This document shows positions 1 to 64,000 of a stretch of 64,000 nt of DNA, one piece after another (positions within the stretch are counted from its first letter, which is position 1; every line of letters begins with the position of its first letter). A program made the translations under genes and the position numbers. The notes below the pieces were generated by a model. It was not told the origin of the DNA. It saw only the letters and a list, made by a program, of their open reading frames with translations, and ran no database searches. The DNA is from a virus: positions 1 through 64,000 of the IMG/VR virus record IMGVR_UViG_3300027413_000007, one strand, 5' to 3'.

Positions 1-6
1 TGATTT

Positions 7-84
7 TTATAGAACGCATGAACTAACCACATTTAATGTTGTCGTATCCTCATTTGCAGGACTATCTGGAAAGTTTAGTGCCAT
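7..84 (-). CDS. Short ORF resembling the start of a phage structural protein; possibly a truncated or frameshifted gene
   Basis: A 25-residue ORF starts at an ATG at 84 with an AAAGGA ribosome-binding site upstream. Its first residues, MALNFPDSPANEDTTTLN, resemble the N-termini of many phage fibre/structural proteins (MALNFP-type). The frame then hits a stop, while another frame stays open to the window edge. Either it is a decayed or frameshifted fibre gene that continues outside the window, or a coincidental short ORF. Nothing more can be decided because the window ends here. Confidence 0.3.
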   Translation of the reverse strand: MALNFPDSPANEDTTTLNVVSSCVL

Positions 85-98
85 GTCTTATCTATCCT

Positions 99-1277
99 TT
101 AATACGCCTCAAAGCCAGTTGGAACGGTGTAGCTTAGAGTTTGACCTGTTCCAGATACGAATTGTGCAGTGGCAGCACCATTACCAGTAGCAGAACCATA
201 AATGAAGGTAAGTCCGGTGGTAAAATTGACTCCAGATATATCTATACCCGCTCCAGTGCCAGGCGCGCCGCCTGTGTTTGTGGAACTGTCCCAAGTACCA
301 TCAACCCCAAACCACACCCTTTCAGCGGTCGTGTCATATGCCCACATTAGAGTATGTAGATTGCCATCGTCTATAGTACTAAGATTTGAACTGACTCCTT
401 GTGGGTAAAATCTAGGAGTATTTGCGTAAAACGAAGTCTGAACATTACCGGTAGTATTCCAACCCAATGTCCCAGCCTGTGCCATTGCTAAATCTCCTAT
501 ACCAAACATTAGAACATTGCTAGGTGATACCAAAGAAGAAGTTATGTCTAACTCTATATAGTATTTTCCTAGTTTCAAACCTGTTGTCGGCACATAACCA
601 ACTCCAGCAGTTTCACTTGAACCAACTTTAGCAGATATGTCTAACGCACCTGTTGTTGAGTTTGCATTGATATCCATTCTTGACCCAGACCCAGCGGTGG
701 AGACATTCATAGGAGTCGTAAATTCTAAAGTATATATTGTAGACCTAGAAGTACTATGTAAACCGTCAGTCGCTTTATATCTTAAAGTGAAACTTCCCGT
801 ATCTGAATCTGCGGTAGATGGAGTAATAGTAAAAGCGTTACTAGATTGAGAAATAGTTGCTTGCGATTGGTTTGATGGATTAGTATCATATGAATATTCA
901 ATAGGAAATCCTTCTGGGTCGCTGGCTACAACAGTTTGATTTGTTGCAGTTCCGTCTATAGCCAAACTAGCAGATGTTGGTGGTGCTGTTGTCCATTCTG
1001 GTACAATATTTGTATCTGTATAGATTCTATCCCATTCAGTACCGTCCCACATATAAACTGCCTGAAAATCTGTGTCAAAACCGAAATCTCCAGCAGTGTT
1101 TCCAGAACTAGGAAATGAAGCAAAATTTGGATATAAAGTTGTGCCGCCACCAACTCCTGGAGCCAGTGCAGCGCTAGATAGTTTCCTATCAGCGACTGGA
1201 GTTGAAGCTTCAGCTACTGATGCTAAAGCTCCAGATTTTCCAAATGCTTTTGAGATAAGAGATGCTCTCGATACCAT
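99..1277 (-). CDS. Fibre/structural protein with Ig-like and SPRY-like domains
   Basis: This 392-residue protein is probably a virion surface or tail-fibre-associated protein. Residues ~60-90 contain a short segment (FGFDTDFQAVYMWDGTEWDRI) typical of phage fibre proteins. Residues ~92-190 look like a cadherin/Ig-like beta-sandwich (SASLAIDGTATNQTVVASDPEG, then SFTLRYKATDG). The C-terminal ~190-392 has the pattern of a SPRY-like domain: GKYYIELDIT, FGIGD near the middle, and a WFGVDGTWDSS stretch. The start ATG at 1277 has an AAAGGA site at good spacing. It lies 12 nt after the giant fibre gene on the same strand and is probably co-transcribed with it. Assignment is by motif appearance only; the binding target is unknown. 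Confidence 0.6.
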   Translation of the reverse strand: MVSRASLISKAFGKSGALASVAEASTPVADRKLSSAALAPGVGGGTTLYPNFASFPSSGNTAGDFGFDTDFQAVYMWDGTEWDRIYTDTNIVPEWTTAPPTSASLAIDGTATNQTVVASDPEGFPIEYSYDTNPSNQSQATISQSSNAFTITPSTADSDTGSFTLRYKATDGLHSTSRSTIYTLEFTTPMNVSTAGSGSRMDINANSTTGALDISAKVGSSETAGVGYVPTTGLKLGKYYIELDITSSLVSPSNVLMFGIGDLAMAQAGTLGWNTTGNVQTSFYANTPRFYPQGVSSNLSTIDDGNLHTLMWAYDTTAERVWFGVDGTWDSSTNTGGAPGTGAGIDISGVNFTTGLTFIYGSATGNGAATAQFVSGTGQTLSYTVPTGFEAY

Positions 1278-1289
1278 TACTTTCGTCCT

Positions 1290-4200
1290 TTATTTCTCTG
1301 TGAATAACCAACCGTTAGCGGTGTTATAATATACTAATCCAAATGCTGCTCTATTAACATCAATTGTTAAATCAGAATCTCCTCCTTCAATTTTATGACC
1401 ATTTCTTCCAATTGTAATAGCATTTGTAGCAGCTTGTCCTGTTCCATCAATAATTCTAACTTCATCTCCAAGCGTTGCTGTTGCTGGAAGATTAACGGTT
1501 TTAGCAGTACTTGTATCAACAATTAATCTTTGACCACCAGTTAATGTTAATGGTGTTGTAGTAACTTCTATCCAAGCATCAGGAGCAGTTGATGCTGGAG
1601 TTCTTGCTGCAATATATGCACTATCAACTAATCCAGCAAGCGCTGCAGCATCTACCGTAACATTTGAAGCTTTATTTTCAATTGCAGTAATTGTAATTTC
1701 ATCAGATGTTGAAGCACCAGTTGTTAGCGTAATAGTATTGGTTGTTGGATTAGATGTAAAGTCATCTGAATCCATAAGTTTAATACCATTTTGGAATACA
1801 TTAAAGTTACTCGAATCAATTCCTAATGTCTTTGAATTAGCATCTGTACCAGTAAATGATGTTTGACCGCTTGTAGCAATAAACTTAAAGGTATTCATAA
1901 ATGTATCACCAACAACTATATGTGAAGTTGTAACAGTTTGTGATAAAGTATTAATTACGAGATCATCGCCTGAGTCAGCAGCAAATCCATTTAGAGTTAA
2001 TGAATTTGCTGCAGCATTAACTGTATAATCTACACCAGATACTAATCGAATACCGTTATTAAATACTTGGTAATTAGCAGTATCAATTGCAAGAGCCTCA
2101 CCATTAGCATCATTTCCAGAGAATACTGTTTGACCAGAATCTGCTACATAATAATAATTAGCAAAGTTAACAGCATTTGTAAATGTTCCACCTGATACTC
2201 GAGCTGCAACGTAAGCACTATCAATCATTCCTGTTACAGCAGCTGAGTCTGTACCTGCTGGTAACACGCCTGGAGCCCAATAACTATTTCCATTATCCCA
2301 AATTAATATCTGACCTTCAGTTGGCGCAGTTGTATGAACATCAGCTAATGAAGTAATTGAAGATGTATTGTCTAATTTTGTTCCAAGAGCTGTAGCTGTA
2401 GTAGTAGCATAATTTGCATCATCGCCAAGTGCTGCAGCTAATTCATTCAGAGTATTTAATGTAGCAGGAGCAGCATCTACAAGAGCAGCAACTGCTGAAT
2501 CAACTGAAGTTGTGACTGCGGCTCCAAGAACTGCTCCAACTGATCCAGTTGTTAAAGTTTGTATAACTACATCGTCTGAATCAGCAGCACCTAGTAATAA
2601 AGTAATAGTATTAGTGGCAGAATCTGCGCTATAATCTTCAATTCTATTTAAACGAATACCGTTTATGAATACTTGATGATTATTAGCAGTTAAAGATAAT
2701 GATTGTGAATTAAGATCATTACCAGTAAATGCAGTCTGACCAGCAGTTGCTCTGTATTTGTAATCTTTAAAGTTGGCTTGACCTGCAATAATATAATTGC
2801 CTGTTGATCCACTACTGATATTAGTTATGACTAAATCATCACCAGCATTTGCTCCAGTAGTAAGAACTACAGATGTTGTTCCAGATACAGTATAATCAAT
2901 ATCTTTAAGAAGATGAATACCGTTTAAGAATACCTGAATTCCAGTAGCAGTTACAGCTAAAGTATTGCCAGCAACATCAGAACCACTAAATGTGGTTTGA
3001 TTAGAAGTAGCTGTAAATCTAAAGTTAGAATATTCAGATGTAACAACTCCGCCGCCGGTTACAGTTACTCTTGCACTTATATAATCACTATCAATTAAAG
3101 CTATAATAGTCGCGCTATCAGCAGAACCTCCTCCTGAAGCAGCTCCAGCAATCCATTTGCTTGTTGCTGTGTCATATACTAATGCTTGACCATTAGTTGG
3201 ACTTGGAACATTTACATCTGCAAGAGCACCAAGCGTTGTGACACCAGCCGAAGATCTTGCAAGGATATAGTCACTATCAATTAACTGAAGAACTTCAGCA
3301 GAATCAAATGTCGATATGGTTTGACGAGCTTGAACATATGCTGAATCAATAAGTAATGATCTTGCTTGAACATATGCTGAATCAACCATTCCAATTACAG
3401 CAGAACTATCAATACCTTGTGGAACAACTCTTGCTTGAACATATGCTGAATCAATAAGAGTAACTGCTTTATCCGAATCTAATTTTGATCCAATAAGAGC
3501 AGTAATTGTAGTTGAGAAGTTTGCATCATTTCCAAGAGCTGTAGCAAACTCGTTAAGAGTATCCATTGCTGCTGGCGCACCGTCAATCAGATTATTAATT
3601 GCTGTTGTAATGTCAGCGCCTGAAGCAAGATCTACCCAAGAACCAGCATGAGCAAAGTATGCTTTACCAGTTCCATGTACATGAGCAAACATACCATGAT
3701 AAGATGAAGCACTTGGGAGATCAGCTAAATTAGAATACACATTAGAATATAGGATTTTATTTGTTCCCATATCTAAATCTTTGCCAGTTACATTGCTATC
3801 AACTCTAGCATCTGTATAATAAAGATTTGAACCTTCGGACAATTCACCGGTATTTGCTCCACTTAAATTAAGTGCAGTAGCAACTCCAAGAGAATCAGTA
3901 GTAAGAAATACTCCACCACTATCTTTAAGTCTTAATCCACCAAGATGAATAGTTGAACCACTTATATACAAATCTTTCCATGCAGCAGTTGGGCTACCAA
4001 GATCATATAACTTATCTCCACCTGGAAGAATAGTATTGAATGTTACGTTAGTATTTTCTAATGGAATAGCAGTCCAAGATCCGCCTTTAGATATTCTTGC
4101 TTTATTATCACTTGTTGTCACTGCAGTCATACCAGGATATGTTACTGGATTAGGTAATGAACCAGCACTAGCACCTACAGATTTAAAGCTAATTTGATGT

Positions 4201-7200
4201 GGGCCAAAATCAACAGATCTACTGCCAATTCCTGTTATTAGATCAACATGAGCACTATCAACGATGCCTTTAACATAAGCAGAATCAGCTACAAATTTAA
4301 TATAATCACTATCAGCAATTGATTTGACATAATCTGAATCTGCAATCGACTTAACATAATCGCTATCTGCTATGCCTTTAATATAATCGCTATCAGCAAT
4401 CGACTTAACCCAGTCAGAATCTGCAATCGACTTAATATAATCACTATCAGCAATTGATTTGACATAATCTGAATCCGCTATGCCTTTAATATAATCACTA
4501 TCAGCAATAAGTTTGATATAGTCACTATCAGCAATCGACTTAACATAATCGCTATCAGCAATAAGTTTGATATAGTCACTATCAGCTACAAATTTGATAT
4601 AATCTGAATCTGCGATCGACTTAACATAATCGCTATCAGCAATCGACTTAACATAATCGCTATCAGCAATAGACGTAATATAATCTGAATCAATAATAAA
4701 TTTAAAATGAGCAGAATCGAGTTTACCTGCAGCTGTTAAATCTTCTTTTTGGACTCTAATATTAACAAAACTGGAATCTAATACCGATGTAAAAATATCT
4801 TGACCATCAATATAATATGACATGCCTGCTGCAACATTAATACCGTCTTTTAATCCACCACCAACAATATCTGTACCAACATTGATCGCATATAAACTAC
4901 CAGGAGAATTATGATCAATACCAATACCAGATCTGCTACCGGTTGCAGCTGGTAGATATACTGTACCACCAAAAGTTTGTACTAATGGAGATTCAGTTTC
5001 TAATTTAACAAAACTACCATTTGGTTGCTTTATTTTAATATCGCCATCTACTTGAAGATCTCCATCAACAATATTGACAATACCTTTAATATTCATGGTA
5101 TATGCAGGATCGTAGTTAGTACGTACACCCATTCTAAATAAGTTAGATGGTTCTGACGCTTTCTGTGAAACATTTTTCTGGAAAGCATAATTTGATGTTT
5201 CAGTTGCAATTAAAGCTATTGCTTCAGCAGAATCTAAGAATCTATCGGCATCAACTAAAGCATTAATATAATTTGCATTAATTACACCCTGATATGTTTC
5301 AAATTGATTAAATCCATAATTTTGTTGTCTTGCAAAAATATAATCAGAATCAAAGAAATGTGTTGCAGAATCAGGACTTATAAAGAATTGAGCAACCTGA
5401 TGAGTAAGATAAACTTGATTGCCTTGATTTGAATCAAGAATCCTATCACCTTGCCAATATAGTGACTGTACATTAAGACTACCATTAACATCTAAATTAT
5501 ATCCAGGTGTAGCTGTGTTGATACCAACTCTTGGAGCAGTCGTGTGAAGATAACCAGATCCAGCTGTGTTATAAAAATACTGAGATGCTGGCATACTTGT
5601 GCGATAATGCGCTGTATTAATATGTGATTGAACATAAGTAGCATTAGCATTTGCTCTAATCCATGCTTGGTTAGCAACGTCTTGTTGAATATATTGATAT
5701 AATGGTTTAGTGTTAATAGCAATATTACTTGTAAAGTTTGCTAAATCTTGAACATCTAATCCGTATGTTGCTCCAGCAGCTACTTTACCAATTGCTACTG
5801 CACCACCCATAATAGACATTGTGTTATTAGCAGATACAGTATTAATATTTGCATCTAAACCAATTCCAATAGAACCTTCGCCTGTTGCTTTAATTTTTCT
5901 ACCAATAGCAATAGAACCTACGCCCGTAGCTTCTACATCGGTACCTAATGTGATACCACCATTTGCAGCTATAGTATCTTTACCAAAGCCAAAGCCACCT
6001 AAAGTTGCTTGGTTACCTTCACCGAAACCATACGCTTTTGCACTAGTACCATCAATAATATTGCCATGGCCATAAGCAAAACCTTCATCATCAACAGTAT
6101 TAGAATGGCCAAACGCATAACCAAAATCAGTAATAGTGTTTGCTCTACCATATGCATCGCCACCTTCAGTTACAGTATTGCTAGATCCGTAAATATTACC
6201 ATTCTTATTAAGAATATTTGATGCACCGAAGATGAATCCACCTTGAGATGAATTACCCCCGGAGATACCTAAACCTGTATTTGCATTACCATATACATTA
6301 ACATTATAGAAGTTTTTATTGTCATTACCATACACATTAGATGCAACTTTAATGTTTTTATTTCTATGACCATATACGTTATGTACAGAGTTTATAGTTT
6401 CATTTTCCCATCCATAAACTCTTGAGAATTTTGTTATACTCTTATTCGAGTTACCTATTATAAAAGATTTATTAATACCAGTAGCATTTAATTTACCAAC
6501 AACAAAACTAGATTGTCCAGTACTGTTTCCTGATCCGTAAACATACGAGTAATTACTAGTAGTATTACCTACACCAAACGCTGCAGCCTGTTTTCCACCA
6601 ATTGTCTGGTCGCGACCAAAAGAAATTCCGCTAGCGCCAGTAGCAGACGTATTTAAACCTACACCAACACCAGTATTACCAGAACTAACATTGAAACCAA
6701 TAGAAACTCCGGAGGTCCCAGTACTTGTATTTTGACCTATACTCGTACCGTTTGTACCAGCTGTGGCTGTACTACCAATCGCAAGAGCATTCGTCCCAGC
6801 TTGAGAATTCTTTCCGATTATGACTGAATTTGTATTAACACCAGTGGTATTATCTCTACCAATATTAAGACCATTTTGACCACTAGCAAGATTATATCCT
6901 ATGACAACAGAATTTTTTGAGTTGTTAGTAAGCTTATTACCAATAGCAGTATTTTTAAAATGATCGTTATGATTACCAGGATCACCAGTAATTTCTTTAC
7001 CAATTACGACACCAGCACCAGTAGTAAGATCTTTACCAATAGCAACTCCGCCGTCAAGTGTAATTGCAGCACCGCTTCGGCCTGTATTTGTAATTTCAAG
7101 ACCAATAGATACTGATTTTTGCTTATTGCTGTTTGTAATATCTTTACCAAGACCAACACTAAATTGACCTGGATTAGTAACAGTATGACCTACTGAAACT

Positions 7201-10200
7201 GATGCAGTAGTATGAAGAGGACCTTTTGCTATTCCAACATAAGATACATTACCAGCATTTGCGTCATAACCAATAGCTGTTGAATAATCAGTAGCTAAAG
7301 TATTATAGCCAATACCCTGTGATTGGAATCCAACTTCATTACTATCCCATGTTACATTTGTTCCATCAACTTCACCTGCTCTGAAAGCGCCATATTCTGG
7401 AATCCACATAAGTCTTGAACCAGCACCAATTTGAGTACCAGCTTTACTTAATGGAACAACGCCTGCTTTTGGATGTTGAGCAATAGTTGCAATATTTGAG
7501 CTAAGGAATAATACATTACCAGAATCTACTGCAAATCTTGTTGTTCCATCATTTGCATGAATAGTATCTTTTTGACCAACAATTACAGAACCTTCTTCGT
7601 CATAATAAATTTGTTGATTACCACCTGCAGGACCTATTCTATTCCAAGGAGTAATTAATCTTTCACCAATATAAGTCGAGTCTATAACTCTCATAAGATT
7701 AGAATCGAAAGATCTTCCAATATATGGATTAGTTAAAATAAATCCTCTAGCTGAATCGTAAGAAGATGAGTGATAAGGGCCGAAATACAATTCAGCGCTT
7801 TCTCCGGCTGTCATGGTTTGATTAATACTATCCCAAAGTAGTCCGCCATTAATTACTCTATAATCAGCATCAGCTCTGCGACTACCTCCAAATAACAAAC
7901 CACCGTTTTGTATTTTAGCAATTTTACCGTCTACAGTAAATCCAGTTTTAAATATAGCACTATCATTAAATGTAAATTGAGTATTGGCCTGAGCAGAACC
8001 ACTATCTTCACCAGTAGCACTTTTGCTACTTGTAATATTAAGATTACCACTTAAAGTAATAGCCGGATTTTCTAATTGAAAACCTGATGCTACTGTAAGA
8101 GGACCTTTAACTGTAAGTGATGCATCATTCTTTCTACTTCTTGCTTCAATTTTAATTACATCATTTAATTTTAATCTTGTATTTGCAGCAGAGTCAAAGA
8201 TATGAATAAGACTATTACTTGCTTCTTCCCATTTTTCTCCATTTGATTCAAGTTCAACACCATTAATATATACTTTTGTTAGACCATTTTTAACGTAACT
8301 AAGAATTTTACTTGTTGGGCTTGAGTTGTCACTATCTTGAAGTCTTAGACCAAAAAGACTACTACCTTTAAGAGATGTTATTGGATGTAGTCCTCTATTA
8401 TCAATTCTAAGATCTGTTATTGTAGAGGTATTTGCTGGAGGTGAGCCTACGCCCCAGCCAGGAAGTGATGCTAATCTTAATTCAATAGTATTAGTTCCGG
8501 TTACTACAAAATCTCCAGTTTGAACACCAAGAGCAGCGCTTCCTGTGCCAATGTTGAGCTCTGAAGAATCAAATCGTGGCGATGATCCAGGCGGATTCCA
8601 GTTATAAGGTCTAAATGATACTACAATATGACTATCATCTAAAGCTGGACCAGGTATTCCAGATATAGTAATCGAAGAATCACCGAGTGGTAAATGGTTA
8701 TCTACTCCTGCATTCCCAACGCTTCCAAGAATTATTCCTAAAGCTCCACCAGCTCCATTATCAAGAGTTAATTGATCTCTTGAAACTACATAGCTATCAG
8801 CATGATCAATCCTAGGATCTTTTGGTGAACCATCAGTAAATATAAATTCAAATGTATCGTCTGGTGTTATTTTATGTCCTTCAATAAGGCTATGTCCACC
8901 AGCACTAAATCCAGAATCAACTCTTACATCACCTTTAACGTATAATCTAGATCCTGGATGATCGATAGGAGCACTATCTGCACCAATTGCAACTTGAGTA
9001 TCAGTATTAAATCCAACTCCACCAAAATAGAGAGTATGACCATCAGCAGATCTTCTCCAATGCGAACTATCATTAGCATTATGAAGAATATAGTTAGGAC
9101 TAATAACAGTTTTCAGATAACCAGAATCGATAACAGAAGCAATGACCGACGAGTCAATGTTCATTCTATCTTTTACATAATCATTAGTAACAATTGTTGC
9201 AATATAGTCTTGAGTTGGCCAAGCGACCTGAGTACCTTGAGCAGATGTAGTAATAATAGGAGATTTATGATCAATTGCGGCTTGTAAAGAAGCATTATCT
9301 TCTGCAGGCCTATTTCCTAAAGATGCGCCTGCTACCTGATAATTTGGAAGATCAATACGAGCTTTACCAAGAACATCAAGCGAGAATTTCTTATAATCTA
9401 TTCCATCAATATTATCTTTGTAAGATGCATCACTTACACTAACATCATTTCTAGCAATTGTAACAGCATTACCTTGTGGAATGTCTGCAGCAAGAGATGC
9501 ATCTGCTTGAAAGTTAATAAGTTGATCGCCCTCTTTTAAGGCCCAGAAGTTATCAATAGAAACTCTTGCTTGAACATATGCCGAATCAAGATGATTTTCT
9601 AGAATTGGAATAAGTCCACCAGTTGGTCTTACAACAAAGCTGTCAAACGACATTCTTTCGCCAGTACCAGGATTATCACCAATCGTAAATACACTACCTG
9701 AAACAGATTGTCTAAAATGAATTGAGCCTTCTACAGTAGCGCTATCAGCTACAGTTAGTTTTCCAAGTATATTTAAATCAGCACTCGGTGTAGCTACTAC
9801 AGTTGGAACGACTTGAGCATAAATTGCTGATGATGTATCAAATGTTCCGCTGTAATCTGTGGTAGTAACTGGTTGAGTTAATGCTTGATCATGAAATAAT
9901 TCAAATTTATTAGTATTAGTTATACCTCCAGATCCATTATCTGGCCCAGTAAAGAAAGTAATTGCGTCTATAATACCAGCAGGTGATGTAATAGCAACTC
10001 CTTGGAATCGAACAGCATCACCTACTGTTAAACCGTGAACACCACCGGTCGGTAAAATAACTTCGGTTTTTGTGCCTGATGCAGAAATAGTAAAATTTGA
10101 TACTAAAGCTGCAACATTTATAACTTCATAGCTACCATTGACCGAATATATACTAGGTTCGCTTGACATATCAAGTGGTACAGTACATGCTCTATCAGTA

Positions 10201-13200
10201 AATAAATTAAATGTATTTGCATCAACTGCCTGAACAAAATATATATTATCGGCTGTACTATTATAATTAAAACTACTAGAAGTTCCAGAAGTACTATCAG
10301 TCTCAACATTAACAAATTTAATAGCTAATCCGCTGCCTGGGCCACCTGCAGTAGCCATCGAACCGGGGGCTGCAAGTTTATGACCACCGGATGAAGTTAC
10401 TGTTAAACCATTCCAGAGATTATTTGCTGTTACACTTCCATTTCCACTAGTTGCGTCAATATTAATAGTAAATCCATCGGGAAATGTAGAAACTGGAGTT
10501 GTAAATGCTGTGTGTGTAACAACAACAATAGGTTCCGTGCCTTTAATAAAATCTTTAATATTAACATTACCAATATAAAGTGTAGCACCACTATCAATAT
10601 TTACATCACCATGAATATCAAGAGTATAATTCGGATTAAATCCAGAAACATATTTTGCAGCATTATTATGAGGTGTTTTCGCAGTTTTACCAATCATAAT
10701 ATTAGTATTGTTTAAACCCTTGTTTACAAGGTTACTATCAAGAATACTAGTACCAGCATCGTTAAATGTCTCTGGCTTCATAATTACGATGCCATTACTT
10801 AATCCGGTTGGAATAAATGTATTACCACCAATAAATATAGTATTATCAGCAGTACCACCTACTGCAGTTCCACCATACTGCGCATTTACTCCAGCTGTGT
10901 GTGAATCTTTCCAACCCGCACCAATTACAATATTATCAGCATTAGTATTATTAATAAAACTATTATCTTTACCGAATATTAAATTATTTTCAACACCAGT
11001 ACCATCTAATTTATTATCTTTACCAATTAGATAATTGTTATCTCCAGCATTATCAAGTATATTACCGTCACCAATAGCAAATGATTTATTAGTAGCACCA
11101 GTTGATGTATTAGCTAATCCAAATTTATTACCAATACCAAATGCGTAAAGTTTAGTTCCAGTACTACTTGAGTCTTGCACGTTACCTTCACCAAGGAACA
11201 TGTTTTGATCTGTTATAATTTGGTTATCTTTACCAATTGCGACACTATACTTACCTTGACTAGTAAGACCGTATGTAGAACCTCTAAGAAGAATATCTCC
11301 TTTAGAAGTCCTTTGTCCAACTTTATTTTTTGAACCTAAAGATATAGAAGAAAACCCTCTCGCATATGGTTCTTGACCCATACCTATAGAAGTAATACCT
11401 AAATCAGAATTTTGATGTTCAGCAAGTAAAATTTCACCAGCTCTAATAAGTCCAGCTCTTGAGCTGTACATAAACATATTGTCATATTCATTACCAGGAA
11501 ATACTCCAGCAGAATCGAATATTGCTGAATCAGTAGCAGAATAAGTTAAAGCTTTTAAACCATCAACTTGGAAATCACCACGAACATCAAATTCTGTATT
11601 TGGTGTTGTTTTTTGTACACCAATATTTCTTGGTGTTTCTTGAATAATAAACGTTCCGTTATCAACAAACGCATTACCTGCAATAGGGGCTCCACCTTCT
11701 GGATTCCACTGCGCAAATGTGCCGCCGTAAAGAATATCACCGCCAACAAATAAATTACCAGCTCCATCAATAGCCGCAAACATATCTGATTCTCTACCAA
11801 TCGATACGTTACCACCTTGAATAGCCATGAGGTTATCATCTACAACAATACCTGGTAATGTTCTATTTGGATTATTAAGTAAATCAGCGCCTGCTCCATA
11901 TGTAGGAGTAGTAGTGACCATTTGAAAATTTATGCTTTTATTAGCAGTATTAGCAATATGACCATTCATACCAAATGCGTAAGAAGATTGTCCTGAGACT
12001 ATATTTTCTCTGCCAAACGCAAACGCATCACCTCCACCAACTTTATTATAAGAACCAATTGCAAACGATAAAGCACCACCAACAGAATCTTCCACGCCAA
12101 AAGCATAACCAGCATTACTTTGAGCTCTGTTGTTTTGTCCTATTAAAAAATTAAAATTGCCGCCAGCCGATTTATTGTCAAGACCAATAAATACCTGTTG
12201 GAAACCGCCATTTGATACCACATTATTTTTACCTAAAATAAAGGTATCATCACCCATTGCAGTGTTTCCTGCGCCAAGTAAAATATTTCTATCACCGCCA
12301 TCAGAATTGCTTGCTCCAATACCAACAGAATATAAACCAGTTATTTTATTTTTGAAACCCATAGCAATTGAACTAATACCGCCAGCTTGGCTACTATCAC
12401 CAGTTGCAAAACTACCTTGACCAGATGCTTTAACATTTCTACCAAAAGCCGCTGAAAATTGACCTAAAGCACCCCAAGCAAAATCATTATGGTTTGTAAA
12501 GTATCCACCGCGCGTTGATGCTTTTCCTGGAACAAACGAAAATCTAGATCCTTTATCTGAATCAGCAAGAGCGCTTAGTGTTGGATCACCGTAATTAATT
12601 ACAAGATCATTTGCCATAGAAATCTCGCCAGAGACTTTATCATTATAGCTAGCATCAAAAGTTTGACTACTTCCTGCTAAAGGACCCTTTACTTGAAATG
12701 GCCCGCCATGAACTTCAAACCTAGATTTAGGTTTATCTGTACCAACCGCAATTCTACCAAATCCACCATATGGATAAGTTGCTGAAAAATCTCTTGGAGC
12801 AAAATACGCATCATCTATAGCTGTAGCTGTAAATAATCCGCCGCCTGTAAATGGAACACCATTTTGTAAAAGTTCGCCAGTAAAGTTAATACTACCATCT
12901 TTATGAACTTCGAATAAAGAACTATCTTCAAGTGATATAGCTCTTATTAAAACTGAAACGTCTGAATCATTAGCACTAGTACCATCACCTGGAAATCTTC
13001 TAAGATCTCTTCCACTGTCTTTATGTAAATCACTTTTAAAATAGTTAATAGGTAAAGTAGAAGTTAATGAATATTTACGCCCCGCAAATTCGGTTGAGTC
13101 GCCATTAGTAGTTACTGTTAAACCATAAAATTCTCTAGCTTGAGCAGAATCTGGATAATATATTGAATTTGGATCAATTGTTCTTAATCCAGGTTTTGAA

Positions 13201-14918
13201 GCATAAGAACCTAATCTAACTCCTGCAGCATCAACAACTCCAGTATTTTTATCAACAACAAATCTAAACCAGCCAGAATCTTGTATAATTTGTTCTGCAA
13301 CCATAAGACCAAATCGAGTACCATTAGCTCTATCAGTTTTTTCTCCGTAAAATAATTCGCCGCCTTGAATAGAGTCTAAATTGCCAGAAGTTAAAACTGA
13401 ACCTGGAAGTAAATCTGTAACTCTTAATTTTTGAAACATTGCTGGAGAATATGATACTATTTCTCCGGTTGGTTTAATAGTTAAACCTTTAAAGTTACCT
13501 TGAGTATGCCCAATTTTTAATCCATCGGTCGAATCATACATGAAGTCTGAATCGCCACCCAGTGTTTTGTCTGCATTAACAAATGGCACAGTACCAGGAG
13601 CAAGTGACGTACCTGGAGCGTTAAATTCTAGTCTATTGACTCTAAGAAAATCAACATCACCAGAATCCGCTTTAAAATATTTAAAATACGCTGAGTCAGC
13701 TTGTAAATCTTTATTATAGAAAAGTCTATTTGTTGTCCAATAATTTTCGTATTGTGTTCCAGCAGCACCAGCTTGCCAAGTAATAGTTGCACCTACTGGT
13801 CCACCTACTGTAATGCCTGCTCCTGATGCCCATGCTGAGTCAGCAGCATTATCAGCCACAACAATGTTTTTATCTACGATCGTAACTGTTTCAGATTGAA
13901 TTGATGTTGTCGTACCTTGCACATTAAGATTACCAACAATATTAACATCACCTGCAACATCACCAAACGGAAATGGATCGATGTTAATTGTAGCTGGACC
14001 ACGATATTCTGGGCTATGCGCAATACCAAAACTATGATATAAAGAATGACCGCTATCCACATCAAGTTGACTAATATATGCATTTGTTATTTTTGCAGAG
14101 TCAGCATCAAATTGGCCAATATAACCGCTATCAGCATCTATTCTTGAAATATAAGCACTATCGACATCTAACTGACTAATATATGCAGAGTCAACCATTA
14201 GTCTTGAGATATATGCAGAGTCTACGTCGAGTTGACTAATATATGCAGAGTCAACCATTAGTCTTGAAATATAAGCACTATCAACATCAAGTTGAGAAAT
14301 GTACGCACTATCGCCTTTTAATCTAGAAATAAATGCAGAGTCAACATCAAGTTGACTAATATAACCACTATCAACATCAAGTCTTGAGATATATGCACTA
14401 TCAACATCGAGTTGAGAAATGTATGCAGAATCAACCATCAAGCGACTAATATAACCACTATCAACATCAAGTTTTATAATATGCGCAGAGTCACCAGTGA
14501 GTCTTGAGATATAGCCAGAATCTACGTCTAACTTCCATACAAATGCTGAGTCACTAGTAAGTCTTGAAATATAGCCAGAATCTACATTAAGCTGACTAAT
14601 AAATGCCGAGTCCGCTTTAAGTCCGTGTGTATATAAGAAATCAATGGCACGTTCTGAGTCAAGAAGTAAAAATTTATCACCAATCGCAACTCCAGGATTT
14701 CCTGCAGCTTGCATAAGAGTCATGAATTTTTCACCACCTACCGCAGCTACTCTACTTGCCATTTGAGGAACTACAAGCGAATCGACTGCTGGACCTACAC
14801 CAACGAATAATGTTCCGCCTGCTACACTGTCATAATATGAATATGCAAGCTCGCCTAATGCTAAACTTGAAGGGGTGGCTAATTGGCCTGATCTCTTAAT
14901 CTGGATTATAGATGCCAT
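1290..14918 (-). CDS. Giant repeat-built tail fibre/adhesin (4542 aa)
   Basis: This very large structural protein is probably a long side tail fibre that contacts the host. The N-terminus (MASIIQIKRSGQ...LALGELAYSYYD...GGTLFVG) is a common phage fibre opening. Residues ~93-290 hold about 19 ten-residue repeats of the type DVDSAYISQL. Residues ~815-980, ~1170-1355 and ~2530-3040 are YadA/trimeric-autotransporter-head-like stretches (SVAIGKDN, NSVVIGYN, SIAIGRK repeats), which suggests a trimer with left-handed beta-roll segments. Residues ~3406-3560 hold about 16 nine-residue ADSDYVKSI repeats. Residues ~3950-4360 carry four copies of a module with a QVFxNGIRL core. The C-terminus ends in a fibre-like beta domain (RLIVDTSTAKTVNLP...). 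The frame stays open for 13.6 kb. The ribosome-binding site is weak, and a TATAAATA late box lies about 40 nt upstream. Confidence 0.85.
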   Translation of the reverse strand: MASIIQIKRSGQLATPSSLALGELAYSYYDSVAGGTLFVGVGPAVDSLVVPQMASRVAAVGGEKFMTLMQAAGNPGVAIGDKFLLLDSERAIDFLYTHGLKADSAFISQLNVDSGYISRLTSDSAFVWKLDVDSGYISRLTGDSAHIIKLDVDSGYISRLMVDSAYISQLDVDSAYISRLDVDSGYISQLDVDSAFISRLKGDSAYISQLDVDSAYISRLMVDSAYISQLDVDSAYISRLMVDSAYISQLDVDSAYISRIDADSGYIGQFDADSAKITNAYISQLDVDSGHSLYHSFGIAHSPEYRGPATINIDPFPFGDVAGDVNIVGNLNVQGTTTSIQSETVTIVDKNIVVADNAADSAWASGAGITVGGPVGATITWQAGAAGTQYENYWTTNRLFYNKDLQADSAYFKYFKADSGDVDFLRVNRLEFNAPGTSLAPGTVPFVNADKTLGGDSDFMYDSTDGLKIGHTQGNFKGLTIKPTGEIVSYSPAMFQKLRVTDLLPGSVLTSGNLDSIQGGELFYGEKTDRANGTRFGLMVAEQIIQDSGWFRFVVDKNTGVVDAAGVRLGSYASKPGLRTIDPNSIYYPDSAQAREFYGLTVTTNGDSTEFAGRKYSLTSTLPINYFKSDLHKDSGRDLRRFPGDGTSANDSDVSVLIRAISLEDSSLFEVHKDGSINFTGELLQNGVPFTGGGLFTATAIDDAYFAPRDFSATYPYGGFGRIAVGTDKPKSRFEVHGGPFQVKGPLAGSSQTFDASYNDKVSGEISMANDLVINYGDPTLSALADSDKGSRFSFVPGKASTRGGYFTNHNDFAWGALGQFSAAFGRNVKASGQGSFATGDSSQAGGISSIAMGFKNKITGLYSVGIGASNSDGGDRNILLGAGNTAMGDDTFILGKNNVVSNGGFQQVFIGLDNKSAGGNFNFLIGQNNRAQSNAGYAFGVEDSVGGALSFAIGSYNKVGGGDAFAFGRENIVSGQSSYAFGMNGHIANTANKSINFQMVTTTPTYGAGADLLNNPNRTLPGIVVDDNLMAIQGGNVSIGRESDMFAAIDGAGNLFVGGDILYGGTFAQWNPEGGAPIAGNAFVDNGTFIIQETPRNIGVQKTTPNTEFDVRGDFQVDGLKALTYSATDSAIFDSAGVFPGNEYDNMFMYSSRAGLIRAGEILLAEHQNSDLGITSIGMGQEPYARGFSSISLGSKNKVGQRTSKGDILLRGSTYGLTSQGKYSVAIGKDNQIITDQNMFLGEGNVQDSSSTGTKLYAFGIGNKFGLANTSTGATNKSFAIGDGNILDNAGDNNYLIGKDNKLDGTGVENNLIFGKDNSFINNTNADNIVIGAGWKDSHTAGVNAQYGGTAVGGTADNTIFIGGNTFIPTGLSNGIVIMKPETFNDAGTSILDSNLVNKGLNNTNIMIGKTAKTPHNNAAKYVSGFNPNYTLDIHGDVNIDSGATLYIGNVNIKDFIKGTEPIVVVTHTAFTTPVSTFPDGFTINIDATSGNGSVTANNLWNGLTVTSSGGHKLAAPGSMATAGGPGSGLAIKFVNVETDSTSGTSSSFNYNSTADNIYFVQAVDANTFNLFTDRACTVPLDMSSEPSIYSVNGSYEVINVAALVSNFTISASGTKTEVILPTGGVHGLTVGDAVRFQGVAITSPAGIIDAITFFTGPDNGSGGITNTNKFELFHDQALTQPVTTTDYSGTFDTSSAIYAQVVPTVVATPSADLNILGKLTVADSATVEGSIHFRQSVSGSVFTIGDNPGTGERMSFDSFVVRPTGGLIPILENHLDSAYVQARVSIDNFWALKEGDQLINFQADASLAADIPQGNAVTIARNDVSVSDASYKDNIDGIDYKKFSLDVLGKARIDLPNYQVAGASLGNRPAEDNASLQAAIDHKSPIITTSAQGTQVAWPTQDYIATIVTNDYVKDRMNIDSSVIASVIDSGYLKTVISPNYILHNANDSSHWRRSADGHTLYFGGVGFNTDTQVAIGADSAPIDHPGSRLYVKGDVRVDSGFSAGGHSLIEGHKITPDDTFEFIFTDGSPKDPRIDHADSYVVSRDQLTLDNGAGGALGIILGSVGNAGVDNHLPLGDSSITISGIPGPALDDSHIVVSFRPYNWNPPGSSPRFDSSELNIGTGSAALGVQTGDFVVTGTNTIELRLASLPGWGVGSPPANTSTITDLRIDNRGLHPITSLKGSSLFGLRLQDSDNSSPTSKILSYVKNGLTKVYINGVELESNGEKWEEASNSLIHIFDSAANTRLKLNDVIKIEARSRKNDASLTVKGPLTVASGFQLENPAITLSGNLNITSSKSATGEDSGSAQANTQFTFNDSAIFKTGFTVDGKIAKIQNGGLLFGGSRRADADYRVINGGLLWDSINQTMTAGESAELYFGPYHSSSYDSARGFILTNPYIGRSFDSNLMRVIDSTYIGERLITPWNRIGPAGGNQQIYYDEEGSVIVGQKDTIHANDGTTRFAVDSGNVLFLSSNIATIAQHPKAGVVPLSKAGTQIGAGSRLMWIPEYGAFRAGEVDGTNVTWDSNEVGFQSQGIGYNTLATDYSTAIGYDANAGNVSYVGIAKGPLHTTASVSVGHTVTNPGQFSVGLGKDITNSNKQKSVSIGLEITNTGRSGAAITLDGGVAIGKDLTTGAGVVIGKEITGDPGNHNDHFKNTAIGNKLTNNSKNSVVIGYNLASGQNGLNIGRDNTTGVNTNSVIIGKNSQAGTNALAIGSTATAGTNGTSIGQNTSTGTSGVSIGFNVSSGNTGVGVGLNTSATGASGISFGRDQTIGGKQAAAFGVGNTTSNYSYVYGSGNSTGQSSFVVGKLNATGINKSFIIGNSNKSITKFSRVYGWENETINSVHNVYGHRNKNIKVASNVYGNDNKNFYNVNVYGNANTGLGISGGNSSQGGFIFGASNILNKNGNIYGSSNTVTEGGDAYGRANTITDFGYAFGHSNTVDDEGFAYGHGNIIDGTSAKAYGFGEGNQATLGGFGFGKDTIAANGGITLGTDVEATGVGSIAIGRKIKATGEGSIGIGLDANINTVSANNTMSIMGGAVAIGKVAAGATYGLDVQDLANFTSNIAINTKPLYQYIQQDVANQAWIRANANATYVQSHINTAHYRTSMPASQYFYNTAGSGYLHTTAPRVGINTATPGYNLDVNGSLNVQSLYWQGDRILDSNQGNQVYLTHQVAQFFISPDSATHFFDSDYIFARQQNYGFNQFETYQGVINANYINALVDADRFLDSAEAIALIATETSNYAFQKNVSQKASEPSNLFRMGVRTNYDPAYTMNIKGIVNIVDGDLQVDGDIKIKQPNGSFVKLETESPLVQTFGGTVYLPAATGSRSGIGIDHNSPGSLYAINVGTDIVGGGLKDGINVAAGMSYYIDGQDIFTSVLDSSFVNIRVQKEDLTAAGKLDSAHFKFIIDSDYITSIADSDYVKSIADSDYVKSIADSDYIKFVADSDYIKLIADSDYVKSIADSDYIKLIADSDYIKGIADSDYVKSIADSDYIKSIADSDWVKSIADSDYIKGIADSDYVKSIADSDYVKSIADSDYIKFVADSAYVKGIVDSAHVDLITGIGSRSVDFGPHQISFKSVGASAGSLPNPVTYPGMTAVTTSDNKARISKGGSWTAIPLENTNVTFNTILPGGDKLYDLGSPTAAWKDLYISGSTIHLGGLRLKDSGGVFLTTDSLGVATALNLSGANTGELSEGSNLYYTDARVDSNVTGKDLDMGTNKILYSNVYSNLADLPSASSYHGMFAHVHGTGKAYFAHAGSWVDLASGADITTAINNLIDGAPAAMDTLNEFATALGNDANFSTTITALIGSKLDSDKAVTLIDSAYVQARVVPQGIDSSAVIGMVDSAYVQARSLLIDSAYVQARQTISTFDSAEVLQLIDSDYILARSSAGVTTLGALADVNVPSPTNGQALVYDTATSKWIAGAASGGGSADSATIIALIDSDYISARVTVTGGGVVTSEYSNFRFTATSNQTTFSGSDVAGNTLAVTATGIQVFLNGIHLLKDIDYTVSGTTSVVLTTGANAGDDLVITNISSGSTGNYIIAGQANFKDYKYRATAGQTAFTGNDLNSQSLSLTANNHQVFINGIRLNRIEDYSADSATNTITLLLGAADSDDVVIQTLTTGSVGAVLGAAVTTSVDSAVAALVDAAPATLNTLNELAAALGDDANYATTTATALGTKLDNTSSITSLADVHTTAPTEGQILIWDNGNSYWAPGVLPAGTDSAAVTGMIDSAYVAARVSGGTFTNAVNFANYYYVADSGQTVFSGNDANGEALAIDTANYQVFNNGIRLVSGVDYTVNAAANSLTLNGFAADSGDDLVINTLSQTVTTSHIVVGDTFMNTFKFIATSGQTSFTGTDANSKTLGIDSSNFNVFQNGIKLMDSDDFTSNPTTNTITLTTGASTSDEITITAIENKASNVTVDAAALAGLVDSAYIAARTPASTAPDAWIEVTTTPLTLTGGQRLIVDTSTAKTVNLPATATLGDEVRIIDGTGQAATNAITIGRNGHKIEGGDSDLTIDVNRAAFGLVYYNTANGWLFTEK
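4250..4730 (-). repeat. 27-nt tandem repeats encoding ADSDY[VI]K(S/G/L)I
   Basis: About 16 tandem 27-nt units lie inside the giant fibre gene. Each encodes a nine-residue ADSDYVKSI-like motif, with third-base variation between units. They are coding repeats with conserved period and reading frame, not a CRISPR array: there are no unique spacers. They probably form a regular rod or coiled segment of the fibre. Confidence 0.85.
14045..14640 (-). repeat. 30-nt tandem repeats encoding DVDSAYIS(Q/R)L
   Basis: About 19 tandem 30-nt coding units near the N-terminus of the giant fibre encode ten-residue motifs (xxDS[AG][YF]I[SG][QR]L). Units alternate between SQL and SRL endings. The protein pattern is kept while the nucleotides vary, so the repeat is under protein-level selection. 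The same DSAY motif recurs singly elsewhere in the protein and links it to the nine-residue array near 4.3-4.7 kb. Confidence 0.85.
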
Positions 14919-14958
14919 GAAATAAACAACCTATCTAAATGCTTTTATTATTTAATCT

Positions 14959-14966
14959 TATTTATA
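14959..14966 (-). promoter_or_regulatory. T4-type late promoter box before the giant fibre gene
   Basis: The minus strand reads TATAAATA, the T4 late promoter -10 consensus, about 40 nt upstream of the ATG at 14918 and between two genes. T4-type late transcription uses the phage sigma gp55 with gp33; a gp33-like gene is present in this window. Confidence 0.65.
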
Positions 14967-14971
14967 TGTTT

Positions 14972-15214
14972 TTAGAAGGTATCTCCACCATCTATTATTT
15001 GCCCTTGATTTAAATGTTTTACAGCTGTCCACAATTCTGTTTCAGCATCAAATGCAATCATTGTTCCGCCTGGAATTTGTCCTGCCGGGGCAATCGCAGT
15101 ATCGCTCACATCTCTAAGACTGTTTCTAATTTTAATTTCTTTAATAGCTGGAAGCGGTGTTCCAACTTTAATGTTTTTAACGATGGTACGATTTGATGTT
15201 ATTTTAATTGCCAT
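14972..15214 (-). CDS. Small protein of the fibre region, unknown function
   Basis: This 80-residue protein begins MAIKITSNRTIVKNIKVGTPLPAIKEI and ends GQIIDGGDTF. It is predicted to be soluble and rich in beta-branched residues. It lies 9 nt after the 129-residue gene and just before the late promoter of the giant fibre gene, so a virion or fibre-assembly role is likely by context. I do not recognise a named family. The -DVSDTAIAPAGQIPGGTMIAFDAETELWTAVKHL- core resembles short beta-rich phage head/fibre decoration segments, but this is only an impression. Confidence 0.65.
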   Translation of the reverse strand: MAIKITSNRTIVKNIKVGTPLPAIKEIKIRNSLRDVSDTAIAPAGQIPGGTMIAFDAETELWTAVKHLNQGQIIDGGDTF

Positions 15215-15223
15215 ATCGTTACC

Positions 15224-15613
15224 TTACGTTGTTACTTGAGGTGATAGCGTTAACTTACCTTCAAGTATTCTTTCAACCACGCCTAAACCAGTATTGCTAT
15301 CTGTTCCTTCTAACTCTACATCATATACATATCGCCCAGCTTTCATGCGGGTTGTTTGTATATTAGTTAATGATATTTGTAAAAGATTTTCTTGATTAGC
15401 TGGATTATAAGCAGTACATGAAAATAGTTCAGCTGAATCAGTGGAGTTATAACTCTTTTTGATTTTTCCACGCATAATGTAATAAGATCCAAATGACCCT
15501 GCATCAGAGTCCCAATTAATCAGGAGTTTTCTGCTACCATCTGGATTAAACAACTCAAGTTGAATTACGACATCGGCTCCCTGATCAATATTTAAGTCTT
15601 CATAATGTGCCAT
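15224..15613 (-). CDS. Conserved phage structural-region protein (beta-sandwich-like)
   Basis: This 129-residue protein starts MAHYEDLNIDQGADVVIQLEL and ends with a GRYVYDVELEG...VERILEGKLTLSPQVT pattern. I recognise that pattern from conserved marine T4-like phage proteins located beside fibre or neck genes; its function is not established. The sequence looks all-beta, with a predicted Ig-like fold (LQISLTNIQTTRMKAGRYVYD). It is preceded by a TATAAATA box 26 nt before the ATG and followed closely by the 80-residue gene, so the pair is probably expressed late. Confidence 0.65.
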   Translation of the reverse strand: MAHYEDLNIDQGADVVIQLELFNPDGSRKLLINWDSDAGSFGSYYIMRGKIKKSYNSTDSAELFSCTAYNPANQENLLQISLTNIQTTRMKAGRYVYDVELEGTDSNTGLGVVERILEGKLTLSPQVTT

Positions 15614-15638
15614 CCTCGACCCTCGTTTTAGTTTATAC

Positions 15639-15646
15639 TATTTATA
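15639..15646 (-). promoter_or_regulatory. T4-type late promoter box
   Basis: The minus strand reads TATAAATA 26 nt upstream of the start codon at 15613, at a position typical of T4-type late promoters. It would drive the 129- and 80-residue genes. Confidence 0.6.
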
Positions 15647-15700
15647 ATATAAAAACAGATTGCGCGTCATCTATATTCATAAATTAAATCTTAATATTGC

Positions 15701-15708
15701 TATTTATA
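15701..15708 (-). promoter_or_regulatory. Second TATAAATA box in the 15614-15770 intergenic region
   Basis: A second exact TATAAATA on the minus strand lies 62 nt upstream of the first, in the only sizeable gap between the modification cluster and the fibre genes. Because the region is very AT-rich it may be a chance match. I see no hairpin terminator in this gap. Confidence 0.35.
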
Positions 15709-15770
15709 CTATTTACATTTATAGCAAATTGTTGTATAATAAAGAGTAATCTTTAAACGGAGGGTAGTAC

Positions 15771-16337
15771 CTAATTATTACTAAGAAATATATCAACTGG
15801 AACAGCTAATCTAAGATTAGCCTGATAAGTTTTTACCAAATGATATACATATCCAGGCATGATTATTACATCACCGGTATGAGGAGTATATTCGATAGGG
15901 TTAAACATTTCAGCTGTTTTTCCGAAATATCCTCGATTAGCATTTACTCTTGGATCATATGCTACTAATTCTCCGCCCTTATCTATTTCATCAGCAAGTA
16001 CATAAAACACTGCAGCAAACTGAGCTCCTGAATGATTATGAATATTCATAGAGTATCCCTTTTGAGATCCTGTTAACCATGAACTAAAACTATGAGATAT
16101 ATCATTTAAATTACTATCAAATACTTCTTTAAAAAATTCCGTATATTTTTCTATAGCCAAATCTTTTAACAATGGAATTTTATCTGTGAGCGAACCACTA
16201 TCGTATTCAGCTTGTGGTTTCATAATACTTGCATTAAGTAAAATCTCTTGAACTAATTCTTCGCATTGATTTAAAGTAATTTGAGTTTTAAATATTGGAG
16301 TTGACCAACAATCATTAATACCCAATTTCAACATCAT
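15771..16337 (-). CDS. Putative 2-oxoglutarate/Fe(II)-dependent oxygenase (last gene of the modification cluster)
   Basis: This 188-residue protein resembles the phage 2OG-Fe(II) oxygenase family, which hydroxylates protein or small-molecule substrates. The double-stranded beta-helix core is visible: H100-N-H102-SGA followed by FYVLADEIDKGGELVAYDP, then GDVIIMPGYVYH166 and a 2OG-binding-type Arg (R176) in LRLAVPVDIF. The first iron-ligand motif reads HxH instead of the classical HxD, as in the 203-residue paralogue in this cluster, so catalysis is not certain. The start overlaps the upstream 134-residue gene by 23 nt, and the tandem ATGATG has an AAGGAT site. It closes an operon-like run of overlapping radical SAM and oxygenase genes. 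Confidence 0.75.
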   Translation of the reverse strand: MMLKLGINDCWSTPIFKTQITLNQCEELVQEILLNASIMKPQAEYDSGSLTDKIPLLKDLAIEKYTEFFKEVFDSNLNDISHSFSSWLTGSQKGYSMNIHNHSGAQFAAVFYVLADEIDKGGELVAYDPRVNANRGYFGKTAEMFNPIEYTPHTGDVIIMPGYVYHLVKTYQANLRLAVPVDIFLSNN

Positions 16338-16719
16338 AATATCCTTTTATATCACTAACCATGCCATGAATTATCATCAATGGCCAATCTATATTGTTAA
16401 GTATTCTATCGTATATTTCTTTACTACTATCATATGTTTGAAAATACGGATCGTTTCCAGCTAAAAGCATTGGATCATTTAATAGATCATAAAAGTCTTC
16501 GTTAAAATCTTTACTAATCCAATGTGCATAACATATTGCTACAGCATAACTTTTAGCTGGATATAGCCATTCATCTACTTTCTCATTAAAATGTCGAATA
16601 GCATTTTTAATAATGACTTCTTGATTATCATCAAAAACTATTTTTACTTTATTTAAATCGTCTGTATGGTCTTTATTTAGCCGATGATATACTTCTTGTT
16701 TAACTTGCCATTCTTTCAT
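16315..16719 (-). CDS. Unknown protein of the radical SAM/oxygenase cluster
   Basis: This 134-residue soluble protein starts MKEWQVKQEVYHRLNKDHTDD. It is rich in Asp, Lys, Tyr and Trp and is probably alpha-helical. I recognise no catalytic motif. It is sandwiched between a radical SAM gene (20-nt overlap upstream) and a 2OG oxygenase-like gene (23-nt overlap downstream), so it is translationally embedded in the modification cluster. It may be a partner or recognition subunit, but that is inference from position only. Confidence 0.7.
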   Translation of the reverse strand: MKEWQVKQEVYHRLNKDHTDDLNKVKIVFDDNQEVIIKNAIRHFNEKVDEWLYPAKSYAVAICYAHWISKDFNEDFYDLLNDPMLLAGNDPYFQTYDSSKEIYDRILNNIDWPLMIIHGMVSDIKGYYDVEIGY

Positions 16720-17608
16720 GATACCAATCCAATAATCCTCTATATCCGTTACAGCTATTATCTAAATCTTTGACATATCGATAATGCTCTGTTAAGCAGT
16801 TTCCAAAGTACGTGCAGGACGCACATATAGGACTTATCATTTCTTCTTTTTCTTTATTTGTCCAATCAATGTATTGTTCCCAAGAATCCAATTCAAGAAA
16901 GAATTCTTTATCTTCTTCATCAAATTCCAAGACACCAAACTTGCCATTAGGTGTGATATATACGTGATCATCTGAAAATGCATTATATCTTCCTTTCGTT
17001 GATTCTATAATTCTATCTTCATTTACAAATTCAAACTTCATAGTATCTTTTAACTTAAGCCACTTTATAACAAAATCTTCAAAGTCTTTGTGCGTCACAT
17101 TATGGGCATTTGCTTGATTAATTGAATATGGTTTAATCTCAACAGACGTAATTGACGAACACATATTTAACATGTTAATCATTTCAGATACATCTTTTTC
17201 TAGCACCTTTGGAGATGCTAAAACTAAAACCGCAATAGGTACTGTACTCATTAACATATTTTGAAACACAAGTTCAGACTTTTCTCTTGCTTCAAAATCA
17301 TATGATACAGAAAGATACACATCATCATCAAAGAAACCTGGATGCATCATAGAATAATTTGTGTTGATGCTAATTTCACCTGAATAATATTTTCTTATAA
17401 CATCTTTAATGCCATAAAAATACGACTTTTTCATTGCACCAACTTCACCACCATATAGGTCAATATGTTCTATATCTGGTACTTGAGATAGCAACTCATC
17501 TAATTTATCAAATGAAATTTGTTTTTGATCTCCAAGTTGCTTAGTAGATAGGTAACAAAAATCACATCTAAAATTACAAAAATATGAAGGATTAATCGAT
17601 ACGATCAT
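16700..17608 (-). CDS. Radical SAM protein with SPASM-like Cys-rich C-terminus
   Basis: This 302-residue radical SAM enzyme cleaves S-adenosylmethionine with a 4Fe-4S cluster held by C11-x3-C15-x2-C18 (CNFRCDFC), almost at the N-terminus. A GGE motif follows (IDLYGGEVGAM), as expected for the SAM-binding loop. The C-terminal region has CASCTYFGNC and a later DNSC, resembling a SPASM/twitch auxiliary cluster typical of peptide-modifying members. The start overlaps the stop of the 203-residue oxygenase-like gene (TAATG). The substrate is unknown; context points to a protein or peptide made from the same cluster. Confidence 0.85.
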   Translation of the reverse strand: MIVSINPSYFCNFRCDFCYLSTKQLGDQKQISFDKLDELLSQVPDIEHIDLYGGEVGAMKKSYFYGIKDVIRKYYSGEISINTNYSMMHPGFFDDDVYLSVSYDFEAREKSELVFQNMLMSTVPIAVLVLASPKVLEKDVSEMINMLNMCSSITSVEIKPYSINQANAHNVTHKDFEDFVIKWLKLKDTMKFEFVNEDRIIESTKGRYNAFSDDHVYITPNGKFGVLEFDEEDKEFFLELDSWEQYIDWTNKEKEEMISPICASCTYFGNCLTEHYRYVKDLDNSCNGYRGLLDWYHERMAS

Positions 17609-18219
17609 TACCTGTACGGAAAGGAAATATTCATTACTACTGCAAGTCTATCTTCTTCACCATAATAAGGAGTTACTTCATGCCATACATGAGCTGGAAC
17701 AATAATTATTGTATTTTTTTCAGTCTCAATAGACATTTTAGATTTAGGTCTTGTTTTTATAACCTGATTAAATGCTGGGTCATGAAAAATTAATTTGCCG
17801 CCATCTTTGTCATTATCTACACAGTCTAAATAATAAACCGCGACCATTGAAGCACCACTATGACAATGTAAACCTTTATAATCGCCATTTCTCATAAAAG
17901 GCAATCTTCCAGTGGTCTGTTCCATACGTTCTAAAATTTCGGCATGTGTAATTGATTCATCATATTCATTAGCTAGTTTTAAAAATGACTTTGCAAAAAA
18001 ATCGTGTAAATTTTTGATTTCATTATAATTTTTAATATTATCATCAGTAAACAATGGAATGTGCACACCATCATCTCCACCATCTTGATATGAAAGACCT
18101 GCCATAGCTAAATGATTTCTAAATATTGCCTGACATACCGAATTAAGTGTACTACTTTCTTCTTCATTAATATTATGTAACTCATGTAACATTTTTATTG
18201 GAAAAATAGTTTTTATCAT
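17608..18219 (-). CDS. Putative 2-oxoglutarate/Fe(II)-dependent oxygenase
   Basis: This 203-residue protein carries the oxygenase core GLH118-C-H120-SGASMVAVYYLD, then GGKLIFHDP, then IIIVPAHVWH180 and R191 in DRLAVVMNISF. The HxHSGA motif and spacing match the 188-residue protein at 15771-16337, so the two are probable paralogues. A 4-nt ATGA-type overlap couples it to the radical SAM gene upstream, and it abuts another radical SAM gene downstream. A TATAAATA box lies 41 nt before its start, within the upstream gene. The likely role is hydroxylation or another oxidation of a cluster substrate; whether HxH replaces HxD functionally is unproven. Confidence 0.78.
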   Translation of the reverse strand: MIKTIFPIKMLHELHNINEEESSTLNSVCQAIFRNHLAMAGLSYQDGGDDGVHIPLFTDDNIKNYNEIKNLHDFFAKSFLKLANEYDESITHAEILERMEQTTGRLPFMRNGDYKGLHCHSGASMVAVYYLDCVDNDKDGGKLIFHDPAFNQVIKTRPKSKMSIETEKNTIIIVPAHVWHEVTPYYGEEDRLAVVMNISFPYR

Positions 18220-19250
18220 GCGTATTCCCTCTCATACGGCGTCAACTGTCTATTGATGCTATTTATACTGATTATATCAGATGCTAAAGTTTTCATATGC
18301 TCACAATGATCTTCTACCATATTATGTTGTTTTAAATCTTTAATAGTTTTTTTACATCCATTACAAATTTCAAACATAGGGCAAGTATAGCACGCATTTT
18401 TCAAACTCATTAAATTTAAATCTGTCGCAAGCGGTGTTGAGAATCCACCATTCATTTCGTAATCAAAATCAATAGCCTTATCTAAATCATCACCAAACGC
18501 ACCACAGGAATAGTAGTCACCTTCAGGCTGAAGCGTTCGAATACCAGAATCACATGTTCTTGATTGAGGGCATATAGTAGATTCTCCTCTCAATCGTACC
18601 ATCATTTGCTGAGTATTATGTTCCCAATCGCTTAAACCAGCTTTCCATATTTCGACATAACGTTCATATATTTTTGATAATTGATATGGAGCTGATTGTG
18701 ATCCTGATGCCATTGCATAATTCACTTTACATATTACATCCATCTTCTTTGCGAGTTCAACGGTTTTAATATGAGTATCTTCGTTCTCTTCAACGATTAC
18801 AGCTATGAAGGATGGTCTATATCCAACATGTTCTAACATCGCATCTGAACATCTCCAGAAATCTTCTTCTGTAAACTCACTATAATCGCCCTTTAATCTT
18901 CCACCACCATATTGAAATGACGTAGCCACACCTACCCTCGGATGGTTGAATAGTTCTTTCCATTTTAGTGGCTTGGTAAGAAACGGGTATAAATTTGTTG
19001 TAAGTGATATAGACGCTGGCATATCATGCTTATCAAGAAACTCTATAATTTTCCAATAATAATTTGGCTTCATCATTAATGGATCACCACCATTAACAAT
19101 AATTGTTTGTGTATCTGGAAAACGTTTTAAAAACTTAAATATCTTATTTAAATCAAGAGTGGCTGTATTATCTTCGAACGTAATTTTAGATGATGAACAA
19201 AACGAACATTTGAAATTACATAGTTCGGTTGGTTTAACAATTAAGTCCAT
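18216..19250 (-). CDS. Radical SAM/SPASM protein
   Basis: This 344-residue protein has the SAM-cleaving cluster motif C11-x3-C15-x2-C18 (CNFKCSFC) and a GGDP loop (IIVNGGDPLMM). The C-terminal half holds two Cys-rich segments: CPQSRTCDSG...YYSCGAFGDD, and ACYTCPMFEICNGCKK followed by a distal C. This matches a SPASM domain with auxiliary iron-sulfur clusters, as in enzymes that modify ribosomal peptides and in anaerobic sulfatase maturases. It overlaps the upstream 181-residue oxygenase by 10 nt and the downstream gene by 4 nt. The exact reaction (thioether, C-C bond, epimerisation or other) cannot be read from the sequence. Confidence 0.87.
   Translation of the reverse strand: MDLIVKPTELCNFKCSFCSSSKITFEDNTATLDLNKIFKFLKRFPDTQTIIVNGGDPLMMKPNYYWKIIEFLDKHDMPASISLTTNLYPFLTKPLKWKELFNHPRVGVATSFQYGGGRLKGDYSEFTEEDFWRCSDAMLEHVGYRPSFIAVIVEENEDTHIKTVELAKKMDVICKVNYAMASGSQSAPYQLSKIYERYVEIWKAGLSDWEHNTQQMMVRLRGESTICPQSRTCDSGIRTLQPEGDYYSCGAFGDDLDKAIDFDYEMNGGFSTPLATDLNLMSLKNACYTCPMFEICNGCKKTIKDLKQHNMVEDHCEHMKTLASDIISINSINRQLTPYEREYA
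18260..18267 (-). promoter_or_regulatory. Possible internal T4-type late promoter box
   Basis: TATAAATA on the minus strand lies inside the 3' end of the radical SAM gene and 41 nt upstream of the oxygenase start at 18219. Spacing matches the other late boxes here, but AT-richness allows a chance match. Confidence 0.4.
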
Positions 19251-19786
19251 GGAGAATCGCTAACATTAAACCCAAAATTCATAGTGATTCTGTGCATATC
19301 AGGATCTCTAAAGTGTTCAACTCTGTGTTCAAACTGTTTATCTTGGCTTCCTACTACCACATCATATTTTTGAGGTAAATGAAATGCCGTGATTCTATTA
19401 TTTTGTGATATATTCCTAAACATAATCTCGCCGCCAGCATCATTATCCATATCAGTAAAATATAGAAGAAACATTATATTTGCGCCTTCACAAAAATCAT
19501 TATGCCAATGACATGAAGTTTGTTCGGTGCCATTCCAACAATGATAATAAATCAAATCTTGTTTTTCTGAATATGGTTTTAAATAATGATTAAAAAGATA
19601 ATCAGCAGTCATTAGCATTTTCTTTCGCATACCCAATATATAATAATTTAAAGGAAATCGATAATCTTTTCTATTACCAATACCTCTAAGCCATTTTATA
19701 TTAGGAATAGTATTTTCTAAATATTGAAACGCTAAGACGTTATTTTCTGTATAAAACCCATCATCCATTTTCCAACCATTTTTCAC
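19241..19786 (-). CDS. Putative 2OG-Fe(II) oxygenase with classical HxD motif
   Basis: This 181-residue protein shows a more classical iron site than its two neighbours: H95-N-D97 in SCHWHNDFCEGANIMFLLYFTD, then GGEIMFRN, a distal His (H154 or H158 in FEHRVEH) and R166 in HRITMNFGF, the expected 2OG-binding position. It resembles prolyl-4-hydroxylase-type enzymes. The frame begins with a GTG that overlaps the upstream stop as GTGA; an in-frame ATG six codons later (MDDGFYTEN) is an alternative start. It is embedded between two radical SAM genes. The product is probably a hydroxylated side chain on an unknown target. Confidence 0.75.
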   Translation of the reverse strand: MKNGWKMDDGFYTENNVLAFQYLENTIPNIKWLRGIGNRKDYRFPLNYYILGMRKKMLMTADYLFNHYLKPYSEKQDLIYYHCWNGTEQTSCHWHNDFCEGANIMFLLYFTDMDNDAGGEIMFRNISQNNRITAFHLPQKYDVVVGSQDKQFEHRVEHFRDPDMHRITMNFGFNVSDSPWT

Positions 19787-20928
19787 AGCATTTTTACCTT
19801 TTGTCTAAAACCATATGACAGATCATCTTCACCATCACGTTTTGGTTTAAATCCCTTTGTTTTTTTAACATAATTAAACGTTTCTTTAAAAACACATTCT
19901 TCCATATCATTGTGATCACCTGGCATATCCGCTTTTACAAAACATGTAAATGGACAGTTTTCATAATATTCGCACTCAAAACAATTATATTTTTTTAAAA
20001 ACTTTTCTACTATCTCTCCTGTTTCAAAAGGTGTTTCACCAGTTTTTTTATCTCGTTGATACGCTACACCACAACATCCACCAGGCGAAGAACCGTCAGG
20101 CTGAATAGTTATTGAATTACCTCTTGTACACATCATTGCACCAGTCTGATTCAACGGATCATGAAACGCGTCCATGTTTTCGCATTCAGGATAGTTATCT
20201 ATCAAATATTTATTGAATGCTAATAACTCGCTATCTTTAGGAATTAATTTTGCATCTGTTTTAATCAGTGGCGATGGCATATAAGCATCAAAATCAACCG
20301 GAAAGTTTTTATACAAATAATCAAAAGTGCTTTTATCATTGCTCTTTATAATCGTCTGTACATTTTGGCTAGTAGTAACAATTGAAACATTTCTAATATA
20401 ATCCTTAAAAGTCTCTACATTCTCTAAGAATATTTCCTGTTGACCTTTATTGAAACGTCCTCTTGGATCATAAGATGTTGAAAGTTTTATATCGTGTTTT
20501 TTACAAAAGTCCATGACTTTACTAGAGTTCTTTTTATCAAACATAAAATTAGTAAGATAATTGAAATAAATTCTTTTGTCACCAATGTTAATCTTGGATC
20601 TGACTAAATCCATAAATTCGTCATATACGTCTAAAAAGCCTTTTTCAATCCATAGATCTTCAAATAATTCTCCACCTAATAAATGTAATTTATAGTCTTT
20701 TGATCTTGGTGAATTGTTAATGAATTTAGCAACAGTATCGCTTTTTGCTAAAATTTCTTCTCGAGTAGCTCCGACCATTGAGTTATGATCTTGTGGACAG
20801 AATACACATTTTAAATTACAATGTTCAAAGAATATTATAACAAGCTCACTTGATCGAGTGATCTTGCTTCCTAAAATTTTGTATATATCAAAATCAAGTG
20901 GAGCTGGATTAATAGGTGCTATAGACAT
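19783..20928 (-). CDS. Radical SAM protein with Cys-rich C-terminus
   Basis: In this 381-residue protein the cluster motif C37-x3-C41-x2-C44 (CNLKCVFC) and a GGE loop (LHLLGGELF) are clear. The C-terminal part has MCTRGNS...GGCCGVAYQ and CFECEYYENCPFTC, consistent with SPASM-type auxiliary clusters. The N-terminus carries about 36 residues before the cluster, unlike the shorter 302- and 344-residue relatives. It overlaps the B12-type radical SAM gene by 10 nt upstream and the oxygenase gene by 4 nt downstream. Substrate unknown. Confidence 0.85.
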   Translation of the reverse strand: MSIAPINPAPLDFDIYKILGSKITRSSELVIIFFEHCNLKCVFCPQDHNSMVGATREEILAKSDTVAKFINNSPRSKDYKLHLLGGELFEDLWIEKGFLDVYDEFMDLVRSKINIGDKRIYFNYLTNFMFDKKNSSKVMDFCKKHDIKLSTSYDPRGRFNKGQQEIFLENVETFKDYIRNVSIVTTSQNVQTIIKSNDKSTFDYLYKNFPVDFDAYMPSPLIKTDAKLIPKDSELLAFNKYLIDNYPECENMDAFHDPLNQTGAMMCTRGNSITIQPDGSSPGGCCGVAYQRDKKTGETPFETGEIVEKFLKKYNCFECEYYENCPFTCFVKADMPGDHNDMEECVFKETFNYVKKTKGFKPKRDGEDDLSYGFRQKVKML

Positions 20929-22589
20929 TCTTTACTTACCTCTGACATAATTATATGTCTATTTTTTTCTATAAATTTATTTATAGTATTTGCTCTAAAC
21001 TCTTGATTTAAAACTTTAATGCTTTTTGGTTGAGAATTTGGATTAAATATATCTCTTATTTCAGAATATATATCATCCCAACTATCTAATTTACTTATAG
21101 CTTCATATGCTTTTTTAGTAAAGACAGACGGTGATACACTATTTTCAAGCATAGGATAAAAGTGTTGCAATAAATAATTTCCAGCACTATTCATAAACCA
21201 CATTTCATGCATTTCTTCAATTGTAAACGAAAAGCACGATGATATAGTTTTAAAATATGATTTCTTATTTTTGTATAAATTATTCCAACTATCTATTCCT
21301 TGTTCATCTGCAATATCAGTGTAAACTTCAACTGTTCGAATATCATATTTAATTTTATATTCCTGAGAATTAAGAGCTGAATCAGGAAGAAACATATAAT
21401 CGTGTCTGTAAGAACCAAACGATTTGAAATTCCAGATATATTCCATTTCATTATAAAAATCATCTATCGTAGAACCCGGCATTGCAAGTATCATTTCTAA
21501 ATTAGGTATTGGAAACCCATGCTTTGAACATTGTTCATTAATGTGTTTGCTTAATTCCAATTTATCTTCTGTATTTAAATCAACTCTTTCAGCTATTTTC
21601 ATTGCAATGTCAGAACTGCTTTGAATAGATACCGATGGAACTATTGATATATTAGCCATCTCACTCCACATGTTTTTCCCGTTTTTCATATTTGGAGAAG
21701 CATAATTTGTTCCAACAATTTCAAAATACTTATCAATCAATTTTTTTCTTCTACTTAAATCTTTAGATTTCATAGTAGAAATATCGGTTAAATTAAAACC
21801 GTTTGTCCAAGCATATTCAAAAATTTCAAAGTCTCTTTCAAAAAAAGCTCCAAAGTTTGCATCATTTAAATATGCAGATCTATAACCGGCTTTCAACATA
21901 GCAGTAATATCACGTTTCACTATATCTAATGATTTCTTATAAATCTTTGTATTAATGCCACCACCCCATTCACAAAATACACACTTATAAGGACAGCCTC
22001 TCGTTGTCTCTAAAACAATAAATGGTTCCATTTTATACTTGCGGGCATACTCAAGTAATTTTGTAAGATATTCTAAATGATCTTCGTATACCGAATAGTC
22101 TTCTTTTGATATATCATGTATGACTTTTACGTCTGACCTTAATTCCCATGGAATACTTGTTGGATCGATTTTGTTTTCAATAAACTGATCTATAAGTTCA
22201 GCCATAAATGGTTCACCTGGTTTAGTAGGTCTACAAATTAAATCATACTGAGGACGAGAGGCTAATAGTTCAGGTTCATTAGTTCCTATATGTGGACCAC
22301 CCAAAACCAATATTTTTTCTGGATATTCATTTTTAATTTTATTAGAAATTTCATCACATATCATATAATTCCAAGTATATGAAGAAAACATAATTACATC
22401 TGCTGCAATTATTTCATCTACTACTTCATTATACGATTTATAGCTATTCCATTTATATGGTGATTCTAACCATTGCACTTTTTCGCTATATTTTCCATAC
22501 CGTGCATAATAACTTTGCATCAATAAAAATGTAAAATTATTTGCTAATGACCAGTCAGCGTGAGGAGGATTGACAAATGATATAATCAT
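20919..22589 (-). CDS. B12-binding-type radical SAM protein
   Basis: This 556-residue protein has an N-terminal region (~1-140) like the Rossmann-type cobalamin-binding domain of class B radical SAM methyltransferases: IISFVNPPHADWSLA at the start, IMFSSYTWN, then KILVLGGPHIGTNEPELL. A radical SAM core follows, with C199-x3-C203-x2-C206 (CPYKCVFCEW). I see no classical DxHxxG B12 ligand motif, which is common in this class. Such enzymes often methylate unactivated carbons or phosphinates or rearrange rings, so it could add methyl groups to the cluster's substrate. An ATG at 22589 is the first start after a short gap, and this may head the downstream five-enzyme sub-operon. Confidence 0.85.
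   Translation of the reverse strand: MIISFVNPPHADWSLANNFTFLLMQSYYARYGKYSEKVQWLESPYKWNSYKSYNEVVDEIIAADVIMFSSYTWNYMICDEISNKIKNEYPEKILVLGGPHIGTNEPELLASRPQYDLICRPTKPGEPFMAELIDQFIENKIDPTSIPWELRSDVKVIHDISKEDYSVYEDHLEYLTKLLEYARKYKMEPFIVLETTRGCPYKCVFCEWGGGINTKIYKKSLDIVKRDITAMLKAGYRSAYLNDANFGAFFERDFEIFEYAWTNGFNLTDISTMKSKDLSRRKKLIDKYFEIVGTNYASPNMKNGKNMWSEMANISIVPSVSIQSSSDIAMKIAERVDLNTEDKLELSKHINEQCSKHGFPIPNLEMILAMPGSTIDDFYNEMEYIWNFKSFGSYRHDYMFLPDSALNSQEYKIKYDIRTVEVYTDIADEQGIDSWNNLYKNKKSYFKTISSCFSFTIEEMHEMWFMNSAGNYLLQHFYPMLENSVSPSVFTKKAYEAISKLDSWDDIYSEIRDIFNPNSQPKSIKVLNQEFRANTINKFIEKNRHIIMSEVSKECL
20978..20985 (-). promoter_or_regulatory. Possible internal T4-type late promoter box
   Basis: TATAAATA on the minus strand lies within the 3' end of the B12-type radical SAM gene, 50 nt upstream of the next start at 20928. 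It is plausible by position but lies in AT-rich sequence. Confidence 0.35.
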
Positions 22590-22622
22590 ATTTCATTCTA
22601 TACATTATAAATTAAAAAATAT

Positions 22623-23753
22623 TTAGACTGTCACATATTTAGCAATAACAGTTTTATCAGAAATAGAGTTAGCGTGTAGCAGTGAATGAACTAAATAATG
22701 ATTTACTGTTTCAAGCTCTAAAGCAAAGAATTTTTCAGGTTCTTTGTCATATGATGATTCAATTAAGATAAGTCTATCCAACAACTCATCTGTTAATTCA
22801 GTAGTAATTGCTGGTAAGAATTCTAATATGCTATCATCTCTTAAAGTAAAATCAGACCATTGACTTTCTATAATAGCTACAAACTCTTTAATAGTATTGA
22901 GATCTGAATCAGAAATGTTTTCAAATATTATATTATCACTACTAGAAGCACCACTTAAATATTTTATCGACCACATATCATCTTTAATAAACACTTGAGC
23001 AAATTTAGAAGTATCTGTAAAAATGTCATTAATATTATTTAATGTATAAGTTTTGTCTAAACTTAATTTATCAGCAAAAGGTTTAGTTAAGAAATGTTGG
23101 AAAAATACTTCTTTTAATTCGTAAAGATATTGTTCAAACACCTTTTTCAGCAAAGGTCTGACTGCGCTTTTTAACTCGGCTTTTGAAGATTTGTTATTGA
23201 GATAATTTGCTAGTAGATGTTCAACACTTATTGTATTTTTATATTTTGTCATAAAAGCTTTTTTCTTAGCTGCAGATGGAGCTTTAACGCTGTCATAAAT
23301 GGTCTTGAAATTTTCTACTTTTAAAATTTCACCAGCTCCTAATTTTGCGTTGTTGCTTGAAAATCTGCCTCTAAAAAATGTATTGAATTTAAAAGCATGT
23401 GCTCTTACTAATGATTCGACTGAATCAGCTGTAGGAGTTTTTAAAATAAATTTATACCACGTAGACATAATAAATTGCAATGCTGCATTGTCACAATAAA
23501 CGACGATTCTTTTATTTGTAGCATCACATTTAGTAGCTAATTGATCAAAAAGAGTTGAAGCATCTTTAAACGTTTTATCTTTTCCTAAAATATCATCCCA
23601 TTCAAGTCCATATGCGATAAGTTGACCAGATAAGATTTTTTGGAGATCTTCTAAAAGATTAAAACCGTTATTCTGCGATACAACAATACGATCAAATTTT
23701 GGATCGATGATATTATCTGTTGTTACATAAATTTTCTTAAACAGATGTATCAT
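22623..23753 (-). CDS. Unknown cluster protein, mostly helical
   Basis: This 376-residue protein starts MIHLFKKIYVTTDNIIDPKF and contains VESLVRAHAFKFNTFFRGRF and a Lys-rich central region. It appears alpha-helical and cytoplasmic. I recognise no enzyme motif and few cysteines are visible. It overlaps the 215-residue gene by 4 nt (ATGA type), which in turn overlaps the Cys-His-Ser protein gene, so the three are translationally coupled. It is a candidate recognition, scaffold or transport partner for that protein, inferred only from context. Confidence 0.75.
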   Translation of the reverse strand: MIHLFKKIYVTTDNIIDPKFDRIVVSQNNGFNLLEDLQKILSGQLIAYGLEWDDILGKDKTFKDASTLFDQLATKCDATNKRIVVYCDNAALQFIMSTWYKFILKTPTADSVESLVRAHAFKFNTFFRGRFSSNNAKLGAGEILKVENFKTIYDSVKAPSAAKKKAFMTKYKNTISVEHLLANYLNNKSSKAELKSAVRPLLKKVFEQYLYELKEVFFQHFLTKPFADKLSLDKTYTLNNINDIFTDTSKFAQVFIKDDMWSIKYLSGASSSDNIIFENISDSDLNTIKEFVAIIESQWSDFTLRDDSILEFLPAITTELTDELLDRLILIESSYDKEPEKFFALELETVNHYLVHSLLHANSISDKTVIAKYVTV

Positions 23754-24397
23754 AACTGTTCTCCTGTGGCGATTGCGCTTGTTAGTAAAAACATTGGGTT
23801 ATTAACATTTGCCCAATAGCTAAATAAATTATTTCCTTTAAACATATACTCATTAAAGTATGATTTATAATATGTTTTATGATGTTCAATTACATTAGCA
23901 TAAAACAGATAGAATCTTTCATGCTTAAGTAAGCTTACAAAATTTATTCCGGTCAAATCTTTGGTATCATCTTTTGGAAATGCTTTGACATAATCTTTTA
24001 ATTCATCTGATTCAACAGTATAAAGATTATATAATGAAAGAGAATCTAATTTTTTAGTCCACGTTGTAAGTATATCAACATTATCATCTATAAAGTTTTT
24101 TTCTGTTAGCTCTACTATACCTTTCATTTGAAGTAACAAATTAATTACTCTTTCTTCAAGAGTTGGTACATTTATAATAAAATTAGCTAAAAGATATTCT
24201 TTAGTCATATGATCAAAGTCTTCTTGACTATCAAATCCAATATCACACGGCAGTTCTAAATTGCTAAGATACGTTAATAGCTTTGTTCCTTGTAATTGAG
24301 AATTTTGGTAATCAACCATATAAAAAGTTTGATCATCTTCAAAATACAATTTTAGATCTTCAATACTGAACGGCGCAGTAACATCAATAACTTTCAT
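23750..24397 (-). CDS. Unknown protein coupled to the Cys-His-Ser tail protein
   Basis: This 215-residue protein starts MKVIDVTAPFSIEDLKLYFEDDQ. It is acidic and probably helical, with no recognised catalytic motif. Its ATG overlaps the stop codon of the 187-residue Cys-His-Ser protein (ATGA). Its ribosome-binding site (GAGGAAG) falls within the last codons, the Arg-Gly-Arg-Arg end, of that gene, so translation of the two should be linked. This suggests it acts directly on, or together with, the upstream product, for example as a chaperone or leader-binding partner. That function is inference. Confidence 0.75.
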   Translation of the reverse strand: MKVIDVTAPFSIEDLKLYFEDDQTFYMVDYQNSQLQGTKLLTYLSNLELPCDIGFDSQEDFDHMTKEYLLANFIINVPTLEERVINLLLQMKGIVELTEKNFIDDNVDILTTWTKKLDSLSLYNLYTVESDELKDYVKAFPKDDTKDLTGINFVSLLKHERFYLFYANVIEHHKTYYKSYFNEYMFKGNNLFSYWANVNNPMFLLTSAIATGEQL

Positions 24398-24957
24398 CGT
24401 CTTCCTCGCGAACCATGACAGCTGCTATGACAACTGCTGTGACAAATATTAATAGTTACAGTAATAGTATTAGATACTAACGAATTAAATCTTGTTTGTA
24501 AATCAGTAAATTTAGCTTCTAATCCAGTAGCAGTAATTTGTGTTCCAGATGATAACGTAACACCAGCTGCAGATAAAGATTGCACATAACTACTGCTTAG
24601 ATAAGCTTTTTGTGTTTGATTAAAAATTAAGCCTGGGGTTTGGTATGTACCTATATTACTTGTTTCACCTGTTACGTTTCGCCTTGCATTTAAATTTCTA
24701 ATTTGACTATATGCCGCGGTTTCATTTTCAATTGCGGTATTAATAGTAGCAGCATTAATTGGATTTCCGGCTATAGTAGATCCGCTAATTCCAATGCTTC
24801 TCCCAGCAGTCGTTCCACCAAAATAGCTTGTAGAAAATCCACTGAACGGAACAGAGTTGGTACCCCAAACAATCCCAGAATTTGCACTTGCTGGAGCAAA
24901 ATCCGCAAATCTATCTATTATATTCTGTGCTGTAATTGGACTTGTTAATGTAGCCAT
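24394..24957 (-). CDS. Cys-His-Ser-repeat tail protein, candidate modified precursor or virion protein
   Basis: This 187-residue protein has a Ser/Thr/Ala/Asn-rich body (MATLTSPITAQNIIDRFADF at the start; NARRNVTGETSN, KAYLSSSYVQSLSAAGVTLSS mid-region) that looks like a phage structural or fibre protein. The striking part is the last 17 residues: a Cys-His-Ser-Ser repeat with C172, C176 and C180 each followed by His, then GSRGRR. The cysteines are confined to this tail. A long ordinary body followed by a short Cys/Ser/His-rich end, next to radical SAM, 2OG oxygenase and cupin genes, is the organisation of a RiPP-like precursor with a C-terminal core. It could equally be a metal-binding tip. 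A TATAAATA late box lies 27 nt upstream. The ATG at 24957 has a modest AAGAAG site. Confidence 0.8.
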   Translation of the reverse strand: MATLTSPITAQNIIDRFADFAPASANSGIVWGTNSVPFSGFSTSYFGGTTAGRSIGISGSTIAGNPINAATINTAIENETAAYSQIRNLNARRNVTGETSNIGTYQTPGLIFNQTQKAYLSSSYVQSLSAAGVTLSSGTQITATGLEAKFTDLQTRFNSLVSNTITVTINICHSSCHSSCHGSRGRR

Positions 24958-24983
24958 TTCATTCTTCTTTCGTTATATAGGTG

Positions 24984-24991
24984 TATTTATA
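24984..24991 (-). promoter_or_regulatory. T4-type late promoter box before the Cys-His-Ser protein
   Basis: TATAAATA on the minus strand overlaps the end of the radical SAM/SPASM gene and sits 27 nt upstream of the start at 24957, ideal T4 late spacing. It implies the putative precursor is made in bulk late in infection, like virion proteins, independently of the enzyme genes upstream. Confidence 0.6.
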
Positions 24992-26006
24992 CATGTTTTG
25001 CTAGTTCTATCATTAAACTTTTAGGAGCTCCGCAAATATCGCCATCCCATCCTAGTTGATGACAATCTCCTCCGCAAAATCTAGAAACAGGACATTCTAA
25101 ACAAAGAGGATTTCTCATTTTTTCTTCTAATATAGTTCTTATTCTTTTAGGACTTTTTAGTAATATATCGATAGAATCATCTAGACTTCCAAAGGCTTGT
25201 TCAGGAGCGCTATTTGGACATCCTGCGATAGTTCCATCACCATTTATTGTAAATAGTTTTTGCTCACAATCTCTACAAAATGTTCCGCATGTAGTCATAG
25301 TCTTTTCAAACTTAGCATAGACATTTTCTAAAAAGTCATTTTCAAACCAATCTCGTGCTCCATGCTCTTCACTTTGAATATGCATTTTTAAAAAATATGA
25401 ATCGAGTTCTGCATTGCTTGGAAAGATTTCTGATGCTTTTCTTGCACTACCATTATTAGTTAATCTTTCAAGAGAAACTTCTTGAACACCTAATCTCCTA
25501 CACCATCTTAATAGCGTTATAGGATCTTTAGCAAGAGTATCTTTAGTGAGACTAATAAACAGGCGAATAGTTACTCCTTCAGCAAGCAATGTTTTTACAT
25601 TTTTATGCCAAAGATTATATTGGGTATTATTTTCAAATCGTATCTTACGATCCCAAGATGTACCTAATCTATTACCGAGCGGCCCTTTAATAAATTCTTT
25701 ATGTTCATCTTTTAATTTAAATACTAGATTAGTTGTTGCACCCCAAGACATCTGATCCCATAGACCATCGCATGCGTCGTATACCTTTCGCATTTGGCCA
25801 ACCGGTACAAGAAACGGTTCACCACCATGAAATTCCATATGTATAGAATCTTGTGTTGCAGGTTTTTCTTTTCTAAATCTATGAATCCAGTCAACTAGCT
25901 TATCAGTATTCCAATAAATCTTTTGACCGCTTCTTCCGCTCGTAAAACAATGCGCACAATTAAGCTGACATGTTTCTGTTGTTTTGAGATACATCAGCCA
26001 GTTCAT
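24987..26006 (-). CDS. Radical SAM/SPASM peptide-maturase-like protein
   Basis: In this 339-residue protein the cluster motif is C13-x3-C17-x2-C20 (CQLNCAHC), with a GGEP loop (MEFHGGEPFLV). The C-terminal SPASM region is well formed: CGTFCRDC...GDGTIAGCPN, then CLECPVSRFCGGDCHQLGW and GDICGAPKSL. The CGGDC motif is characteristic of anaerobic sulfatase maturase-like and peptide-maturase radical SAM enzymes, including those pairing with His-Xaa-Ser-type precursors. It lies immediately upstream of the gene for the Cys-His-Ser-tailed protein, its most likely substrate by gene order. It overlaps the cupin gene by 47 nt; start ATG 26006 or 25994. Confidence 0.88.
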   Translation of the reverse strand: MNWLMYLKTTETCQLNCAHCFTSGRSGQKIYWNTDKLVDWIHRFRKEKPATQDSIHMEFHGGEPFLVPVGQMRKVYDACDGLWDQMSWGATTNLVFKLKDEHKEFIKGPLGNRLGTSWDRKIRFENNTQYNLWHKNVKTLLAEGVTIRLFISLTKDTLAKDPITLLRWCRRLGVQEVSLERLTNNGSARKASEIFPSNAELDSYFLKMHIQSEEHGARDWFENDFLENVYAKFEKTMTTCGTFCRDCEQKLFTINGDGTIAGCPNSAPEQAFGSLDDSIDILLKSPKRIRTILEEKMRNPLCLECPVSRFCGGDCHQLGWDGDICGAPKSLMIELAKHV

Positions 26007-26487
26007 TATTAATTTTATCCTCTGTATAATTTTCTAAACCAAAGCTCAGTGTCAATGCTTCATCTTTATTTAATGCTTGATGAGGAGTATTGGCTGGTAT
26101 ATGTATATATTCTCCTGGACTAATAGTCACTGGCTTATCATTAATTATTAAAGACTTAGATCCTTCACAACAATATATAATAACATCATCTGGGTCGGTA
26201 TGCATATCAAAAGAATAAGACCCAGCCACCGCAAAAAATAAATGACACGTAACGTGTGGTTTATGTTCCCAATCAGTTTTTACTTTCCAGCAATATTCGT
26301 ATATTGCTGAATTAAAATTTTCCATACGTTCAATTTTTATAGAATGGTTTTGTTTTTGTGCTTTGCACAAATCACTAAAGCTAGTAATTAGTTGTTCACG
26401 ACCCTGTTCATCTATAGCATAAACCATGTTTTGTTCATACATATGATTTGCAGTAAGTGCAGATATGAGTTGAGATTTATTAATCAT
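25960..26487 (-). CDS. Cupin-fold dioxygenase-like protein
   Basis: This 175-residue protein has a cupin barrel in residues ~78-150: CHLFFAVAGSYSFDMH96-T-D98, IIYCCEGSKSLII, PGEYIHIPANTPH136QALN. This gives a His/Asp/His iron facial triad like JmjC/2OG cupins; the expected cosubstrate-binding residues cannot be confirmed by eye. It is the first gene of the modification cluster and is preceded by a consensus TTTACA-17-TATAAT promoter. It overlaps the start of the radical SAM/SPASM gene by 47 nt, so the pair is coupled. It may hydroxylate a protein residue or bind a small ligand. Confidence 0.75.
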   Translation of the reverse strand: MINKSQLISALTANHMYEQNMVYAIDEQGREQLITSFSDLCKAQKQNHSIKIERMENFNSAIYEYCWKVKTDWEHKPHVTCHLFFAVAGSYSFDMHTDPDDVIIYCCEGSKSLIINDKPVTISPGEYIHIPANTPHQALNKDEALTLSFGLENYTEDKINNELADVSQNNRNMSA

Positions 26488-26493
26488 AATTTA

Positions 26494-26522
26494 ATTATAT
26501 ACTATTTTTAATTAAATGTAAA
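26494..26522 (-). promoter_or_regulatory. Consensus host-type promoter of the modification cluster
   Basis: On the minus strand, TTTACA (26517-26522), a 17-nt spacer and TATAAT (26494-26499) directly precede the cupin gene. The -10 is a perfect sigma-70 consensus. The same -35 and 17-nt spacing recur at five other places in this window, all upstream of early-looking genes. Confidence 0.75.
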
Positions 26523-26529
26523 CAGTTAT

Positions 26530-28302
26530 TTACACTTTTAATACACATTCTATTAATTTTTCTTCAACTGCAGTAGACGATTCTAAAGCAATACCTATTA
26601 TTCCGGTCATACCACCGGTTGCAAAGCCATTAAACTCTTTACCTGCGCATCCATTATGGTGAGCATATACAGGATCACCTTTATTAACAGCTCCAACTAT
26701 TCTAACTGGAACACGTCCCTTAAGAGCAAGTGCTTGTCCATCTATATCTGCGTTCATTAAATATGCGGGATCAGCTGAAACCACACCCATTGGAATTCCA
26801 TTTGCAGTACATGCTACTGTTTCTTCAGTTTCGTTTGATGATATCATCATTACTGTTCCAACTGGATGCTCTTCGCTTGTAGTATATTTTTCTGCAAGGT
26901 CAGCATAATTTGCAGACGTTGCATTACCAGCAAAAGTTCCTGCGGTCAATGTATGTGATGATGGATTATATAGTAAATGATCGTTATCTGTATCAATATA
27001 TGGTCGCTGGTAACCTGCGCCGTTATTATCACTAAACAATATTTGATAATTTACGTCATCATTTTTTTCATCTACATTAATATTATCGGCATTAGTAGCC
27101 AGTGTTACATCACCACTCGCAAGAGTAACTACTCCAGCATTAGTAATTGTAGCATCTCCACTTAACGTGGCCGCAGTAAAACCAGAGCCATTACCAATTA
27201 AAATTTGTGCATCTCCTACAGCAACATCTGATGGTACACCTCCAGTAGCTGCATTTCTAACTTTAATTGTACTAGCTGCCATATTACTTAGTTTTGCATT
27301 TGTTACATTACCATCTAATATTTTAACAGTAGTGACGGCATTATCTGCAATTTGTCCAGTTGCTACTTGAGCTGCTACCACATCACCAGCAACTCTTCCA
27401 ACTACCGTATTTACTGGCACAGCAAAACTTACGAGATCTCCTGCAGCTCGAGCAACAACACTATTAGTAGAAATCGATAAGTCATCAATATTTGCAGTAC
27501 CTACTTTTGCAAGAAGAGTGTTATCACCTAATGCTAAGTCAGTTGGATTTTCAGCGCCTGCCGTAGCATTTACCTTAACTGTATTAGCTGCCATATTGTT
27601 TAGTTTTGCATTCGTCACCACATCTGGTTGGATTGTAACAACACCAGCATTTGTCATAAGAACATCTTGAGATAAAGCAGCAGATGTAAAACCAGTTCCA
27701 TCACCAATTAAAATTTGCTCATCAACAACAGCTTTATTTGACGATGCTCCAGCTGTATTTGCATCTCTTACTTTAACTGTATTTGCTGGCATATCTTCTA
27801 ACATAAGACCATCAGCTTCTTGAGTTAATCCATGACCACCTGCAACATTAAATACACCAGATGAATCATCTATAGTAGATTTACTTATACCAAGTCCTGC
27901 AGCGTAATTTGTAGTCGGAGGAATAGCCCAAGTAAATGTTCCATCTCCATCAGATCTTAAAAACTGATATTGAACACCTCCACTAAGGAGAGAATATCCG
28001 CCCATACCGTTAACAGCTAAGTGATGAGAAGTAATAACATCTGAATCAATATTACGGCCAGAGATCGCATGCGTATCTATATGATATTCTTTAAGTTGGT
28101 TTGAATCTATCCATGCCATATCATGTAAGTGGTTCATCGCTGATACATAACTAGAATCATGACCAGTAAAACCAGGAGATCCTGTTTGGCCACTACCGGT
28201 AGTCAGCGCATCTAAGTCTCCTCCTTGTTCACCAATGAGGTTGGTCTTCTGTCTCCAACTATTAATTGTATCAGTTAGATTTACGATTACCTGTCTAGCC
28301 AT
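26530..28302 (-). CDS. Tail fibre/structural protein with C-terminal YADLAEKY domain
   Basis: In this 590-residue fibre-type protein, the middle is built of imperfect repeats of the type NAKLxNMAxxTxKVRxAxxGxPxDxxxGDxxILIGNGxGF, giving a beta-helical shaft. The C-terminal ~120 residues begin YADLAEKYTTSEEHPVGTVM and contain GIPMGVVSADPAYLMN and GRVPVRIVGAVNKGDPVYAH, a domain common at the ends of marine T4-like phage fibre proteins and probably related to chaperone/autoprocessing-type ends. It lies between the modification-cluster promoter and the DUF4815-type gene. The start overlaps the small 76-residue gene by 8 nt. Confidence 0.75.
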   Translation of the reverse strand: MARQVIVNLTDTINSWRQKTNLIGEQGGDLDALTTGSGQTGSPGFTGHDSSYVSAMNHLHDMAWIDSNQLKEYHIDTHAISGRNIDSDVITSHHLAVNGMGGYSLLSGGVQYQFLRSDGDGTFTWAIPPTTNYAAGLGISKSTIDDSSGVFNVAGGHGLTQEADGLMLEDMPANTVKVRDANTAGASSNKAVVDEQILIGDGTGFTSAALSQDVLMTNAGVVTIQPDVVTNAKLNNMAANTVKVNATAGAENPTDLALGDNTLLAKVGTANIDDLSISTNSVVARAAGDLVSFAVPVNTVVGRVAGDVVAAQVATGQIADNAVTTVKILDGNVTNAKLSNMAASTIKVRNAATGGVPSDVAVGDAQILIGNGSGFTAATLSGDATITNAGVVTLASGDVTLATNADNINVDEKNDDVNYQILFSDNNGAGYQRPYIDTDNDHLLYNPSSHTLTAGTFAGNATSANYADLAEKYTTSEEHPVGTVMMISSNETEETVACTANGIPMGVVSADPAYLMNADIDGQALALKGRVPVRIVGAVNKGDPVYAHHNGCAGKEFNGFATGGMTGIIGIALESSTAVEEKLIECVLKV

Positions 28303-28525
28303 TTGATTCTACCATTTTTTCTGTTAATTGCGCTAACATTTTTTTTATTTCACTTACATCATTTTTTAATTCAACAAGTTCTTTTTCTTTAGCAGCGTCT
28401 AATTTCTTTTTCATTCTAGCCATATTTATAGCATCGTTATCAATATTTAATATTGCTCCACTAGCTAAATCTTTAACTAAATTAGGATGACCATTTACTT
28501 TTACACAATTAATATTACTTCTCAA
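28295..28525 (-). CDS. Small coiled-coil protein with TTG start
   Basis: This 76-residue protein carries an N-terminal NGHPNLVKDLASGAILN motif and a Lys/Glu-rich coiled coil at the end (KKLDAAKEKELVELKNDVSEIKKMLAQL split across residues ~38-70). The pattern is familiar from conserved small proteins beside T4-like fibre genes; its role is unknown. The start codon is TTG at 28525 with a GGAG site at correct spacing, formed within the end of the preceding gene. No ATG alternative lies near the N-terminal motif. Confidence 0.7.
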   Translation of the reverse strand: MRSNINCVKVNGHPNLVKDLASGAILNIDNDAINMARMKKKLDAAKEKELVELKNDVSEIKKMLAQLTEKMVESNG

Positions 28526-28527
28526 TT

Positions 28528-31500
28528 TTAAACTCCTAACGCTATAACTCTTAAATCTTTAACTGTAGGAACCTTTGAACTGTTATTAGCAAAAAATACA
28601 ATTTTAATTTGGAATGTAGTAAAGGCTGGAATAGACCCTCCAACGCCGCCAATTAAATAGCGATATTCTTTATAAGAATAGATATTATCTGAAGTAGAAA
28701 CAGGTGCTTCAAGTTCAGCTATTGTCCAGTCAATATCAGTTAGTATTGTATCTTCTGTACCAGTTTTATAATATACATCAAATAACGAGCCTGTAGGTCT
28801 GTTACCAGCTAATAAAACTTTTAATCCTACTGCAGTATTTGTTAATGTCACTGGCTTTGTAATATGTTTAGCAAGAGCACTTCCACTAAACGGAGTAGTT
28901 TCTGCAGCATAATCAAAGATCACATTATGACCAGAAGTAGCTGATGCTGCTGGTCTATCTATTTCATTTTTAGTAAGTACTAATGAACATCTTTGCAAAT
29001 CAATAATAGGCGAAACAAAAGAGCTAGTTGTACTCATTGAGAGTCTTAAAGAACCAGTATTAACTCCACCTAATCCGCCAGCACCTGTTGCAGTATCTTC
29101 TTTTACTGCATTTGCTACCATTATCGGAGTCTCAAAATAATTTTTCTGATTAAGCGCAATATCGGTATATCCTCCTGCTGGCGCAACATATGGAGTTTCT
29201 AACGCAACATTCGAATATCCGGAATACAAGCTTGCTTTTGGAATTATACTTGTATTAGGAGGATCAAGAGTTTGAACAATAGGATATAAAGTATTTCCTT
29301 GAATATTTTTAGTTGCAAATATTTCACTTCCACCGCCTTGAGCTGCTGAAGTCGCTGATCCTGCAGCTAATGTAATTTTATAGCCTGTAGGATCAATATG
29401 GGTTATTGTATGAGTAGTGTTAAGTTGAGAAGCTGTAACGCCTCCAACCGCAGTTGCTCCAGTAATAGCAACTTTATCTCCAACAAATAAATTATGATTC
29501 TTATGGAAAACTCTTATTGAAGTTGGAGCTGAAGTATTTGTTAAAATAGGATTAAGACCTAATTGAGCAAGTGGTAAATCTGCTGTATTAAGTTGAGCAA
29601 CTGCTTGTATATTAGTAGCAAAATCAGCTCTATATAATGTAAATTTCATATCCTGTTCTTGAGAAGCTTCCCAAGTTGTACTGTTTTGTGACTTAAAGAA
29701 AGATCCTAAGAATGGCTGTTTTGTAATTCTTCTTGAAGTAGATCCTAATTCCCAGTCACCCATAAATGATGTCCATAATAAATAATCTGTATTGTCGCAT
29801 ATACAAACAATTGCGTATTCTGTTCTACCAGATAAGTAGATTGGTTCATCAAAGGTAAATGTTGTTGAAAGACTTGCGTCATTAGAAATTGCAACATCAC
29901 CAGGTGCTAAATATTTTCTAGATCCTGGTACAATTGTATTTGATGCTGGATAACCATTTACAAGAGGTCTTAATTCAATCCATACTGGTAGCGTAGCATG
30001 TTTTGTTTTAAAATATAAATCAACTTTAGTTACAAATATACCTTCGTCTTGAGGAACACGAAACGATTGCGCTAAAGGATCAGGGGCCTCGCTCCGATCG
30101 ATCCGTGGCACAGGTTGCAATCTAGATCCAGTTACTACTCTACTAGTACTTGAAACTCTATTTCCAACTACTGTAAGATGTCGAGTAGATAATATTTCTT
30201 CTTGCCAAGTCTGTAGAGCACCTGAAGCGTTATATGATGCTACTGCTCGTGATCCTGGCAAACCACCGTTGTTCGCTGTTTCTGTAACGTCAAGTAACAT
30301 AAAATTAGCGTTACCAGTTCTAAATTTAGTTGTACTATTATTAGGAATAAAAAAAGATCCTGCGACACTACCCTTTGCATCTGTAAGTAATGCGCCACTT
30401 CCATCTGGATGTGTTGTAAAATTATTTGGCGATTCATATTCAACTCTTGAGGAATTAATTCTATCAAAGTTTCCAGTACTTCTAACAAAATCATCCATTT
30501 TAACGTTATTTAAGTATGCAAAATGATATGCATTTGGCCGCAACCCAATAGCTTCAAAACTAACTTTTCTACTTCTCATGAATGGTATAACTGCTACATC
30601 AATAATTTTAGAACCCAAAGAAGTTCGAATAGTTTCAGAAGCCACTACTCTATTTACAATTGAACTTGTAGTTTGGTCAAATCCCCAAACTGTTAATCTT
30701 CCACTGGTCTGAGAGAATGCTCGACTAGATGTCGTTGTAGCTGATGCTACTGTAGTTTCATCCCCTACTTCCATTCCTTCAATGTCGTTACCTAACCAAC
30801 CCCACTCTGATTGATCAAAAAGAAGCGCTTGATTGAGATTTAATCTTGTTCCACCGTCAATCACTTTTGCAGCAGCAATTTGATCAACTTTCCATTCATC
30901 TGACTGAGGAGATAACGTCATTGATCCACTATAAATGGAAATCATATATGGATTAACATTTTCTGTACGTGATACAACTGATTGTGTAATATATGCAACT
31001 TCAGTATGTTTAATATAAATGTTATCTCCTTTTAAAACGGTGTCTGGTGTATCTACTCCGCTTACAGTCCTCGAAGAAGAAGTTGCTGCATCGTAAATAA
31101 GCCCTACATTATATTCAGTAAAAGGTGGATGTAAAGTCATAGTTTTTGGATCAATAGAAGCTTTATATTCAACTGAATTAACATTAGCGTGAAAAAGATC
31201 TTTAAAATTATCTACAAGAAATCCAGATTTAGTTCTATTATTACCTGAAGCATCAATAACTTCCAACGCATTAGTATCTAGTTCTAATAAACTAAGAGCT
31301 ACAGTTTCTTCTAATAAATCTACTCGCTTATCGATTTTACCAATATCTTTCATGGTATAACCTTTATTTTCAATAAATTTAACGACCATGTCAGAAGGAG
31401 AAATTGTACCACCGTTAAGTGACGATCTATATAATTCTAAAGATTTAGGTGGTTGAGATGGTAATACTGGATTATCTGCTGGTGTTCCTTCTAAGTTTTC

Positions 31501-33783
31501 TAAAATACCTTCAGAATTTATAATGATTCTATCTTGTCTTGGAAGATAATGCTCAATTCTCACGTCTATAAGTGTATCATTTTGAGGTAATTCATTAACT
31601 ACACCACCAGTCGCTCCTCCAGTATCATTAAATACTGAACCGCCAGGTGCTATAGCTGATCTGAAGTCCATTACGTCTCTGAGTTGAACTACTGTTCCAT
31701 CTCTCATGATATATTCTGGAATATCACCATATCCAGCCGGAAGACCTGGATAAGATCCTACTGCAAAACATACACCGGCTCCATGTTGATAATATGTAAA
31801 TTCTACATAAACATTACCAGTAAGACCGCTCGTAGATTTTCTTATTAATTTTCCTAGTCCGTAGAATCCGTCTCGTTGTCCGTTATCGACTACAAACTGA
31901 TCACTTACATCAGGACCACTTGATGATCCTTCTTTAATCATTGTTACTGCAATAATATCGTTTTGATCAAGATCTACAGTTCCAATACCACCGCTAACAA
32001 CAATAGCAATAGTTTCTTGTTGATTAGTTGAAACCGTTTTTGATCTTACAGAAATGTTACTTGATTTTTTAACATATGCCAATACTTCAACAGCATTAGT
32101 AGCATGTGGTAAGCCAGTAATTTGAATAGTCTGACTACCCGGAGACCCTATTGTTGCAGCAGTAGTGACTGTACCTCCTTGCATTATAATCCAATCACCA
32201 GTATTATCAAATATTTCTCCAGATAAACCAGTAAGTGTTATAGAATTACTTGAAGGAGTTCCTGTAAATTTACGCATTACAGTCATATTAACAATTGCAA
32301 TATCTTTTGGTCTTTTATAAGGAACTTCAAAGAATAAATTATTATCATTTGCTTCTTTAAGAACTGCTCCAGCAGGGCTTCCTTCTAATACTAATGTTGA
32401 ATAAACACTTGTACTAGTACCAATTTTAACTGCATCTCTAAAGCTATTTGTACCTGTCATTACTACATCAAATATAAAGACTCTAAAGTTCGAACCAAAT
32501 GCTGCTGGTGCATCTACATGGCGTACTCTACAAGTTCCTAACACTGAATTATCAGCTTTGTAAATATTAACTGCTGGAAATGTAGTTTTTTGATTACCAC
32601 TTGGTGAATCCATAGGTAATGCGCCAACAAATGCCGATACAATTACATAACTTCCGTATTCTGCAGGAATAGAACTAATATCGCCAGTCGAAGTATTACC
32701 AGCAAAGGTAGTTGCTTTATTAACCGAAATCTGTGTTCGAGTTGGTAGATTAATTCTATGACCATTTACATATGCTTTACCCGGACTTAATTCTGCTTCT
32801 AAGGTTGTACTACTACCAGAATCGTATGTCAAATAAAATGGATCTACAACATAATTACCAGATTCTTCAGATGTTCTTTGAGCGATTAGATCATTAATTT
32901 TATTATATTGATTAAATCCTGTTGCTTGTTCTACTATAACTGAATTAATAATATTAGCAATATACATAAATGTAGTTAAGCCAGGATTAGCCGGTTTAAC
33001 TACAAGTGTTAAAGTTATTCTATAACGGTCAGCACCAGGTGCTGCAATATTTGGAAATTGTCCTTGATTGTCAAATAACGCATCATTATCAGATGCGGTG
33101 ACTACATCCTGAACTACATTAAATCCTACCTGCCCTGTAAAATCATTGCTATATTTTGAAACAATTATTGATTGAGATGTAGCAAAACAAAAATGACCTT
33201 GCGTAAAATAATCACCTGATGCGACTGATAGTCGTACACCTTGACCGTACGATGGATTTGATTCAGTATGATTAGCTTTAATTTTATACGATTCACTGCC
33301 GTTATCTATTTGAATCGTTTCATCTGGCAAAAATCTTAAGGTAGAGATTCCAGCGGTCTGCGATCCACCACTTCGATACATAATATAAAGTGTAGGAGGA
33401 TTTTCAGCTGTTCCATCCCCGTCTTCAACACAGATAATCTCAGCACTAATACCAGAAGTTAATCCGTTAAAAATAGCTCCAGGCACAGCTAGTGTGTTTG
33501 CTGCAAATGCAGTAGTAGGAGCTTGCAAAATGCCTGGCTGCAATTTAACAAATTGAATATTAGCGTTTAAACTAATTCCACCTGGATTAACCATCGCTCC
33601 TTCTTTAAAGATATTTCGACCAAACCGCTCCATATCTTTTTGAATAATAGTTTGGGATTGAGTTAATTCTCTTGCTTGTAGCGCTCTACGCGGATTAAAA
33701 AGAATTCTTTTGTACCCAGCGCTATCGGAAAAATCATCCTTATAGGTAGAATTCATCAAGTTTTCTGAGAAGCTTATTGGCAT
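28528..33783 (-). CDS. Large virion structural protein, DUF4815-type
   Basis: This 1751-residue baseplate- or fibre-associated structural protein begins MPISFSENLMNSTYKDDFSD and continues YKRILFNPRRALQARELTQSQTI, the signature of the DUF4815 proteins of marine T4-like phages. The rest is beta-rich, with carbohydrate-module-like segments in the C-terminal third (SFRVPQDEGIFVTKVDLYF, PIYLSGRTEYAIVC) that resemble fibre-attachment or baseplate wedge pieces. It lies directly upstream of the fibre region and downstream of gp8, which suggests a baseplate-peripheral or fibre-connector position. Its exact T4 counterpart (gp10/gp12-like role) cannot be fixed from this sequence. Confidence 0.85.
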   Translation of the reverse strand: MPISFSENLMNSTYKDDFSDSAGYKRILFNPRRALQARELTQSQTIIQKDMERFGRNIFKEGAMVNPGGISLNANIQFVKLQPGILQAPTTAFAANTLAVPGAIFNGLTSGISAEIICVEDGDGTAENPPTLYIMYRSGGSQTAGISTLRFLPDETIQIDNGSESYKIKANHTESNPSYGQGVRLSVASGDYFTQGHFCFATSQSIIVSKYSNDFTGQVGFNVVQDVVTASDNDALFDNQGQFPNIAAPGADRYRITLTLVVKPANPGLTTFMYIANIINSVIVEQATGFNQYNKINDLIAQRTSEESGNYVVDPFYLTYDSGSSTTLEAELSPGKAYVNGHRINLPTRTQISVNKATTFAGNTSTGDISSIPAEYGSYVIVSAFVGALPMDSPSGNQKTTFPAVNIYKADNSVLGTCRVRHVDAPAAFGSNFRVFIFDVVMTGTNSFRDAVKIGTSTSVYSTLVLEGSPAGAVLKEANDNNLFFEVPYKRPKDIAIVNMTVMRKFTGTPSSNSITLTGLSGEIFDNTGDWIIMQGGTVTTAATIGSPGSQTIQITGLPHATNAVEVLAYVKKSSNISVRSKTVSTNQQETIAIVVSGGIGTVDLDQNDIIAVTMIKEGSSSGPDVSDQFVVDNGQRDGFYGLGKLIRKSTSGLTGNVYVEFTYYQHGAGVCFAVGSYPGLPAGYGDIPEYIMRDGTVVQLRDVMDFRSAIAPGGSVFNDTGGATGGVVNELPQNDTLIDVRIEHYLPRQDRIIINSEGILENLEGTPADNPVLPSQPPKSLELYRSSLNGGTISPSDMVVKFIENKGYTMKDIGKIDKRVDLLEETVALSLLELDTNALEVIDASGNNRTKSGFLVDNFKDLFHANVNSVEYKASIDPKTMTLHPPFTEYNVGLIYDAATSSSRTVSGVDTPDTVLKGDNIYIKHTEVAYITQSVVSRTENVNPYMISIYSGSMTLSPQSDEWKVDQIAAAKVIDGGTRLNLNQALLFDQSEWGWLGNDIEGMEVGDETTVASATTTSSRAFSQTSGRLTVWGFDQTTSSIVNRVVASETIRTSLGSKIIDVAVIPFMRSRKVSFEAIGLRPNAYHFAYLNNVKMDDFVRSTGNFDRINSSRVEYESPNNFTTHPDGSGALLTDAKGSVAGSFFIPNNSTTKFRTGNANFMLLDVTETANNGGLPGSRAVASYNASGALQTWQEEILSTRHLTVVGNRVSSTSRVVTGSRLQPVPRIDRSEAPDPLAQSFRVPQDEGIFVTKVDLYFKTKHATLPVWIELRPLVNGYPASNTIVPGSRKYLAPGDVAISNDASLSTTFTFDEPIYLSGRTEYAIVCICDNTDYLLWTSFMGDWELGSTSRRITKQPFLGSFFKSQNSTTWEASQEQDMKFTLYRADFATNIQAVAQLNTADLPLAQLGLNPILTNTSAPTSIRVFHKNHNLFVGDKVAITGATAVGGVTASQLNTTHTITHIDPTGYKITLAAGSATSAAQGGGSEIFATKNIQGNTLYPIVQTLDPPNTSIIPKASLYSGYSNVALETPYVAPAGGYTDIALNQKNYFETPIMVANAVKEDTATGAGGLGGVNTGSLRLSMSTTSSFVSPIIDLQRCSLVLTKNEIDRPAASATSGHNVIFDYAAETTPFSGSALAKHITKPVTLTNTAVGLKVLLAGNRPTGSLFDVYYKTGTEDTILTDIDWTIAELEAPVSTSDNIYSYKEYRYLIGGVGGSIPAFTTFQIKIVFFANNSSKVPTVKDLRVIALGV

Positions 33784-33798
33784 GTTATTACTCTACTC

Positions 33799-35211
33799 TT
33801 ATAATTGGATTATTACTTTAATATCTTCGGACTGATTTGCAGTACGAGAAACTGCTACTCGATTATCTAAATATAAAACTTCACCAGATAATCTGTCCAC
33901 TTCACCTGGATTATCATGTGTTTCAATAACACCTTCACCGTTTCCATTTGTTTCTGCAATAGTTTCACCAGTTTGAAATTGTTTAAAACCAGTTTCAGGA
34001 GACTGATGGTAAAATAATCTTGATCCTAAAGTTACACTTGAATCTACATTATCTATATAAGCTTTAGCTCCACTACTTACACCTTCAATAATTTTATCTT
34101 TATTAAATGCAATAGTATAACTTGATAATTTAATATTTCTAGATGCTATACCAGTAAGAGCAAAAAAGTCACCTGCAGAATCTCCGGCGCTTGGATTTTT
34201 TAAAAGACCTATTTGTCTAAAGTCTTGAGATAAAATAAAATCATCATCAATATCTAAAATTTTGCTTCTAAACATTAAAGCATTTGCTTTTAAATCTTTC
34301 CTTGCATCTCTGCCAAATCCTGGCGTTGGCCCGATGATAGGTCTTGCTTGAGCGCTGTCACCGCCAGATCCATCTGGAGAAATTGTAACAGCAGCGAAAT
34401 CATAGCTATCTAAATAGCTTAATGTATTTCCAGAAGTAGGATTAGTATTAATAGCAGTAATTGTTCCGGCATTTGAATCTATAACTGCAGTTACAAAATT
34501 TGTAGCAGAATCACCGAACGATAACGTTCCATTCCCACGAATAACGACATTTGGCAAAGCTCCAGTAGTTCCATATCCATTGCCACCGTTTGTCATTACG
34601 AATGAAGTAATTCTACCTGGCTTAGCATTTTGTTGAATTTCCCACTGCTTAATTTCAATTCCTGTTGAGTTTGAATCTGGAGCTGTTTCTTGAATATGAA
34701 CAGGCATATACTGAGATGACAAAAAGAAATTAGCTTTTAGAGCACTAACAGTATAAAGAAACTTCCATACATAACCATCTGATGTCGAGAACGGATCAAC
34801 GTTTTCGTTTCCACTTGGTTTCACAAGAGATGGTTGCACAACTCCTTGTTTATTTCTGCCAGTCCGTAAACAAATATATACTCCGTAATTATCTGTTAAA
34901 ACATAATACCTAGTTCCAACACTTAAACTACCTTGTCTTCTATCATCCCATTGAGGGTAAACTGTTCCGTATGCCCAATCTTGTCTTGGTACAACGAAAC
35001 TAGCAGCTTCTACTTTTTTTACGGATTGCAACCGTTCTTTAAAATCTATTATATCAAATTTGGCATTAATCGGAGTAGTAGCTGCATCATTACTATCCCA
35101 AATTTCAGATCTTCCAACACCAATATAATATTCTGTGCCTGAGGTATTATAATCGCCCAGTAAAGCGCTTAAGATGTTAAATTTTAAATCATCAGTGACG
35201 ATAGCTGTCAT
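33799..35211 (-). CDS. 8: Baseplate wedge subunit gp8-like
   Basis: This 470-residue protein starts MTAIVTDDLKFNILSALLGD and contains TEYYIGVGRSEIWD, YVLTDNYGVYICLRTG and DGYVWKFLYT, the recognisable signature of T4-like gp8 wedge proteins. In T4, gp8 sits in the baseplate wedge with gp7, gp10, gp6, gp53 and gp25. It is larger than T4 gp8 (about 334 residues), with inserted Gly/Asp/Ser-rich beta segments in the middle. The gene is preceded by a TATAAATA box about 65 nt upstream and an AAGGAAA-like ribosome-binding site. Neighbouring wedge genes support the call. Confidence 0.75.
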   Translation of the reverse strand: MTAIVTDDLKFNILSALLGDYNTSGTEYYIGVGRSEIWDSNDAATTPINAKFDIIDFKERLQSVKKVEAASFVVPRQDWAYGTVYPQWDDRRQGSLSVGTRYYVLTDNYGVYICLRTGRNKQGVVQPSLVKPSGNENVDPFSTSDGYVWKFLYTVSALKANFFLSSQYMPVHIQETAPDSNSTGIEIKQWEIQQNAKPGRITSFVMTNGGNGYGTTGALPNVVIRGNGTLSFGDSATNFVTAVIDSNAGTITAINTNPTSGNTLSYLDSYDFAAVTISPDGSGGDSAQARPIIGPTPGFGRDARKDLKANALMFRSKILDIDDDFILSQDFRQIGLLKNPSAGDSAGDFFALTGIASRNIKLSSYTIAFNKDKIIEGVSSGAKAYIDNVDSSVTLGSRLFYHQSPETGFKQFQTGETIAETNGNGEGVIETHDNPGEVDRLSGEVLYLDNRVAVSRTANQSEDIKVIIQL

Positions 35212-35275
35212 ATTTCTTTCCTAACTTAATATGTACTCAAATTGTAATAGTAAAAATATTAATATTTGTTAACTA

Positions 35276-35283
35276 TATTTATA
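35276..35283 (-). promoter_or_regulatory. T4-type late promoter box before gp8
   Basis: TATAAATA on the minus strand lies in the 85-nt gap between the gp7-like and gp8-like genes, about 65 nt upstream of the gp8 start. Confidence 0.6.
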
Positions 35284-35296
35284 TACTTTTTTTAAC

Positions 35297-36475
35297 TTAT
35301 CCTACAATATCAGAATCATATAGCGGATAAAGTTGAGTCATATCTGAATCAGCTTCAAAGAACGCTGCGCCTTGTTCTGCATATGCAAGAGATGTAGTAA
35401 TAATAGATGGATACGGCTTTGTCATATACGATGGATTATCTCCAGTGCCTACATAGAAGGATGGATATGTGCCATGATAACCATAAGAATCGATACCATT
35501 TCCAAGAGAAAGCGTTGGGTTGCTATCACTTCGAATAAACGATGCGCTATCTGCTGTAGTATTCCAAATTTCTCTTGTTTGTGCTGCCCAAGCATAAGTA
35601 GTAGGATACGCAGCCTCGAGCTCAGTGATAGTTCTATTAAGATATATATTATTTCTTAATGGTTGTGTATGTAATCTAAGATTATAAACATTTCCATTAA
35701 AAGTTTCTGATGTAAGTGAAGTAATATCTAATTCTTGGAAAGTCTGAGCTGTTAGTCTTGAACCAAGTGAATCATAAAAATAATTTTCAGATATTGAAGC
35801 TTCACCATGAACAGCGAATGGTTGTATATCAAATATTTTAGCAGTTACACCAGAAATAATTGAATTGGTTGCTGGCTCTTGTATTACTATTTCAGCGCCT
35901 AAGAAAAATCCGGCTGGATGTACAAACTTTTTATATAATTCTTCCCAACTAGGCATACCAACATCTGTTCTAATTAGATGAGATAGCAATTGATAAATTT
36001 TTCCATCTTGTAATACTTTTTGAGCATCAACTCCAATTGGAGAAGAGGAATCATTAAGATAAAATAAATCGTTTTTAGGATAATGAACAACTGCATCTGT
36101 AGCAAAAAAAGCTCTAAAGAAACCTTCAGCCGAATATTTAGATCCTTTTACTCTATAAAACTTTGCAAAATTACGAATAATTTCTCTTGGTACTTTTGGA
36201 AACTTTAAAACACCAGTTGATAATGCAAATTCATTTAACATTAAATCTAACTGTTCTAAAGAATTATCTTCAACATCTCTACACGTATAAACATCTTTTA
36301 CTAAAGATCCAAAACTTTTAGCATCTAAAAATTCGTAGTAGTATTCTAAAAATAATATGATACTTGGATATTCATCAACAAAATATTGAGGCAGAACTTC
36401 TTTAACTGAGCTCTTATGCATCTCTATCGGTAATCGATTAAAATCTCTTAATGTATGCTCTAAACCTTTTACCAT
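35297..36475 (-). CDS. Baseplate wedge gp7-like protein
   Basis: This 392-residue protein starts MVKGLEHTLRDFNRLPIEMH and carries FVDEYPSIILFLEYYYEFLDA, FPKVPREIIRNFAKFYRVKGSKYSAEGFFRAFF and a C-terminal beta-rich part. The YRxKGs...EGFFRAFF motif is typical of the N-terminal portion of gp7-like baseplate proteins in marine T4-like phages. T4 gp7 itself is far larger (1032 residues), so this is a short version or only the core. It lies between gp6 and gp8, as expected for a wedge protein. Confidence 0.65.
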   Translation of the reverse strand: MVKGLEHTLRDFNRLPIEMHKSSVKEVLPQYFVDEYPSIILFLEYYYEFLDAKSFGSLVKDVYTCRDVEDNSLEQLDLMLNEFALSTGVLKFPKVPREIIRNFAKFYRVKGSKYSAEGFFRAFFATDAVVHYPKNDLFYLNDSSSPIGVDAQKVLQDGKIYQLLSHLIRTDVGMPSWEELYKKFVHPAGFFLGAEIVIQEPATNSIISGVTAKIFDIQPFAVHGEASISENYFYDSLGSRLTAQTFQELDITSLTSETFNGNVYNLRLHTQPLRNNIYLNRTITELEAAYPTTYAWAAQTREIWNTTADSASFIRSDSNPTLSLGNGIDSYGYHGTYPSFYVGTGDNPSYMTKPYPSIITTSLAYAEQGAAFFEADSDMTQLYPLYDSDIVG

Positions 36476-36479
36476 TCTC

Positions 36480-38324
36480 TTAGTAACCTAACACTATATT
36501 AGTATCTTGATAATCGATATTAACACCAACTGTTAGATTATTTTCAGATACACTTAATACGTAATTTCTAAGAGGTTTAATTACTGTTTGATCTTGAGGA
36601 ATAGCTTTAATTTTGACAGAACCTGATCCATCTATAATGGCTCTTGGTGCAAATCCGTTTAACTGGACTAAACCGCTTTGCGGAAAATATGTTCCTAAAG
36701 TATCTACTATTACCGAACTATTTGCATCAACAATTTGAAGTACAGTAGTACCTAGTTGATTTCTTATTCTCGCAATAATGTTATTATCACCATACGTAAA
36801 TGTGCTTGATTCAATACTATATCTATCCTCAGATGGATTTTCCAGTCGCACCGGAAAATATAATTTATACGAATCTTCTAAATTGAGTGTTGGCTGAAAG
36901 CTTATTTGAAGTTTAACATTCATACTAGAAGAAAGAACAGATGGGTCATAAGCATCGATCTTTGTTAACAATGATGATCTTCTAAAAGTTTTACCAAATC
37001 CAGCTAATAGTGTATCAAAATGTGTTTTAATAAGATTTTTTGTTCTAGCTTCGATATTACCTGACTTTAATCCAGTAAGATTAGGGTCCCATTGAATATT
37101 TGCATCGATTAAAAAATCAAGAGAAACTGGCTCTACAAATTTTGTACTTATAGCCATAATGGCAAGATTGTTGGTGTATATATTAACTATATTCGACTTT
37201 ATATTTATTTTTTCTTCTTCAGTTACACCAGATCCATAATCTAAGCTGATATATACACAACCATAATCAACTGGAATATTATCTTGACTTCCCCAGGCTG
37301 CAACTGATTGAATAGCTGGGAAATTAGCTTTAATCATTGATTCGTAATCTAAAGCAGTAACAAGTCTTTGTTGTGTACTAAAAGCAACAGGTGCCAACTG
37401 CTTTATAGTGTCAATAGATTGTAAATTAGATCCACTAATTGATTTTGAAAGTGGTATTACATTTACTGGATAGCTTGTGCCTAATATAGATATTTGATTA
37501 TTTGCGGTAAATGCAATTCCTCCATTACCAGCTTCGCCTGCTGTACTTAAATAGCTCACAACAATCTTATTACCAGCTGTCGGTGATTTGCCAAAAGTTA
37601 CTCCATCGCCAAAATTAATTTCATAAAAACCATTTGGCGTTTCTCTTATCGTATAATACGTTGAAGTAGAATCGACTGTAACAGCTCTATCTAATTCAGT
37701 ATAAGTTTCATAAGATGCAGATGTTGTAGAATTATATACTGTTACACTAGCGGTTTTAACGTCGATATTTTTATCTGGAATAACATATACTTGTCTATCT
37801 GTAGTTGCTCCTACTATAAATGTCTTATTAGTAACTTTACCTTCATAGGCAATAATTTCAGACGCACCAGTAGATGAATTAAAAGTATAAACTCCGTTAG
37901 ATTCTACACCAGTGTATCTTTGTCTAGTATGAAATTCATACGAATTCCCATCAATAGTAGTACTAAATGTAAATCCAGGTGGAAGAAGAATAGATGTAGG
38001 ACGGTTAGCTACTAATCCAGTATTAACCGTAGCTTTTAAAGCTACTCTTGAAGATGTTTTAGAAGCAATATCTAGACCTAGCATTTCAGCATGAGATACT
38101 ACAGAAGGTCTTAATTGAGCAGTATTTAAAAATGATTCGTTTAACGCAAAATTAGCAATAAGACCGTTATAATGCGTGTTATATGCTAACACATCTAGTA
38201 TGTTACTTAAACCAGAAGCTTCAAAGTCATAGTCAGTAAACTCTGATTTTTCTTTAAAAAATGTCTTAAGAGCACTTTTTATATTTTCAAAATCAAGTTG
38301 GGTTGATGTAATATTTGTTGCCAT
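36480..38324 (-). CDS. 6: Baseplate wedge subunit gp6 (baseplate J-like)
   Basis: This 614-residue protein is close to T4 gp6 in length (660). Its N-terminus has DFENIKSALKTFFKEKSEFTD and NILDVLAYNTHYNGLIANFALNESFL, and the core has the baseplate J-like pattern (YEINFGDGVTFGKSP, IKQLAPVAFSTQQRLVTALDYE). gp6 forms the ring that joins the wedges. It starts immediately after the gp25 stop (about 1 nt away), a T4-like gene pairing. Confidence 0.85.
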   Translation of the reverse strand: MATNITSTQLDFENIKSALKTFFKEKSEFTDYDFEASGLSNILDVLAYNTHYNGLIANFALNESFLNTAQLRPSVVSHAEMLGLDIASKTSSRVALKATVNTGLVANRPTSILLPPGFTFSTTIDGNSYEFHTRQRYTGVESNGVYTFNSSTGASEIIAYEGKVTNKTFIVGATTDRQVYVIPDKNIDVKTASVTVYNSTTSASYETYTELDRAVTVDSTSTYYTIRETPNGFYEINFGDGVTFGKSPTAGNKIVVSYLSTAGEAGNGGIAFTANNQISILGTSYPVNVIPLSKSISGSNLQSIDTIKQLAPVAFSTQQRLVTALDYESMIKANFPAIQSVAAWGSQDNIPVDYGCVYISLDYGSGVTEEEKINIKSNIVNIYTNNLAIMAISTKFVEPVSLDFLIDANIQWDPNLTGLKSGNIEARTKNLIKTHFDTLLAGFGKTFRRSSLLTKIDAYDPSVLSSSMNVKLQISFQPTLNLEDSYKLYFPVRLENPSEDRYSIESSTFTYGDNNIIARIRNQLGTTVLQIVDANSSVIVDTLGTYFPQSGLVQLNGFAPRAIIDGSGSVKIKAIPQDQTVIKPLRNYVLSVSENNLTVGVNIDYQDTNIVLGY

Positions 38325-38768
38325 TTATCTTAACCTTGCTACTGAAGTTTCTATAACTTCTATTGTTCCTGTAGATAATACTAAAAACTCTATTCTACAA
38401 AAAATGTTATTTAAATCGGGTCGAATCGTAGATTGAACATTTAATATTTTTGCTCTCGGTTCCCAGTTTTTTACTGCCATTGCGACTTCTTGGTTAATAT
38501 CATCTTCTAACAAATCATCAGCTAATTCAAAAAGCAATCCAGTCAGATCAGCACCAAAAGAGTGCTGAAAAGGTTTTTCAAATTTGTTAGTCATTAATAA
38601 ATTTTTTACAGCCTGTTTAACTGCAGCTGCTTCTGTTTTTTTAAAAATATCACCATTAGTTTTTAAGTTAAACAATAGATTAATGTCTTTACTCTCTCGA
38701 ATACCAGAAGTGATAATACCTGCAGTTGAAAGATTTCCATCTTCTGTTGAGAATGCTCTTGTTACCAT
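38325..38768 (-). CDS. 25: Baseplate wedge subunit gp25
   Basis: This 147-residue protein matches T4 gp25 in size (132) and has the gp25/W-like features: DINLLFNLKTNGDIFKKTEAAAVKQAVKNLL and the conserved GADLTGLLFELADDLLEDDI, then VKNWEPRAKILNV, where the EPR motif is the family hallmark. gp25 binds the wedge core next to gp6 and the sheath. A TATAAATA box sits 27 nt upstream of the ATG, so it heads a late transcript for the gp25-gp6-gp7-like genes. Confidence 0.87.
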   Translation of the reverse strand: MVTRAFSTEDGNLSTAGIITSGIRESKDINLLFNLKTNGDIFKKTEAAAVKQAVKNLLMTNKFEKPFQHSFGADLTGLLFELADDLLEDDINQEVAMAVKNWEPRAKILNVQSTIRPDLNNIFCRIEFLVLSTGTIEVIETSVARLR

Positions 38769-38794
38769 TTTATTCTATCTTCTATTGTTTATTC

Positions 38795-38802
38795 TATTTA
38801 TA
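38795..38802 (-). promoter_or_regulatory. T4-type late promoter box before gp25
   Basis: TATAAATA on the minus strand lies 27 nt upstream of the gp25 start codon, in the intergenic gap. Confidence 0.65.
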
Positions 38803-38823
38803 CATTTATTTGTTAATTATTTG

Positions 38824-41800
38824 TTATTTTAAACTCCAATTAAGGCTTCCTCGGCCTTGCGATGCCGGCACTATAGAATCCTCTAGCCCCACTCTAATAG
38901 CCATATACATTGGTCGATCAGCTGAAATTGCTCTGCTTACATAAACTCTATATTTAATAGGACCATGGAAGTCACGTTCATTATATCCGACTTGTTTAAA
39001 GAATTCCTTTTCGCCTTCAACATCATGGAATATTAGAGTACTTCCTGGAGCATGTTTTCCAGCTTTTGCTGCTGCAGTTAATTCGTCAATGCTTCCATAT
39101 GTGCCATTCGGTAGTTTTGTTTTTGTCCCGGCTTTCTTCGGTTCTGGTTCCTTAACAACTTTTGGAGTTTCTTTTTCTTTAACTATTTCAGCTTTTGTTT
39201 CAGCTGTTTTATATATTTCGTTTGATCGAGGAGCTGGAATCGATCCGCCTTCTTCATCTCTCATTGTAAATAGACTTGCATCTTTATAAATGTTAAAATC
39301 TCCTCCCCAACCCAATCCAAAAGATCTAGCAATTTCTGCAATGGCGTCTGGAAAATCATGAACAAGAGTAGTACCCTTTAAATTCTGAGAAGCATTAATG
39401 TTTATACCTAAACCAGACGCATTAGAAGTCCATAAATCCTCTCCTTTGTATTCATCAGGAAGATTTGAATATCTCTGCGTAGTTGTAGAATATCCTTCTA
39501 ATGTTTTAATTGTATAATTATATTCTGGCCCTTCAAGTTTGTTAATAAATCCTTGAAGATTATCCCATACTACAGCTGATACCATGGCATAAAACCCGCT
39601 TTTAGTTTTAATTTTCTTTAACCCTTCCTCAGTAATAGCTGGAGCTGTTATATCTTCTAATTCAATTGCTCCTGTTTCACTTAAAGTTATTTCAATTAAA
39701 TCTTTAGCTGATTGCAACTCATCATTAAAAATAGTTTCTAGCTCTTGTTTAAATGTAATTTTATAATTCTGTGGTATTTCTGGCATAGTAACTATAATTG
39801 AACAATATAATATTTTTTCTCCATTTGATAATTCATCTACTTCATATGTATCGTAAGATAATATTAATTTATCAAATTCTGCATTGTCTTTTAAATAACT
39901 AGCTAAGTCAAAAGTTACATCAGGAGACAGCTCACCAGTTCTACCATTTCTAACTTCAAATGCAACTACCCTACCAGTACTTGATAATTTTGTAATAGAG
40001 TCTTCTGGGGCGGATTTGTCACTTGGCCCTAATTTTTGGACACCCTCAACTATTTTTACATTAAATCCATCCATAAATTTAGGAGCTTTTACTAATTTTA
40101 ATAGCTTAACACTACCAACTAAATTCCTTGCTACTCTATGTCTTTCAATCTGACTCATATGATTCATTGTTTCAGAATTTGGAAAGAATTTTGCGATTGG
40201 TACGCCAGCTGAAAGAAGAGTTCCCATTTTAATAGTTTTAATATGGTTTGGATTATATTGTGCTTCAGGTACAATAAATTTAATTTGTTTTTTAGATGTA
40301 TCGCTCGCTTTATATCTAGAAATTATGGTGGTAGGATCAACCGCACCGATGACTTGCCCTCCCATTCTAGATTGAGTTTTCTTTCCGACTATACGATCTA
40401 TATGTGGAGGAACTTTTTCAGTATATGAAGAAGACAATACCCCAGCCGCGATTTGCTCTTGAGTAAACGATAAATTATTTTTATTTGCTGGATTACGCAT
40501 TTTAATTCTTATTTCAGCTGTAGTGAGAGGTTTCTCTGTAACTCCTGCTGTTGTAACGGTTTTATCCATATAATTATAGATTCCATCATCTTCATCTACA
40601 AAAACTGATTGTACCATATACGCAGATTTATCTAAGAATATAGAAGAAGTAGTTGCGGTTGGTAATGGCTTTAAATTATCTAATCCACTTGGCCCATAAT
40701 CGCTCGCAGCGTCTGTTGGCCATTTCTTTGGTCCCTTTGTAGTATTTGGCGGAATGTCAGCAGTTGTATCTGTTGCGGCTGAATAACCATATCCTGAACC
40801 AGCGTGTGCGCCAGACGAAGGATGAAGGCCAGCTTGGTTTGATATCATTGCCTGAGTGGCCGTGCCTTGTAAATCACCGTATACAACTGGAATATTCATA
40901 TGACCTGTTGTCACTTGAGTATCATTATAGATAGTTGCAGTTGTTACATTGTCAATTGCATTTATTGAATGGCCAGTAAACATATTATAATTATACATTA
41001 CAATATTCTCACCACCAATAGTTCCAGTATTACCTGTAGCAGTCAAATCCTGAGCAACAATATTGATATTAGGAGAACTTAAAGATATTTCAGTTTGTGA
41101 TGTAAGAGTTGTAGATCCTTTGTGATTATAATCTGCTTCACCTCTCACAACAAACTCATAATCTGCTTTTACTGAAGTGCTTAGTTTTCCAAGAAATGTA
41201 TTTGTAACATCTTTTAATACAGTAGTACTTTTTACTTTTTGAATAGTTTCAGCCATCATGCCAATAATTCGTTTAGTATAAGACCCAAAGACGTTTACGA
41301 TCCAATGACCTCCAACTTTTAGATTATAATTTCCTCCAACATCAAGATTAAAATCTCCACCGATATTCATATTTAAGTCACCTGAATAAGTAAGATTGCC
41401 ATTTCCTTCTGTAAATAGATGATGATTACCAGTTATCAAATCTACTCTATTACCTCTTGCATTAACAATAATAGAGCCATCTGGTTTCATTTCAACTCCG
41501 GCGCCTGACATATGCTTAAGTAGAATTCTTTCGCTGCCTATAGTATCATCATAAAGAATCACATGGCCTTTCGGTGTTGTCTTAATTGATACTTCAGTTG
41601 CAGAAGATGGAACTTCATGTACAAGAGATATATCTTCACGACCTACTGTAACAGCAACGTCTGTTTCTAGGTTATGAATTGTTTCTCCTCTTGTACTTTT
41701 TTCCGTTCCTGGTTGATAAAAATATTCAGATCGAGGTAATTCTCCGGCTGGATCTTCAAATCCAGTACCTAAAGTTTTACCTTGTAATGTCGCTTGTCTA

Positions 41801-41841
41801 TTCTTATCGATTAGAGTATCAAGATCTGATCTTAAACTCAT
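38824..41841 (-). CDS. gp5 C-terminal-like baseplate spike/needle protein
   Basis: This 1005-residue protein has the T4 gp5 C-terminal beta-helix needle style: DVAVTVGREDISLVHEVPSS and KTTPKGHVILYDDTIGSERI, then a valine/glycine octapeptide-like run near residues ~150-180 (NMNIGGDFNLDVGG, NLKVGGHWIVNVFGSY). The C-terminal two thirds are unrecognised. I place the start at the ATG at 41841 (MSLRSDLD), which overlaps the stop of the amidase gene as ATGA and has a GGGGGAG ribosome-binding site; an in-frame TTG at 41856 is less likely. It follows the OB/lysozyme and amidase genes, so together these three replace one T4 gp5. Confidence 0.7.
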   Translation of the reverse strand: MSLRSDLDTLIDKNRQATLQGKTLGTGFEDPAGELPRSEYFYQPGTEKSTRGETIHNLETDVAVTVGREDISLVHEVPSSATEVSIKTTPKGHVILYDDTIGSERILLKHMSGAGVEMKPDGSIIVNARGNRVDLITGNHHLFTEGNGNLTYSGDLNMNIGGDFNLDVGGNYNLKVGGHWIVNVFGSYTKRIIGMMAETIQKVKSTTVLKDVTNTFLGKLSTSVKADYEFVVRGEADYNHKGSTTLTSQTEISLSSPNINIVAQDLTATGNTGTIGGENIVMYNYNMFTGHSINAIDNVTTATIYNDTQVTTGHMNIPVVYGDLQGTATQAMISNQAGLHPSSGAHAGSGYGYSAATDTTADIPPNTTKGPKKWPTDAASDYGPSGLDNLKPLPTATTSSIFLDKSAYMVQSVFVDEDDGIYNYMDKTVTTAGVTEKPLTTAEIRIKMRNPANKNNLSFTQEQIAAGVLSSSYTEKVPPHIDRIVGKKTQSRMGGQVIGAVDPTTIISRYKASDTSKKQIKFIVPEAQYNPNHIKTIKMGTLLSAGVPIAKFFPNSETMNHMSQIERHRVARNLVGSVKLLKLVKAPKFMDGFNVKIVEGVQKLGPSDKSAPEDSITKLSSTGRVVAFEVRNGRTGELSPDVTFDLASYLKDNAEFDKLILSYDTYEVDELSNGEKILYCSIIVTMPEIPQNYKITFKQELETIFNDELQSAKDLIEITLSETGAIELEDITAPAITEEGLKKIKTKSGFYAMVSAVVWDNLQGFINKLEGPEYNYTIKTLEGYSTTTQRYSNLPDEYKGEDLWTSNASGLGININASQNLKGTTLVHDFPDAIAEIARSFGLGWGGDFNIYKDASLFTMRDEEGGSIPAPRSNEIYKTAETKAEIVKEKETPKVVKEPEPKKAGTKTKLPNGTYGSIDELTAAAKAGKHAPGSTLIFHDVEGEKEFFKQVGYNERDFHGPIKYRVYVSRAISADRPMYMAIRVGLEDSIVPASQGRGSLNWSLK

Positions 41842-44075
41842 GCGCCGCTCCCCCAAAATTTAAAGTCATCTACAGTCTCAATTACTTTTCCAGCTTTATC
41901 TTTAATTTCAGTAGCAGCATTAGTAGCGTCTTCAAGATTTAAGCCCTGTTTTAAATAATCTCCTACACTTTGATTATTTACACCGACTCTCAATACCTCA
42001 TCTGGAATAACATCAAACGATTTTATAACGTCTCCGGCTTTTAATTTTTTGTCATTAAGAAGACTTACAATTTCATCATATCCATGAACTGCAACTGGAA
42101 TTTTTTCTGGAAGAGGTATCGCGGTTTTTACTTGTTCTTTATCTACTACATTCGGTGAGACCGCTGGCGCCGGTGTAGGAATAACATTTGGAGCATTATA
42201 CAGTGTCAGAGCATCTGATGCCATAGGCGATTCTCCAACTAAAGCATCCTGATCCATTGCTGGAAGACTAGGATCTGTTTGATTAGTTTTCTTATATCTA
42301 TTTTTTAAATAACTACCTACATCGAATCCAGGATCTAATTCTTGATCTTGCAATTCGTTATGACCGAATATACTGCAACCTGGCCAAATAGTATAAAATG
42401 CTTTACACATCATATCAAATGAAATATATTGTGATGATGTCAACGATTCTCTTCCATACACCCAGTTCTCTTTTTTTTCTGAGGAATATGAATTCAATCC
42501 TCCTATAAATGCAATACCAATGCTGTATTTATCGTGACCCGGAGCGTGTTCTCCTTCTATATATACCGGCCGTCCTCTTTCTATTTGTCCATTCTTTTTT
42601 ATGATATAATGATAAGAGCATCCTTGATGATTTAATGCTATTGATCTAGCATGAACTTCCGCTGCTCCGGCATGTGCCTGATCTAAAAAATGACTAGACC
42701 AATGAACAATCATTTCTGTAATTTCTCTTTTAACACTATTAAATTCAGCCACTAATTCGTCGTATGTATTCACTCGAGTAAATGCATATTCACCTGGATT
42801 TTCAACTTTTCTAGAATTATCAGATATAGTTGTTTTATTTCCATCCCAATTCGAAGCTGCTTGTCCTATATCACTTTGCGGTGCTGACAACGGAGGAGCA
42901 TCATTATCATCAGTTTCTACATTGGTAGAAAGATCTGTTGTAAGACTATTAACTTTGTTTTCTATATCACTAATAGATATTCCTAATTGTGATTCAATAA
43001 TAGCTCTTGACTGTGCAGGATCCATTCCTGGAATAGTAATTTGACCAGTATCTGGATTTACATATGGAACAATATTAGAACCAAAAGTTGTAACTTCACC
43101 AGTATTAGGATTTTTCCACGGTACAATTTTACCATCCTTAGCGCTTTTGATTATAGATGCTTTATTAATATCGTTAATAACTTTTGTAAAATTTTCTTCT
43201 TTTAGATCTTTTACGGATTGAATCGTGTTTTCAATTGATAAAACCGAACCAGCTAAATCTTGAATACCTCTTTTTATATGATTTTCTGCAGATAGTTTTG
43301 CATTTTGAATTACTCCAAGTTTCGCATTTATATTATTGTCAACATCAGTAACAGTCTTTAAAATTTGATCTACACCTTTTATTGATATATCTAAATCTAC
43401 ATTCAAAGCAGAAGATATTCCACCTAGACCACTAGTTAGACCCTTTAGTTGTGTAGGAATTGATGTTAATCTATTCAAATTGCCTGTTAAATTTGTTTCA
43501 AGCCCATCTGCTAAGGCTTCTAATTTAGCTACCTTATCAAGACTATCTTTTGCAGCACTAAGCAATTCAGTTGGAACAATACCCTTCATTATGTCGTCAA
43601 ATTTTGGAAGTGATCCTGTAATTTTATTAATATTCGATTGAATAGAAGCTGGTGTTCCAAGCAATTTATTAGCTTTCTTTATACCAGCTCTTATATCCGC
43701 ATTTTCTGTTTTTGGAATACCAACAAATCCAGTATCAGGATTAGTCCAAGGTCGTGCGCTCATTTGCTGAACAATTTCAGCTTCTGCTGCAGTTAAAGAC
43801 TTATTCATCTTATCTTCAAGACCTGGCATTTTATTTGTTAGTTCTACAATAGGAGCTACAGCAATAAGATTAGCTATACTTTCTTTAGCTTCAGGTAAAG
43901 ATTCAGTAACTGATTTAATTCCGTTAATACTATTTCCAACTTTATTTAATAGCATTTTAGTATCATTTAGCGATTTAAGGCCTTTACCAACGATGTCTAC
44001 TTTTGAAGTCAGATTTTCGAAATCTAAAGTACCTCTTACGTTACTTAGTTTTGAATTTAAATTCTTAATATCCAC
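41838..44075 (-). CDS. Baseplate/tail protein with N-acetylmuramoyl-L-alanine amidase domain
   Basis: This 745-residue protein has an N-terminal ~430 residues that are helical and repetitive (LNSKLSNVRGTLDFEN, SLTTDLSTNVETDDND), like a tail-associated scaffold. Residues ~433-600 form an amidase_2/PGRP-like domain: MIVHWSSHFLDQAH, YHYIIKKNGQIERGRP, GEHAPGHDKYSIGIAFIGG, FDMMCKAFY and FGHNELQDQELDPGFDV, with the His residues expected of zinc ligands. It probably cuts peptidoglycan at stem-peptide attachment during infection. The start codon is GTG with a strong AAGGAGAG site. It precedes the gp5-like needle protein with ATGA overlap. Confidence 0.75.
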   Translation of the reverse strand: MDIKNLNSKLSNVRGTLDFENLTSKVDIVGKGLKSLNDTKMLLNKVGNSINGIKSVTESLPEAKESIANLIAVAPIVELTNKMPGLEDKMNKSLTAAEAEIVQQMSARPWTNPDTGFVGIPKTENADIRAGIKKANKLLGTPASIQSNINKITGSLPKFDDIMKGIVPTELLSAAKDSLDKVAKLEALADGLETNLTGNLNRLTSIPTQLKGLTSGLGGISSALNVDLDISIKGVDQILKTVTDVDNNINAKLGVIQNAKLSAENHIKRGIQDLAGSVLSIENTIQSVKDLKEENFTKVINDINKASIIKSAKDGKIVPWKNPNTGEVTTFGSNIVPYVNPDTGQITIPGMDPAQSRAIIESQLGISISDIENKVNSLTTDLSTNVETDDNDAPPLSAPQSDIGQAASNWDGNKTTISDNSRKVENPGEYAFTRVNTYDELVAEFNSVKREITEMIVHWSSHFLDQAHAGAAEVHARSIALNHQGCSYHYIIKKNGQIERGRPVYIEGEHAPGHDKYSIGIAFIGGLNSYSSEKKENWVYGRESLTSSQYISFDMMCKAFYTIWPGCSIFGHNELQDQELDPGFDVGSYLKNRYKKTNQTDPSLPAMDQDALVGESPMASDALTLYNAPNVIPTPAPAVSPNVVDKEQVKTAIPLPEKIPVAVHGYDEIVSLLNDKKLKAGDVIKSFDVIPDEVLRVGVNNQSVGDYLKQGLNLEDATNAATEIKDKAGKVIETVDDFKFWGSGA

Positions 44076-44087
44076 AATCAGCTCTCC

Positions 44088-45197
44088 TTATGAACTACCA
44101 CTAACAAATCTACGATGATAAACTTTAGCCCATTTAATTCTTTCTCTTAAAGACTTTGACCAATATCTTCGCCCACCGCTATTTTTACTCGTGCCGCCAG
44201 CTGTATATGGACATGAACCAAATTCTCCACCATATTTTATGAACTTAAACGAAGGTCTTTCAAAGAATCTACACACGCTATAAGCAGTATTTGCTACATC
44301 ACTGCCACATGAATTTATATGTCCCCAAGCACTTTTCTCATTATATTGACCGCTATCTGTACATTCGTGCCATATAAATCGGGCCTGTGCATCCAAACTT
44401 TGCCACGGTAAATTCATTTTTTCAGAAAATAATATTAAATTTTCCCAACGTTGACCCCTCCATTGACACAAACCAAATGCAGGAAGTCCAACATCATCAG
44501 GATTAATTATTTCGTTCCATGGCCCGCTTTTAAAAAATACTGACTGACCTTCATAGCTACTCTGATATTGGTGTGATTTTGATGCTTTTGTTACAGTATA
44601 AACTCCTCTATAATCTCGTCCACCACCTGGTCCAGATTCTATTCTAATATTTCCCATGAATCCACAGACTTGAGCTGGTTGCATAAAATTACTTAAAGCA
44701 GTAAATAGTTTTTCTTCTGTTCCATTTCCTGGCATAGCTTTAGCAATTGCTTCTATCTCAGCTGAATTCGCTTGAGTTGAAACTCCATCACCTTTAGAAT
44801 ATTTTCCTTCAGATCTAACTGCAACATTTTCACCGCCATCAACTAATTGATTTTCTAAAGAAGGATCACTTGCTTGAATATATGACGGTAATTGTCTAGT
44901 AATATAGCTTCCAAGGACTAGAGGTATTTGTGATAACTTTCCGTCTAAAAACATACCATGCACCATCGCCCCGCGGCCTAATACACTGTTTTCACCATCA
45001 CCTGATATTCCAGGAGAAGTGACTGGAATTAAAGTTTGAGCCCAAGGTAAATCAACGTCAGCAATTTCTAAATTATCATGAATACCAAATATTCTAACTT
45101 GAACTCTTCCCATTCTTTTGGGGTCGTCATTTCTTCTAACCTTTCCAATAAAAAATCTTGGATCATCTCCCCAATACGCGCTCGATAAACTTTTCAT
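44088..45197 (-). CDS. 5: gp5 N-terminal-like hub protein: OB fold plus tail lysozyme domain
   Basis: This 369-residue protein has residues ~12-115 as the gp5 OB-fold domain that seats the spike on the hub (FFIGKVRRNDDPKRMGRVQVRIFGIH, LPWAQTLIPVTSPG, GAMVHGMFLDG). Residues ~150-340 resemble the phage tail lysozyme family (Phage_lysozyme2: ALSNFMQPAQVCGFMGNIRIESGPG, then FGLCQWRGQRWENLILFSEK), with the Glu in NIRIES a likely catalytic residue. T4 gp5 combines OB fold, lysozyme and needle in one chain; here the needle lies in a separate gene downstream. Confidence 0.78.
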   Translation of the reverse strand: MKSLSSAYWGDDPRFFIGKVRRNDDPKRMGRVQVRIFGIHDNLEIADVDLPWAQTLIPVTSPGISGDGENSVLGRGAMVHGMFLDGKLSQIPLVLGSYITRQLPSYIQASDPSLENQLVDGGENVAVRSEGKYSKGDGVSTQANSAEIEAIAKAMPGNGTEEKLFTALSNFMQPAQVCGFMGNIRIESGPGGGRDYRGVYTVTKASKSHQYQSSYEGQSVFFKSGPWNEIINPDDVGLPAFGLCQWRGQRWENLILFSEKMNLPWQSLDAQARFIWHECTDSGQYNEKSAWGHINSCGSDVANTAYSVCRFFERPSFKFIKYGGEFGSCPYTAGGTSKNSGGRRYWSKSLRERIKWAKVYHRRFVSGSS

Positions 45198-45204
45198 TTA
45201 AATC

Positions 45205-46686
45205 TTACCTTCTTCTATGACCTAATTTAATTAGGCCTAAAGTAGTGGAAAATGCTCCATCTCCAGCCGGACTAAAAGTGTGTTTAGCAGTGTGTATAAT
45301 ATAATCTCCAGATTTTTTTATATCTAACTCTTCATTATTTTCTGCTCTATGATGCATAGCATTCTTTTTAAATTCAACAGATATTTTATTACTTATAGAC
45401 ATATTTTTGTCTTTTGCTAAGAAATTTTTACCTGGAACTGTAATAGTTAATCCAGACTTATGTACATAAGTTCTTAATCCTAATGCTGTTACTTTTAAAT
45501 TATGCAAGTTTCCATCTTCACATTCGTTATAACCTCTAATATCATCTGGTAAACCACTAGATATTCCACTTTGAGAATGGCTAGTAGTAATATTTGTTAT
45601 AGTAGCTGCATTATATTGACCAATATTTTTACCTGCAAAAACCGCTTTGTCGTCATACACCGGAATATCTAATTCATTCATAATACCTAGCATTTTTGCT
45701 CTAGCAAACATTTCTCCTGGATTATGTTTTCTAACATGAATAGTGCCTTCAAACGTATCAATAAAATTATATGTAGCAGGGCCCAGACCTAGCATATTAT
45801 ACGTATTCTGACTTTCATTTTCTTTATACATATGACTTTTAATTAAAAATAATTTTTCAATAGGTTTTAAAGTTTGCGCTTTGGCTGCTATAGCTTCAGA
45901 ATATGTGTATGGAACTAGCCCAGTTCCTGGATTATTTAAAGAAGGTAATTCTAACATAGTTTCTAAATCTAAAAATCTAATTTTATCATCACCCATACTA
46001 GCATACACATAATATGGAAACCCATTCGTTGTCACACATCTATCACACAACCATTTTGCTGCTTCTAAAGGACCCATATTTGGAATAATAACTTTTAAGG
46101 ATCCGTCTATAACTGGTTCTCTATTTTTATTAAATAATAACTCATTACTTAAAAAATAATCAGCTCCACTATGAGTATATCTATCTAATTCACGTAGTAA
46201 ACTTTGTATTATATCAGTAGCAGTACTAGAAAATCCGCCGGCATTAAAACCTCCTCGGCTTTCGATGGCTTTAAAAATTTTATTTACACTCATTAAATTT
46301 GATTGATAAGCTCTTTCTTCTATTAAATGTAGTAACACAATTTCATTATTATCGTTACTTTTACCAGTGTTTGTTACTTTATTTACAATAAAACGTTTAG
46401 TAATAAAGTTTTGACCATTATCATCTAATCCATCACCGCCTAAAATTGTTATTTCAACTCTTTCAGTTCCTTGAAATGGAAATCTATCTCCTAAATTTTC
46501 ATTATCTAAAAATGCTAAATTTGCGGTTAAAAACGGATTTTCTAAAGATTCAAAAAAACTTATTTCGTTTATCATATTTTTAATATCATAACCTTCAGCA
46601 GCCCATTCATTCCAACGGTCTGCTGTTATCACAACTCTTTCGATAACGTATTCGTATGGATTGCTATATTTACTAATTTCTGCCAT
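45205..46686 (-). CDS. Baseplate hub subunit gp27-like
   Basis: This 493-residue protein begins MAEISKYSNPYEYVIERVVITADRWNEW and has FFESLENPFLTANLAFLDNENLGDRFPFQGTERVEITI, a pattern I associate with gp27-like tail hub proteins (T4 gp27 is 391 residues). Its position immediately upstream of the gp5-OB gene is the classical gp27-gp5 pairing for a hub trimer. Call is by order and motif; sequence similarity to T4 gp27 itself is not obvious by eye. Confidence 0.6.
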   Translation of the reverse strand: MAEISKYSNPYEYVIERVVITADRWNEWAAEGYDIKNMINEISFFESLENPFLTANLAFLDNENLGDRFPFQGTERVEITILGGDGLDDNGQNFITKRFIVNKVTNTGKSNDNNEIVLLHLIEERAYQSNLMSVNKIFKAIESRGGFNAGGFSSTATDIIQSLLRELDRYTHSGADYFLSNELLFNKNREPVIDGSLKVIIPNMGPLEAAKWLCDRCVTTNGFPYYVYASMGDDKIRFLDLETMLELPSLNNPGTGLVPYTYSEAIAAKAQTLKPIEKLFLIKSHMYKENESQNTYNMLGLGPATYNFIDTFEGTIHVRKHNPGEMFARAKMLGIMNELDIPVYDDKAVFAGKNIGQYNAATITNITTSHSQSGISSGLPDDIRGYNECEDGNLHNLKVTALGLRTYVHKSGLTITVPGKNFLAKDKNMSISNKISVEFKKNAMHHRAENNEELDIKKSGDYIIHTAKHTFSPAGDGAFSTTLGLIKLGHRRR

Positions 46687-46693
46687 TTGAAAA

Positions 46694-47527
46694 TTATCCA
46701 GTCATATGTTCTATAAATGCTCTATGAACTGCCCGAATTGCTCCAGCTTTTAATACTTTAATAGTTCTTAGCTCATCATTTTTAACTGTGTGATGCTCAA
46801 ATAGAGTGACTTCTTTTATAAGAGAACTTTGATTTTCACTTCTCACATCGATATCTACCCACTCTCCATTAGCATTTTCGTAATGATGAGCAGAATAAAT
46901 TTCAAGAGATGAGGATTTTAATTTAGCATTTTCAAATAAAGTAATATCAGGATATGGTACAACTGAATCGGGATCGGTCAAAGAAAGAGGATTTTGTATT
47001 ATTCTATCGAACTTTACTGTTTCTCCGTTTATCCAGGTTCCGGTAGAATTACTAATAACTATTTGACCTAAATCTAAATTTTTTCGAATTACTGTACCTG
47101 TAGCGCCTGATTGGGTACCTTCTACTAAACTACCTACACCAAATATTTTGACTAAGTCAGAACTACTTGTAGGGTGTCCTACATGCGGTACTCCATCATC
47201 ATCAGTTCTAAAAACAAGAGTAGTATTAGGATATGCGGCTGTGGTTTTTTCTAATAGCTGATTATACCCAAGAGGCCATCCACCTCTTCTAACATGATCA
47301 TTCATCAAATAAAATGTCCAGTAATATTTTGGGTCATCATATAATTTAGCAGATATTACATCTGGTCTATCTCCATCTAAAACAGTATAAGTTAAATAAT
47401 GCTGAAATGACTCTTTAAAGGTGTCAAGAATATCTGCGTATGCAGATACATTTTGAAAAATTGTAAGTGCATTGTCTGCACCTCCAAATTTATATTGTAC
47501 ATTTTCAAACGGAGCAAAATATCCCAT
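46694..47527 (-). CDS. 53: Baseplate wedge gp53
   Basis: This 277-residue protein shows the gp53 features: GYFAPFENVQYKF, DTFKESFQHYLTYTVLDGDRPDVISAKLYDDPKYYWTFYLMN, with the DPxYWWxxxLMN-like signature, then GWPLGYNQLLEKT. T4 gp53 is 196 residues; this one has an extra beta-rich insert (VGSLVEGTQSGATG). In T4 gp53 joins wedges during dome assembly. It lies between gp48-like and gp27-like genes with 1-8 nt gaps, consistent with a single baseplate operon. Confidence 0.8.
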   Translation of the reverse strand: MGYFAPFENVQYKFGGADNALTIFQNVSAYADILDTFKESFQHYLTYTVLDGDRPDVISAKLYDDPKYYWTFYLMNDHVRRGGWPLGYNQLLEKTTAAYPNTTLVFRTDDDGVPHVGHPTSSSDLVKIFGVGSLVEGTQSGATGTVIRKNLDLGQIVISNSTGTWINGETVKFDRIIQNPLSLTDPDSVVPYPDITLFENAKLKSSSLEIYSAHHYENANGEWVDIDVRSENQSSLIKEVTLFEHHTVKNDELRTIKVLKAGAIRAVHRAFIEHMTG

Positions 47528-48655
47528 TTAGTATCCTTTCCGTATATCATCTTTATTCAACAATTCATTTTCTCGTAATGTCATAGATATGGTCGTTTCT
47601 TGCCAATCTCCACCTTTGAAAAAAGATCCAGATGGAGCATTAAAAGTTGCTTGAAAATTAGTTAAATAACACGGTTTGAATTTTATAAAGTTTCTATTAT
47701 TTCCTCTATCTCCGTAGTGCATACTGATTTGAATTTCATTTGGAAATCTGTATCCAAATGGAACACTTATTCCTCCAAGAGTATCGGTATTAAACGCTTC
47801 TGGATATAATTCAGTTCTAAAGAATTTTACAATTTGAACAATTTCAAACGCCTCTTCTTTTGAAACTGGTTGCATTTTAAAACTAAATGAAAATGTTCTT
47901 AAATTAGGTTTATCAAATAACATTGTCATATTAGAAATAGGTGAAGTTCTTAATGATCCTCGTACTGCTCCATCTATTGCTCCATTTTTACCAGCCATAC
48001 CTGCAAGACGTGTTACTCCTAATCTTGCTGCATCTTGACTAACTGAACCTTTTAATGCTTGATAAAAATTATCAAGTGAAGATAAGCCACCACTAGCTAA
48101 ACCTTCTAACAACCCACCGCCATTAGATATTGCTTCTGAAGCAGCACCTCCCATAAAGCCAAGATCGGCTGTAGAATAATTAACGCCGTCCTGAAATGTT
48201 ATATTTGAAGGCATATACATTTTACAGCTATTTTTTCCTAATTCTTTTTTTTCATTTGACATAATATTATTAGTATTTGAAACAAAATTAGCTTGACCTC
48301 CATCCGGCTCCATGGGATCTTCAGTCGGAGTAACACCAGTTGCAGCTCTTATTGTTAGATCTGCTAAGCTTTTAAACATTTCACCAAAAGCTTTCATTGA
48401 CTCACCTAACTCTGGAGGAGTAGTAATTATTGGTTGAAATAAGATATAAGCTTTATAATCGTTTTCATTTACTAAAGGAAATTTAAATCTTCTTTTTCTT
48501 GTTTTCACTGCATTTGCAGTTGCAACATCGGCTTCAGCTTCGAAATCGAGACCTCCCATTTGCCTCCCGGCACGGGCTTCGAAATCAAGACTGCCCATGA
48601 TTCGTTTTCTTGTTCCTCTGAGCCTAGCAGCCGTATCTTCGACGTTAAATACCAT
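47528..48655 (-). CDS. 48: Baseplate tail-tube cap protein gp48-like
   Basis: This 375-residue protein (T4 gp48 has 364) starts MVFNVEDTAARLRGTRKRIMG and has ISNMTMLFDKPNLRTFSFSFKMQPVSKEE and YRFPNEIQISMHYGDRG, plus a C-terminal KPCYLTNFQATFNAPSGSFF pattern typical of gp48 tube-cap/tube initiator proteins. gp48 starts tail tube polymerisation on the baseplate. The N-terminus contains a short internal duplication (SLDFEARAGRQ and GLDFEAEADV). It is the first gene on the minus strand; a TATAAATA late box lies 40 nt upstream. Confidence 0.75.
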   Translation of the reverse strand: MVFNVEDTAARLRGTRKRIMGSLDFEARAGRQMGGLDFEAEADVATANAVKTRKRRFKFPLVNENDYKAYILFQPIITTPPELGESMKAFGEMFKSLADLTIRAATGVTPTEDPMEPDGGQANFVSNTNNIMSNEKKELGKNSCKMYMPSNITFQDGVNYSTADLGFMGGAASEAISNGGGLLEGLASGGLSSLDNFYQALKGSVSQDAARLGVTRLAGMAGKNGAIDGAVRGSLRTSPISNMTMLFDKPNLRTFSFSFKMQPVSKEEAFEIVQIVKFFRTELYPEAFNTDTLGGISVPFGYRFPNEIQISMHYGDRGNNRNFIKFKPCYLTNFQATFNAPSGSFFKGGDWQETTISMTLRENELLNKDDIRKGY

Positions 48656-48666
48656 ACGAAATTTCC

Positions 48667-48674
48667 TATAAATA
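48667..48674 (+). promoter_or_regulatory. T4-type late promoter box driving gp4 (plus strand)
   Basis: TATAAATA on the plus strand lies 45 nt upstream of the gp4 start in a 56-nt gap between divergent genes. Confidence 0.6.
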
Positions 48675-48694
48675 AAGCTAAATTCTACTAGTTA

Positions 48695-48702
48695 TATTTA
48701 TA
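48695..48702 (-). promoter_or_regulatory. T4-type late promoter box driving the baseplate operon (minus strand)
   Basis: TATAAATA on the minus strand lies 40 nt upstream of the gp48 start. It faces the plus-strand box at 48667-48674, so the two late promoters share the same gap and their transcripts begin by crossing each other. Confidence 0.6.
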
Positions 48703-48711
48703 TAGGAAAAC

Positions 48712-49209
48712 ATGAAAACATACTCGGGTAAATTTAATCCAAAAAATCCTCGTAAATATCGTGGAGATTATACTAAAATCGTATATCGCTCGATGTGGGA
48801 AAGACATTGTTTTCGATGGTGTGATGAACAAACTGATGTAGTCTCATGGTCTAGTGAAGAAGTTATAGTTCCTTATCTTTATGAAGTAGATAAAAAATAT
48901 CATAGATACTTTGTAGATCTTAAGGTTACTTTTAAGAACGGAAAAACATTATTAATTGAAATAAAACCAGATGTTCAGACACGCCCTCCAAAAAATCCAG
49001 GTAAAAAAACTAAACGGTACATAACCGAAGGTCTAGCATATGTAAAGAATATGAATAAATGGAAAGCCGCTAAATCGTATGCAGCAGATCATAAATGGGA
49101 ATTTCAGATATGGACAGAGCATACACTACAGCAAATGGGAATAATGCCAAAACCTCCAAAAAAAATGAAACCACTTCCTCCAATGAAGAAACCTAAGAAA
49201 AAAGTATAA
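48712..49209 (+). CDS. 4: Head completion protein gp4
   Basis: This 165-residue protein matches T4 gp4 in size (150) and has a nuclease-like fold: YSGKFNPKNPRKYRGDYTKIVYRSMWERHCFRWCDEQ and YHRYFVDLKVTFKNGKTLLIEIKPD, where the Asp-Glu-x-Lys pattern (FVDL...IEIK) is the family signature. gp4 is needed before tail joining, probably to tidy the packaged DNA end. The start ATG has an AGGAAA site. It is the first plus-strand gene and begins a late operon of head/tail completion genes. Confidence 0.8.
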   Translation: MKTYSGKFNPKNPRKYRGDYTKIVYRSMWERHCFRWCDEQTDVVSWSSEEVIVPYLYEVDKKYHRYFVDLKVTFKNGKTLLIEIKPDVQTRPPKNPGKKTKRYITEGLAYVKNMNKWKAAKSYAADHKWEFQIWTEHTLQQMGIMPKPPKKMKPLPPMKKPKKKV

Positions 49210-49217
49210 ATAGATTC

Positions 49218-49805
49218 ATGACAGAGATATTTAAAACACTAGAATTAGAAGCCTTTAGAGCGGGAATTACACCTCGTTCTAAAGAATCGCGTGAATGGTT
49301 CCGCAAGAAAATTACTTCTATGCGCGGAAAAGAGTTTCGTAGAATTAAACAAGGTACATTAATGCAAGAAGATGAATTGACTCTTACTAATAATACTGAT
49401 ATTGGTAAGATGTGCATGTTCTTCTATGATCCAAAGCATAAAGAAACATTGCCATTTTATGATAGCTTTCCGCTTGTAATTATTATTGGTAAAGCAAAGG
49501 GAGGCTTTTTAGGAATGAATCTTCATTATTTGCCACCTACTTTACGAGCTAAATTTCTTGATGCTCTAATGGAAAATGCAGGGCAAGATGATTTTAATGT
49601 TACATATCGAACAGTCAAAGCCGCAACAAATATGAAATACTACAAACCTACTATTAAACATTATTTAAAGAAACATTTGAAAAGTAGACTTGCAACTGTG
49701 CATGCACCTGAGTGGGAGATAGCTACATTTCTTCCAACTGCATCCTGGAATAAAGCATCTGGTCGAGAAGTATATCAAAATTCGAGGAAGATCATAAATG
49801 GGTAA
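49218..49805 (+). CDS. Conserved T4-like head/tail completion-region protein (possibly gp2-like)
   Basis: This 195-residue protein contains MCMFFYDPKHKETLPFYDSFPLVIII and GFLGMNLHYLPPTLR, a conserved signature in marine T4-like phages at this locus. Its N-terminal ~45 residues are basic. In some annotations such proteins are named DNA end protector gp2, which would fit its location next to gp4, but I cannot confirm the equivalence by eye. The start ATG is 8 nt after the gp4 stop, and its end overlaps the next gene by 8 nt, so the three are translationally linked. Confidence 0.65.
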   Translation: MTEIFKTLELEAFRAGITPRSKESREWFRKKITSMRGKEFRRIKQGTLMQEDELTLTNNTDIGKMCMFFYDPKHKETLPFYDSFPLVIIIGKAKGGFLGMNLHYLPPTLRAKFLDALMENAGQDDFNVTYRTVKAATNMKYYKPTIKHYLKKHLKSRLATVHAPEWEIATFLPTASWNKASGREVYQNSRKIING

Positions 49806-50520
49806 TAGTCGTATATTTAATATTGATGCTTTTAAAGGTCAGATCGGAAAAGGCCTAGCAAGATCAAATAAATTTGTGATAGGTTTGCCTGCAGGTAGAA
49901 CCATAGAAGATGACCACAACAAATTTCAACCTCCAAGCAATGAATCGCGAGTTGCTGCAGTGGCTCAGGGTCTGCCAGCTCGAGATACCTTACATTTTTT
50001 ATGCAGATCCTGTTCTTTACCTATGAATCAAATGCTAACATCAGAGCGGGTAATAGGAATGAAACAAGAGAAAATTACTTATGGTTATGCTCAATCAGAT
50101 GTAACACTTTCTTTTTATGAACCAAATGATTTTCCAATAAGAAAATATTTTCAAACTTGGCAAAATACACAAGTAGATCAAGATGAAGGAGAACTTAACT
50201 TTAAAAAATCATACGCAAAAGATATGACAATAACTGCATTTTCAACAGAGGGATCTCCTTTATTTGGCGTTTCATTAATAGATGCTTTTCCTGTGACTAT
50301 AAATCAACAAGATTTTTCGAACGAAAATAACGGTATTGTAGATACAACCGTGACTATAACATATACTCGATATTTGTCACAGATACCCTCCGCTATGAAA
50401 AATGTTCCAGGTGGCAGTGGCTTAGGTCTTCCTGACGGAATTGATAAATTCGTAAAAGATGTACGAGATTTAAATAAATTAAAAAGTGTATGGTTAGATC
50501 ACGAAAGAAATATCGGATAA
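49798..50520 (+). CDS. Tail-tube-fold protein (gp54/gp19-like baseplate-tube initiator)
   Basis: This 240-residue protein has the tube-fold pattern: RSCSLPMNQMLTSERVIGMKQEKITYGYAQSDVTLSFYEPND, FPIRKYFQTWQNTQVD and FPVTINQQDFSNENN, typical of contractile tail tube and tube-initiator proteins. T4 gp19 has 163 and gp54 320 residues; this length and its place beside gp26 and the tape measure favour gp54-like. The order tube protein, chaperone-type frameshift gene, tape measure is the classical tail module order. The tube gene itself may lie elsewhere in the genome. Confidence 0.6.
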   Translation: MGNSRIFNIDAFKGQIGKGLARSNKFVIGLPAGRTIEDDHNKFQPPSNESRVAAVAQGLPARDTLHFLCRSCSLPMNQMLTSERVIGMKQEKITYGYAQSDVTLSFYEPNDFPIRKYFQTWQNTQVDQDEGELNFKKSYAKDMTITAFSTEGSPLFGVSLIDAFPVTINQQDFSNENNGIVDTTVTITYTRYLSQIPSAMKNVPGGSGLGLPDGIDKFVKDVRDLNKLKSVWLDHERNIG

Positions 50521-50551
50521 TATTTATAATTTTAAACCATGAGGTAATATA

Positions 50552-51265
50552 ATGGCACTACCAATTTTAAATGACAAACCTAAATATGAAATGACTATTC
50601 CATCAACTGGTCAAATAGTACGTTTTAGACCTTATCTAGTAAGAGAAGAAAAGGTTCTGATGCTTGCTATGGAATCAGAAGATTCAAATCAAATGTTCTC
50701 ATCAATTATTGATACCATAAAGGCGTGTGTCGATACAGAGGAAAGTGATATAAAATGGAATGAACTCGCAATATTTGATATTGAATATATGTTCGTAACT
50801 ATTAGATCTAAATCTGTTGGAGAAACAAGTAAACTGAATTTAAAATGTACTGAATGCGAAGAATCAAATGAATTAGTTGTTGATCTATCTGATATTGCTC
50901 CGGCTATGCCTGATGTGTCATCAACAATTGTTCTTACAGACGATATTAGTTTAGAAATGCAATGGCCAGCTTATAGTGATTTAAATAAAGCTGGAATGCA
51001 AGAAATGAGTAGCACTGAACTTACAATGATGATGATTGGTAATTGTATTAAATACGTAAATACAGTTGATGATCAAATTATACTGAGAGACGAATCACAG
51101 GAATCAGTGACTGCATTTATTGATTCTTTAAGCACAGCACAATTTGAGATGATAAAAAATTATACTGAGAAAATGCCGCAGATTATAAAGAATATTGAAT
51201 TTGATTGTGAGAATTGCAATCATCATAATGAAATTAAACTACAAGGAATGGCTGATTTTTTTTAG
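50552..51265 (+). CDS. 26: Baseplate hub assembly protein gp26-like (T4_baseplate family)
   Basis: This 237-residue protein (T4 gp26 has 208) has the family features: YEMTIPSTGQIVRFRPYLVREEKVLMLAMES, IDTIKACV, LAIFDIEYMFVTIRSKSVGE and C-x2-C-like pairs (LKCTECEE near residue 110; FDCENCNHHNEI near the end), a zinc-ribbon-like pair. In T4 gp26 acts in hub assembly; by position and by the overlapping frame that follows it is also the counterpart of tail assembly chaperones. The gene ends at a TAG located directly on a run of eight T, where a -1 frameshift is predicted. It has a ribosome-binding site (GAGGTAATATA) before the ATG. Confidence 0.8.
   Translation: MALPILNDKPKYEMTIPSTGQIVRFRPYLVREEKVLMLAMESEDSNQMFSSIIDTIKACVDTEESDIKWNELAIFDIEYMFVTIRSKSVGETSKLNLKCTECEESNELVVDLSDIAPAMPDVSSTIVLTDDISLEMQWPAYSDLNKAGMQEMSSTELTMMMIGNCIKYVNTVDDQIILRDESQESVTAFIDSLSTAQFEMIKNYTEKMPQIIKNIEFDCENCNHHNEIKLQGMADFF
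51256..51263 (+). promoter_or_regulatory. Predicted -1 programmed frameshift slippery site (T8) at the gp26 stop
   Basis: Eight consecutive T directly precede the last two bases of the TAG stop of gp26 (stop at 51263-51265). The -1 frame opens immediately after the slip and runs to 51456. An 8-bp inverted repeat (51286-51303, CTTATAAA/TTTATAAG) lies about 20 nt downstream and could form a stimulatory hairpin. This is a prediction from sequence geometry. Confidence 0.6.
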
Positions 51266-51456
51266 TATGCCTCTCTCATGATAGTCTTATAAATTTTTAT
51301 AAGAGTAACTTCAGGATGATGCAAGACCATAATTATTCGTTAAGTGAACTAGAAAACATGATACCGTGGGAAAGAGAAATCTATATTATGCTTTTAAGTG
51401 AACACATAAAAGAAGAAAACGACAAAGCAAAAGAGCGTAATCTTGGGAAGACGTAA
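51262..51456 (+). CDS. -1 frame extension of gp26 (frameshift product; chaperone-type C-terminal module)
   Basis: In the -1 frame relative to gp26, an uninterrupted 64-codon extension follows the slippery run: LVCLSHDSLINFYKSNFRM, then MQDHNYSLSELENMIPWERE, then IYIMLLSEHIKEEN. The W/Y/IP...WEREIYIxLL pattern resembles the C-terminal halves of frameshifted tail assembly chaperones. It could instead be read alone from ATG 51316 (47 codons), but no ribosome-binding site stands at correct spacing before that ATG. The frameshift product would be 301 residues. It sits between gp26 and the tape measure, the classical location. Confidence 0.6.
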   Translation, partial: LVCLSHDSLINFYKSNFRMMQDHNYSLSELENMIPWEREIYIMLLSEHIKEENDKAKERNLGKT

Positions 51457-51470
51457 TAGGATAGAATAAT

Positions 51471-53864
51471 ATGGCAACTATAGAACAGTTAACACAGCAG
51501 CTTGTTAATGTAAACGAGAATCAAAACGACACAGCCAAAGAGACTAAAAAAGAAATTAGTGATCTGTCAAAAAGTGTGAAAGATCTTCTAAAATTTCAAA
51601 AAGAGCAAGCAAGAAAATCTGGTCAAGATTTGGAAGCTGAAAGAGAAGCATCGAGAAGAACATCAAGCGCGGTTGCCACTTCTGGCGGCAGCGGTGCTAG
51701 CGGTGGTGATGCAGGTGGTTCTATGGGTGGAATAGGTTCAATGCTAGGCGGGGTAGCTGCTTGGGCTGGGGGATTTCTCTTAAAATTTACAAAAATTTTC
51801 GGAATGCTAAAACGTATGTTTATGTTCGGAGCTCGAGCTACTGGTATAGGTGCAGTAATATATTTAATTTATCAAACCTTTAAAGATATTGGTGAAAATA
51901 AAAATTTTCAAGAAGCTATAGAAAAAATAAAAGAAAGTTGGAATTCTATAAAAACTTCATTTACTTCTATAAAAAATAAAATAGTAGGTTTTTTTGTAGA
52001 TGAAAACGGTGAGAAAACAGATCTAACAAAAACAATAGAAGATACTATAAATTCAATAACCGAATTTCTTGTAAAACCACTTAATAGAATTAAGTGTACT
52101 ATTCAAGATTTTGTTAGTGTAACACTCTCAACAGTTGTGAAAAGTATTGAAACCATATTTAATGGTATCGATTTAATATTAAGTGGAGAGTTCGGCGCAG
52201 GTTTGAATGAACTATTTAAAGCGGCTTTAGGATGGGATTTTGAAGCCGGAAAAATGACAACAGAATCTATGGGCTTATTGTGGCTTCTTAAAAATTCTTA
52301 CGATGCTGTTCTAAGTCTTATGCCTGACATGGAAGTGGTTATACCCTCTATAAGTAAAAGTTTTGACGATATGTGGAATAGTTTATCATGTCATATTGAA
52401 GATGGATTAGCTTATATTACCGAAAAGTGGGAAGTGCTTTCTGGATTCTTTACTGAAACAATACCGGGATGGATTGAAACTACAAAAGATAAATTTGTAA
52501 CAGCATGGGACATCAGTAAAGATTTACTTAAAACTAAGTGGGATGAAGTAGTAAAATTCTTTACTGTAGATGTACCAAAATATTTTACTGATTGGCTTAC
52601 CACCGCTGTTGATAATGTTGCAGCTCCAATTGCTGCAACCTGGGCCAGAGTAGTTGATTGGTTTCTCAGAGTCAACACCAAAATTACTACAAAATATGAA
52701 GAGATTAAAGCTTTCGGTTCTGATATAATATCTAAAATAAAAGATACTTGGTGTAATGTTGTTGAATTCTTCACTGTAGATATACCAGCTAAAATGAAAG
52801 AAACTTGGGAATCAATAAAAGCTTTCGGTTCTGATATAATATCTGGAATAAAAGATACTTGGTGTAATGTTGTTGAATTCTTCACTGTAGATATACCAGC
52901 TAAAATGAAAGCAGTATGGGAAACAATAAAAGCATTAGGAAGCAATCTATTAGGTACTGCAGAAACTGGTCTTAAAATGTATTGGGATTTTCTTGTTGAT
53001 TTTTATACCGTTAAAATACCAGCCGCAATGAAAGCAGTATGGGAAATAATAAAAGCAGGTGGCACAGGTATATTAGATAATATTAGCGCAAAATGGGAAA
53101 GTCTTAAATGTTTCTTTACTGATACAATTCCAGAAAAAATTAGTAATTTTTTATCACCTCTAGAAAATTTTGATGTAATGGAATTTATTACTGAAAAATT
53201 TGAAGCGGTTAAATGTTTCTTTACTGATACTATTCCAAACAAAATTGCTGAATTTAATCCGCTTGGTGAGTTTAATTTGATGGAAGAAATAGGTAAAAAA
53301 GTGGCTGATATGCTAGCTATGATTTTTGATCTTATTCCAAGCATAGAAGATATTAAAAATACTATAATAAGAAGCGTAAATAAATTAGGCAGCGCTGGAA
53401 AAGCTGTAATGGACTTTTTCGGATTAGGATCTGGAACAGAAGGTCCAGGTCCGTTGACTTCAAAGCAAGAAGTAGCGGCGGCCACTGCAGAAAGAACAGA
53501 ACAGGGATTAAAACCTTTCGCGGGTATACTGGGTGTGCAAGCGTTTAACCCTAAGACTGGGGATATGCAGGATCACAATTATCTTCAGATGAAAACTTTT
53601 TTAGCAAATGAACATAGTGCTATGAATAAGCATCTAATAAATAAGAAAGCTGACGACGAGCGGCTTGAAAGGCTAGCACAATCTGATAAATTAGGGCTAA
53701 TAGCTGATAAGCTTGAAGCATTAATAACAGAACAGGCTATGAGACCTCAAAATGAAGGTTTAAAATCTATGGTTAATAATCAAACTTATAATTATGTCAC
53801 GGCACCAGCAACGTCAACTGATGATGAATACGGTGGCCTGCTCAATCGCCTGAGACGATGGTAA
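51471..53864 (+). CDS. Tail tape measure protein (gp29-like)
   Basis: This 797-residue protein starts with a coiled-coil-like charged region (~1-65), then Ser/Gly-rich linker and hydrophobic segments near residues ~80-140 (GSMLGGVAAWAGGFLLKF, TGIGAVIYLIYQTF). The central part carries related modules with recurring FFTVDIPAKM and WETIKAF-like motifs, as in proteins that measure tail length, including a near-identical 37-residue duplication (see repeat at 52707). The C-terminus is charged and ends in a YGGLLNRLRRW tail. Position after the chaperone-type frameshift gene supports a tape measure, the T4 gp29 counterpart (590 residues). Confidence 0.75.
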   Translation: MATIEQLTQQLVNVNENQNDTAKETKKEISDLSKSVKDLLKFQKEQARKSGQDLEAEREASRRTSSAVATSGGSGASGGDAGGSMGGIGSMLGGVAAWAGGFLLKFTKIFGMLKRMFMFGARATGIGAVIYLIYQTFKDIGENKNFQEAIEKIKESWNSIKTSFTSIKNKIVGFFVDENGEKTDLTKTIEDTINSITEFLVKPLNRIKCTIQDFVSVTLSTVVKSIETIFNGIDLILSGEFGAGLNELFKAALGWDFEAGKMTTESMGLLWLLKNSYDAVLSLMPDMEVVIPSISKSFDDMWNSLSCHIEDGLAYITEKWEVLSGFFTETIPGWIETTKDKFVTAWDISKDLLKTKWDEVVKFFTVDVPKYFTDWLTTAVDNVAAPIAATWARVVDWFLRVNTKITTKYEEIKAFGSDIISKIKDTWCNVVEFFTVDIPAKMKETWESIKAFGSDIISGIKDTWCNVVEFFTVDIPAKMKAVWETIKALGSNLLGTAETGLKMYWDFLVDFYTVKIPAAMKAVWEIIKAGGTGILDNISAKWESLKCFFTDTIPEKISNFLSPLENFDVMEFITEKFEAVKCFFTDTIPNKIAEFNPLGEFNLMEEIGKKVADMLAMIFDLIPSIEDIKNTIIRSVNKLGSAGKAVMDFFGLGSGTEGPGPLTSKQEVAAATAERTEQGLKPFAGILGVQAFNPKTGDMQDHNYLQMKTFLANEHSAMNKHLINKKADDERLERLAQSDKLGLIADKLEALITEQAMRPQNEGLKSMVNNQTYNYVTAPATSTDDEYGGLLNRLRRW
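52707..52915 (+). repeat. Near-identical 111-nt direct duplication in the tape measure gene
   Basis: Two copies (from ~52707 and ~52818) of a module beginning AAAGCTTTCGGTT are offset by exactly 111 nt and differ, over about 94 nt, by only two neighbouring bases. Each codes for a 37-residue unit of the tape measure protein. The low divergence indicates a recent in-frame duplication or ongoing homogenisation; it would change tail length. Confidence 0.8.
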
Positions 53865-53889
53865 TGCCGACAATTAAGCCGGCATTACC
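53860..53889. terminator. Bidirectional hairpin between convergent tape measure and gp32 genes
   Basis: A perfect 10-bp inverted repeat (GGTAATGCCG, 10-nt loop, CGGCATTACC) overlaps the stop codon of the tape measure gene and lies 9 nt beyond the gp32 stop. It fits a shared transcript end. There is no strong U-tract on either side, so it may act as a processing or blocking hairpin rather than a canonical terminator. Confidence 0.55.
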
Positions 53890-53898
53890 TAGTTATAT

Positions 53899-54795
53899 TT
53901 AATCGTTAACTAAATTAGCAAAATGCGACATAATATCGTCATCATCATCTGAACTAGCTACAGCACTCATTGCAGGTTCAGGAGCCGATTTAATAGGTGC
54001 CGCTACTTTTTCTTCTCCAAGGCTACGCTCTTGGGCTACTGTGGGAGCTCCAGCAACTGCTGCTTCTCCAAGTACACTCATCAATTTAGTTTTTAGCTCT
54101 GTATAAGACTTATATTTAGTAGGGTCAGTATACTCAGCCAAATCATGCATTGAATTATAAAGACCTTCAAGTTTTGCATCATCTTCAGAAAGCGTCTCTT
54201 GAGAAGCAAATTCTGATTTATCATAGTTGCGATAACCTTCGACATCCCGAATTTTTAGTTTGAAGTTAGCACCAGTCCAAAAATCAAATGGATTGATTGG
54301 TTCTTCATCTGCAAATTCTGGTTGCATAGCATCCATTAGTTTATCAAAGATTTTCTTACCATATTGATAGAGAAATACCTTACCTTCGTTGGCAGGATTA
54401 CCTGGATCAGATACGATAAGAACGTTTGATACATAATGCAAACGACGTTTTTGGTTACGAGCGATTGTCTTATCAGACTCAACACCACTATTCCAAAGAC
54501 GGCTATTGACTTCACCGACTGGATCATCTTGTCCAATAGATGTAAGTGATCGTTCAATGTACCATTTACCAGTTGGGCCTTTAAAGCCATGATCCCAATA
54601 ACGAACCCAAGGCAACTCAGAACCTTCTGTAGCTGGGAGGAAACGAAGAACAGCATAACCGTTATTCTGTTTATCGACCGTAGGTTTCCAAATACGATCG
54701 TCTGTGTATTTGTTTTTAGCACCGCCAGCAGATTCTGCTGCTGCCACGAGTTTATCAATTTGGCCGCGGTTCCGTTTTAGATTTGCAAAAGACAT
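53899..54795 (-). CDS. 32: Single-stranded DNA-binding protein gp32
   Basis: This 298-residue protein (T4 has 301) starts with the gp32 N-terminal LAST-type motif KRNRGQIDKL, and has the core signature RLHYVSNVLIVSDPGNPANEGKVFLYQYGKKIFDKL and GANFKLKIRDVEGYRNYDKSEF. The C-terminus is acidic, Ser/Asp-rich (SSDDDDD), the expected partner-interaction tail. I see no cysteines, so the zinc site of T4 gp32 is missing. gp32 coats ssDNA in replication and recombination. Genes follow the T4 arrangement with gp33 nearby. A TATAAATA box and an extended -10 sequence lie upstream. Confidence 0.9.
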   Translation of the reverse strand: MSFANLKRNRGQIDKLVAAAESAGGAKNKYTDDRIWKPTVDKQNNGYAVLRFLPATEGSELPWVRYWDHGFKGPTGKWYIERSLTSIGQDDPVGEVNSRLWNSGVESDKTIARNQKRRLHYVSNVLIVSDPGNPANEGKVFLYQYGKKIFDKLMDAMQPEFADEEPINPFDFWTGANFKLKIRDVEGYRNYDKSEFASQETLSEDDAKLEGLYNSMHDLAEYTDPTKYKSYTELKTKLMSVLGEAAVAGAPTVAQERSLGEEKVAAPIKSAPEPAMSAVASSDDDDDIMSHFANLVND

Positions 54796-54843
54796 ATTGT
54801 ATTCCTTATATTTGCTGAATTATGTTTTGTATTAACTGAATTA

Positions 54844-54849
54844 TTATAC
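54844..54849 (-). promoter_or_regulatory. Extended -10 promoter sequence before gp32
   Basis: The minus strand reads TGGTATAAT, an extended -10 motif, 49 nt upstream of the gp32 start. No good -35 is visible. It may be a middle-type or host-type promoter. Confidence 0.35.
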
Positions 54850-54876
54850 CACATTTTTGACATGAAGTATACCTTT

Positions 54877-54884
54877 ATTTATAT
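54877..54884 (-). promoter_or_regulatory. T4-type late promoter box upstream of gp32
   Basis: TATAAATA on the minus strand, 82 nt upstream of the gp32 start, touching the end of the preceding small gene. T4 gp32 also has a late promoter, so this is plausible. Confidence 0.4.
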
Positions 54885-55078
54885 TATTTTCTAACAAAAA
54901 GAACAGTTTCTTTACCAGTGTCAGGATTGACTGATGGAATTGCAACATGACCTTCGGGAACAGGTTGAGTTCCGACATATTGCCATGTATTTCCAGCCGC
55001 TGCATTTGCTGGACCAGCAGCAAAAAACTCTTCATTATCATTCAAAAAGAGCATCGTAATCATAATTAGTTCAAACAT
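54884..55078 (-). CDS. Small hypothetical protein upstream of gp32
   Basis: This 64-residue protein starts at ATG 55078 (MFELIMITMLFLND) with an AAGGAAA ribosome-binding site; the longer frame from 55123 has no such site. It has a short hydrophobic N-terminus and a soluble C-terminus (WQYVGTQPVPEGHVAIPSVNPDTGKETVLFVRK split in two). No family recognised. It overlaps the preceding 43-residue gene by 8 nt. Confidence 0.6.
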   Translation of the reverse strand: MFELIMITMLFLNDNEEFFAAGPANAAAGNTWQYVGTQPVPEGHVAIPSVNPDTGKETVLFVRK

Positions 55079-55202
55079 TCTTGTTTTCCTTTGTGTGTTT
55101 ATATAGTTGATAATAGTAGTCAAAAGTTACTGGATAATTGTCTGGATCGGGTAGCACTCCTTTAAACATTTTAATAAATTTATTTATTTCTTCATTGCTC
55201 AT
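55071..55202 (-). CDS. Tiny hypothetical protein (43 aa)
   Basis: This 43-residue ORF (MSNEEINKFIKMFKGVLPDP, then NYPVTFDYYYQLYKHTK) starts at ATG 55202 with a strong AAGGAG site 5 nt before the ATG. Its end overlaps the next start (MFELIM) by 8 nt and its start overlaps the end of the membrane-protein gene at 55192. This dense coupling is typical of phage small-gene runs. Its function is unknown. Confidence 0.65.
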   Translation of the reverse strand: MSNEEINKFIKMFKGVLPDPDNYPVTFDYYYQLYKHTKENKNV

Positions 55203-55356
55203 GATTACTCCTTAAAGCGCAATACCATTCCCAAAAATAATAGGCATTTAAGAACATCACCGCCACGATTATAAGGCTGCTAGAAAGATTAATTACAATA
55301 TACGAAAGTATATCTGCAAATATGTATATCACTACATAATCCCACCATCGTATCAT
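55192..55356 (-). CDS. Small membrane protein (54 aa)
   Basis: This 54-residue protein (MIRWWDYVVIYIFADIL start) is almost entirely hydrophobic (SSSLIIVAVMFLNAYYFW), probably one to two transmembrane helices. The ATG at 55356 overlaps the stop of the gp33-like gene as ATGA. No family recognised. Confidence 0.65.
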   Translation of the reverse strand: MIRWWDYVVIYIFADILSYIVINLSSSLIIVAVMFLNAYYFWEWYCALRSNHEQ

Positions 55357-55592
55357 TCAAATAGCAATTCATTTTGCTTTGGTAAAAAATTAAGACTCAT
55401 TGCTTCAGCTTCAATTTTTTCTCGAATCACATTTGATATAAACTTTTTTACATCTTGTGGATCAATATTAGTGATGTCACATGTCACAATAACAGCTTCC
55501 ATATATGATAATTTTTTATCAACAACTTGCTCTTCAATTAACTTACCAAACTTGGCTCTGTTCATGAACTTAACTTCTTCTTGCATAATCAT
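55353..55592 (-). CDS. 33: Late transcription co-activator gp33-like
   Basis: This 79-residue protein contains FGKLIEEQVVDKKLSYMEAVIVTCD, VKKFISNVIREKIEAEAMSLNFLPKQN, a pattern I recognise from marine T4-like gp33 late transcription co-activators (T4 gp33 has 112 residues). gp33 bridges RNA polymerase to the sliding clamp for late promoters of TATAAATA type, which are found throughout this window. The frame starts with ATG ATT ATG; the second ATG, with AAAGG at better spacing, is the likely start (55586). It lies close to gp32, as in T4, where gene 33 is near gene 32. Confidence 0.7.
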   Translation of the reverse strand: MIMQEEVKFMNRAKFGKLIEEQVVDKKLSYMEAVIVTCDITNIDPQDVKKFISNVIREKIEAEAMSLNFLPKQNELLFE

Positions 55593-55597
55593 CCTTT

Positions 55598-56740
55598 CTA
55601 TTTAGCCATAACTCTAACAAGGATAGTATCCTTATTGATGCGACCATTTACTTTATCTTTAGTTTTAGTCGTGAGCTCAGACCATTCTTTTCTAATTTGA
55701 TTTGCAGATTTTGTCAAAACCGCTTTTATAAAATCATCTGGCTTGCGAAGTTTAGTGCTACGTGAAAGATCAGCATCAAGGCCTAGAATAGTAGTACCCT
55801 TTACTTCAAACCCAATAGATTTTTGGCATACATATTCTGTTAGCTCTTTGTATTTTACATTAAAGGTATACAAACGCATTGCACCAATTATAGAGGTTGG
55901 ATGAATTGAAGTAAGCTTAAACTCCTTTGACTCTTTTGCGTAATTGAGTTTTTCAACTTGCTTATCTGCAGTTTTAACCTTTGGCTTACGAGTAGCTCGT
56001 AATGCCTTTTTTGATGCCATGAATTTATCAGCATCATTTACGAGTTGATTGAGAAATTCAAAATATTTTTTACGTTCTGAAACGGAAAGATATGAAAATG
56101 CTTCGACTAAATCTTCGGTTTTATCTTCAACTAATTCTTTTGCTTCATTACGAATAGGTGTATAGTAATCCAAAACAGCTTTGGCTGTATTATTTGCAGC
56201 ATCAACTTTTTTTAATTCATCATAGAGTGAATAGTTCATGCATTCCTTATGATTTTTAGGATCATATTGATCAAGAACATATTCAACTTGGGCAATAAAT
56301 TCTGATGTTTTTTCTTTTAAAATTTCCTGTATAGTTTTTCTTTGAGGTGATGTGTCGTCACCTAGTTCAGCTTTTCGAGCAATATTGTTTTTGCCACGAG
56401 TTAGAATTTCTTTCATATGACGATTTAAGCAATCTTCAGCTTTCCACCATACCGGAAATTCCTTACCCATTTCTTTCCATGCAATAGTAGCTGCTACAAA
56501 AGGTATAGAAGTAAAAGCCCATTCAGGCGCTTCAATGGCGATTTTAGCCTGATCTTTTGGCATAGTTGTTTTAATATAAGATTTAATTTTTGATGAAACA
56601 TCTTTTTTATCAAGATCAGTACGGCAATAATCATTGAAATCACGAAAGTTTCCCATTGGCCCTGCCGCAAATCCAGTTGACTTACGTCGGGAAAATGTTT
56701 GCTTAGCTTTAACTTTTTTTCCAAGCTTACGAGTTACCAT
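55598..56740 (-). CDS. Unknown conserved phage protein, basic
   Basis: This 380-residue protein starts at ATG 56740 (MVTRKLGKKVKAKQTFSRRK) with a GAGGA site upstream; an in-frame TTG at 56746 is less likely. It is basic and alpha-helical, with a SVSERKKYFEFLNQLVNDADKFM motif, and has no recognised domain. The strong positive charge suggests nucleic-acid binding. It sits in the operon before gp33, where T4 has early/middle replication genes. No function should be assigned from this. Confidence 0.7.
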   Translation of the reverse strand: MVTRKLGKKVKAKQTFSRRKSTGFAAGPMGNFRDFNDYCRTDLDKKDVSSKIKSYIKTTMPKDQAKIAIEAPEWAFTSIPFVAATIAWKEMGKEFPVWWKAEDCLNRHMKEILTRGKNNIARKAELGDDTSPQRKTIQEILKEKTSEFIAQVEYVLDQYDPKNHKECMNYSLYDELKKVDAANNTAKAVLDYYTPIRNEAKELVEDKTEDLVEAFSYLSVSERKKYFEFLNQLVNDADKFMASKKALRATRKPKVKTADKQVEKLNYAKESKEFKLTSIHPTSIIGAMRLYTFNVKYKELTEYVCQKSIGFEVKGTTILGLDADLSRSTKLRKPDDFIKAVLTKSANQIRKEWSELTTKTKDKVNGRINKDTILVRVMAK

Positions 56741-56933
56741 TATCAAAGTCCTCTATTTTGATTAAGTCATAATCTCCATCATCCATTTCTTCGTAATGAA
56801 TATAGCCATCATGACATAGTTTAGTAATTACAAGATCAATTATGCCTTCGACGTTTTTTTCTTCTGCATTTCTACGACCAAGAACAAAAGAAGTAATAAT
56901 AATTCCACTGACTAGTAAACCAAGTTCAAGCAT
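56727..56933 (-). CDS. Small N-terminally anchored membrane protein
   Basis: This 68-residue protein has a transmembrane segment at residues ~3-19 (LELGLLVSGIIITSFVLG) followed by Arg-Arg and an acidic cytoplasmic tail. AAGGAG precedes the ATG at 56933. It overlaps the following gene by 14 nt. A TTTACA-17-TATTAT promoter lies 24-52 nt upstream. Function unknown. Confidence 0.7.
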   Translation of the reverse strand: MLELGLLVSGIIITSFVLGRRNAEEKNVEGIIDLVITKLCHDGYIHYEEMDDGDYDLIKIEDFDNGNS

Positions 56934-56956
56934 AGTTATCTCCTTAACATATGACT

Positions 56957-56985
56957 ATAATAACACAAATAAGAGTCATTGTAAA
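56957..56985 (-). promoter_or_regulatory. Host-type promoter TTTACA-17-TATTAT
   Basis: TTTACA at 56980-56985, 17-nt spacer, TATTAT at 56957-56962 on the minus strand, just before the small membrane-protein gene at 56933. It matches the recurring promoter architecture of this region. Confidence 0.65.
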
Positions 56986-57013
56986 CCCTTAAACGCATTT
57001 TTTTTTATTTTTT

Positions 57014-57241
57014 TTATGATTTACCTGCAGTAACATATGAGCCTTCAGCCATATCATATGCTGCTACTAATTCTTTTAACATGTATGGTGATATTACCAC
57101 AATATTAAAATCATCGTCATCAGTGTATTGACGAATATAACAAAGTTCTTCGTCAACTATAATTTCAACATCATCGGTTTTTCCATTATTATCTAAAATG
57201 GTAATAATACTATGATCATATTTATGTTCAACTGTAATCAT
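57014..57241 (-). CDS. Small acidic hypothetical protein
   Basis: This 75-residue protein starts MITVEHKYDHSIITILDNNG and is rich in Asp/Glu, with YMLKELVAAYDMAEG near the end. Its start ATG overlaps the stop of the 39-residue gene as ATGA. Unknown family; position before gp33 operon. Confidence 0.65.
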   Translation of the reverse strand: MITVEHKYDHSIITILDNNGKTDDVEIIVDEELCYIRQYTDDDDFNIVVISPYMLKELVAAYDMAEGSYVTAGKS

Positions 57242-57357
57242 AATTTTCTAAGTAAACCTTTTAATTTAACAATTTCAGAATTAGTAAGAGTTGCATAAGG
57301 GGCTTTTAGAAGTCGATCGACTACATTAATGATAAAGTCTCTATCGTTCTGATTCAT
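57238..57357 (-). CDS. Tiny hypothetical protein (39 aa)
   Basis: This 39-residue ORF (MNQNDRDFIINVVDRLLKAP, then LTNSEIVKLKGLLRKL) is linked at both ends by ATGA overlaps, with the 57354 gene before it and the 57014 gene after. This chain of overlaps strongly supports that it is translated, although the ribosome-binding site (AAAGG) is imperfect. Confidence 0.6.
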   Translation of the reverse strand: MNQNDRDFIINVVDRLLKAPYATLTNSEIVKLKGLLRKL

Positions 57358-57641
57358 TTCTTAGCGGCCTTTCTTAAGCTCTTGAGGGACGCCGAGATGA
57401 TAGTTGGATATTTTCCAATATAACTACCTGCTTCTAACATGTCTTTACTCAATAGATGTTTATGATAGTGTTCAATGTTGTCCCATTGCTTAATAATATT
57501 TTTTGCTAATTTATCATAAAAATCATCAGATAATATTGGATCATCTTTTTCATAATAAGCATACGATGCCATAAGGTAATATGGCACCGTCATATTCACA
57601 TTATTAGTAATTATTTTAATAACGTGTTTATCTAAAATCAT
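57354..57641 (-). CDS. Protein with LigA-domain-Ia-like motif
   Basis: This 95-residue protein contains YAYYEKDDPILSDDFYDKLAK, close to the YYxxDxPxxSDxEYDxL pattern of the N-terminal domain Ia of NAD-dependent DNA ligases. Only that motif is present; no adenylation domain follows, so it is not a ligase. Small phage proteins with this motif are common and of unknown function. It overlaps the upstream 110-residue gene by 4 nt (ATGA). Confidence 0.6.
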   Translation of the reverse strand: MILDKHVIKIITNNVNMTVPYYLMASYAYYEKDDPILSDDFYDKLAKNIIKQWDNIEHYHKHLLSKDMLEAGSYIGKYPTIISASLKSLRKAAKK

Positions 57642-57970
57642 CTACGCATACTCGCTGCATCAACTGCTGCCTGTTTATTGTCTTTACGAATTGGCATAAG
57701 ATTACTTTTATGTGTTACAACAATACCAGCAATCTCATTACCTGTATATTTATTCGTTTCTTTTAGTGTACCATTATCAATACTATTTGACAATTGATCT
57801 CTTGAAACTTTAAATTTTGGCCGCTCATGACGATAATCTTGTTTAGTTCCTTTCACACCCATACGATCAAGAAAAGCTTGATGTTCAGCTTCCCTTGCTT
57901 TCCAACCCGGCTTCTTTTTGATTTTAGATTTGCCATGTACTTGAACACCTTGAATCATATGCATAGACAT
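57638..57970 (-). CDS. Conserved small basic hypothetical protein
   Basis: This 110-residue protein begins MSMHMIQGVQVHGKSKIKKK and contains EAEHQAFLDRMGVKG and SNLMPIRKDNKQAAVDAA. It is basic and rich in Lys/Arg/His. It heads a short transcription unit right after a promoter (57996-58024) and a good AAGGAG site. I cannot name the family. Confidence 0.7.
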   Translation of the reverse strand: MSMHMIQGVQVHGKSKIKKKPGWKAREAEHQAFLDRMGVKGTKQDYRHERPKFKVSRDQLSNSIDNGTLKETNKYTGNEIAGIVVTHKSNLMPIRKDNKQAAVDAASMRR

Positions 57971-57995
57971 TGTATACTCCTTTATCGTTAGATTT

Positions 57996-58024
57996 AATCT
58001 ATCACACTTTTAAGAGATTGTAAA
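57996..58024 (-). promoter_or_regulatory. Host-type promoter TTTACA-17-TAGATT
   Basis: TTTACA at 58019-58024 with a 17-nt spacer and TAGATT at 57996-58001 on the minus strand, 25-55 nt before the ATG at 57970. The spacer and flanks are nearly identical to the promoter at 60226-60254. Confidence 0.7.
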
Positions 58025-58037
58025 GGATTATTTTAAT

Positions 58038-58349
58038 TTACATAGAATAAACTTTTGGGCGATAAACATATTTACATTCCTGTACGCTATCGACACGAAA
58101 AGACCGCCAGCCTTTTGCGGTCGTGTCCCAGCATGGAATGACTTCAGGATTTACAGCACGAACTTTCTTTTGAGTAATAGGCTCATCTTTTTCAGCAGAT
58201 GGAATCATACCTTCTAGCAAAGTACAAGTCATAACTCGCTTATCGCCATTTACTTTTGTAAAGGTTACTTCGCATACACCTGATGTAAGCATTCCCATAA
58301 ACTTATCACGAGAATCACTGTTAGCGGTTTCATTTAATACTTCAGTCAT
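58038..58349 (-). CDS. DUF2693-like small protein
   Basis: The protein of about 103 residues runs from ATG 58349 (MTEVLNETANSD), with an AAAGGG ribosome-binding site; a longer frame from ATG 58379 is less likely because it lies inside the preceding gene. It contains GVCEVTFTKVNGDKRVMTCTLLE and NPEVIPCWDTTAKGWRSFRVDSV, the beta-barrel pattern of DUF2693/SH3-like phage proteins. Its function is unknown. Confidence 0.65.
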   Translation of the reverse strand: MTEVLNETANSDSRDKFMGMLTSGVCEVTFTKVNGDKRVMTCTLLEGMIPSAEKDEPITQKKVRAVNPEVIPCWDTTAKGWRSFRVDSVQECKYVYRPKVYSM

Positions 58350-58629
58350 TGATATTACCCTTTCCGGTAAATGCATCATTTTCTAAATGATAGTTGTTAA
58401 TAAGTTTTTTTAAAAACTTGATTTCTTCTTCTAATTGAATAATATGATCAGCGGCTTTCCAAGCATAATGCTCAGTACATCTAGCCTTCCATTCTTCACC
58501 TGCTTGGTTTTTAAGTGATTGAACAACTTCAGATTGCTGTGGACGAGGATTAATATCTAAATAAACCTTGTCCACAACATCATGTTCATTTTCCTCCTTT
58601 TCAAATCCGTGTGTATTAGGCTCATTCAT
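58342..58629 (-). CDS. Small acidic/coiled-coil protein
   Basis: The protein of about 95 residues runs from ATG 58629 (MNEPNTHGFEKEENEHDV) with a GGAG site; a GTG at 58665 that extends the frame overlaps the previous gene and has no advantage. It has a Trp/Glu-rich middle and a Leu/Lys coiled-coil-like end (IIQLEEEIKFLKKLINN). It resembles conserved small phage proteins of unknown function. It overlaps the next gene by 8 nt. Confidence 0.65.
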   Translation of the reverse strand: MNEPNTHGFEKEENEHDVVDKVYLDINPRPQQSEVVQSLKNQAGEEWKARCTEHYAWKAADHIIQLEEEIKFLKKLINNYHLENDAFTGKGNIND

Positions 58630-58643
58630 TAGTTTTCTCCAAA

Positions 58644-58883
58644 TCACTGCAACTGGAATGTCCACTGGTTTTTAATGTTAGAACTACTATGACCCCATCG
58701 ATCTTGACGTGTTTGACCACGGTCAAGGTGCCAACGATCTTTATTTAAGTTTTCACACATTTTAATTGCATCTTCTTCAGAAGTGCAAACAGTCCTAAGC
58801 GTTTGCCCAGATGTTACATGCCACAGCTTTTGATTAATTCTTGCCGGGTCTTGATGAACATTCCATTTAAAATCATTAGTCAT
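58644..58883 (-). CDS. Small hypothetical protein
   Basis: This 79-residue protein (MTNDFKWNVHQDPARINQKL) is rich in Trp, His and Arg, with WHVTSGQTLRTVCTSEEDAIKMCEN, a pattern reminiscent of short antirestriction/anti-sigma-like phage proteins, but I cannot place it. Start ATG at 58883 with an AAGGAG site. Confidence 0.6.
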   Translation of the reverse strand: MTNDFKWNVHQDPARINQKLWHVTSGQTLRTVCTSEEDAIKMCENLNKDRWHLDRGQTRQDRWGHSSSNIKNQWTFQLQ

Positions 58884-58894
58884 AGTAGTCTCCT

Positions 58895-59446
58895 TTAAAA
58901 TGCCAACTGAATATCAGCTGGCCCGTTATAGTATTCGTCGCTATGCATACCCATAGCTTCAAGCAACTCATCAGTTTCTCGTTTGAAAATTCCCCAGAAC
59001 TTAGGATCGTGCTTTTTGATACTTTCAGCATTATGCTGAATATCAAATTTCTTAATTAATCTTACCCAATACGGCGCTTTTGCTAAGCGATCACGATCAA
59101 GCTTTTTTCGAAGTGATCGATTACCAACAAACGTTTCAACGTCTGTAAGAAACCATACACCTTTCGCAACTTCATCTCCAAACTGCTCTTTGATGTCTTT
59201 ATGATTATATGATGTATCTTCAACAACATCATGAAGAAGCGCCACAGACATAGCCACAGTAACACTAACTGGGTTTGGGCCATGAGGATCTGTATAATGC
59301 GGATTGTCATCCAGATGCTCTTCGATCATATCAGCAACTGCGATAGGGTGCGTGATGTAATCTTCACCAGTGTACTTACGTTTTTGATTGGAATGCGCCT
59401 TAGTTGCGAATGTAAGTGCATTACCAAATGCTTCATAATCTTCCAT
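58895..59446 (-). CDS. HD-domain hydrolase of the RelA/SpoT-MESH1 type ((p)ppGpp hydrolase-like)
   Basis: This 183-residue protein resembles MESH1/small alarmone hydrolase proteins (about 180-200 residues). The metal site is visible: FATKAH18, GEDYITH33P, then ALLH72-D73-VVE76-D77T, and a downstream KKFD(x)QHN where the usual LADKxxN lies. The pattern LTDVETFVGNRSLRKKLDRDR matches the family region after the HD motif. It would cleave the 3'-pyrophosphate of (p)ppGpp, lowering the host stringent response during infection. The start ATG at 59446 has an AAGGA site. Substrate assignment is by motif; another nucleotide substrate is possible. Confidence 0.7.
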   Translation of the reverse strand: MEDYEAFGNALTFATKAHSNQKRKYTGEDYITHPIAVADMIEEHLDDNPHYTDPHGPNPVSVTVAMSVALLHDVVEDTSYNHKDIKEQFGDEVAKGVWFLTDVETFVGNRSLRKKLDRDRLAKAPYWVRLIKKFDIQHNAESIKKHDPKFWGIFKRETDELLEAMGMHSDEYYNGPADIQLAF

Positions 59447-59456
59447 ATCGAATTCC

Positions 59457-59615
59457 TTAGTTAGACAGTTTATAAAGAACTATGCCTAAGTTTCCTGCAG
59501 AAATTAATAAAAGTCCATAAGTAATCCAAAATGGATCTTCGTGAAGATCACTTTTTAGATAAGCACGTAAACAAAAAATGCCCACGAAAAGGTTGATAAT
59601 TGTCATAATTTCCAT
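59457..59615 (-). CDS. Small membrane protein (52 aa)
   Basis: This 52-residue protein (MEIMTIINLFVGIFCLRAYL, then ITYGLLLISAGNLGIVLYKL) is predicted to have two transmembrane segments. The ATG overlaps the stop of the 38-residue gene as TAATG, with AAGGAG upstream. It lies just after the alarmone hydrolase-like gene in gene order. Unknown function; a member of a run of tiny membrane proteins. Confidence 0.65.
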   Translation of the reverse strand: MEIMTIINLFVGIFCLRAYLKSDLHEDPFWITYGLLLISAGNLGIVLYKLSN

Positions 59616-59731
59616 TATTTTTTACTCCTTAAAAACATATCCCAGAACATCCACATAATACCAACTAACGGAACAGCTAGACATATTACAGCTAGAACTA
59701 TTAATATAACCATTACTGTTAGTTCGAACAT
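59615..59731 (-). CDS. Tiny membrane protein (38 aa)
   Basis: This 38-residue ORF (MFELTVMVILIVLAVICLAV, then PLVGIMWMFWDMF) is a single hydrophobic helix. Its stop TAA and the next gene's ATG share one base (TAATG). Its ribosome-binding site is weak (GAGGATTACTA). Its overlaps with both neighbours support translation. Confidence 0.55.
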   Translation of the reverse strand: MFELTVMVILIVLAVICLAVPLVGIMWMFWDMFLRSKK

Positions 59732-59733
59732 TA

Positions 59734-59913
59734 CTAGTAATCCTCTTCTTCATCTTCTTTTTCGATAAACAGTTGATCTGTATTGTTTGCTATAAACAGC
59801 CAAACTAATACGCCATAGCACATTAAGTATCCTGCAATCGAGTCCAGTATTATAAGACAAATACCAAGCCCACCGAAAAATAGAGTGAATGCGATCCATA
59901 ATGGATTAATCAT
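59734..59913 (-). CDS. Small membrane protein (59 aa)
   Basis: The start is taken at ATG 59913 (MINPLWIAFTLFFGGLG) with a GGGGAG site, in place of an in-frame TTG 15 nt upstream. It has two hydrophobic helices and an acidic end (EKEDEEEDY). Its start overlaps the stop of the 96-residue gene (TAATG). Third of a run of tiny membrane proteins; function unknown. Confidence 0.65.
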   Translation of the reverse strand: MINPLWIAFTLFFGGLGICLIILDSIAGYLMCYGVLVWLFIANNTDQLFIEKEDEEEDY

Positions 59914-60203
59914 TAGTAATCTCCCCAATCTGTATCATGACGAGTGGTTTCATGTAGTGTTTCGCCATAGTATGTTTTAGCATATTTAGATGCATCAGTA
60001 TAATGATTAACATTATCTTGACCACCAGTAAAACCTGAAAGCTTTTTATCTTCAGCTGTACGCTTTTTACGAGCAACGATACGAACTTTTGCAGTATTTT
60101 TACGAATTGTTGCCAACCGCTCTTTGCGAGCCTTTTCGTTTTTTTGCTTTTCAGCAATTGCTTTAATTATTGCCAGCCGATCATCTAGGTTTTTAGCAAT
60201 CAT
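59913..60203 (-). CDS. Small basic hypothetical protein
   Basis: This 96-residue protein has a basic N-terminal half (KAIAEKQKNEKARKERLATIRKNT) suggesting coiled-coil or nucleic-acid binding, and a distinct motif KLSGFTGGQDNVNHYTDASKYA in the C-terminal half. Promoter at 60226-60254 and an AAGGAG site precede it. No family name. Confidence 0.65.
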   Translation of the reverse strand: MIAKNLDDRLAIIKAIAEKQKNEKARKERLATIRKNTAKVRIVARKKRTAEDKKLSGFTGGQDNVNHYTDASKYAKTYYGETLHETTRHDTDWGDY

Positions 60204-60223
60204 AATATTCTCCTTTGTTAAGT

Positions 60224-60667
60224 CTAATCTATCACACTTTTAAGCGAATGTAAAGGATTATTTTCAATATTTTGAAAAGAATTCCAAAGAATTTCTTCCT
60301 TTTCAAATGCATCTATTTCCCAAGGGAGATTTTCATAATCAATCCCTTCATATGTTTCACCAAACCAAGTCTTTTCGATATCACAGAATTTTTCATGAAG
60401 GACTTGTTGAACATGGACGAGTTCGTGAAAAATTGTTTTTATTATTTCTTCGACTGATTTCTTACTATTAATTTCGATAGCAGCAACACCATCTTCTTCA
60501 TCGCCAATACCGTCAAAATAACCACAATTATCTCCATTTTTACTTTTAAATACAATTTGAAGCTCTTCAAGGTCTTCAAGAATAAGCATTTCATTTGCAT
60601 ATGAAACTACCGAGTCAAGAACTTCGTTTGAAATTTTTGTGGGTTTATTGTATGTATCGAGAATCAT
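60224..60667 (-). CDS. Zincin-like metallopeptidase-family protein
   Basis: This 147-residue protein runs from ATG 60667 (MILDTYNKPTKISNEV); the longer frame from 60787 overlaps the preceding gene extensively and is rejected. It has a gluzincin-type active site, H81-E82-x2-H85 (FHELVHVQQ), followed by a Glu-rich helix PWEIDAFEKE, which may supply the third ligand. Such short zincins are common in phages with unknown substrates. Its 3' end contains the promoter of the next gene. No signal peptide is visible. Confidence 0.65.
   Translation of the reverse strand: MILDTYNKPTKISNEVLDSVVSYANEMLILEDLEELQIVFKSKNGDNCGYFDGIGDEEDGVAAIEINSKKSVEEIIKTIFHELVHVQQVLHEKFCDIEKTWFGETYEGIDYENLPWEIDAFEKEEILWNSFQNIENNPLHSLKSVID
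60226..60254 (-). promoter_or_regulatory. Host-type promoter TTTACA-17-TAGATT
   Basis: TTTACA at 60249-60254, 17-nt spacer, TAGATT at 60226-60231 on the minus strand. It lies inside the 3' end of the metallopeptidase gene and drives the 60203 gene. Nearly identical to the promoter at 57996-58024. Confidence 0.7.
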
Positions 60668-60671
60668 ATTA

Positions 60672-60863
60672 TTATACCGCCATGAGGTCAAAGGGATCGT
60701 CGTATAGTTGTTCCCAGCATTCTTCAAGGGCATCCTCATCATTTGAAGAGAAAGTAACAGTATTGTCAGGATTGATTGTGTAGTCAATCCCTAATCCATC
60801 AGTGAAGATAGGAAGAAGTGAAAATTGAAAGGTTGGGTTAGGTTGAAAAGTGAAAGATTTCAT
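60672..60863 (-). CDS. Small hypothetical protein
   Basis: This 63-residue protein starts MKSFTFQPNPTFQFSLLPIF and ends DEDALEECWEQLYDDPFDLMAV, acidic at the end. AAGGAG precedes the ATG at 60863 and a promoter at 60887-60915 drives it. Unknown family. Confidence 0.65.
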   Translation of the reverse strand: MKSFTFQPNPTFQFSLLPIFTDGLGIDYTINPDNTVTFSSNDEDALEECWEQLYDDPFDLMAV

Positions 60864-60886
60864 TTAGTTTCTCCTTTGTTAAATAT

Positions 60887-60915
60887 AGTCTATACTATTT
60901 TTGGCCAATTGTAAA
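60887..60915 (-). promoter_or_regulatory. Host-type promoter TTTACA-17-TAGACT (inside the duplicated cassette)
   Basis: TTTACA at 60910-60915 and TAGACT at 60887-60892 with a 17-nt spacer. Its -35 lies within the 60-bp duplicated element. The -10 and downstream leader to the ribosome-binding site are also nearly the same as at 62261-62289. Confidence 0.7.
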
Positions 60916-60969
60916 CAAAAAAATGCACCCGAAGATGCATTTAATTATAGGTGTAACATATTTGTCACA
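60910..60969 (-). repeat. Exact 60-bp duplicated terminator-promoter cassette, copy 1
   Basis: This 60-bp sequence is identical to 62284-62343. It begins right after the stop codon of the upstream gene, contains a UUCG-loop terminator and ends in the -35 of the next promoter. See terminator and promoter entries. Confidence 0.9.
60917..60940 (-). terminator. Rho-independent terminator with UUCG tetraloop
   Basis: On the minus strand ATGCATC-TTCG-GGTGCAT forms a 7-bp stem (one G-T pair) with a UUCG tetraloop, followed by seven T. It ends the transcript of the gene at 60976-61182 just before the next promoter. Confidence 0.8.
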
Positions 60970-60975
60970 TTAATA

Positions 60976-61182
60976 TTACCACTCTTTATAGCAACCATCT
61001 TCTTCGTTATCATTAAATCCTTTAGTATAATCTACAATTTCTTTTGGAATCATATCTTCCATTTTAATACATGGACTATTATATGTACCCTCAACAAAAT
61101 AATGAGGATTAAAACCTCTTCTATAATAACTATCGGCGGCTCCTCTATCGTATGGACCACCATGACGTTTATCATATGTCAT
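60976..61182 (-). CDS. Widely conserved phage hypothetical (MTYDKRHGGPYDRG family)
   Basis: This 68-residue protein opens with MTYDKRHGGPYDRGAADSYY and continues RRGFNPHYFVEGTY, a signature I recognise from many phage genomes. It contains several His/Tyr residues and an acidic end (FNDNEEDGCYKEW). Function not known. It is followed directly by the duplicated terminator-promoter cassette. Confidence 0.75.
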   Translation of the reverse strand: MTYDKRHGGPYDRGAADSYYRRGFNPHYFVEGTYNSPCIKMEDMIPKEIVDYTKGFNDNEEDGCYKEW

Positions 61183-61192
61183 TATATTTCTC

Positions 61193-61258
61193 CTATGTTA
61201 ACATTGCTATAAGAAGACATGCTAGGAAGATGCCTTCAAGAATCGGTTGTTCGAACAT
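61193..61258 (-). CDS. Possible 21-residue membrane peptide
   Basis: MFEQPILEGIFLACLLIAML is a 21-residue ORF starting at ATG 61258 with a GAGG site. It overlaps the upstream 61222 gene by 37 nt. The helix is hydrophobic. Evidence is limited to the ribosome-binding site and composition. Confidence 0.35.
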   Translation of the reverse strand: MFEQPILEGIFLACLLIAMLT

Positions 61259-61431
61259 TTTTGTACCTCAATTTGTTTCATTATGTATTCCATGTAGGTT
61301 GATCCTACTTTGTTTTTTACTTCTTCGATAATTGACTTATCGTCAATATTGTCAGCCAGCCTTTTTGCCACCAGCTTAGAAATAAATTCTAAATCGTGAT
61401 AATCATATAAGGCTGGCTGACATATTTTCAT
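61222..61431 (-). CDS. Small hypothetical protein
   Basis: This 69-residue protein (MKICQPALYDYHDLEFISKL, then VKNKVGSTYMEYIMKQIE) appears helical. The start ATG overlaps the end of the metalloprotein gene (ATGA at 61428). Not recognised. Confidence 0.55.
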   Translation of the reverse strand: MKICQPALYDYHDLEFISKLVAKRLADNIDDKSIIEEVKNKVGSTYMEYIMKQIEVQKCSNNRFLKASS

Positions 61432-62066
61432 GCTAGCATTTTTTCTTTACGAGCAGCTGCTAATCGGTCATATCCCTTTTTCCAGACTTCTGGAGATTTG
61501 ATATTTGATGACTCAGTAACTTTCAACTTCTTTTCTTTGAAGCAAGCTTTAAGATAAGCAGCTTGTTCGCTACTCATAAACCGAGAAACCAGTTTAAGAA
61601 GAGTGATACGAAAGCGTACATCATGGTGCATATTGCCTGCGCTATGTGCCATCTCATGGAGAAGAACATATTGATTTAAACCGCTTCTACGATTAAGATC
61701 AATATTATGAGCCCATGCACGACCAGCTGTTCTGCTACCAGACATTTCAGCCAAAGCAATATTTCTTACACCGGCAGTTGATATTTTTTTCCAAGTCTTT
61801 GAAGCTAAAACTTTGTCACAATATTTTTGAGCTTCTTCAAGATTTTGAAACTTTTTACCCTGACCATAAGTACGTTCGTACTTAAACTCAGCACTGTAAA
61901 CTTTTGATTTATCTGAGTCACGAGAATATTTGCCATTCTTACGGCCAGTTTTAATCAAAGTTTCTTTCTTATTTACATAGTCAAGAAACTTCATAATAGT
62001 ATCATCATCCCAACCTTTACTTTTGAGATCAATTACAACTGGCTTTTGATAAGAACGATAAATCAT
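61428..62066 (-). CDS. HExxH putative metallohydrolase (TIGR04338-like)
   Basis: This 212-residue protein has the site H137-E138-MA-H141-SAGNM-H147H148D149VRF, which fits a putative metallohydrolase family with HExxHxxGxxHHD spacing. The N-terminal half is rich in Lys, Tyr and Asp. No signal peptide, so probably cytoplasmic. Its substrate is unknown. The stop of the 57-residue gene overlaps its ATG (ATGA), so it belongs to the transcript beginning at the 62261-62289 promoter. Confidence 0.7.
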   Translation of the reverse strand: MIYRSYQKPVVIDLKSKGWDDDTIMKFLDYVNKKETLIKTGRKNGKYSRDSDKSKVYSAEFKYERTYGQGKKFQNLEEAQKYCDKVLASKTWKKISTAGVRNIALAEMSGSRTAGRAWAHNIDLNRRSGLNQYVLLHEMAHSAGNMHHDVRFRITLLKLVSRFMSSEQAAYLKACFKEKKLKVTESSNIKSPEVWKKGYDRLAAARKEKMLA

Positions 62067-62236
62067 ACTGCATTCCTTTGCATTTCTACAATCATATCCA
62101 ATTCAATAGTATCAGCCTTATCATCGAAGACTTCTGACAAAGCCATGATGTGGCCAGCTGGAATTGGATCTTCTGATGATTGTGTATTAGCAATTAGCTG
62201 CCGAAGCATTTGTGCGATTTCTCTATATTCTTGCAT
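62063..62236 (-). CDS. Small acidic hypothetical protein (57 aa)
   Basis: This 57-residue protein (MQEYREIAQMLRQLIANTQS, then DPIPAGHIMALSEVFDDKAD) is helical and acidic. The ATG at 62236 has AAGGAG upstream and follows a TTTACA-17-TAGACT promoter. It overlaps the metallohydrolase gene by 4 nt. Function unknown. Confidence 0.7.
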   Translation of the reverse strand: MQEYREIAQMLRQLIANTQSSEDPIPAGHIMALSEVFDDKADTIELDMIVEMQRNAV

Positions 62237-62260
62237 TATGTAGTCTCCTTTGTTAGATAT

Positions 62261-62289
62261 AGTCTATACCATTTAGGAGTAAATGTAAA
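62261..62289 (-). promoter_or_regulatory. Host-type promoter TTTACA-17-TAGACT (copy 2 of the cassette)
   Basis: TTTACA at 62284-62289, 17-nt spacer and TAGACT at 62261-62266 on the minus strand. Same geometry as the first cassette; the -35 is in the duplicated 60-bp element. Confidence 0.7.
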
Positions 62290-62343
62290 CAAAAAAATGC
62301 ACCCGAAGATGCATTTAATTATAGGTGTAACATATTTGTCACA
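62284..62343 (-). repeat. Exact 60-bp duplicated terminator-promoter cassette, copy 2
   Basis: Identical to 60910-60969 (offset 1374 nt). It follows the stop codon of the gene at 62345-62605 and contains a terminator and the -35 of the next promoter. Confidence 0.9.
62291..62314 (-). terminator. Rho-independent terminator with UUCG tetraloop, copy 2
   Basis: Same hairpin as at 60917-60940: ATGCATC-TTCG-GGTGCAT with a following T7 run on the minus strand. It ends the transcript from the genes at 62345-63911. Confidence 0.8.
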
Positions 62344-62344
62344 A

Positions 62345-62605
62345 TTAACCTTTATAGATTTTAGTAAGCAGATCTTCAAATTGTTCTACTTTTTCAAGTC
62401 TATTTGGCCAATGAATATAATCTTTCTGTGGATTTTTCTTTAGATTAGATAGTAATGGAATCATTGAATTATACAGCTTATCAACTTTTTCTTGTAATAC
62501 TTCTAAATTTTCTCCAATGCTTGCTTGAGATTGAACAGCATCTTGAACTGCTTCAAGTTCTTCTTCTGTAACTGCCGTAAATCCAAAATCAAAAATGTCA
62601 CTCAT
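62345..62605 (-). CDS. Conserved marine-phage protein (MSDIFDFGFTAV family)
   Basis: This 86-residue protein opens MSDIFDFGFTAVTEEELEAV and contains LQEKVDKLYNSMIPLLSNLK and DYIHWPNRLEKVEQFE, a signature I recognise from conserved small proteins of marine T4-like phages. The predicted structure is two helices with a coiled coil. Function unknown. Its start overlaps the upstream stop by 8 nt. Confidence 0.75.
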   Translation of the reverse strand: MSDIFDFGFTAVTEEELEAVQDAVQSQASIGENLEVLQEKVDKLYNSMIPLLSNLKKNPQKDYIHWPNRLEKVEQFEDLLTKIYKG

Positions 62606-62804
62606 CTGCTGTTCCTCTATTTTTTAATATATCTTTCATAGTGCCAGATGCTGTAGTGGTAAATAGACTTGGAATAATACTATGAATAAGCAAAAGTGGA
62701 ACTAAAGCTTGTAATTTAATTGCGATTATTACTGCTCCACACATATGACCTATTGCAGTTTCATTTACATCATTTAGATGTGATTGACATTGTTTGCTAA
62801 ACAT
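62598..62804 (-). CDS. DUF6356-like small membrane protein
   Basis: This 68-residue protein (MFSKQCQSHLNDVNETAIGH) has a hydrophobic central helix (IIAIKLQALVPLLLIHSIIP) and a C-terminal TTTASGTMKDILKN, matching DUF6356. Membrane association predicted; function unknown. It overlaps the upstream and downstream genes by 8 nt each. Confidence 0.7.
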   Translation of the reverse strand: MFSKQCQSHLNDVNETAIGHMCGAVIIAIKLQALVPLLLIHSIIPSLFTTTASGTMKDILKNRGTADE

Positions 62805-63009
62805 TAGTAATATCCTCTAATTCTTTGTATCTTCTTGCAATATATGCATGATAGCTTTCTTGTTTTTCAACTGGCATTACTTTCATATCCATCATTTTAC
62901 CTCTAAATGCTGCGTCTTTGATATTCTGTCTAAATCTTAACATTCTTTCTTCATGATAATAATCAGACATTTGTCTATTCAATTCAATTTCAATTTCGAG
63001 TTCAGTCAT
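62797..63009 (-). CDS. Small helical hypothetical protein
   Basis: This 70-residue protein (MTELEIEIELNRQMSDYYHE) is rich in Met, Arg and Glu, predicted helical. Start overlaps the upstream stop as ATGA. Unrecognised. Confidence 0.65.
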   Translation of the reverse strand: MTELEIEIELNRQMSDYYHEERMLRFRQNIKDAAFRGKMMDMKVMPVEKQESYHAYIARRYKELEDITNV

Positions 63010-63320
63010 AGGCTCTGGCCTTCACTTTCAATTATAATCTGTCCGTCTAACATTTTCCATTTATCCAGTACTAAAACAATTCTTTCATTTGGATTTCCTC
63101 CAACTTCAACACATCCAATTTCTAAAGGCTTCCATTTTTTAATTCCGTACTGTCTATTTAATCTTTCGATCAAACCTTTTGAAAGAAAGTCAATATTCGT
63201 TCTTGTAAATTGAACACATTTTTCAGAAGAATTAAATGTCGTGCCTTCTATTACGTGTCTATCATTAGCATCAGCTGATAATATGAAAAGCGAATATATC
63301 ATCCACATAGCAGTTTCCAT
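63006..63320 (-). CDS. Possible exported protein
   Basis: This 104-residue protein has a short hydrophobic N-terminus (MWMIYSLFILSADAND) that looks like a signal sequence with an A-D-A-N-like cleavage site, then a beta-rich domain with two Cys (KCVQF and IGCVEVGG). It resembles small phage exported proteins of unknown function. It sits between the lipoprotein gene and the helical gene. Confidence 0.55.
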   Translation of the reverse strand: METAMWMIYSLFILSADANDRHVIEGTTFNSSEKCVQFTRTNIDFLSKGLIERLNRQYGIKKWKPLEIGCVEVGGNPNERIVLVLDKWKMLDGQIIIESEGQSL

Positions 63321-63322
63321 CT

Positions 63323-63763
63323 TTAAAATCCACCAGGAGAGAAATCAGTTCCATTTACAATAATACATGAGTATCCACCAGCAGTTCCAGCAACTGTAAA
63401 TGTTCCGGTATTCTGATTCACATATACACTAATATCAATTCCCATTGGCTGAGCAAATTGTGGAGGCCGCCCAGGAGGAATTCCAAATATTAATCCTCTT
63501 GCTTCAAATAAAAGCTTTTCTCCGTGTTCTTTATCAAGTAATGTTTTCAAATATTCTTCGGTATCGCATGGAATTCTTATTGATTGTTGTGTAGGATTAC
63601 GAGTAACACTATAGTTTTCAAAGTTATTTTTATCTTTTTCAGGACTAATTATATTTGGTTCTAAAGGTTCTACATAGATTTCAGGATCTGCTTTTACTGA
63701 TATACTTGCAGTGCAAGATGCTACTACAAATATTATAGTTGCTAATAATACTTTCTTAAACAT
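63323..63763 (-). CDS. Predicted lipoprotein
   Basis: This 146-residue protein starts MFKKVLLATIIFVVASCTAS, a signal peptide with a lipobox-like V-A-S-C motif, so it is probably lipid-anchored to the membrane after export. The mature part is Asn/Pro/Asp-rich with a few Cys (RIPCDTEEY, YSCIIVNG). Phage-encoded lipoproteins sometimes exclude superinfecting phages or alter the envelope; nothing in the sequence specifies the role. It overlaps the upstream gene by 8 nt. Confidence 0.65.
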   Translation of the reverse strand: MFKKVLLATIIFVVASCTASISVKADPEIYVEPLEPNIISPEKDKNNFENYSVTRNPTQQSIRIPCDTEEYLKTLLDKEHGEKLLFEARGLIFGIPPGRPPQFAQPMGIDISVYVNQNTGTFTVAGTAGGYSCIIVNGTDFSPGGF

Positions 63764-63911
63764 TTGTTAATTCTCCGATTCGTTTCATATATGCATATTT
63801 TTCTTTCACTTCTTCGGCTAACTGTTTCTTCAATATTTCGATTGTATTTGCTTGTTGCAGGAGTATCTTTCGATAACGTTCAGCTTCTGTATCGTCTGTT
63901 AACTGTACCAT
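63756..63911 (-). CDS. Small coiled-coil hypothetical protein
   Basis: This 51-residue ORF (MVQLTDDTEAERYRKILLQQ, then LKKQLAEEVKEKYAYMKRIG) has an AAGGAG site before the ATG at 63911. It is a predicted coiled coil. It overlaps the lipoprotein start by 8 nt. Unknown function. Confidence 0.65.
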   Translation of the reverse strand: MVQLTDDTEAERYRKILLQQANTIEILKKQLAEEVKEKYAYMKRIGELTNV

Positions 63912-63978
63912 ATTAATACTCCTTTTATCTTTAGTGTAGATATTTACTACGACGAGTTATTGTTGTAGCATCTACCTC

Positions 63979-63999
63979 AGTCCTTCGCATGAACGGACT
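63979..63999. other. Hairpin at the window edge
   Basis: The inverted repeat AGTCC/GGACT (63979-63983 and 63995-63999), with inner TTC/GAA pairing and one bulge, could form a hairpin. It may be a terminator or leader structure of a gene outside the window; there is too little flanking sequence to decide. Nothing else is visible in 63912-64000. Confidence 0.3.
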
Positions 64000-64000
64000 T

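What the first reader, a model, noticed from the sequence alone, without database searches (positions are those of the whole stretch)
51256..51456. Predicted -1 programmed frameshift at the gp26 stop codon
The gp26 TAG lies directly on an eight-T run, the -1 frame opens immediately and continues 64 codons with a tail-chaperone-like WEREIYIxLL ending, and there is a possible hairpin (51286-51303) about 20 nt downstream. The order tube protein, frameshift gene, tape measure matches the classical tail module. This would extend the known chaperone-type frameshift logic to T4-like gp26/gp51.
Basis: partly seen in the sequence, partly recalled or inferred. Interest (0 to 1): 0.75.

Follow-up and report, generated by a model that had tools for sequence, protein, structure and literature searches.

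The report
Frameshifted tail chaperone in T4-like phages
In marine T4-like phages one gene makes a short and a long version of a probable tail-assembly helper because some ribosomes slip back one base at its end; phage T4 itself instead carries two separate gene copies (26 and 51), which may explain why T4 looked like the exception to this rule.

Summary
The finding holds. In the window, gp26 (PF12322) ends GAT-TTT-TTT-TAG. A -1 slip on T_TTT_TTT (51256-51262) leads into a 64-codon frame with no usable start, giving a predicted 301-residue fusion. The site is conserved: 125 of 130 loci carrying the -1 domain have an in-phase T_TTT_TTY/A at the same place, and the other five are T4-type or Campylobacter phages with one uninterrupted gp51 gene. 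Codon bias, third-position substitutions, missing starts and missing ribosome-binding sites all say the -1 frame is translated by frameshifting.

New here: a conserved Shine-Dalgarno-like GAGG/AAGGA lies 10-16 nt upstream of the site.

The main extension: T4 gp26 and gp51 are paralogues, short and long forms of this same protein, and gp51's C-terminus is the -1 domain. All 14 slip-site genomes checked carry one PF12322 gene; all 8 with a fused gp51 carry two. This fills the "except T4" gap in the tail-chaperone frameshift rule. Chaperone function and the frameshift itself are inferred; no protein evidence was available.

The parts
50552..51265 (+). gp26 frame: short form, 237 aa, PF12322 (T4_baseplate) / phrog_150
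   Evidence: Pfam 4.2e-54, PHROG 3.2e-56; start has a good RBS, dG -6.9; AF2 model pLDDT 86
51243..51247 (+). Internal Shine-Dalgarno-like AAGGA, 8 nt before the slippery heptamer; probable frameshift stimulator
   Evidence: Conserved GAGG/GGAGGG/AAGGA at this place in ~85% of 48 clusters vs 3% background; beyond synonymous expectation, z -11
51253..51255 (+). TGA closing the -1 frame just upstream of the slip site
   Evidence: Sequence
51256..51262 (+). Slippery heptamer T_TTT_TTT (within T8 51256-51263)
   Evidence: T_TTT_TTY/A in phase at the same place in 125/130 loci
51263..51265 (+). gp26 TAG stop, adjacent to the heptamer
51262..51456 (+). -1 frame extension (64 codons, stop TAA 51454-51456): the gp51 C-terminal domain, phrog_634; fused to gp26 it gives a 301-aa long form
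   Evidence: phrog_634 4.7e-26; purifying selection in the -1 frame, no start; homologous to the C-terminus of T4-type gp51
51286..51303 (+).
   Evidence: Pairs broken in L007/L009/L012
49798..50520 (+). Tail tube-like protein (upstream neighbour)
   Evidence: phrog_45 1e-27; PF06841 3.3e-06, just under its cut-off
51471..53864 (+). Tape measure protein (downstream neighbour)
   Evidence: phrog_1272 8.3e-19

Best explanation
One gene makes two proteins. Most ribosomes stop at the end of gp26 and make the 237-aa short form. A fraction slip back one base on T_TTT_TTT (in relatives T_TTT_TTC or T_TTT_TTA), helped by an internal Shine-Dalgarno-like element about 10 nt upstream and in many relatives by a downstream hairpin, and make a 301-aa long form ending in a three-helix domain. 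By gene position and by what is known of T4 gp26 and gp51, the two forms most likely act as tape-measure/hub assembly chaperones, as lambda gpG and gpGT do. In T4-type phages the same two forms are made by two paralogous genes: gp26 (short) and gp51 (long, in one frame). Shown by sequence: slip site, conservation, translated -1 frame, no independent start, paralogy of gp26 and gp51, and the one-gene/two-gene pattern. Inferred: that slippage occurs, its efficiency, the chaperone role, and that duplication replaced the frameshift rather than the reverse.
For: Slip site: 31/31 first relatives; 125/130 loci with the -1 domain, the other five with continuous gp51. In 48 clusters the first Phe codon is TTT 48/48 (gp26 body 363/503, P 1.6e-7) and the preceding codon ends in T 48/48 (P 2.9e-9). 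The second codon may become Leu (TTA) while staying slippery. Translation of the -1 frame: differences by codon position 1/2/3 = 3367/2950/5840 in the first 18 codons; single-difference codons synonymous 2829, nonsynonymous 1365; 0/48 clusters have a start upstream in the -1 frame and 25/48 have none in its first 18 codons. No RBS at the first -1 ATG. SD-like element z -11; L029/L031 keep AAGGA though the Gly codon is gone. Downstream folding z -1.94, SE 0.30, at +6 nt. Paralogy: T4 gp26 8.8e-64 and gp51 3.9e-52 to PF12322; a profile made only from -1 extensions hits the C-terminus of all 8 fused gp51 tested (7 at E 3e-5 or better, AM101 weakly at 0.11) and no gp26; same fold order plus three extra helices. 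Copy number: 14/14 slip-site genomes have one PF12322 gene, 8/8 fused-gp51 records have two.
Against: No peptide, ribosome profile or reporter was available. Fold search of gp26 against solved structures gave only a weak match to the HK97 tail assembly chaperone (E 0.73, probability 0.60), and the gp51 model gave none. In two lineages (Cygsa01, D504) the slip site is lost and the -1 ORF starts at a TAATG overlap, so the domain may also work unfused. The tree is unrooted, with weak deep support, so the direction of change is inferred.
Confidence: 0.93

Rival explanations
1. The -1 frame is a separate small gene (gp51), as public records annotate it, started at an internal codon such as ATG 51316 by reinitiation or its own ribosome-binding site.
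For: Most annotated records call a separate gp51. Two lineages have ATG overlapping the gp26 stop and no slip site.
Against: Codons upstream of the first start are under selection; half the clusters have no start in the first 18 codons; first ATGs lack an RBS (2% vs 63% for gp26 starts); it would not explain the conserved heptamer or the fused gp51 of T4.
Confidence: 0.04
2. The shift happens in transcription: RNA polymerase slips on the T8 run and makes transcripts with a changed number of U.
For: T8 in the window is long enough to be conceivable.
Against: 29 of 48 clusters have TTTTTTC and 5 have TTTTTTA, runs of only six T, generally too short (from knowledge); the codon phase T_TTT_TTN and the SD-like element at a fixed distance fit ribosomes.
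Confidence: 0.04
3. Two genes came first: the ancestor had separate short and long genes, and the frameshift lineage lost one and gained the slip site.
For: Tree is unrooted; gp26, gp51 and frameshift genes fall into three groups.
Against: Slip-site genomes span Kyanoviridae, Emdodecavirus, Menderavirus, a Desulfovibrio phage and the Emmerichvirinae within Straboviridae; two-copy genomes are Straboviridae plus a Campylobacter phage; RB43 still has the two copies in tandem.
Confidence: 0.2
4. Sequencing error or a broken gene.
For: Homopolymers are error-prone.
Against: Same arrangement in 125 loci from many contigs and phage records, most with a mixed T6C site and different stop codons and stop distances.
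Confidence: 0.005

Closest known systems
Lambda gpG/gpGT and the tail assembly chaperone frameshifts of long-tailed phages (Xu, Hendrix and Duda 2004; reviewed in PMC5009743)
   Same: Position between tube and tape measure genes, -1 slip at a canonical heptamer near the end of the first gene, short and long products, second frame without its own start.
   Different: Unrelated by sequence as far as tested; the stop often lies directly on the slip site; conserved internal SD-like element; the review states the rule holds 'except T4'.
T4 gp26 and gp51 (hub assembly chaperones, PMC3004832)
   Same: Same family PF12322; gp51 C-terminus is homologous to the -1 domain.
   Different: Two separate genes without a slip site (T4 gp26 ends GAG TTC TTT GAG); not described as paralogues in the papers found.
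dnaX-type -1 frameshifting with an upstream Shine-Dalgarno stimulator (from knowledge)
   Same: Internal SD-like element about 10 nt upstream of a slippery heptamer plus optional downstream structure.
   Different: U-rich rather than A-rich heptamer, and the shift lengthens a phage protein instead of shortening a host one.

Membership tests
Frameshifted tail assembly chaperone pair (lambda G/GT kind) | Overlapping ORF pair between tail tube and tape measure genes | tested here: met
   phrog_45, gp26/-1 ORF, phrog_1272
Frameshifted tail assembly chaperone pair (lambda G/GT kind) | Canonical in-phase slippery heptamer near the end of the first ORF, conserved in relatives | tested here: met
   125/130 loci, 48/48 clusters
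Frameshifted tail assembly chaperone pair (lambda G/GT kind) | Second ORF translated in the shifted frame without its own start | tested here: met
   By comparative evidence:
Frameshifted tail assembly chaperone pair (lambda G/GT kind) | Both short and fused proteins made in infected cells | not testable with these tools
   Needs mass spectrometry or profiling
Frameshifted tail assembly chaperone pair (lambda G/GT kind) | Binds tape measure/tube protein, absent from virion | not testable with these tools
   T4 gp26 and gp51 are listed as hub assembly chaperones; gp51 is required but absent from the particle (PMC3004832)
Frameshifted tail assembly chaperone pair (lambda G/GT kind) | Homology or fold shared with known tail assembly chaperones | tested here: inconclusive
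   gp26 model: HK97 chaperone 2ob9 is the most probable match but E 0.73; gp51 model: none
PF12322 / phrog_150 (T4 gp26-gp51 family) | Full-length family match above cut-off | tested here: met
   184 bits vs cut-off 24.5
T4 gp51 | C-terminal extension beyond PF12322 homologous to the -1 domain | tested here: met
   Independent profile, T4 E 6.8e-6, Aes012 3.6e-10
T4 gp51 | Separate gene in one frame | tested here: not met
   One PF12322 gene in the window, second part in the -1 frame

The most novel reading that the evidence does not exclude
T4 genes 26 and 51 are the counterparts of the short and frameshifted forms of a tail chaperone: an ancestral programmed frameshift was replaced by gene duplication, with gp26 keeping the short form and gp51 fixing the long form in one frame. 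T4 is therefore not a true exception to the tail-chaperone frameshift rule but a lineage that split the two products into two genes.
Probability: 0.72. Interest if true: 0.85.

Novelty: new variant of a known kind. Interest (0 to 1): 0.78.

Why it matters
The tail-chaperone frameshift is one of the most conserved recoding events in phages, and T4, the best studied contractile-tailed phage, has been listed as the exception. This evidence brings hundreds of marine T4-like phages (cyanophages, pelagiphages, vibriophages) under the rule, gives a specific hypothesis for T4 gp51, described as essential and of unknown function, and offers a clear case of gene duplication standing in for a programmed frameshift. 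It also means the gp51 entries in many cyanophage records are misannotated, shortened or missing.

Tried and rejected
Separate-gene reading: rejected on missing starts and RBS. Solved-structure homologues by sequence: none. Fold link to known tail assembly chaperones: suggestive only. Folding the 301-aa fusion itself was not attempted, since it is not a contiguous translation; a fused gp51 from T4-type loci was modelled instead. Literature: nine searches found no report of a gp26/gp51 frameshift or of gp26-gp51 paralogy, but the library holds only open-licence papers. The Acinetobacter phage AM101 record already names gp26, gp51 and gp28 'tape measure protein assembly chaperone', so the chaperone idea is not new.

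Full report
Observation. The gp26 frame reads GAT TTT TTT TAG; tandem slippage by one base on T_TTT_TTT (51256-51262) gives ...MADFF-LVCLSHDSL..., 64 further codons and a TAA at 51454-51456. A TGA at 51253-51255 closes the -1 frame just upstream, and the first ATG in the frame is at 51316, so conserved residues before it cannot be reached by ordinary initiation. The window is most of a 68,179-base IMG/VR virus record and holds a single PF12322 gene.

Identity of the parts. gp26 is PF12322/phrog_150. The -1 ORF matches phrog_634 'baseplate hub assembly catalyst' (4.7e-26) and, from residue 4, the end of phrog_150. The neighbours are a tail tube-like protein and a tape measure protein.

Conservation. 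All 31 first relatives (42-100% identity) have the stop directly on T-TTT-TTY with the -1 frame open and conserved. Loci gathered mainly through the -1 domain, not through the heptamer, gave 130, of which 125 have T_TTT_TTT, T_TTT_TTC or T_TTT_TTA in the right phase; the five without are T4, Aes012, Phi1, PTE-Eco09 and a Campylobacter phage, all with an uninterrupted gp51. In one search the 0-frame stop lies 0, 1, 2 or 8 codons after the heptamer; what is fixed is the heptamer, not the stop. In 48 clusters, amino-acid conservation alone does not explain the site: first Phe codon TTT 48/48 (P 1.6e-7) and preceding codon ending in T 48/48 (P 2.9e-9). These P values treat clusters as independent and are approximate.

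The -1 frame is translated by frameshift. In its first 18 codons differences pile up at third positions (3367/2950/5840 for positions 1/2/3) and single-difference codons are mostly synonymous (2829 vs 1365); no cluster has a start codon between the upstream stop and the heptamer, and 25 of 48 have none in the first 18 codons. The first ATG has an SD-like site in 2% of clusters, less than background (8%) and far less than gp26 starts (63%).

Stimulators. An SD-like GAGG/GGAGGG/AAGGA sits at a fixed place, with 8-mers starting 14-16 nt before the heptamer pairing at -4 kcal/mol or better in about 80-85% of clusters against 3% background, and more strongly than synonymous resampling predicts (z -11). 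In L029 and L031 the usual glycine codon is gone but AAGGA remains in another codon phase. Downstream RNA is more stable than synonymous controls, most at +6 nt (mean z -1.94, SE 0.30), with strong hairpins five or six nt after the site in L066, L089, L090, L029 and others; there is no common fold.

Link to T4. In T4, gp26 (208 aa) and gp51 (249 aa) lie on opposite strands. Both match PF12322 over its full length, they match each other by BLASTP (2e-6), and gp51 has an extra C-terminus. A profile built only from -1 extensions hits that C-terminus in all eight fused gp51 tested (AM101 only weakly, 0.11) and hits no gp26; a profile of whole predicted fusions aligns with gp51 nearly to its end and with gp26 up to the junction. 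Models of the window gp26 and of a T4-type gp51 show the same order of strands and helices, gp51 adding three helices. T4 gp26 ends GAG TTC TTT GAG, with no slip site.

One gene or two. Searching whole records with PF12322, all 14 slip-site phages have one copy, all eight phages with a fused gp51 have two (the Campylobacter record is partial), and two phages with a TAATG overlap in place of the slip site have one (junctions). The slip site is kept in Emmerichvirinae within Straboviridae (VH7D, V07, AS-szw), and RB43 has long and short copies in tandem. The tree groups gp51 (100/99), most gp26 (91/87) and frameshift genes apart (frameshift genes on one side at 66/59), with long branches and no root. 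Replacement of the frameshift by duplication is the simplest reading, not a proven one.

Function. The Leiman review lists T4 gp26 and gp51 as hub assembly chaperones, with gp51 essential, of unknown function and absent from the particle (PMC3004832). The recoding review describes lambda gpG/gpGT as tape-measure chaperones and calls the frameshift widely conserved 'except T4' (PMC5009743). A chaperone role for the short and long forms follows by position and homology; it was not tested here. Fold search against solved structures is inconclusive.

Noticed in passing
window 1290-14918 (-): A 4542-aa ORF with no Pfam match above its cut-off.
   Followed up: partly
L136 3309 and L044 3097: Cygsa01 and Vibrio D504 lack the slip site; the -1 ORF begins at an ATG overlapping the gp26 stop (TAATG), suggesting a switch to a separate coupled protein.
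   Followed up: partly
L133 3001-4294: RB43 carries long (gp51) and short (gp26) paralogues in tandem on one strand, overlapping by 8 bases.
   Followed up: yes
L126 2437-3177: A Campylobacter phage has an in-frame gp51-like gene beside terminase and a homing endonuclease, away from other tail genes, and a second PF12322 gene elsewhere; it may be an independent duplication.
   Followed up: partly
L032 8349-8882 and 5803-6429: T4 gp26 weakly matches the gp28 family phrog_1140 (9.4e-4); gp28 might be a third distant relative.
   Followed up: no
L036 2504-2689: The S-CAM1 record leaves the -1 ORF unannotated; other records start it at arbitrary internal codons.
   Followed up: yes
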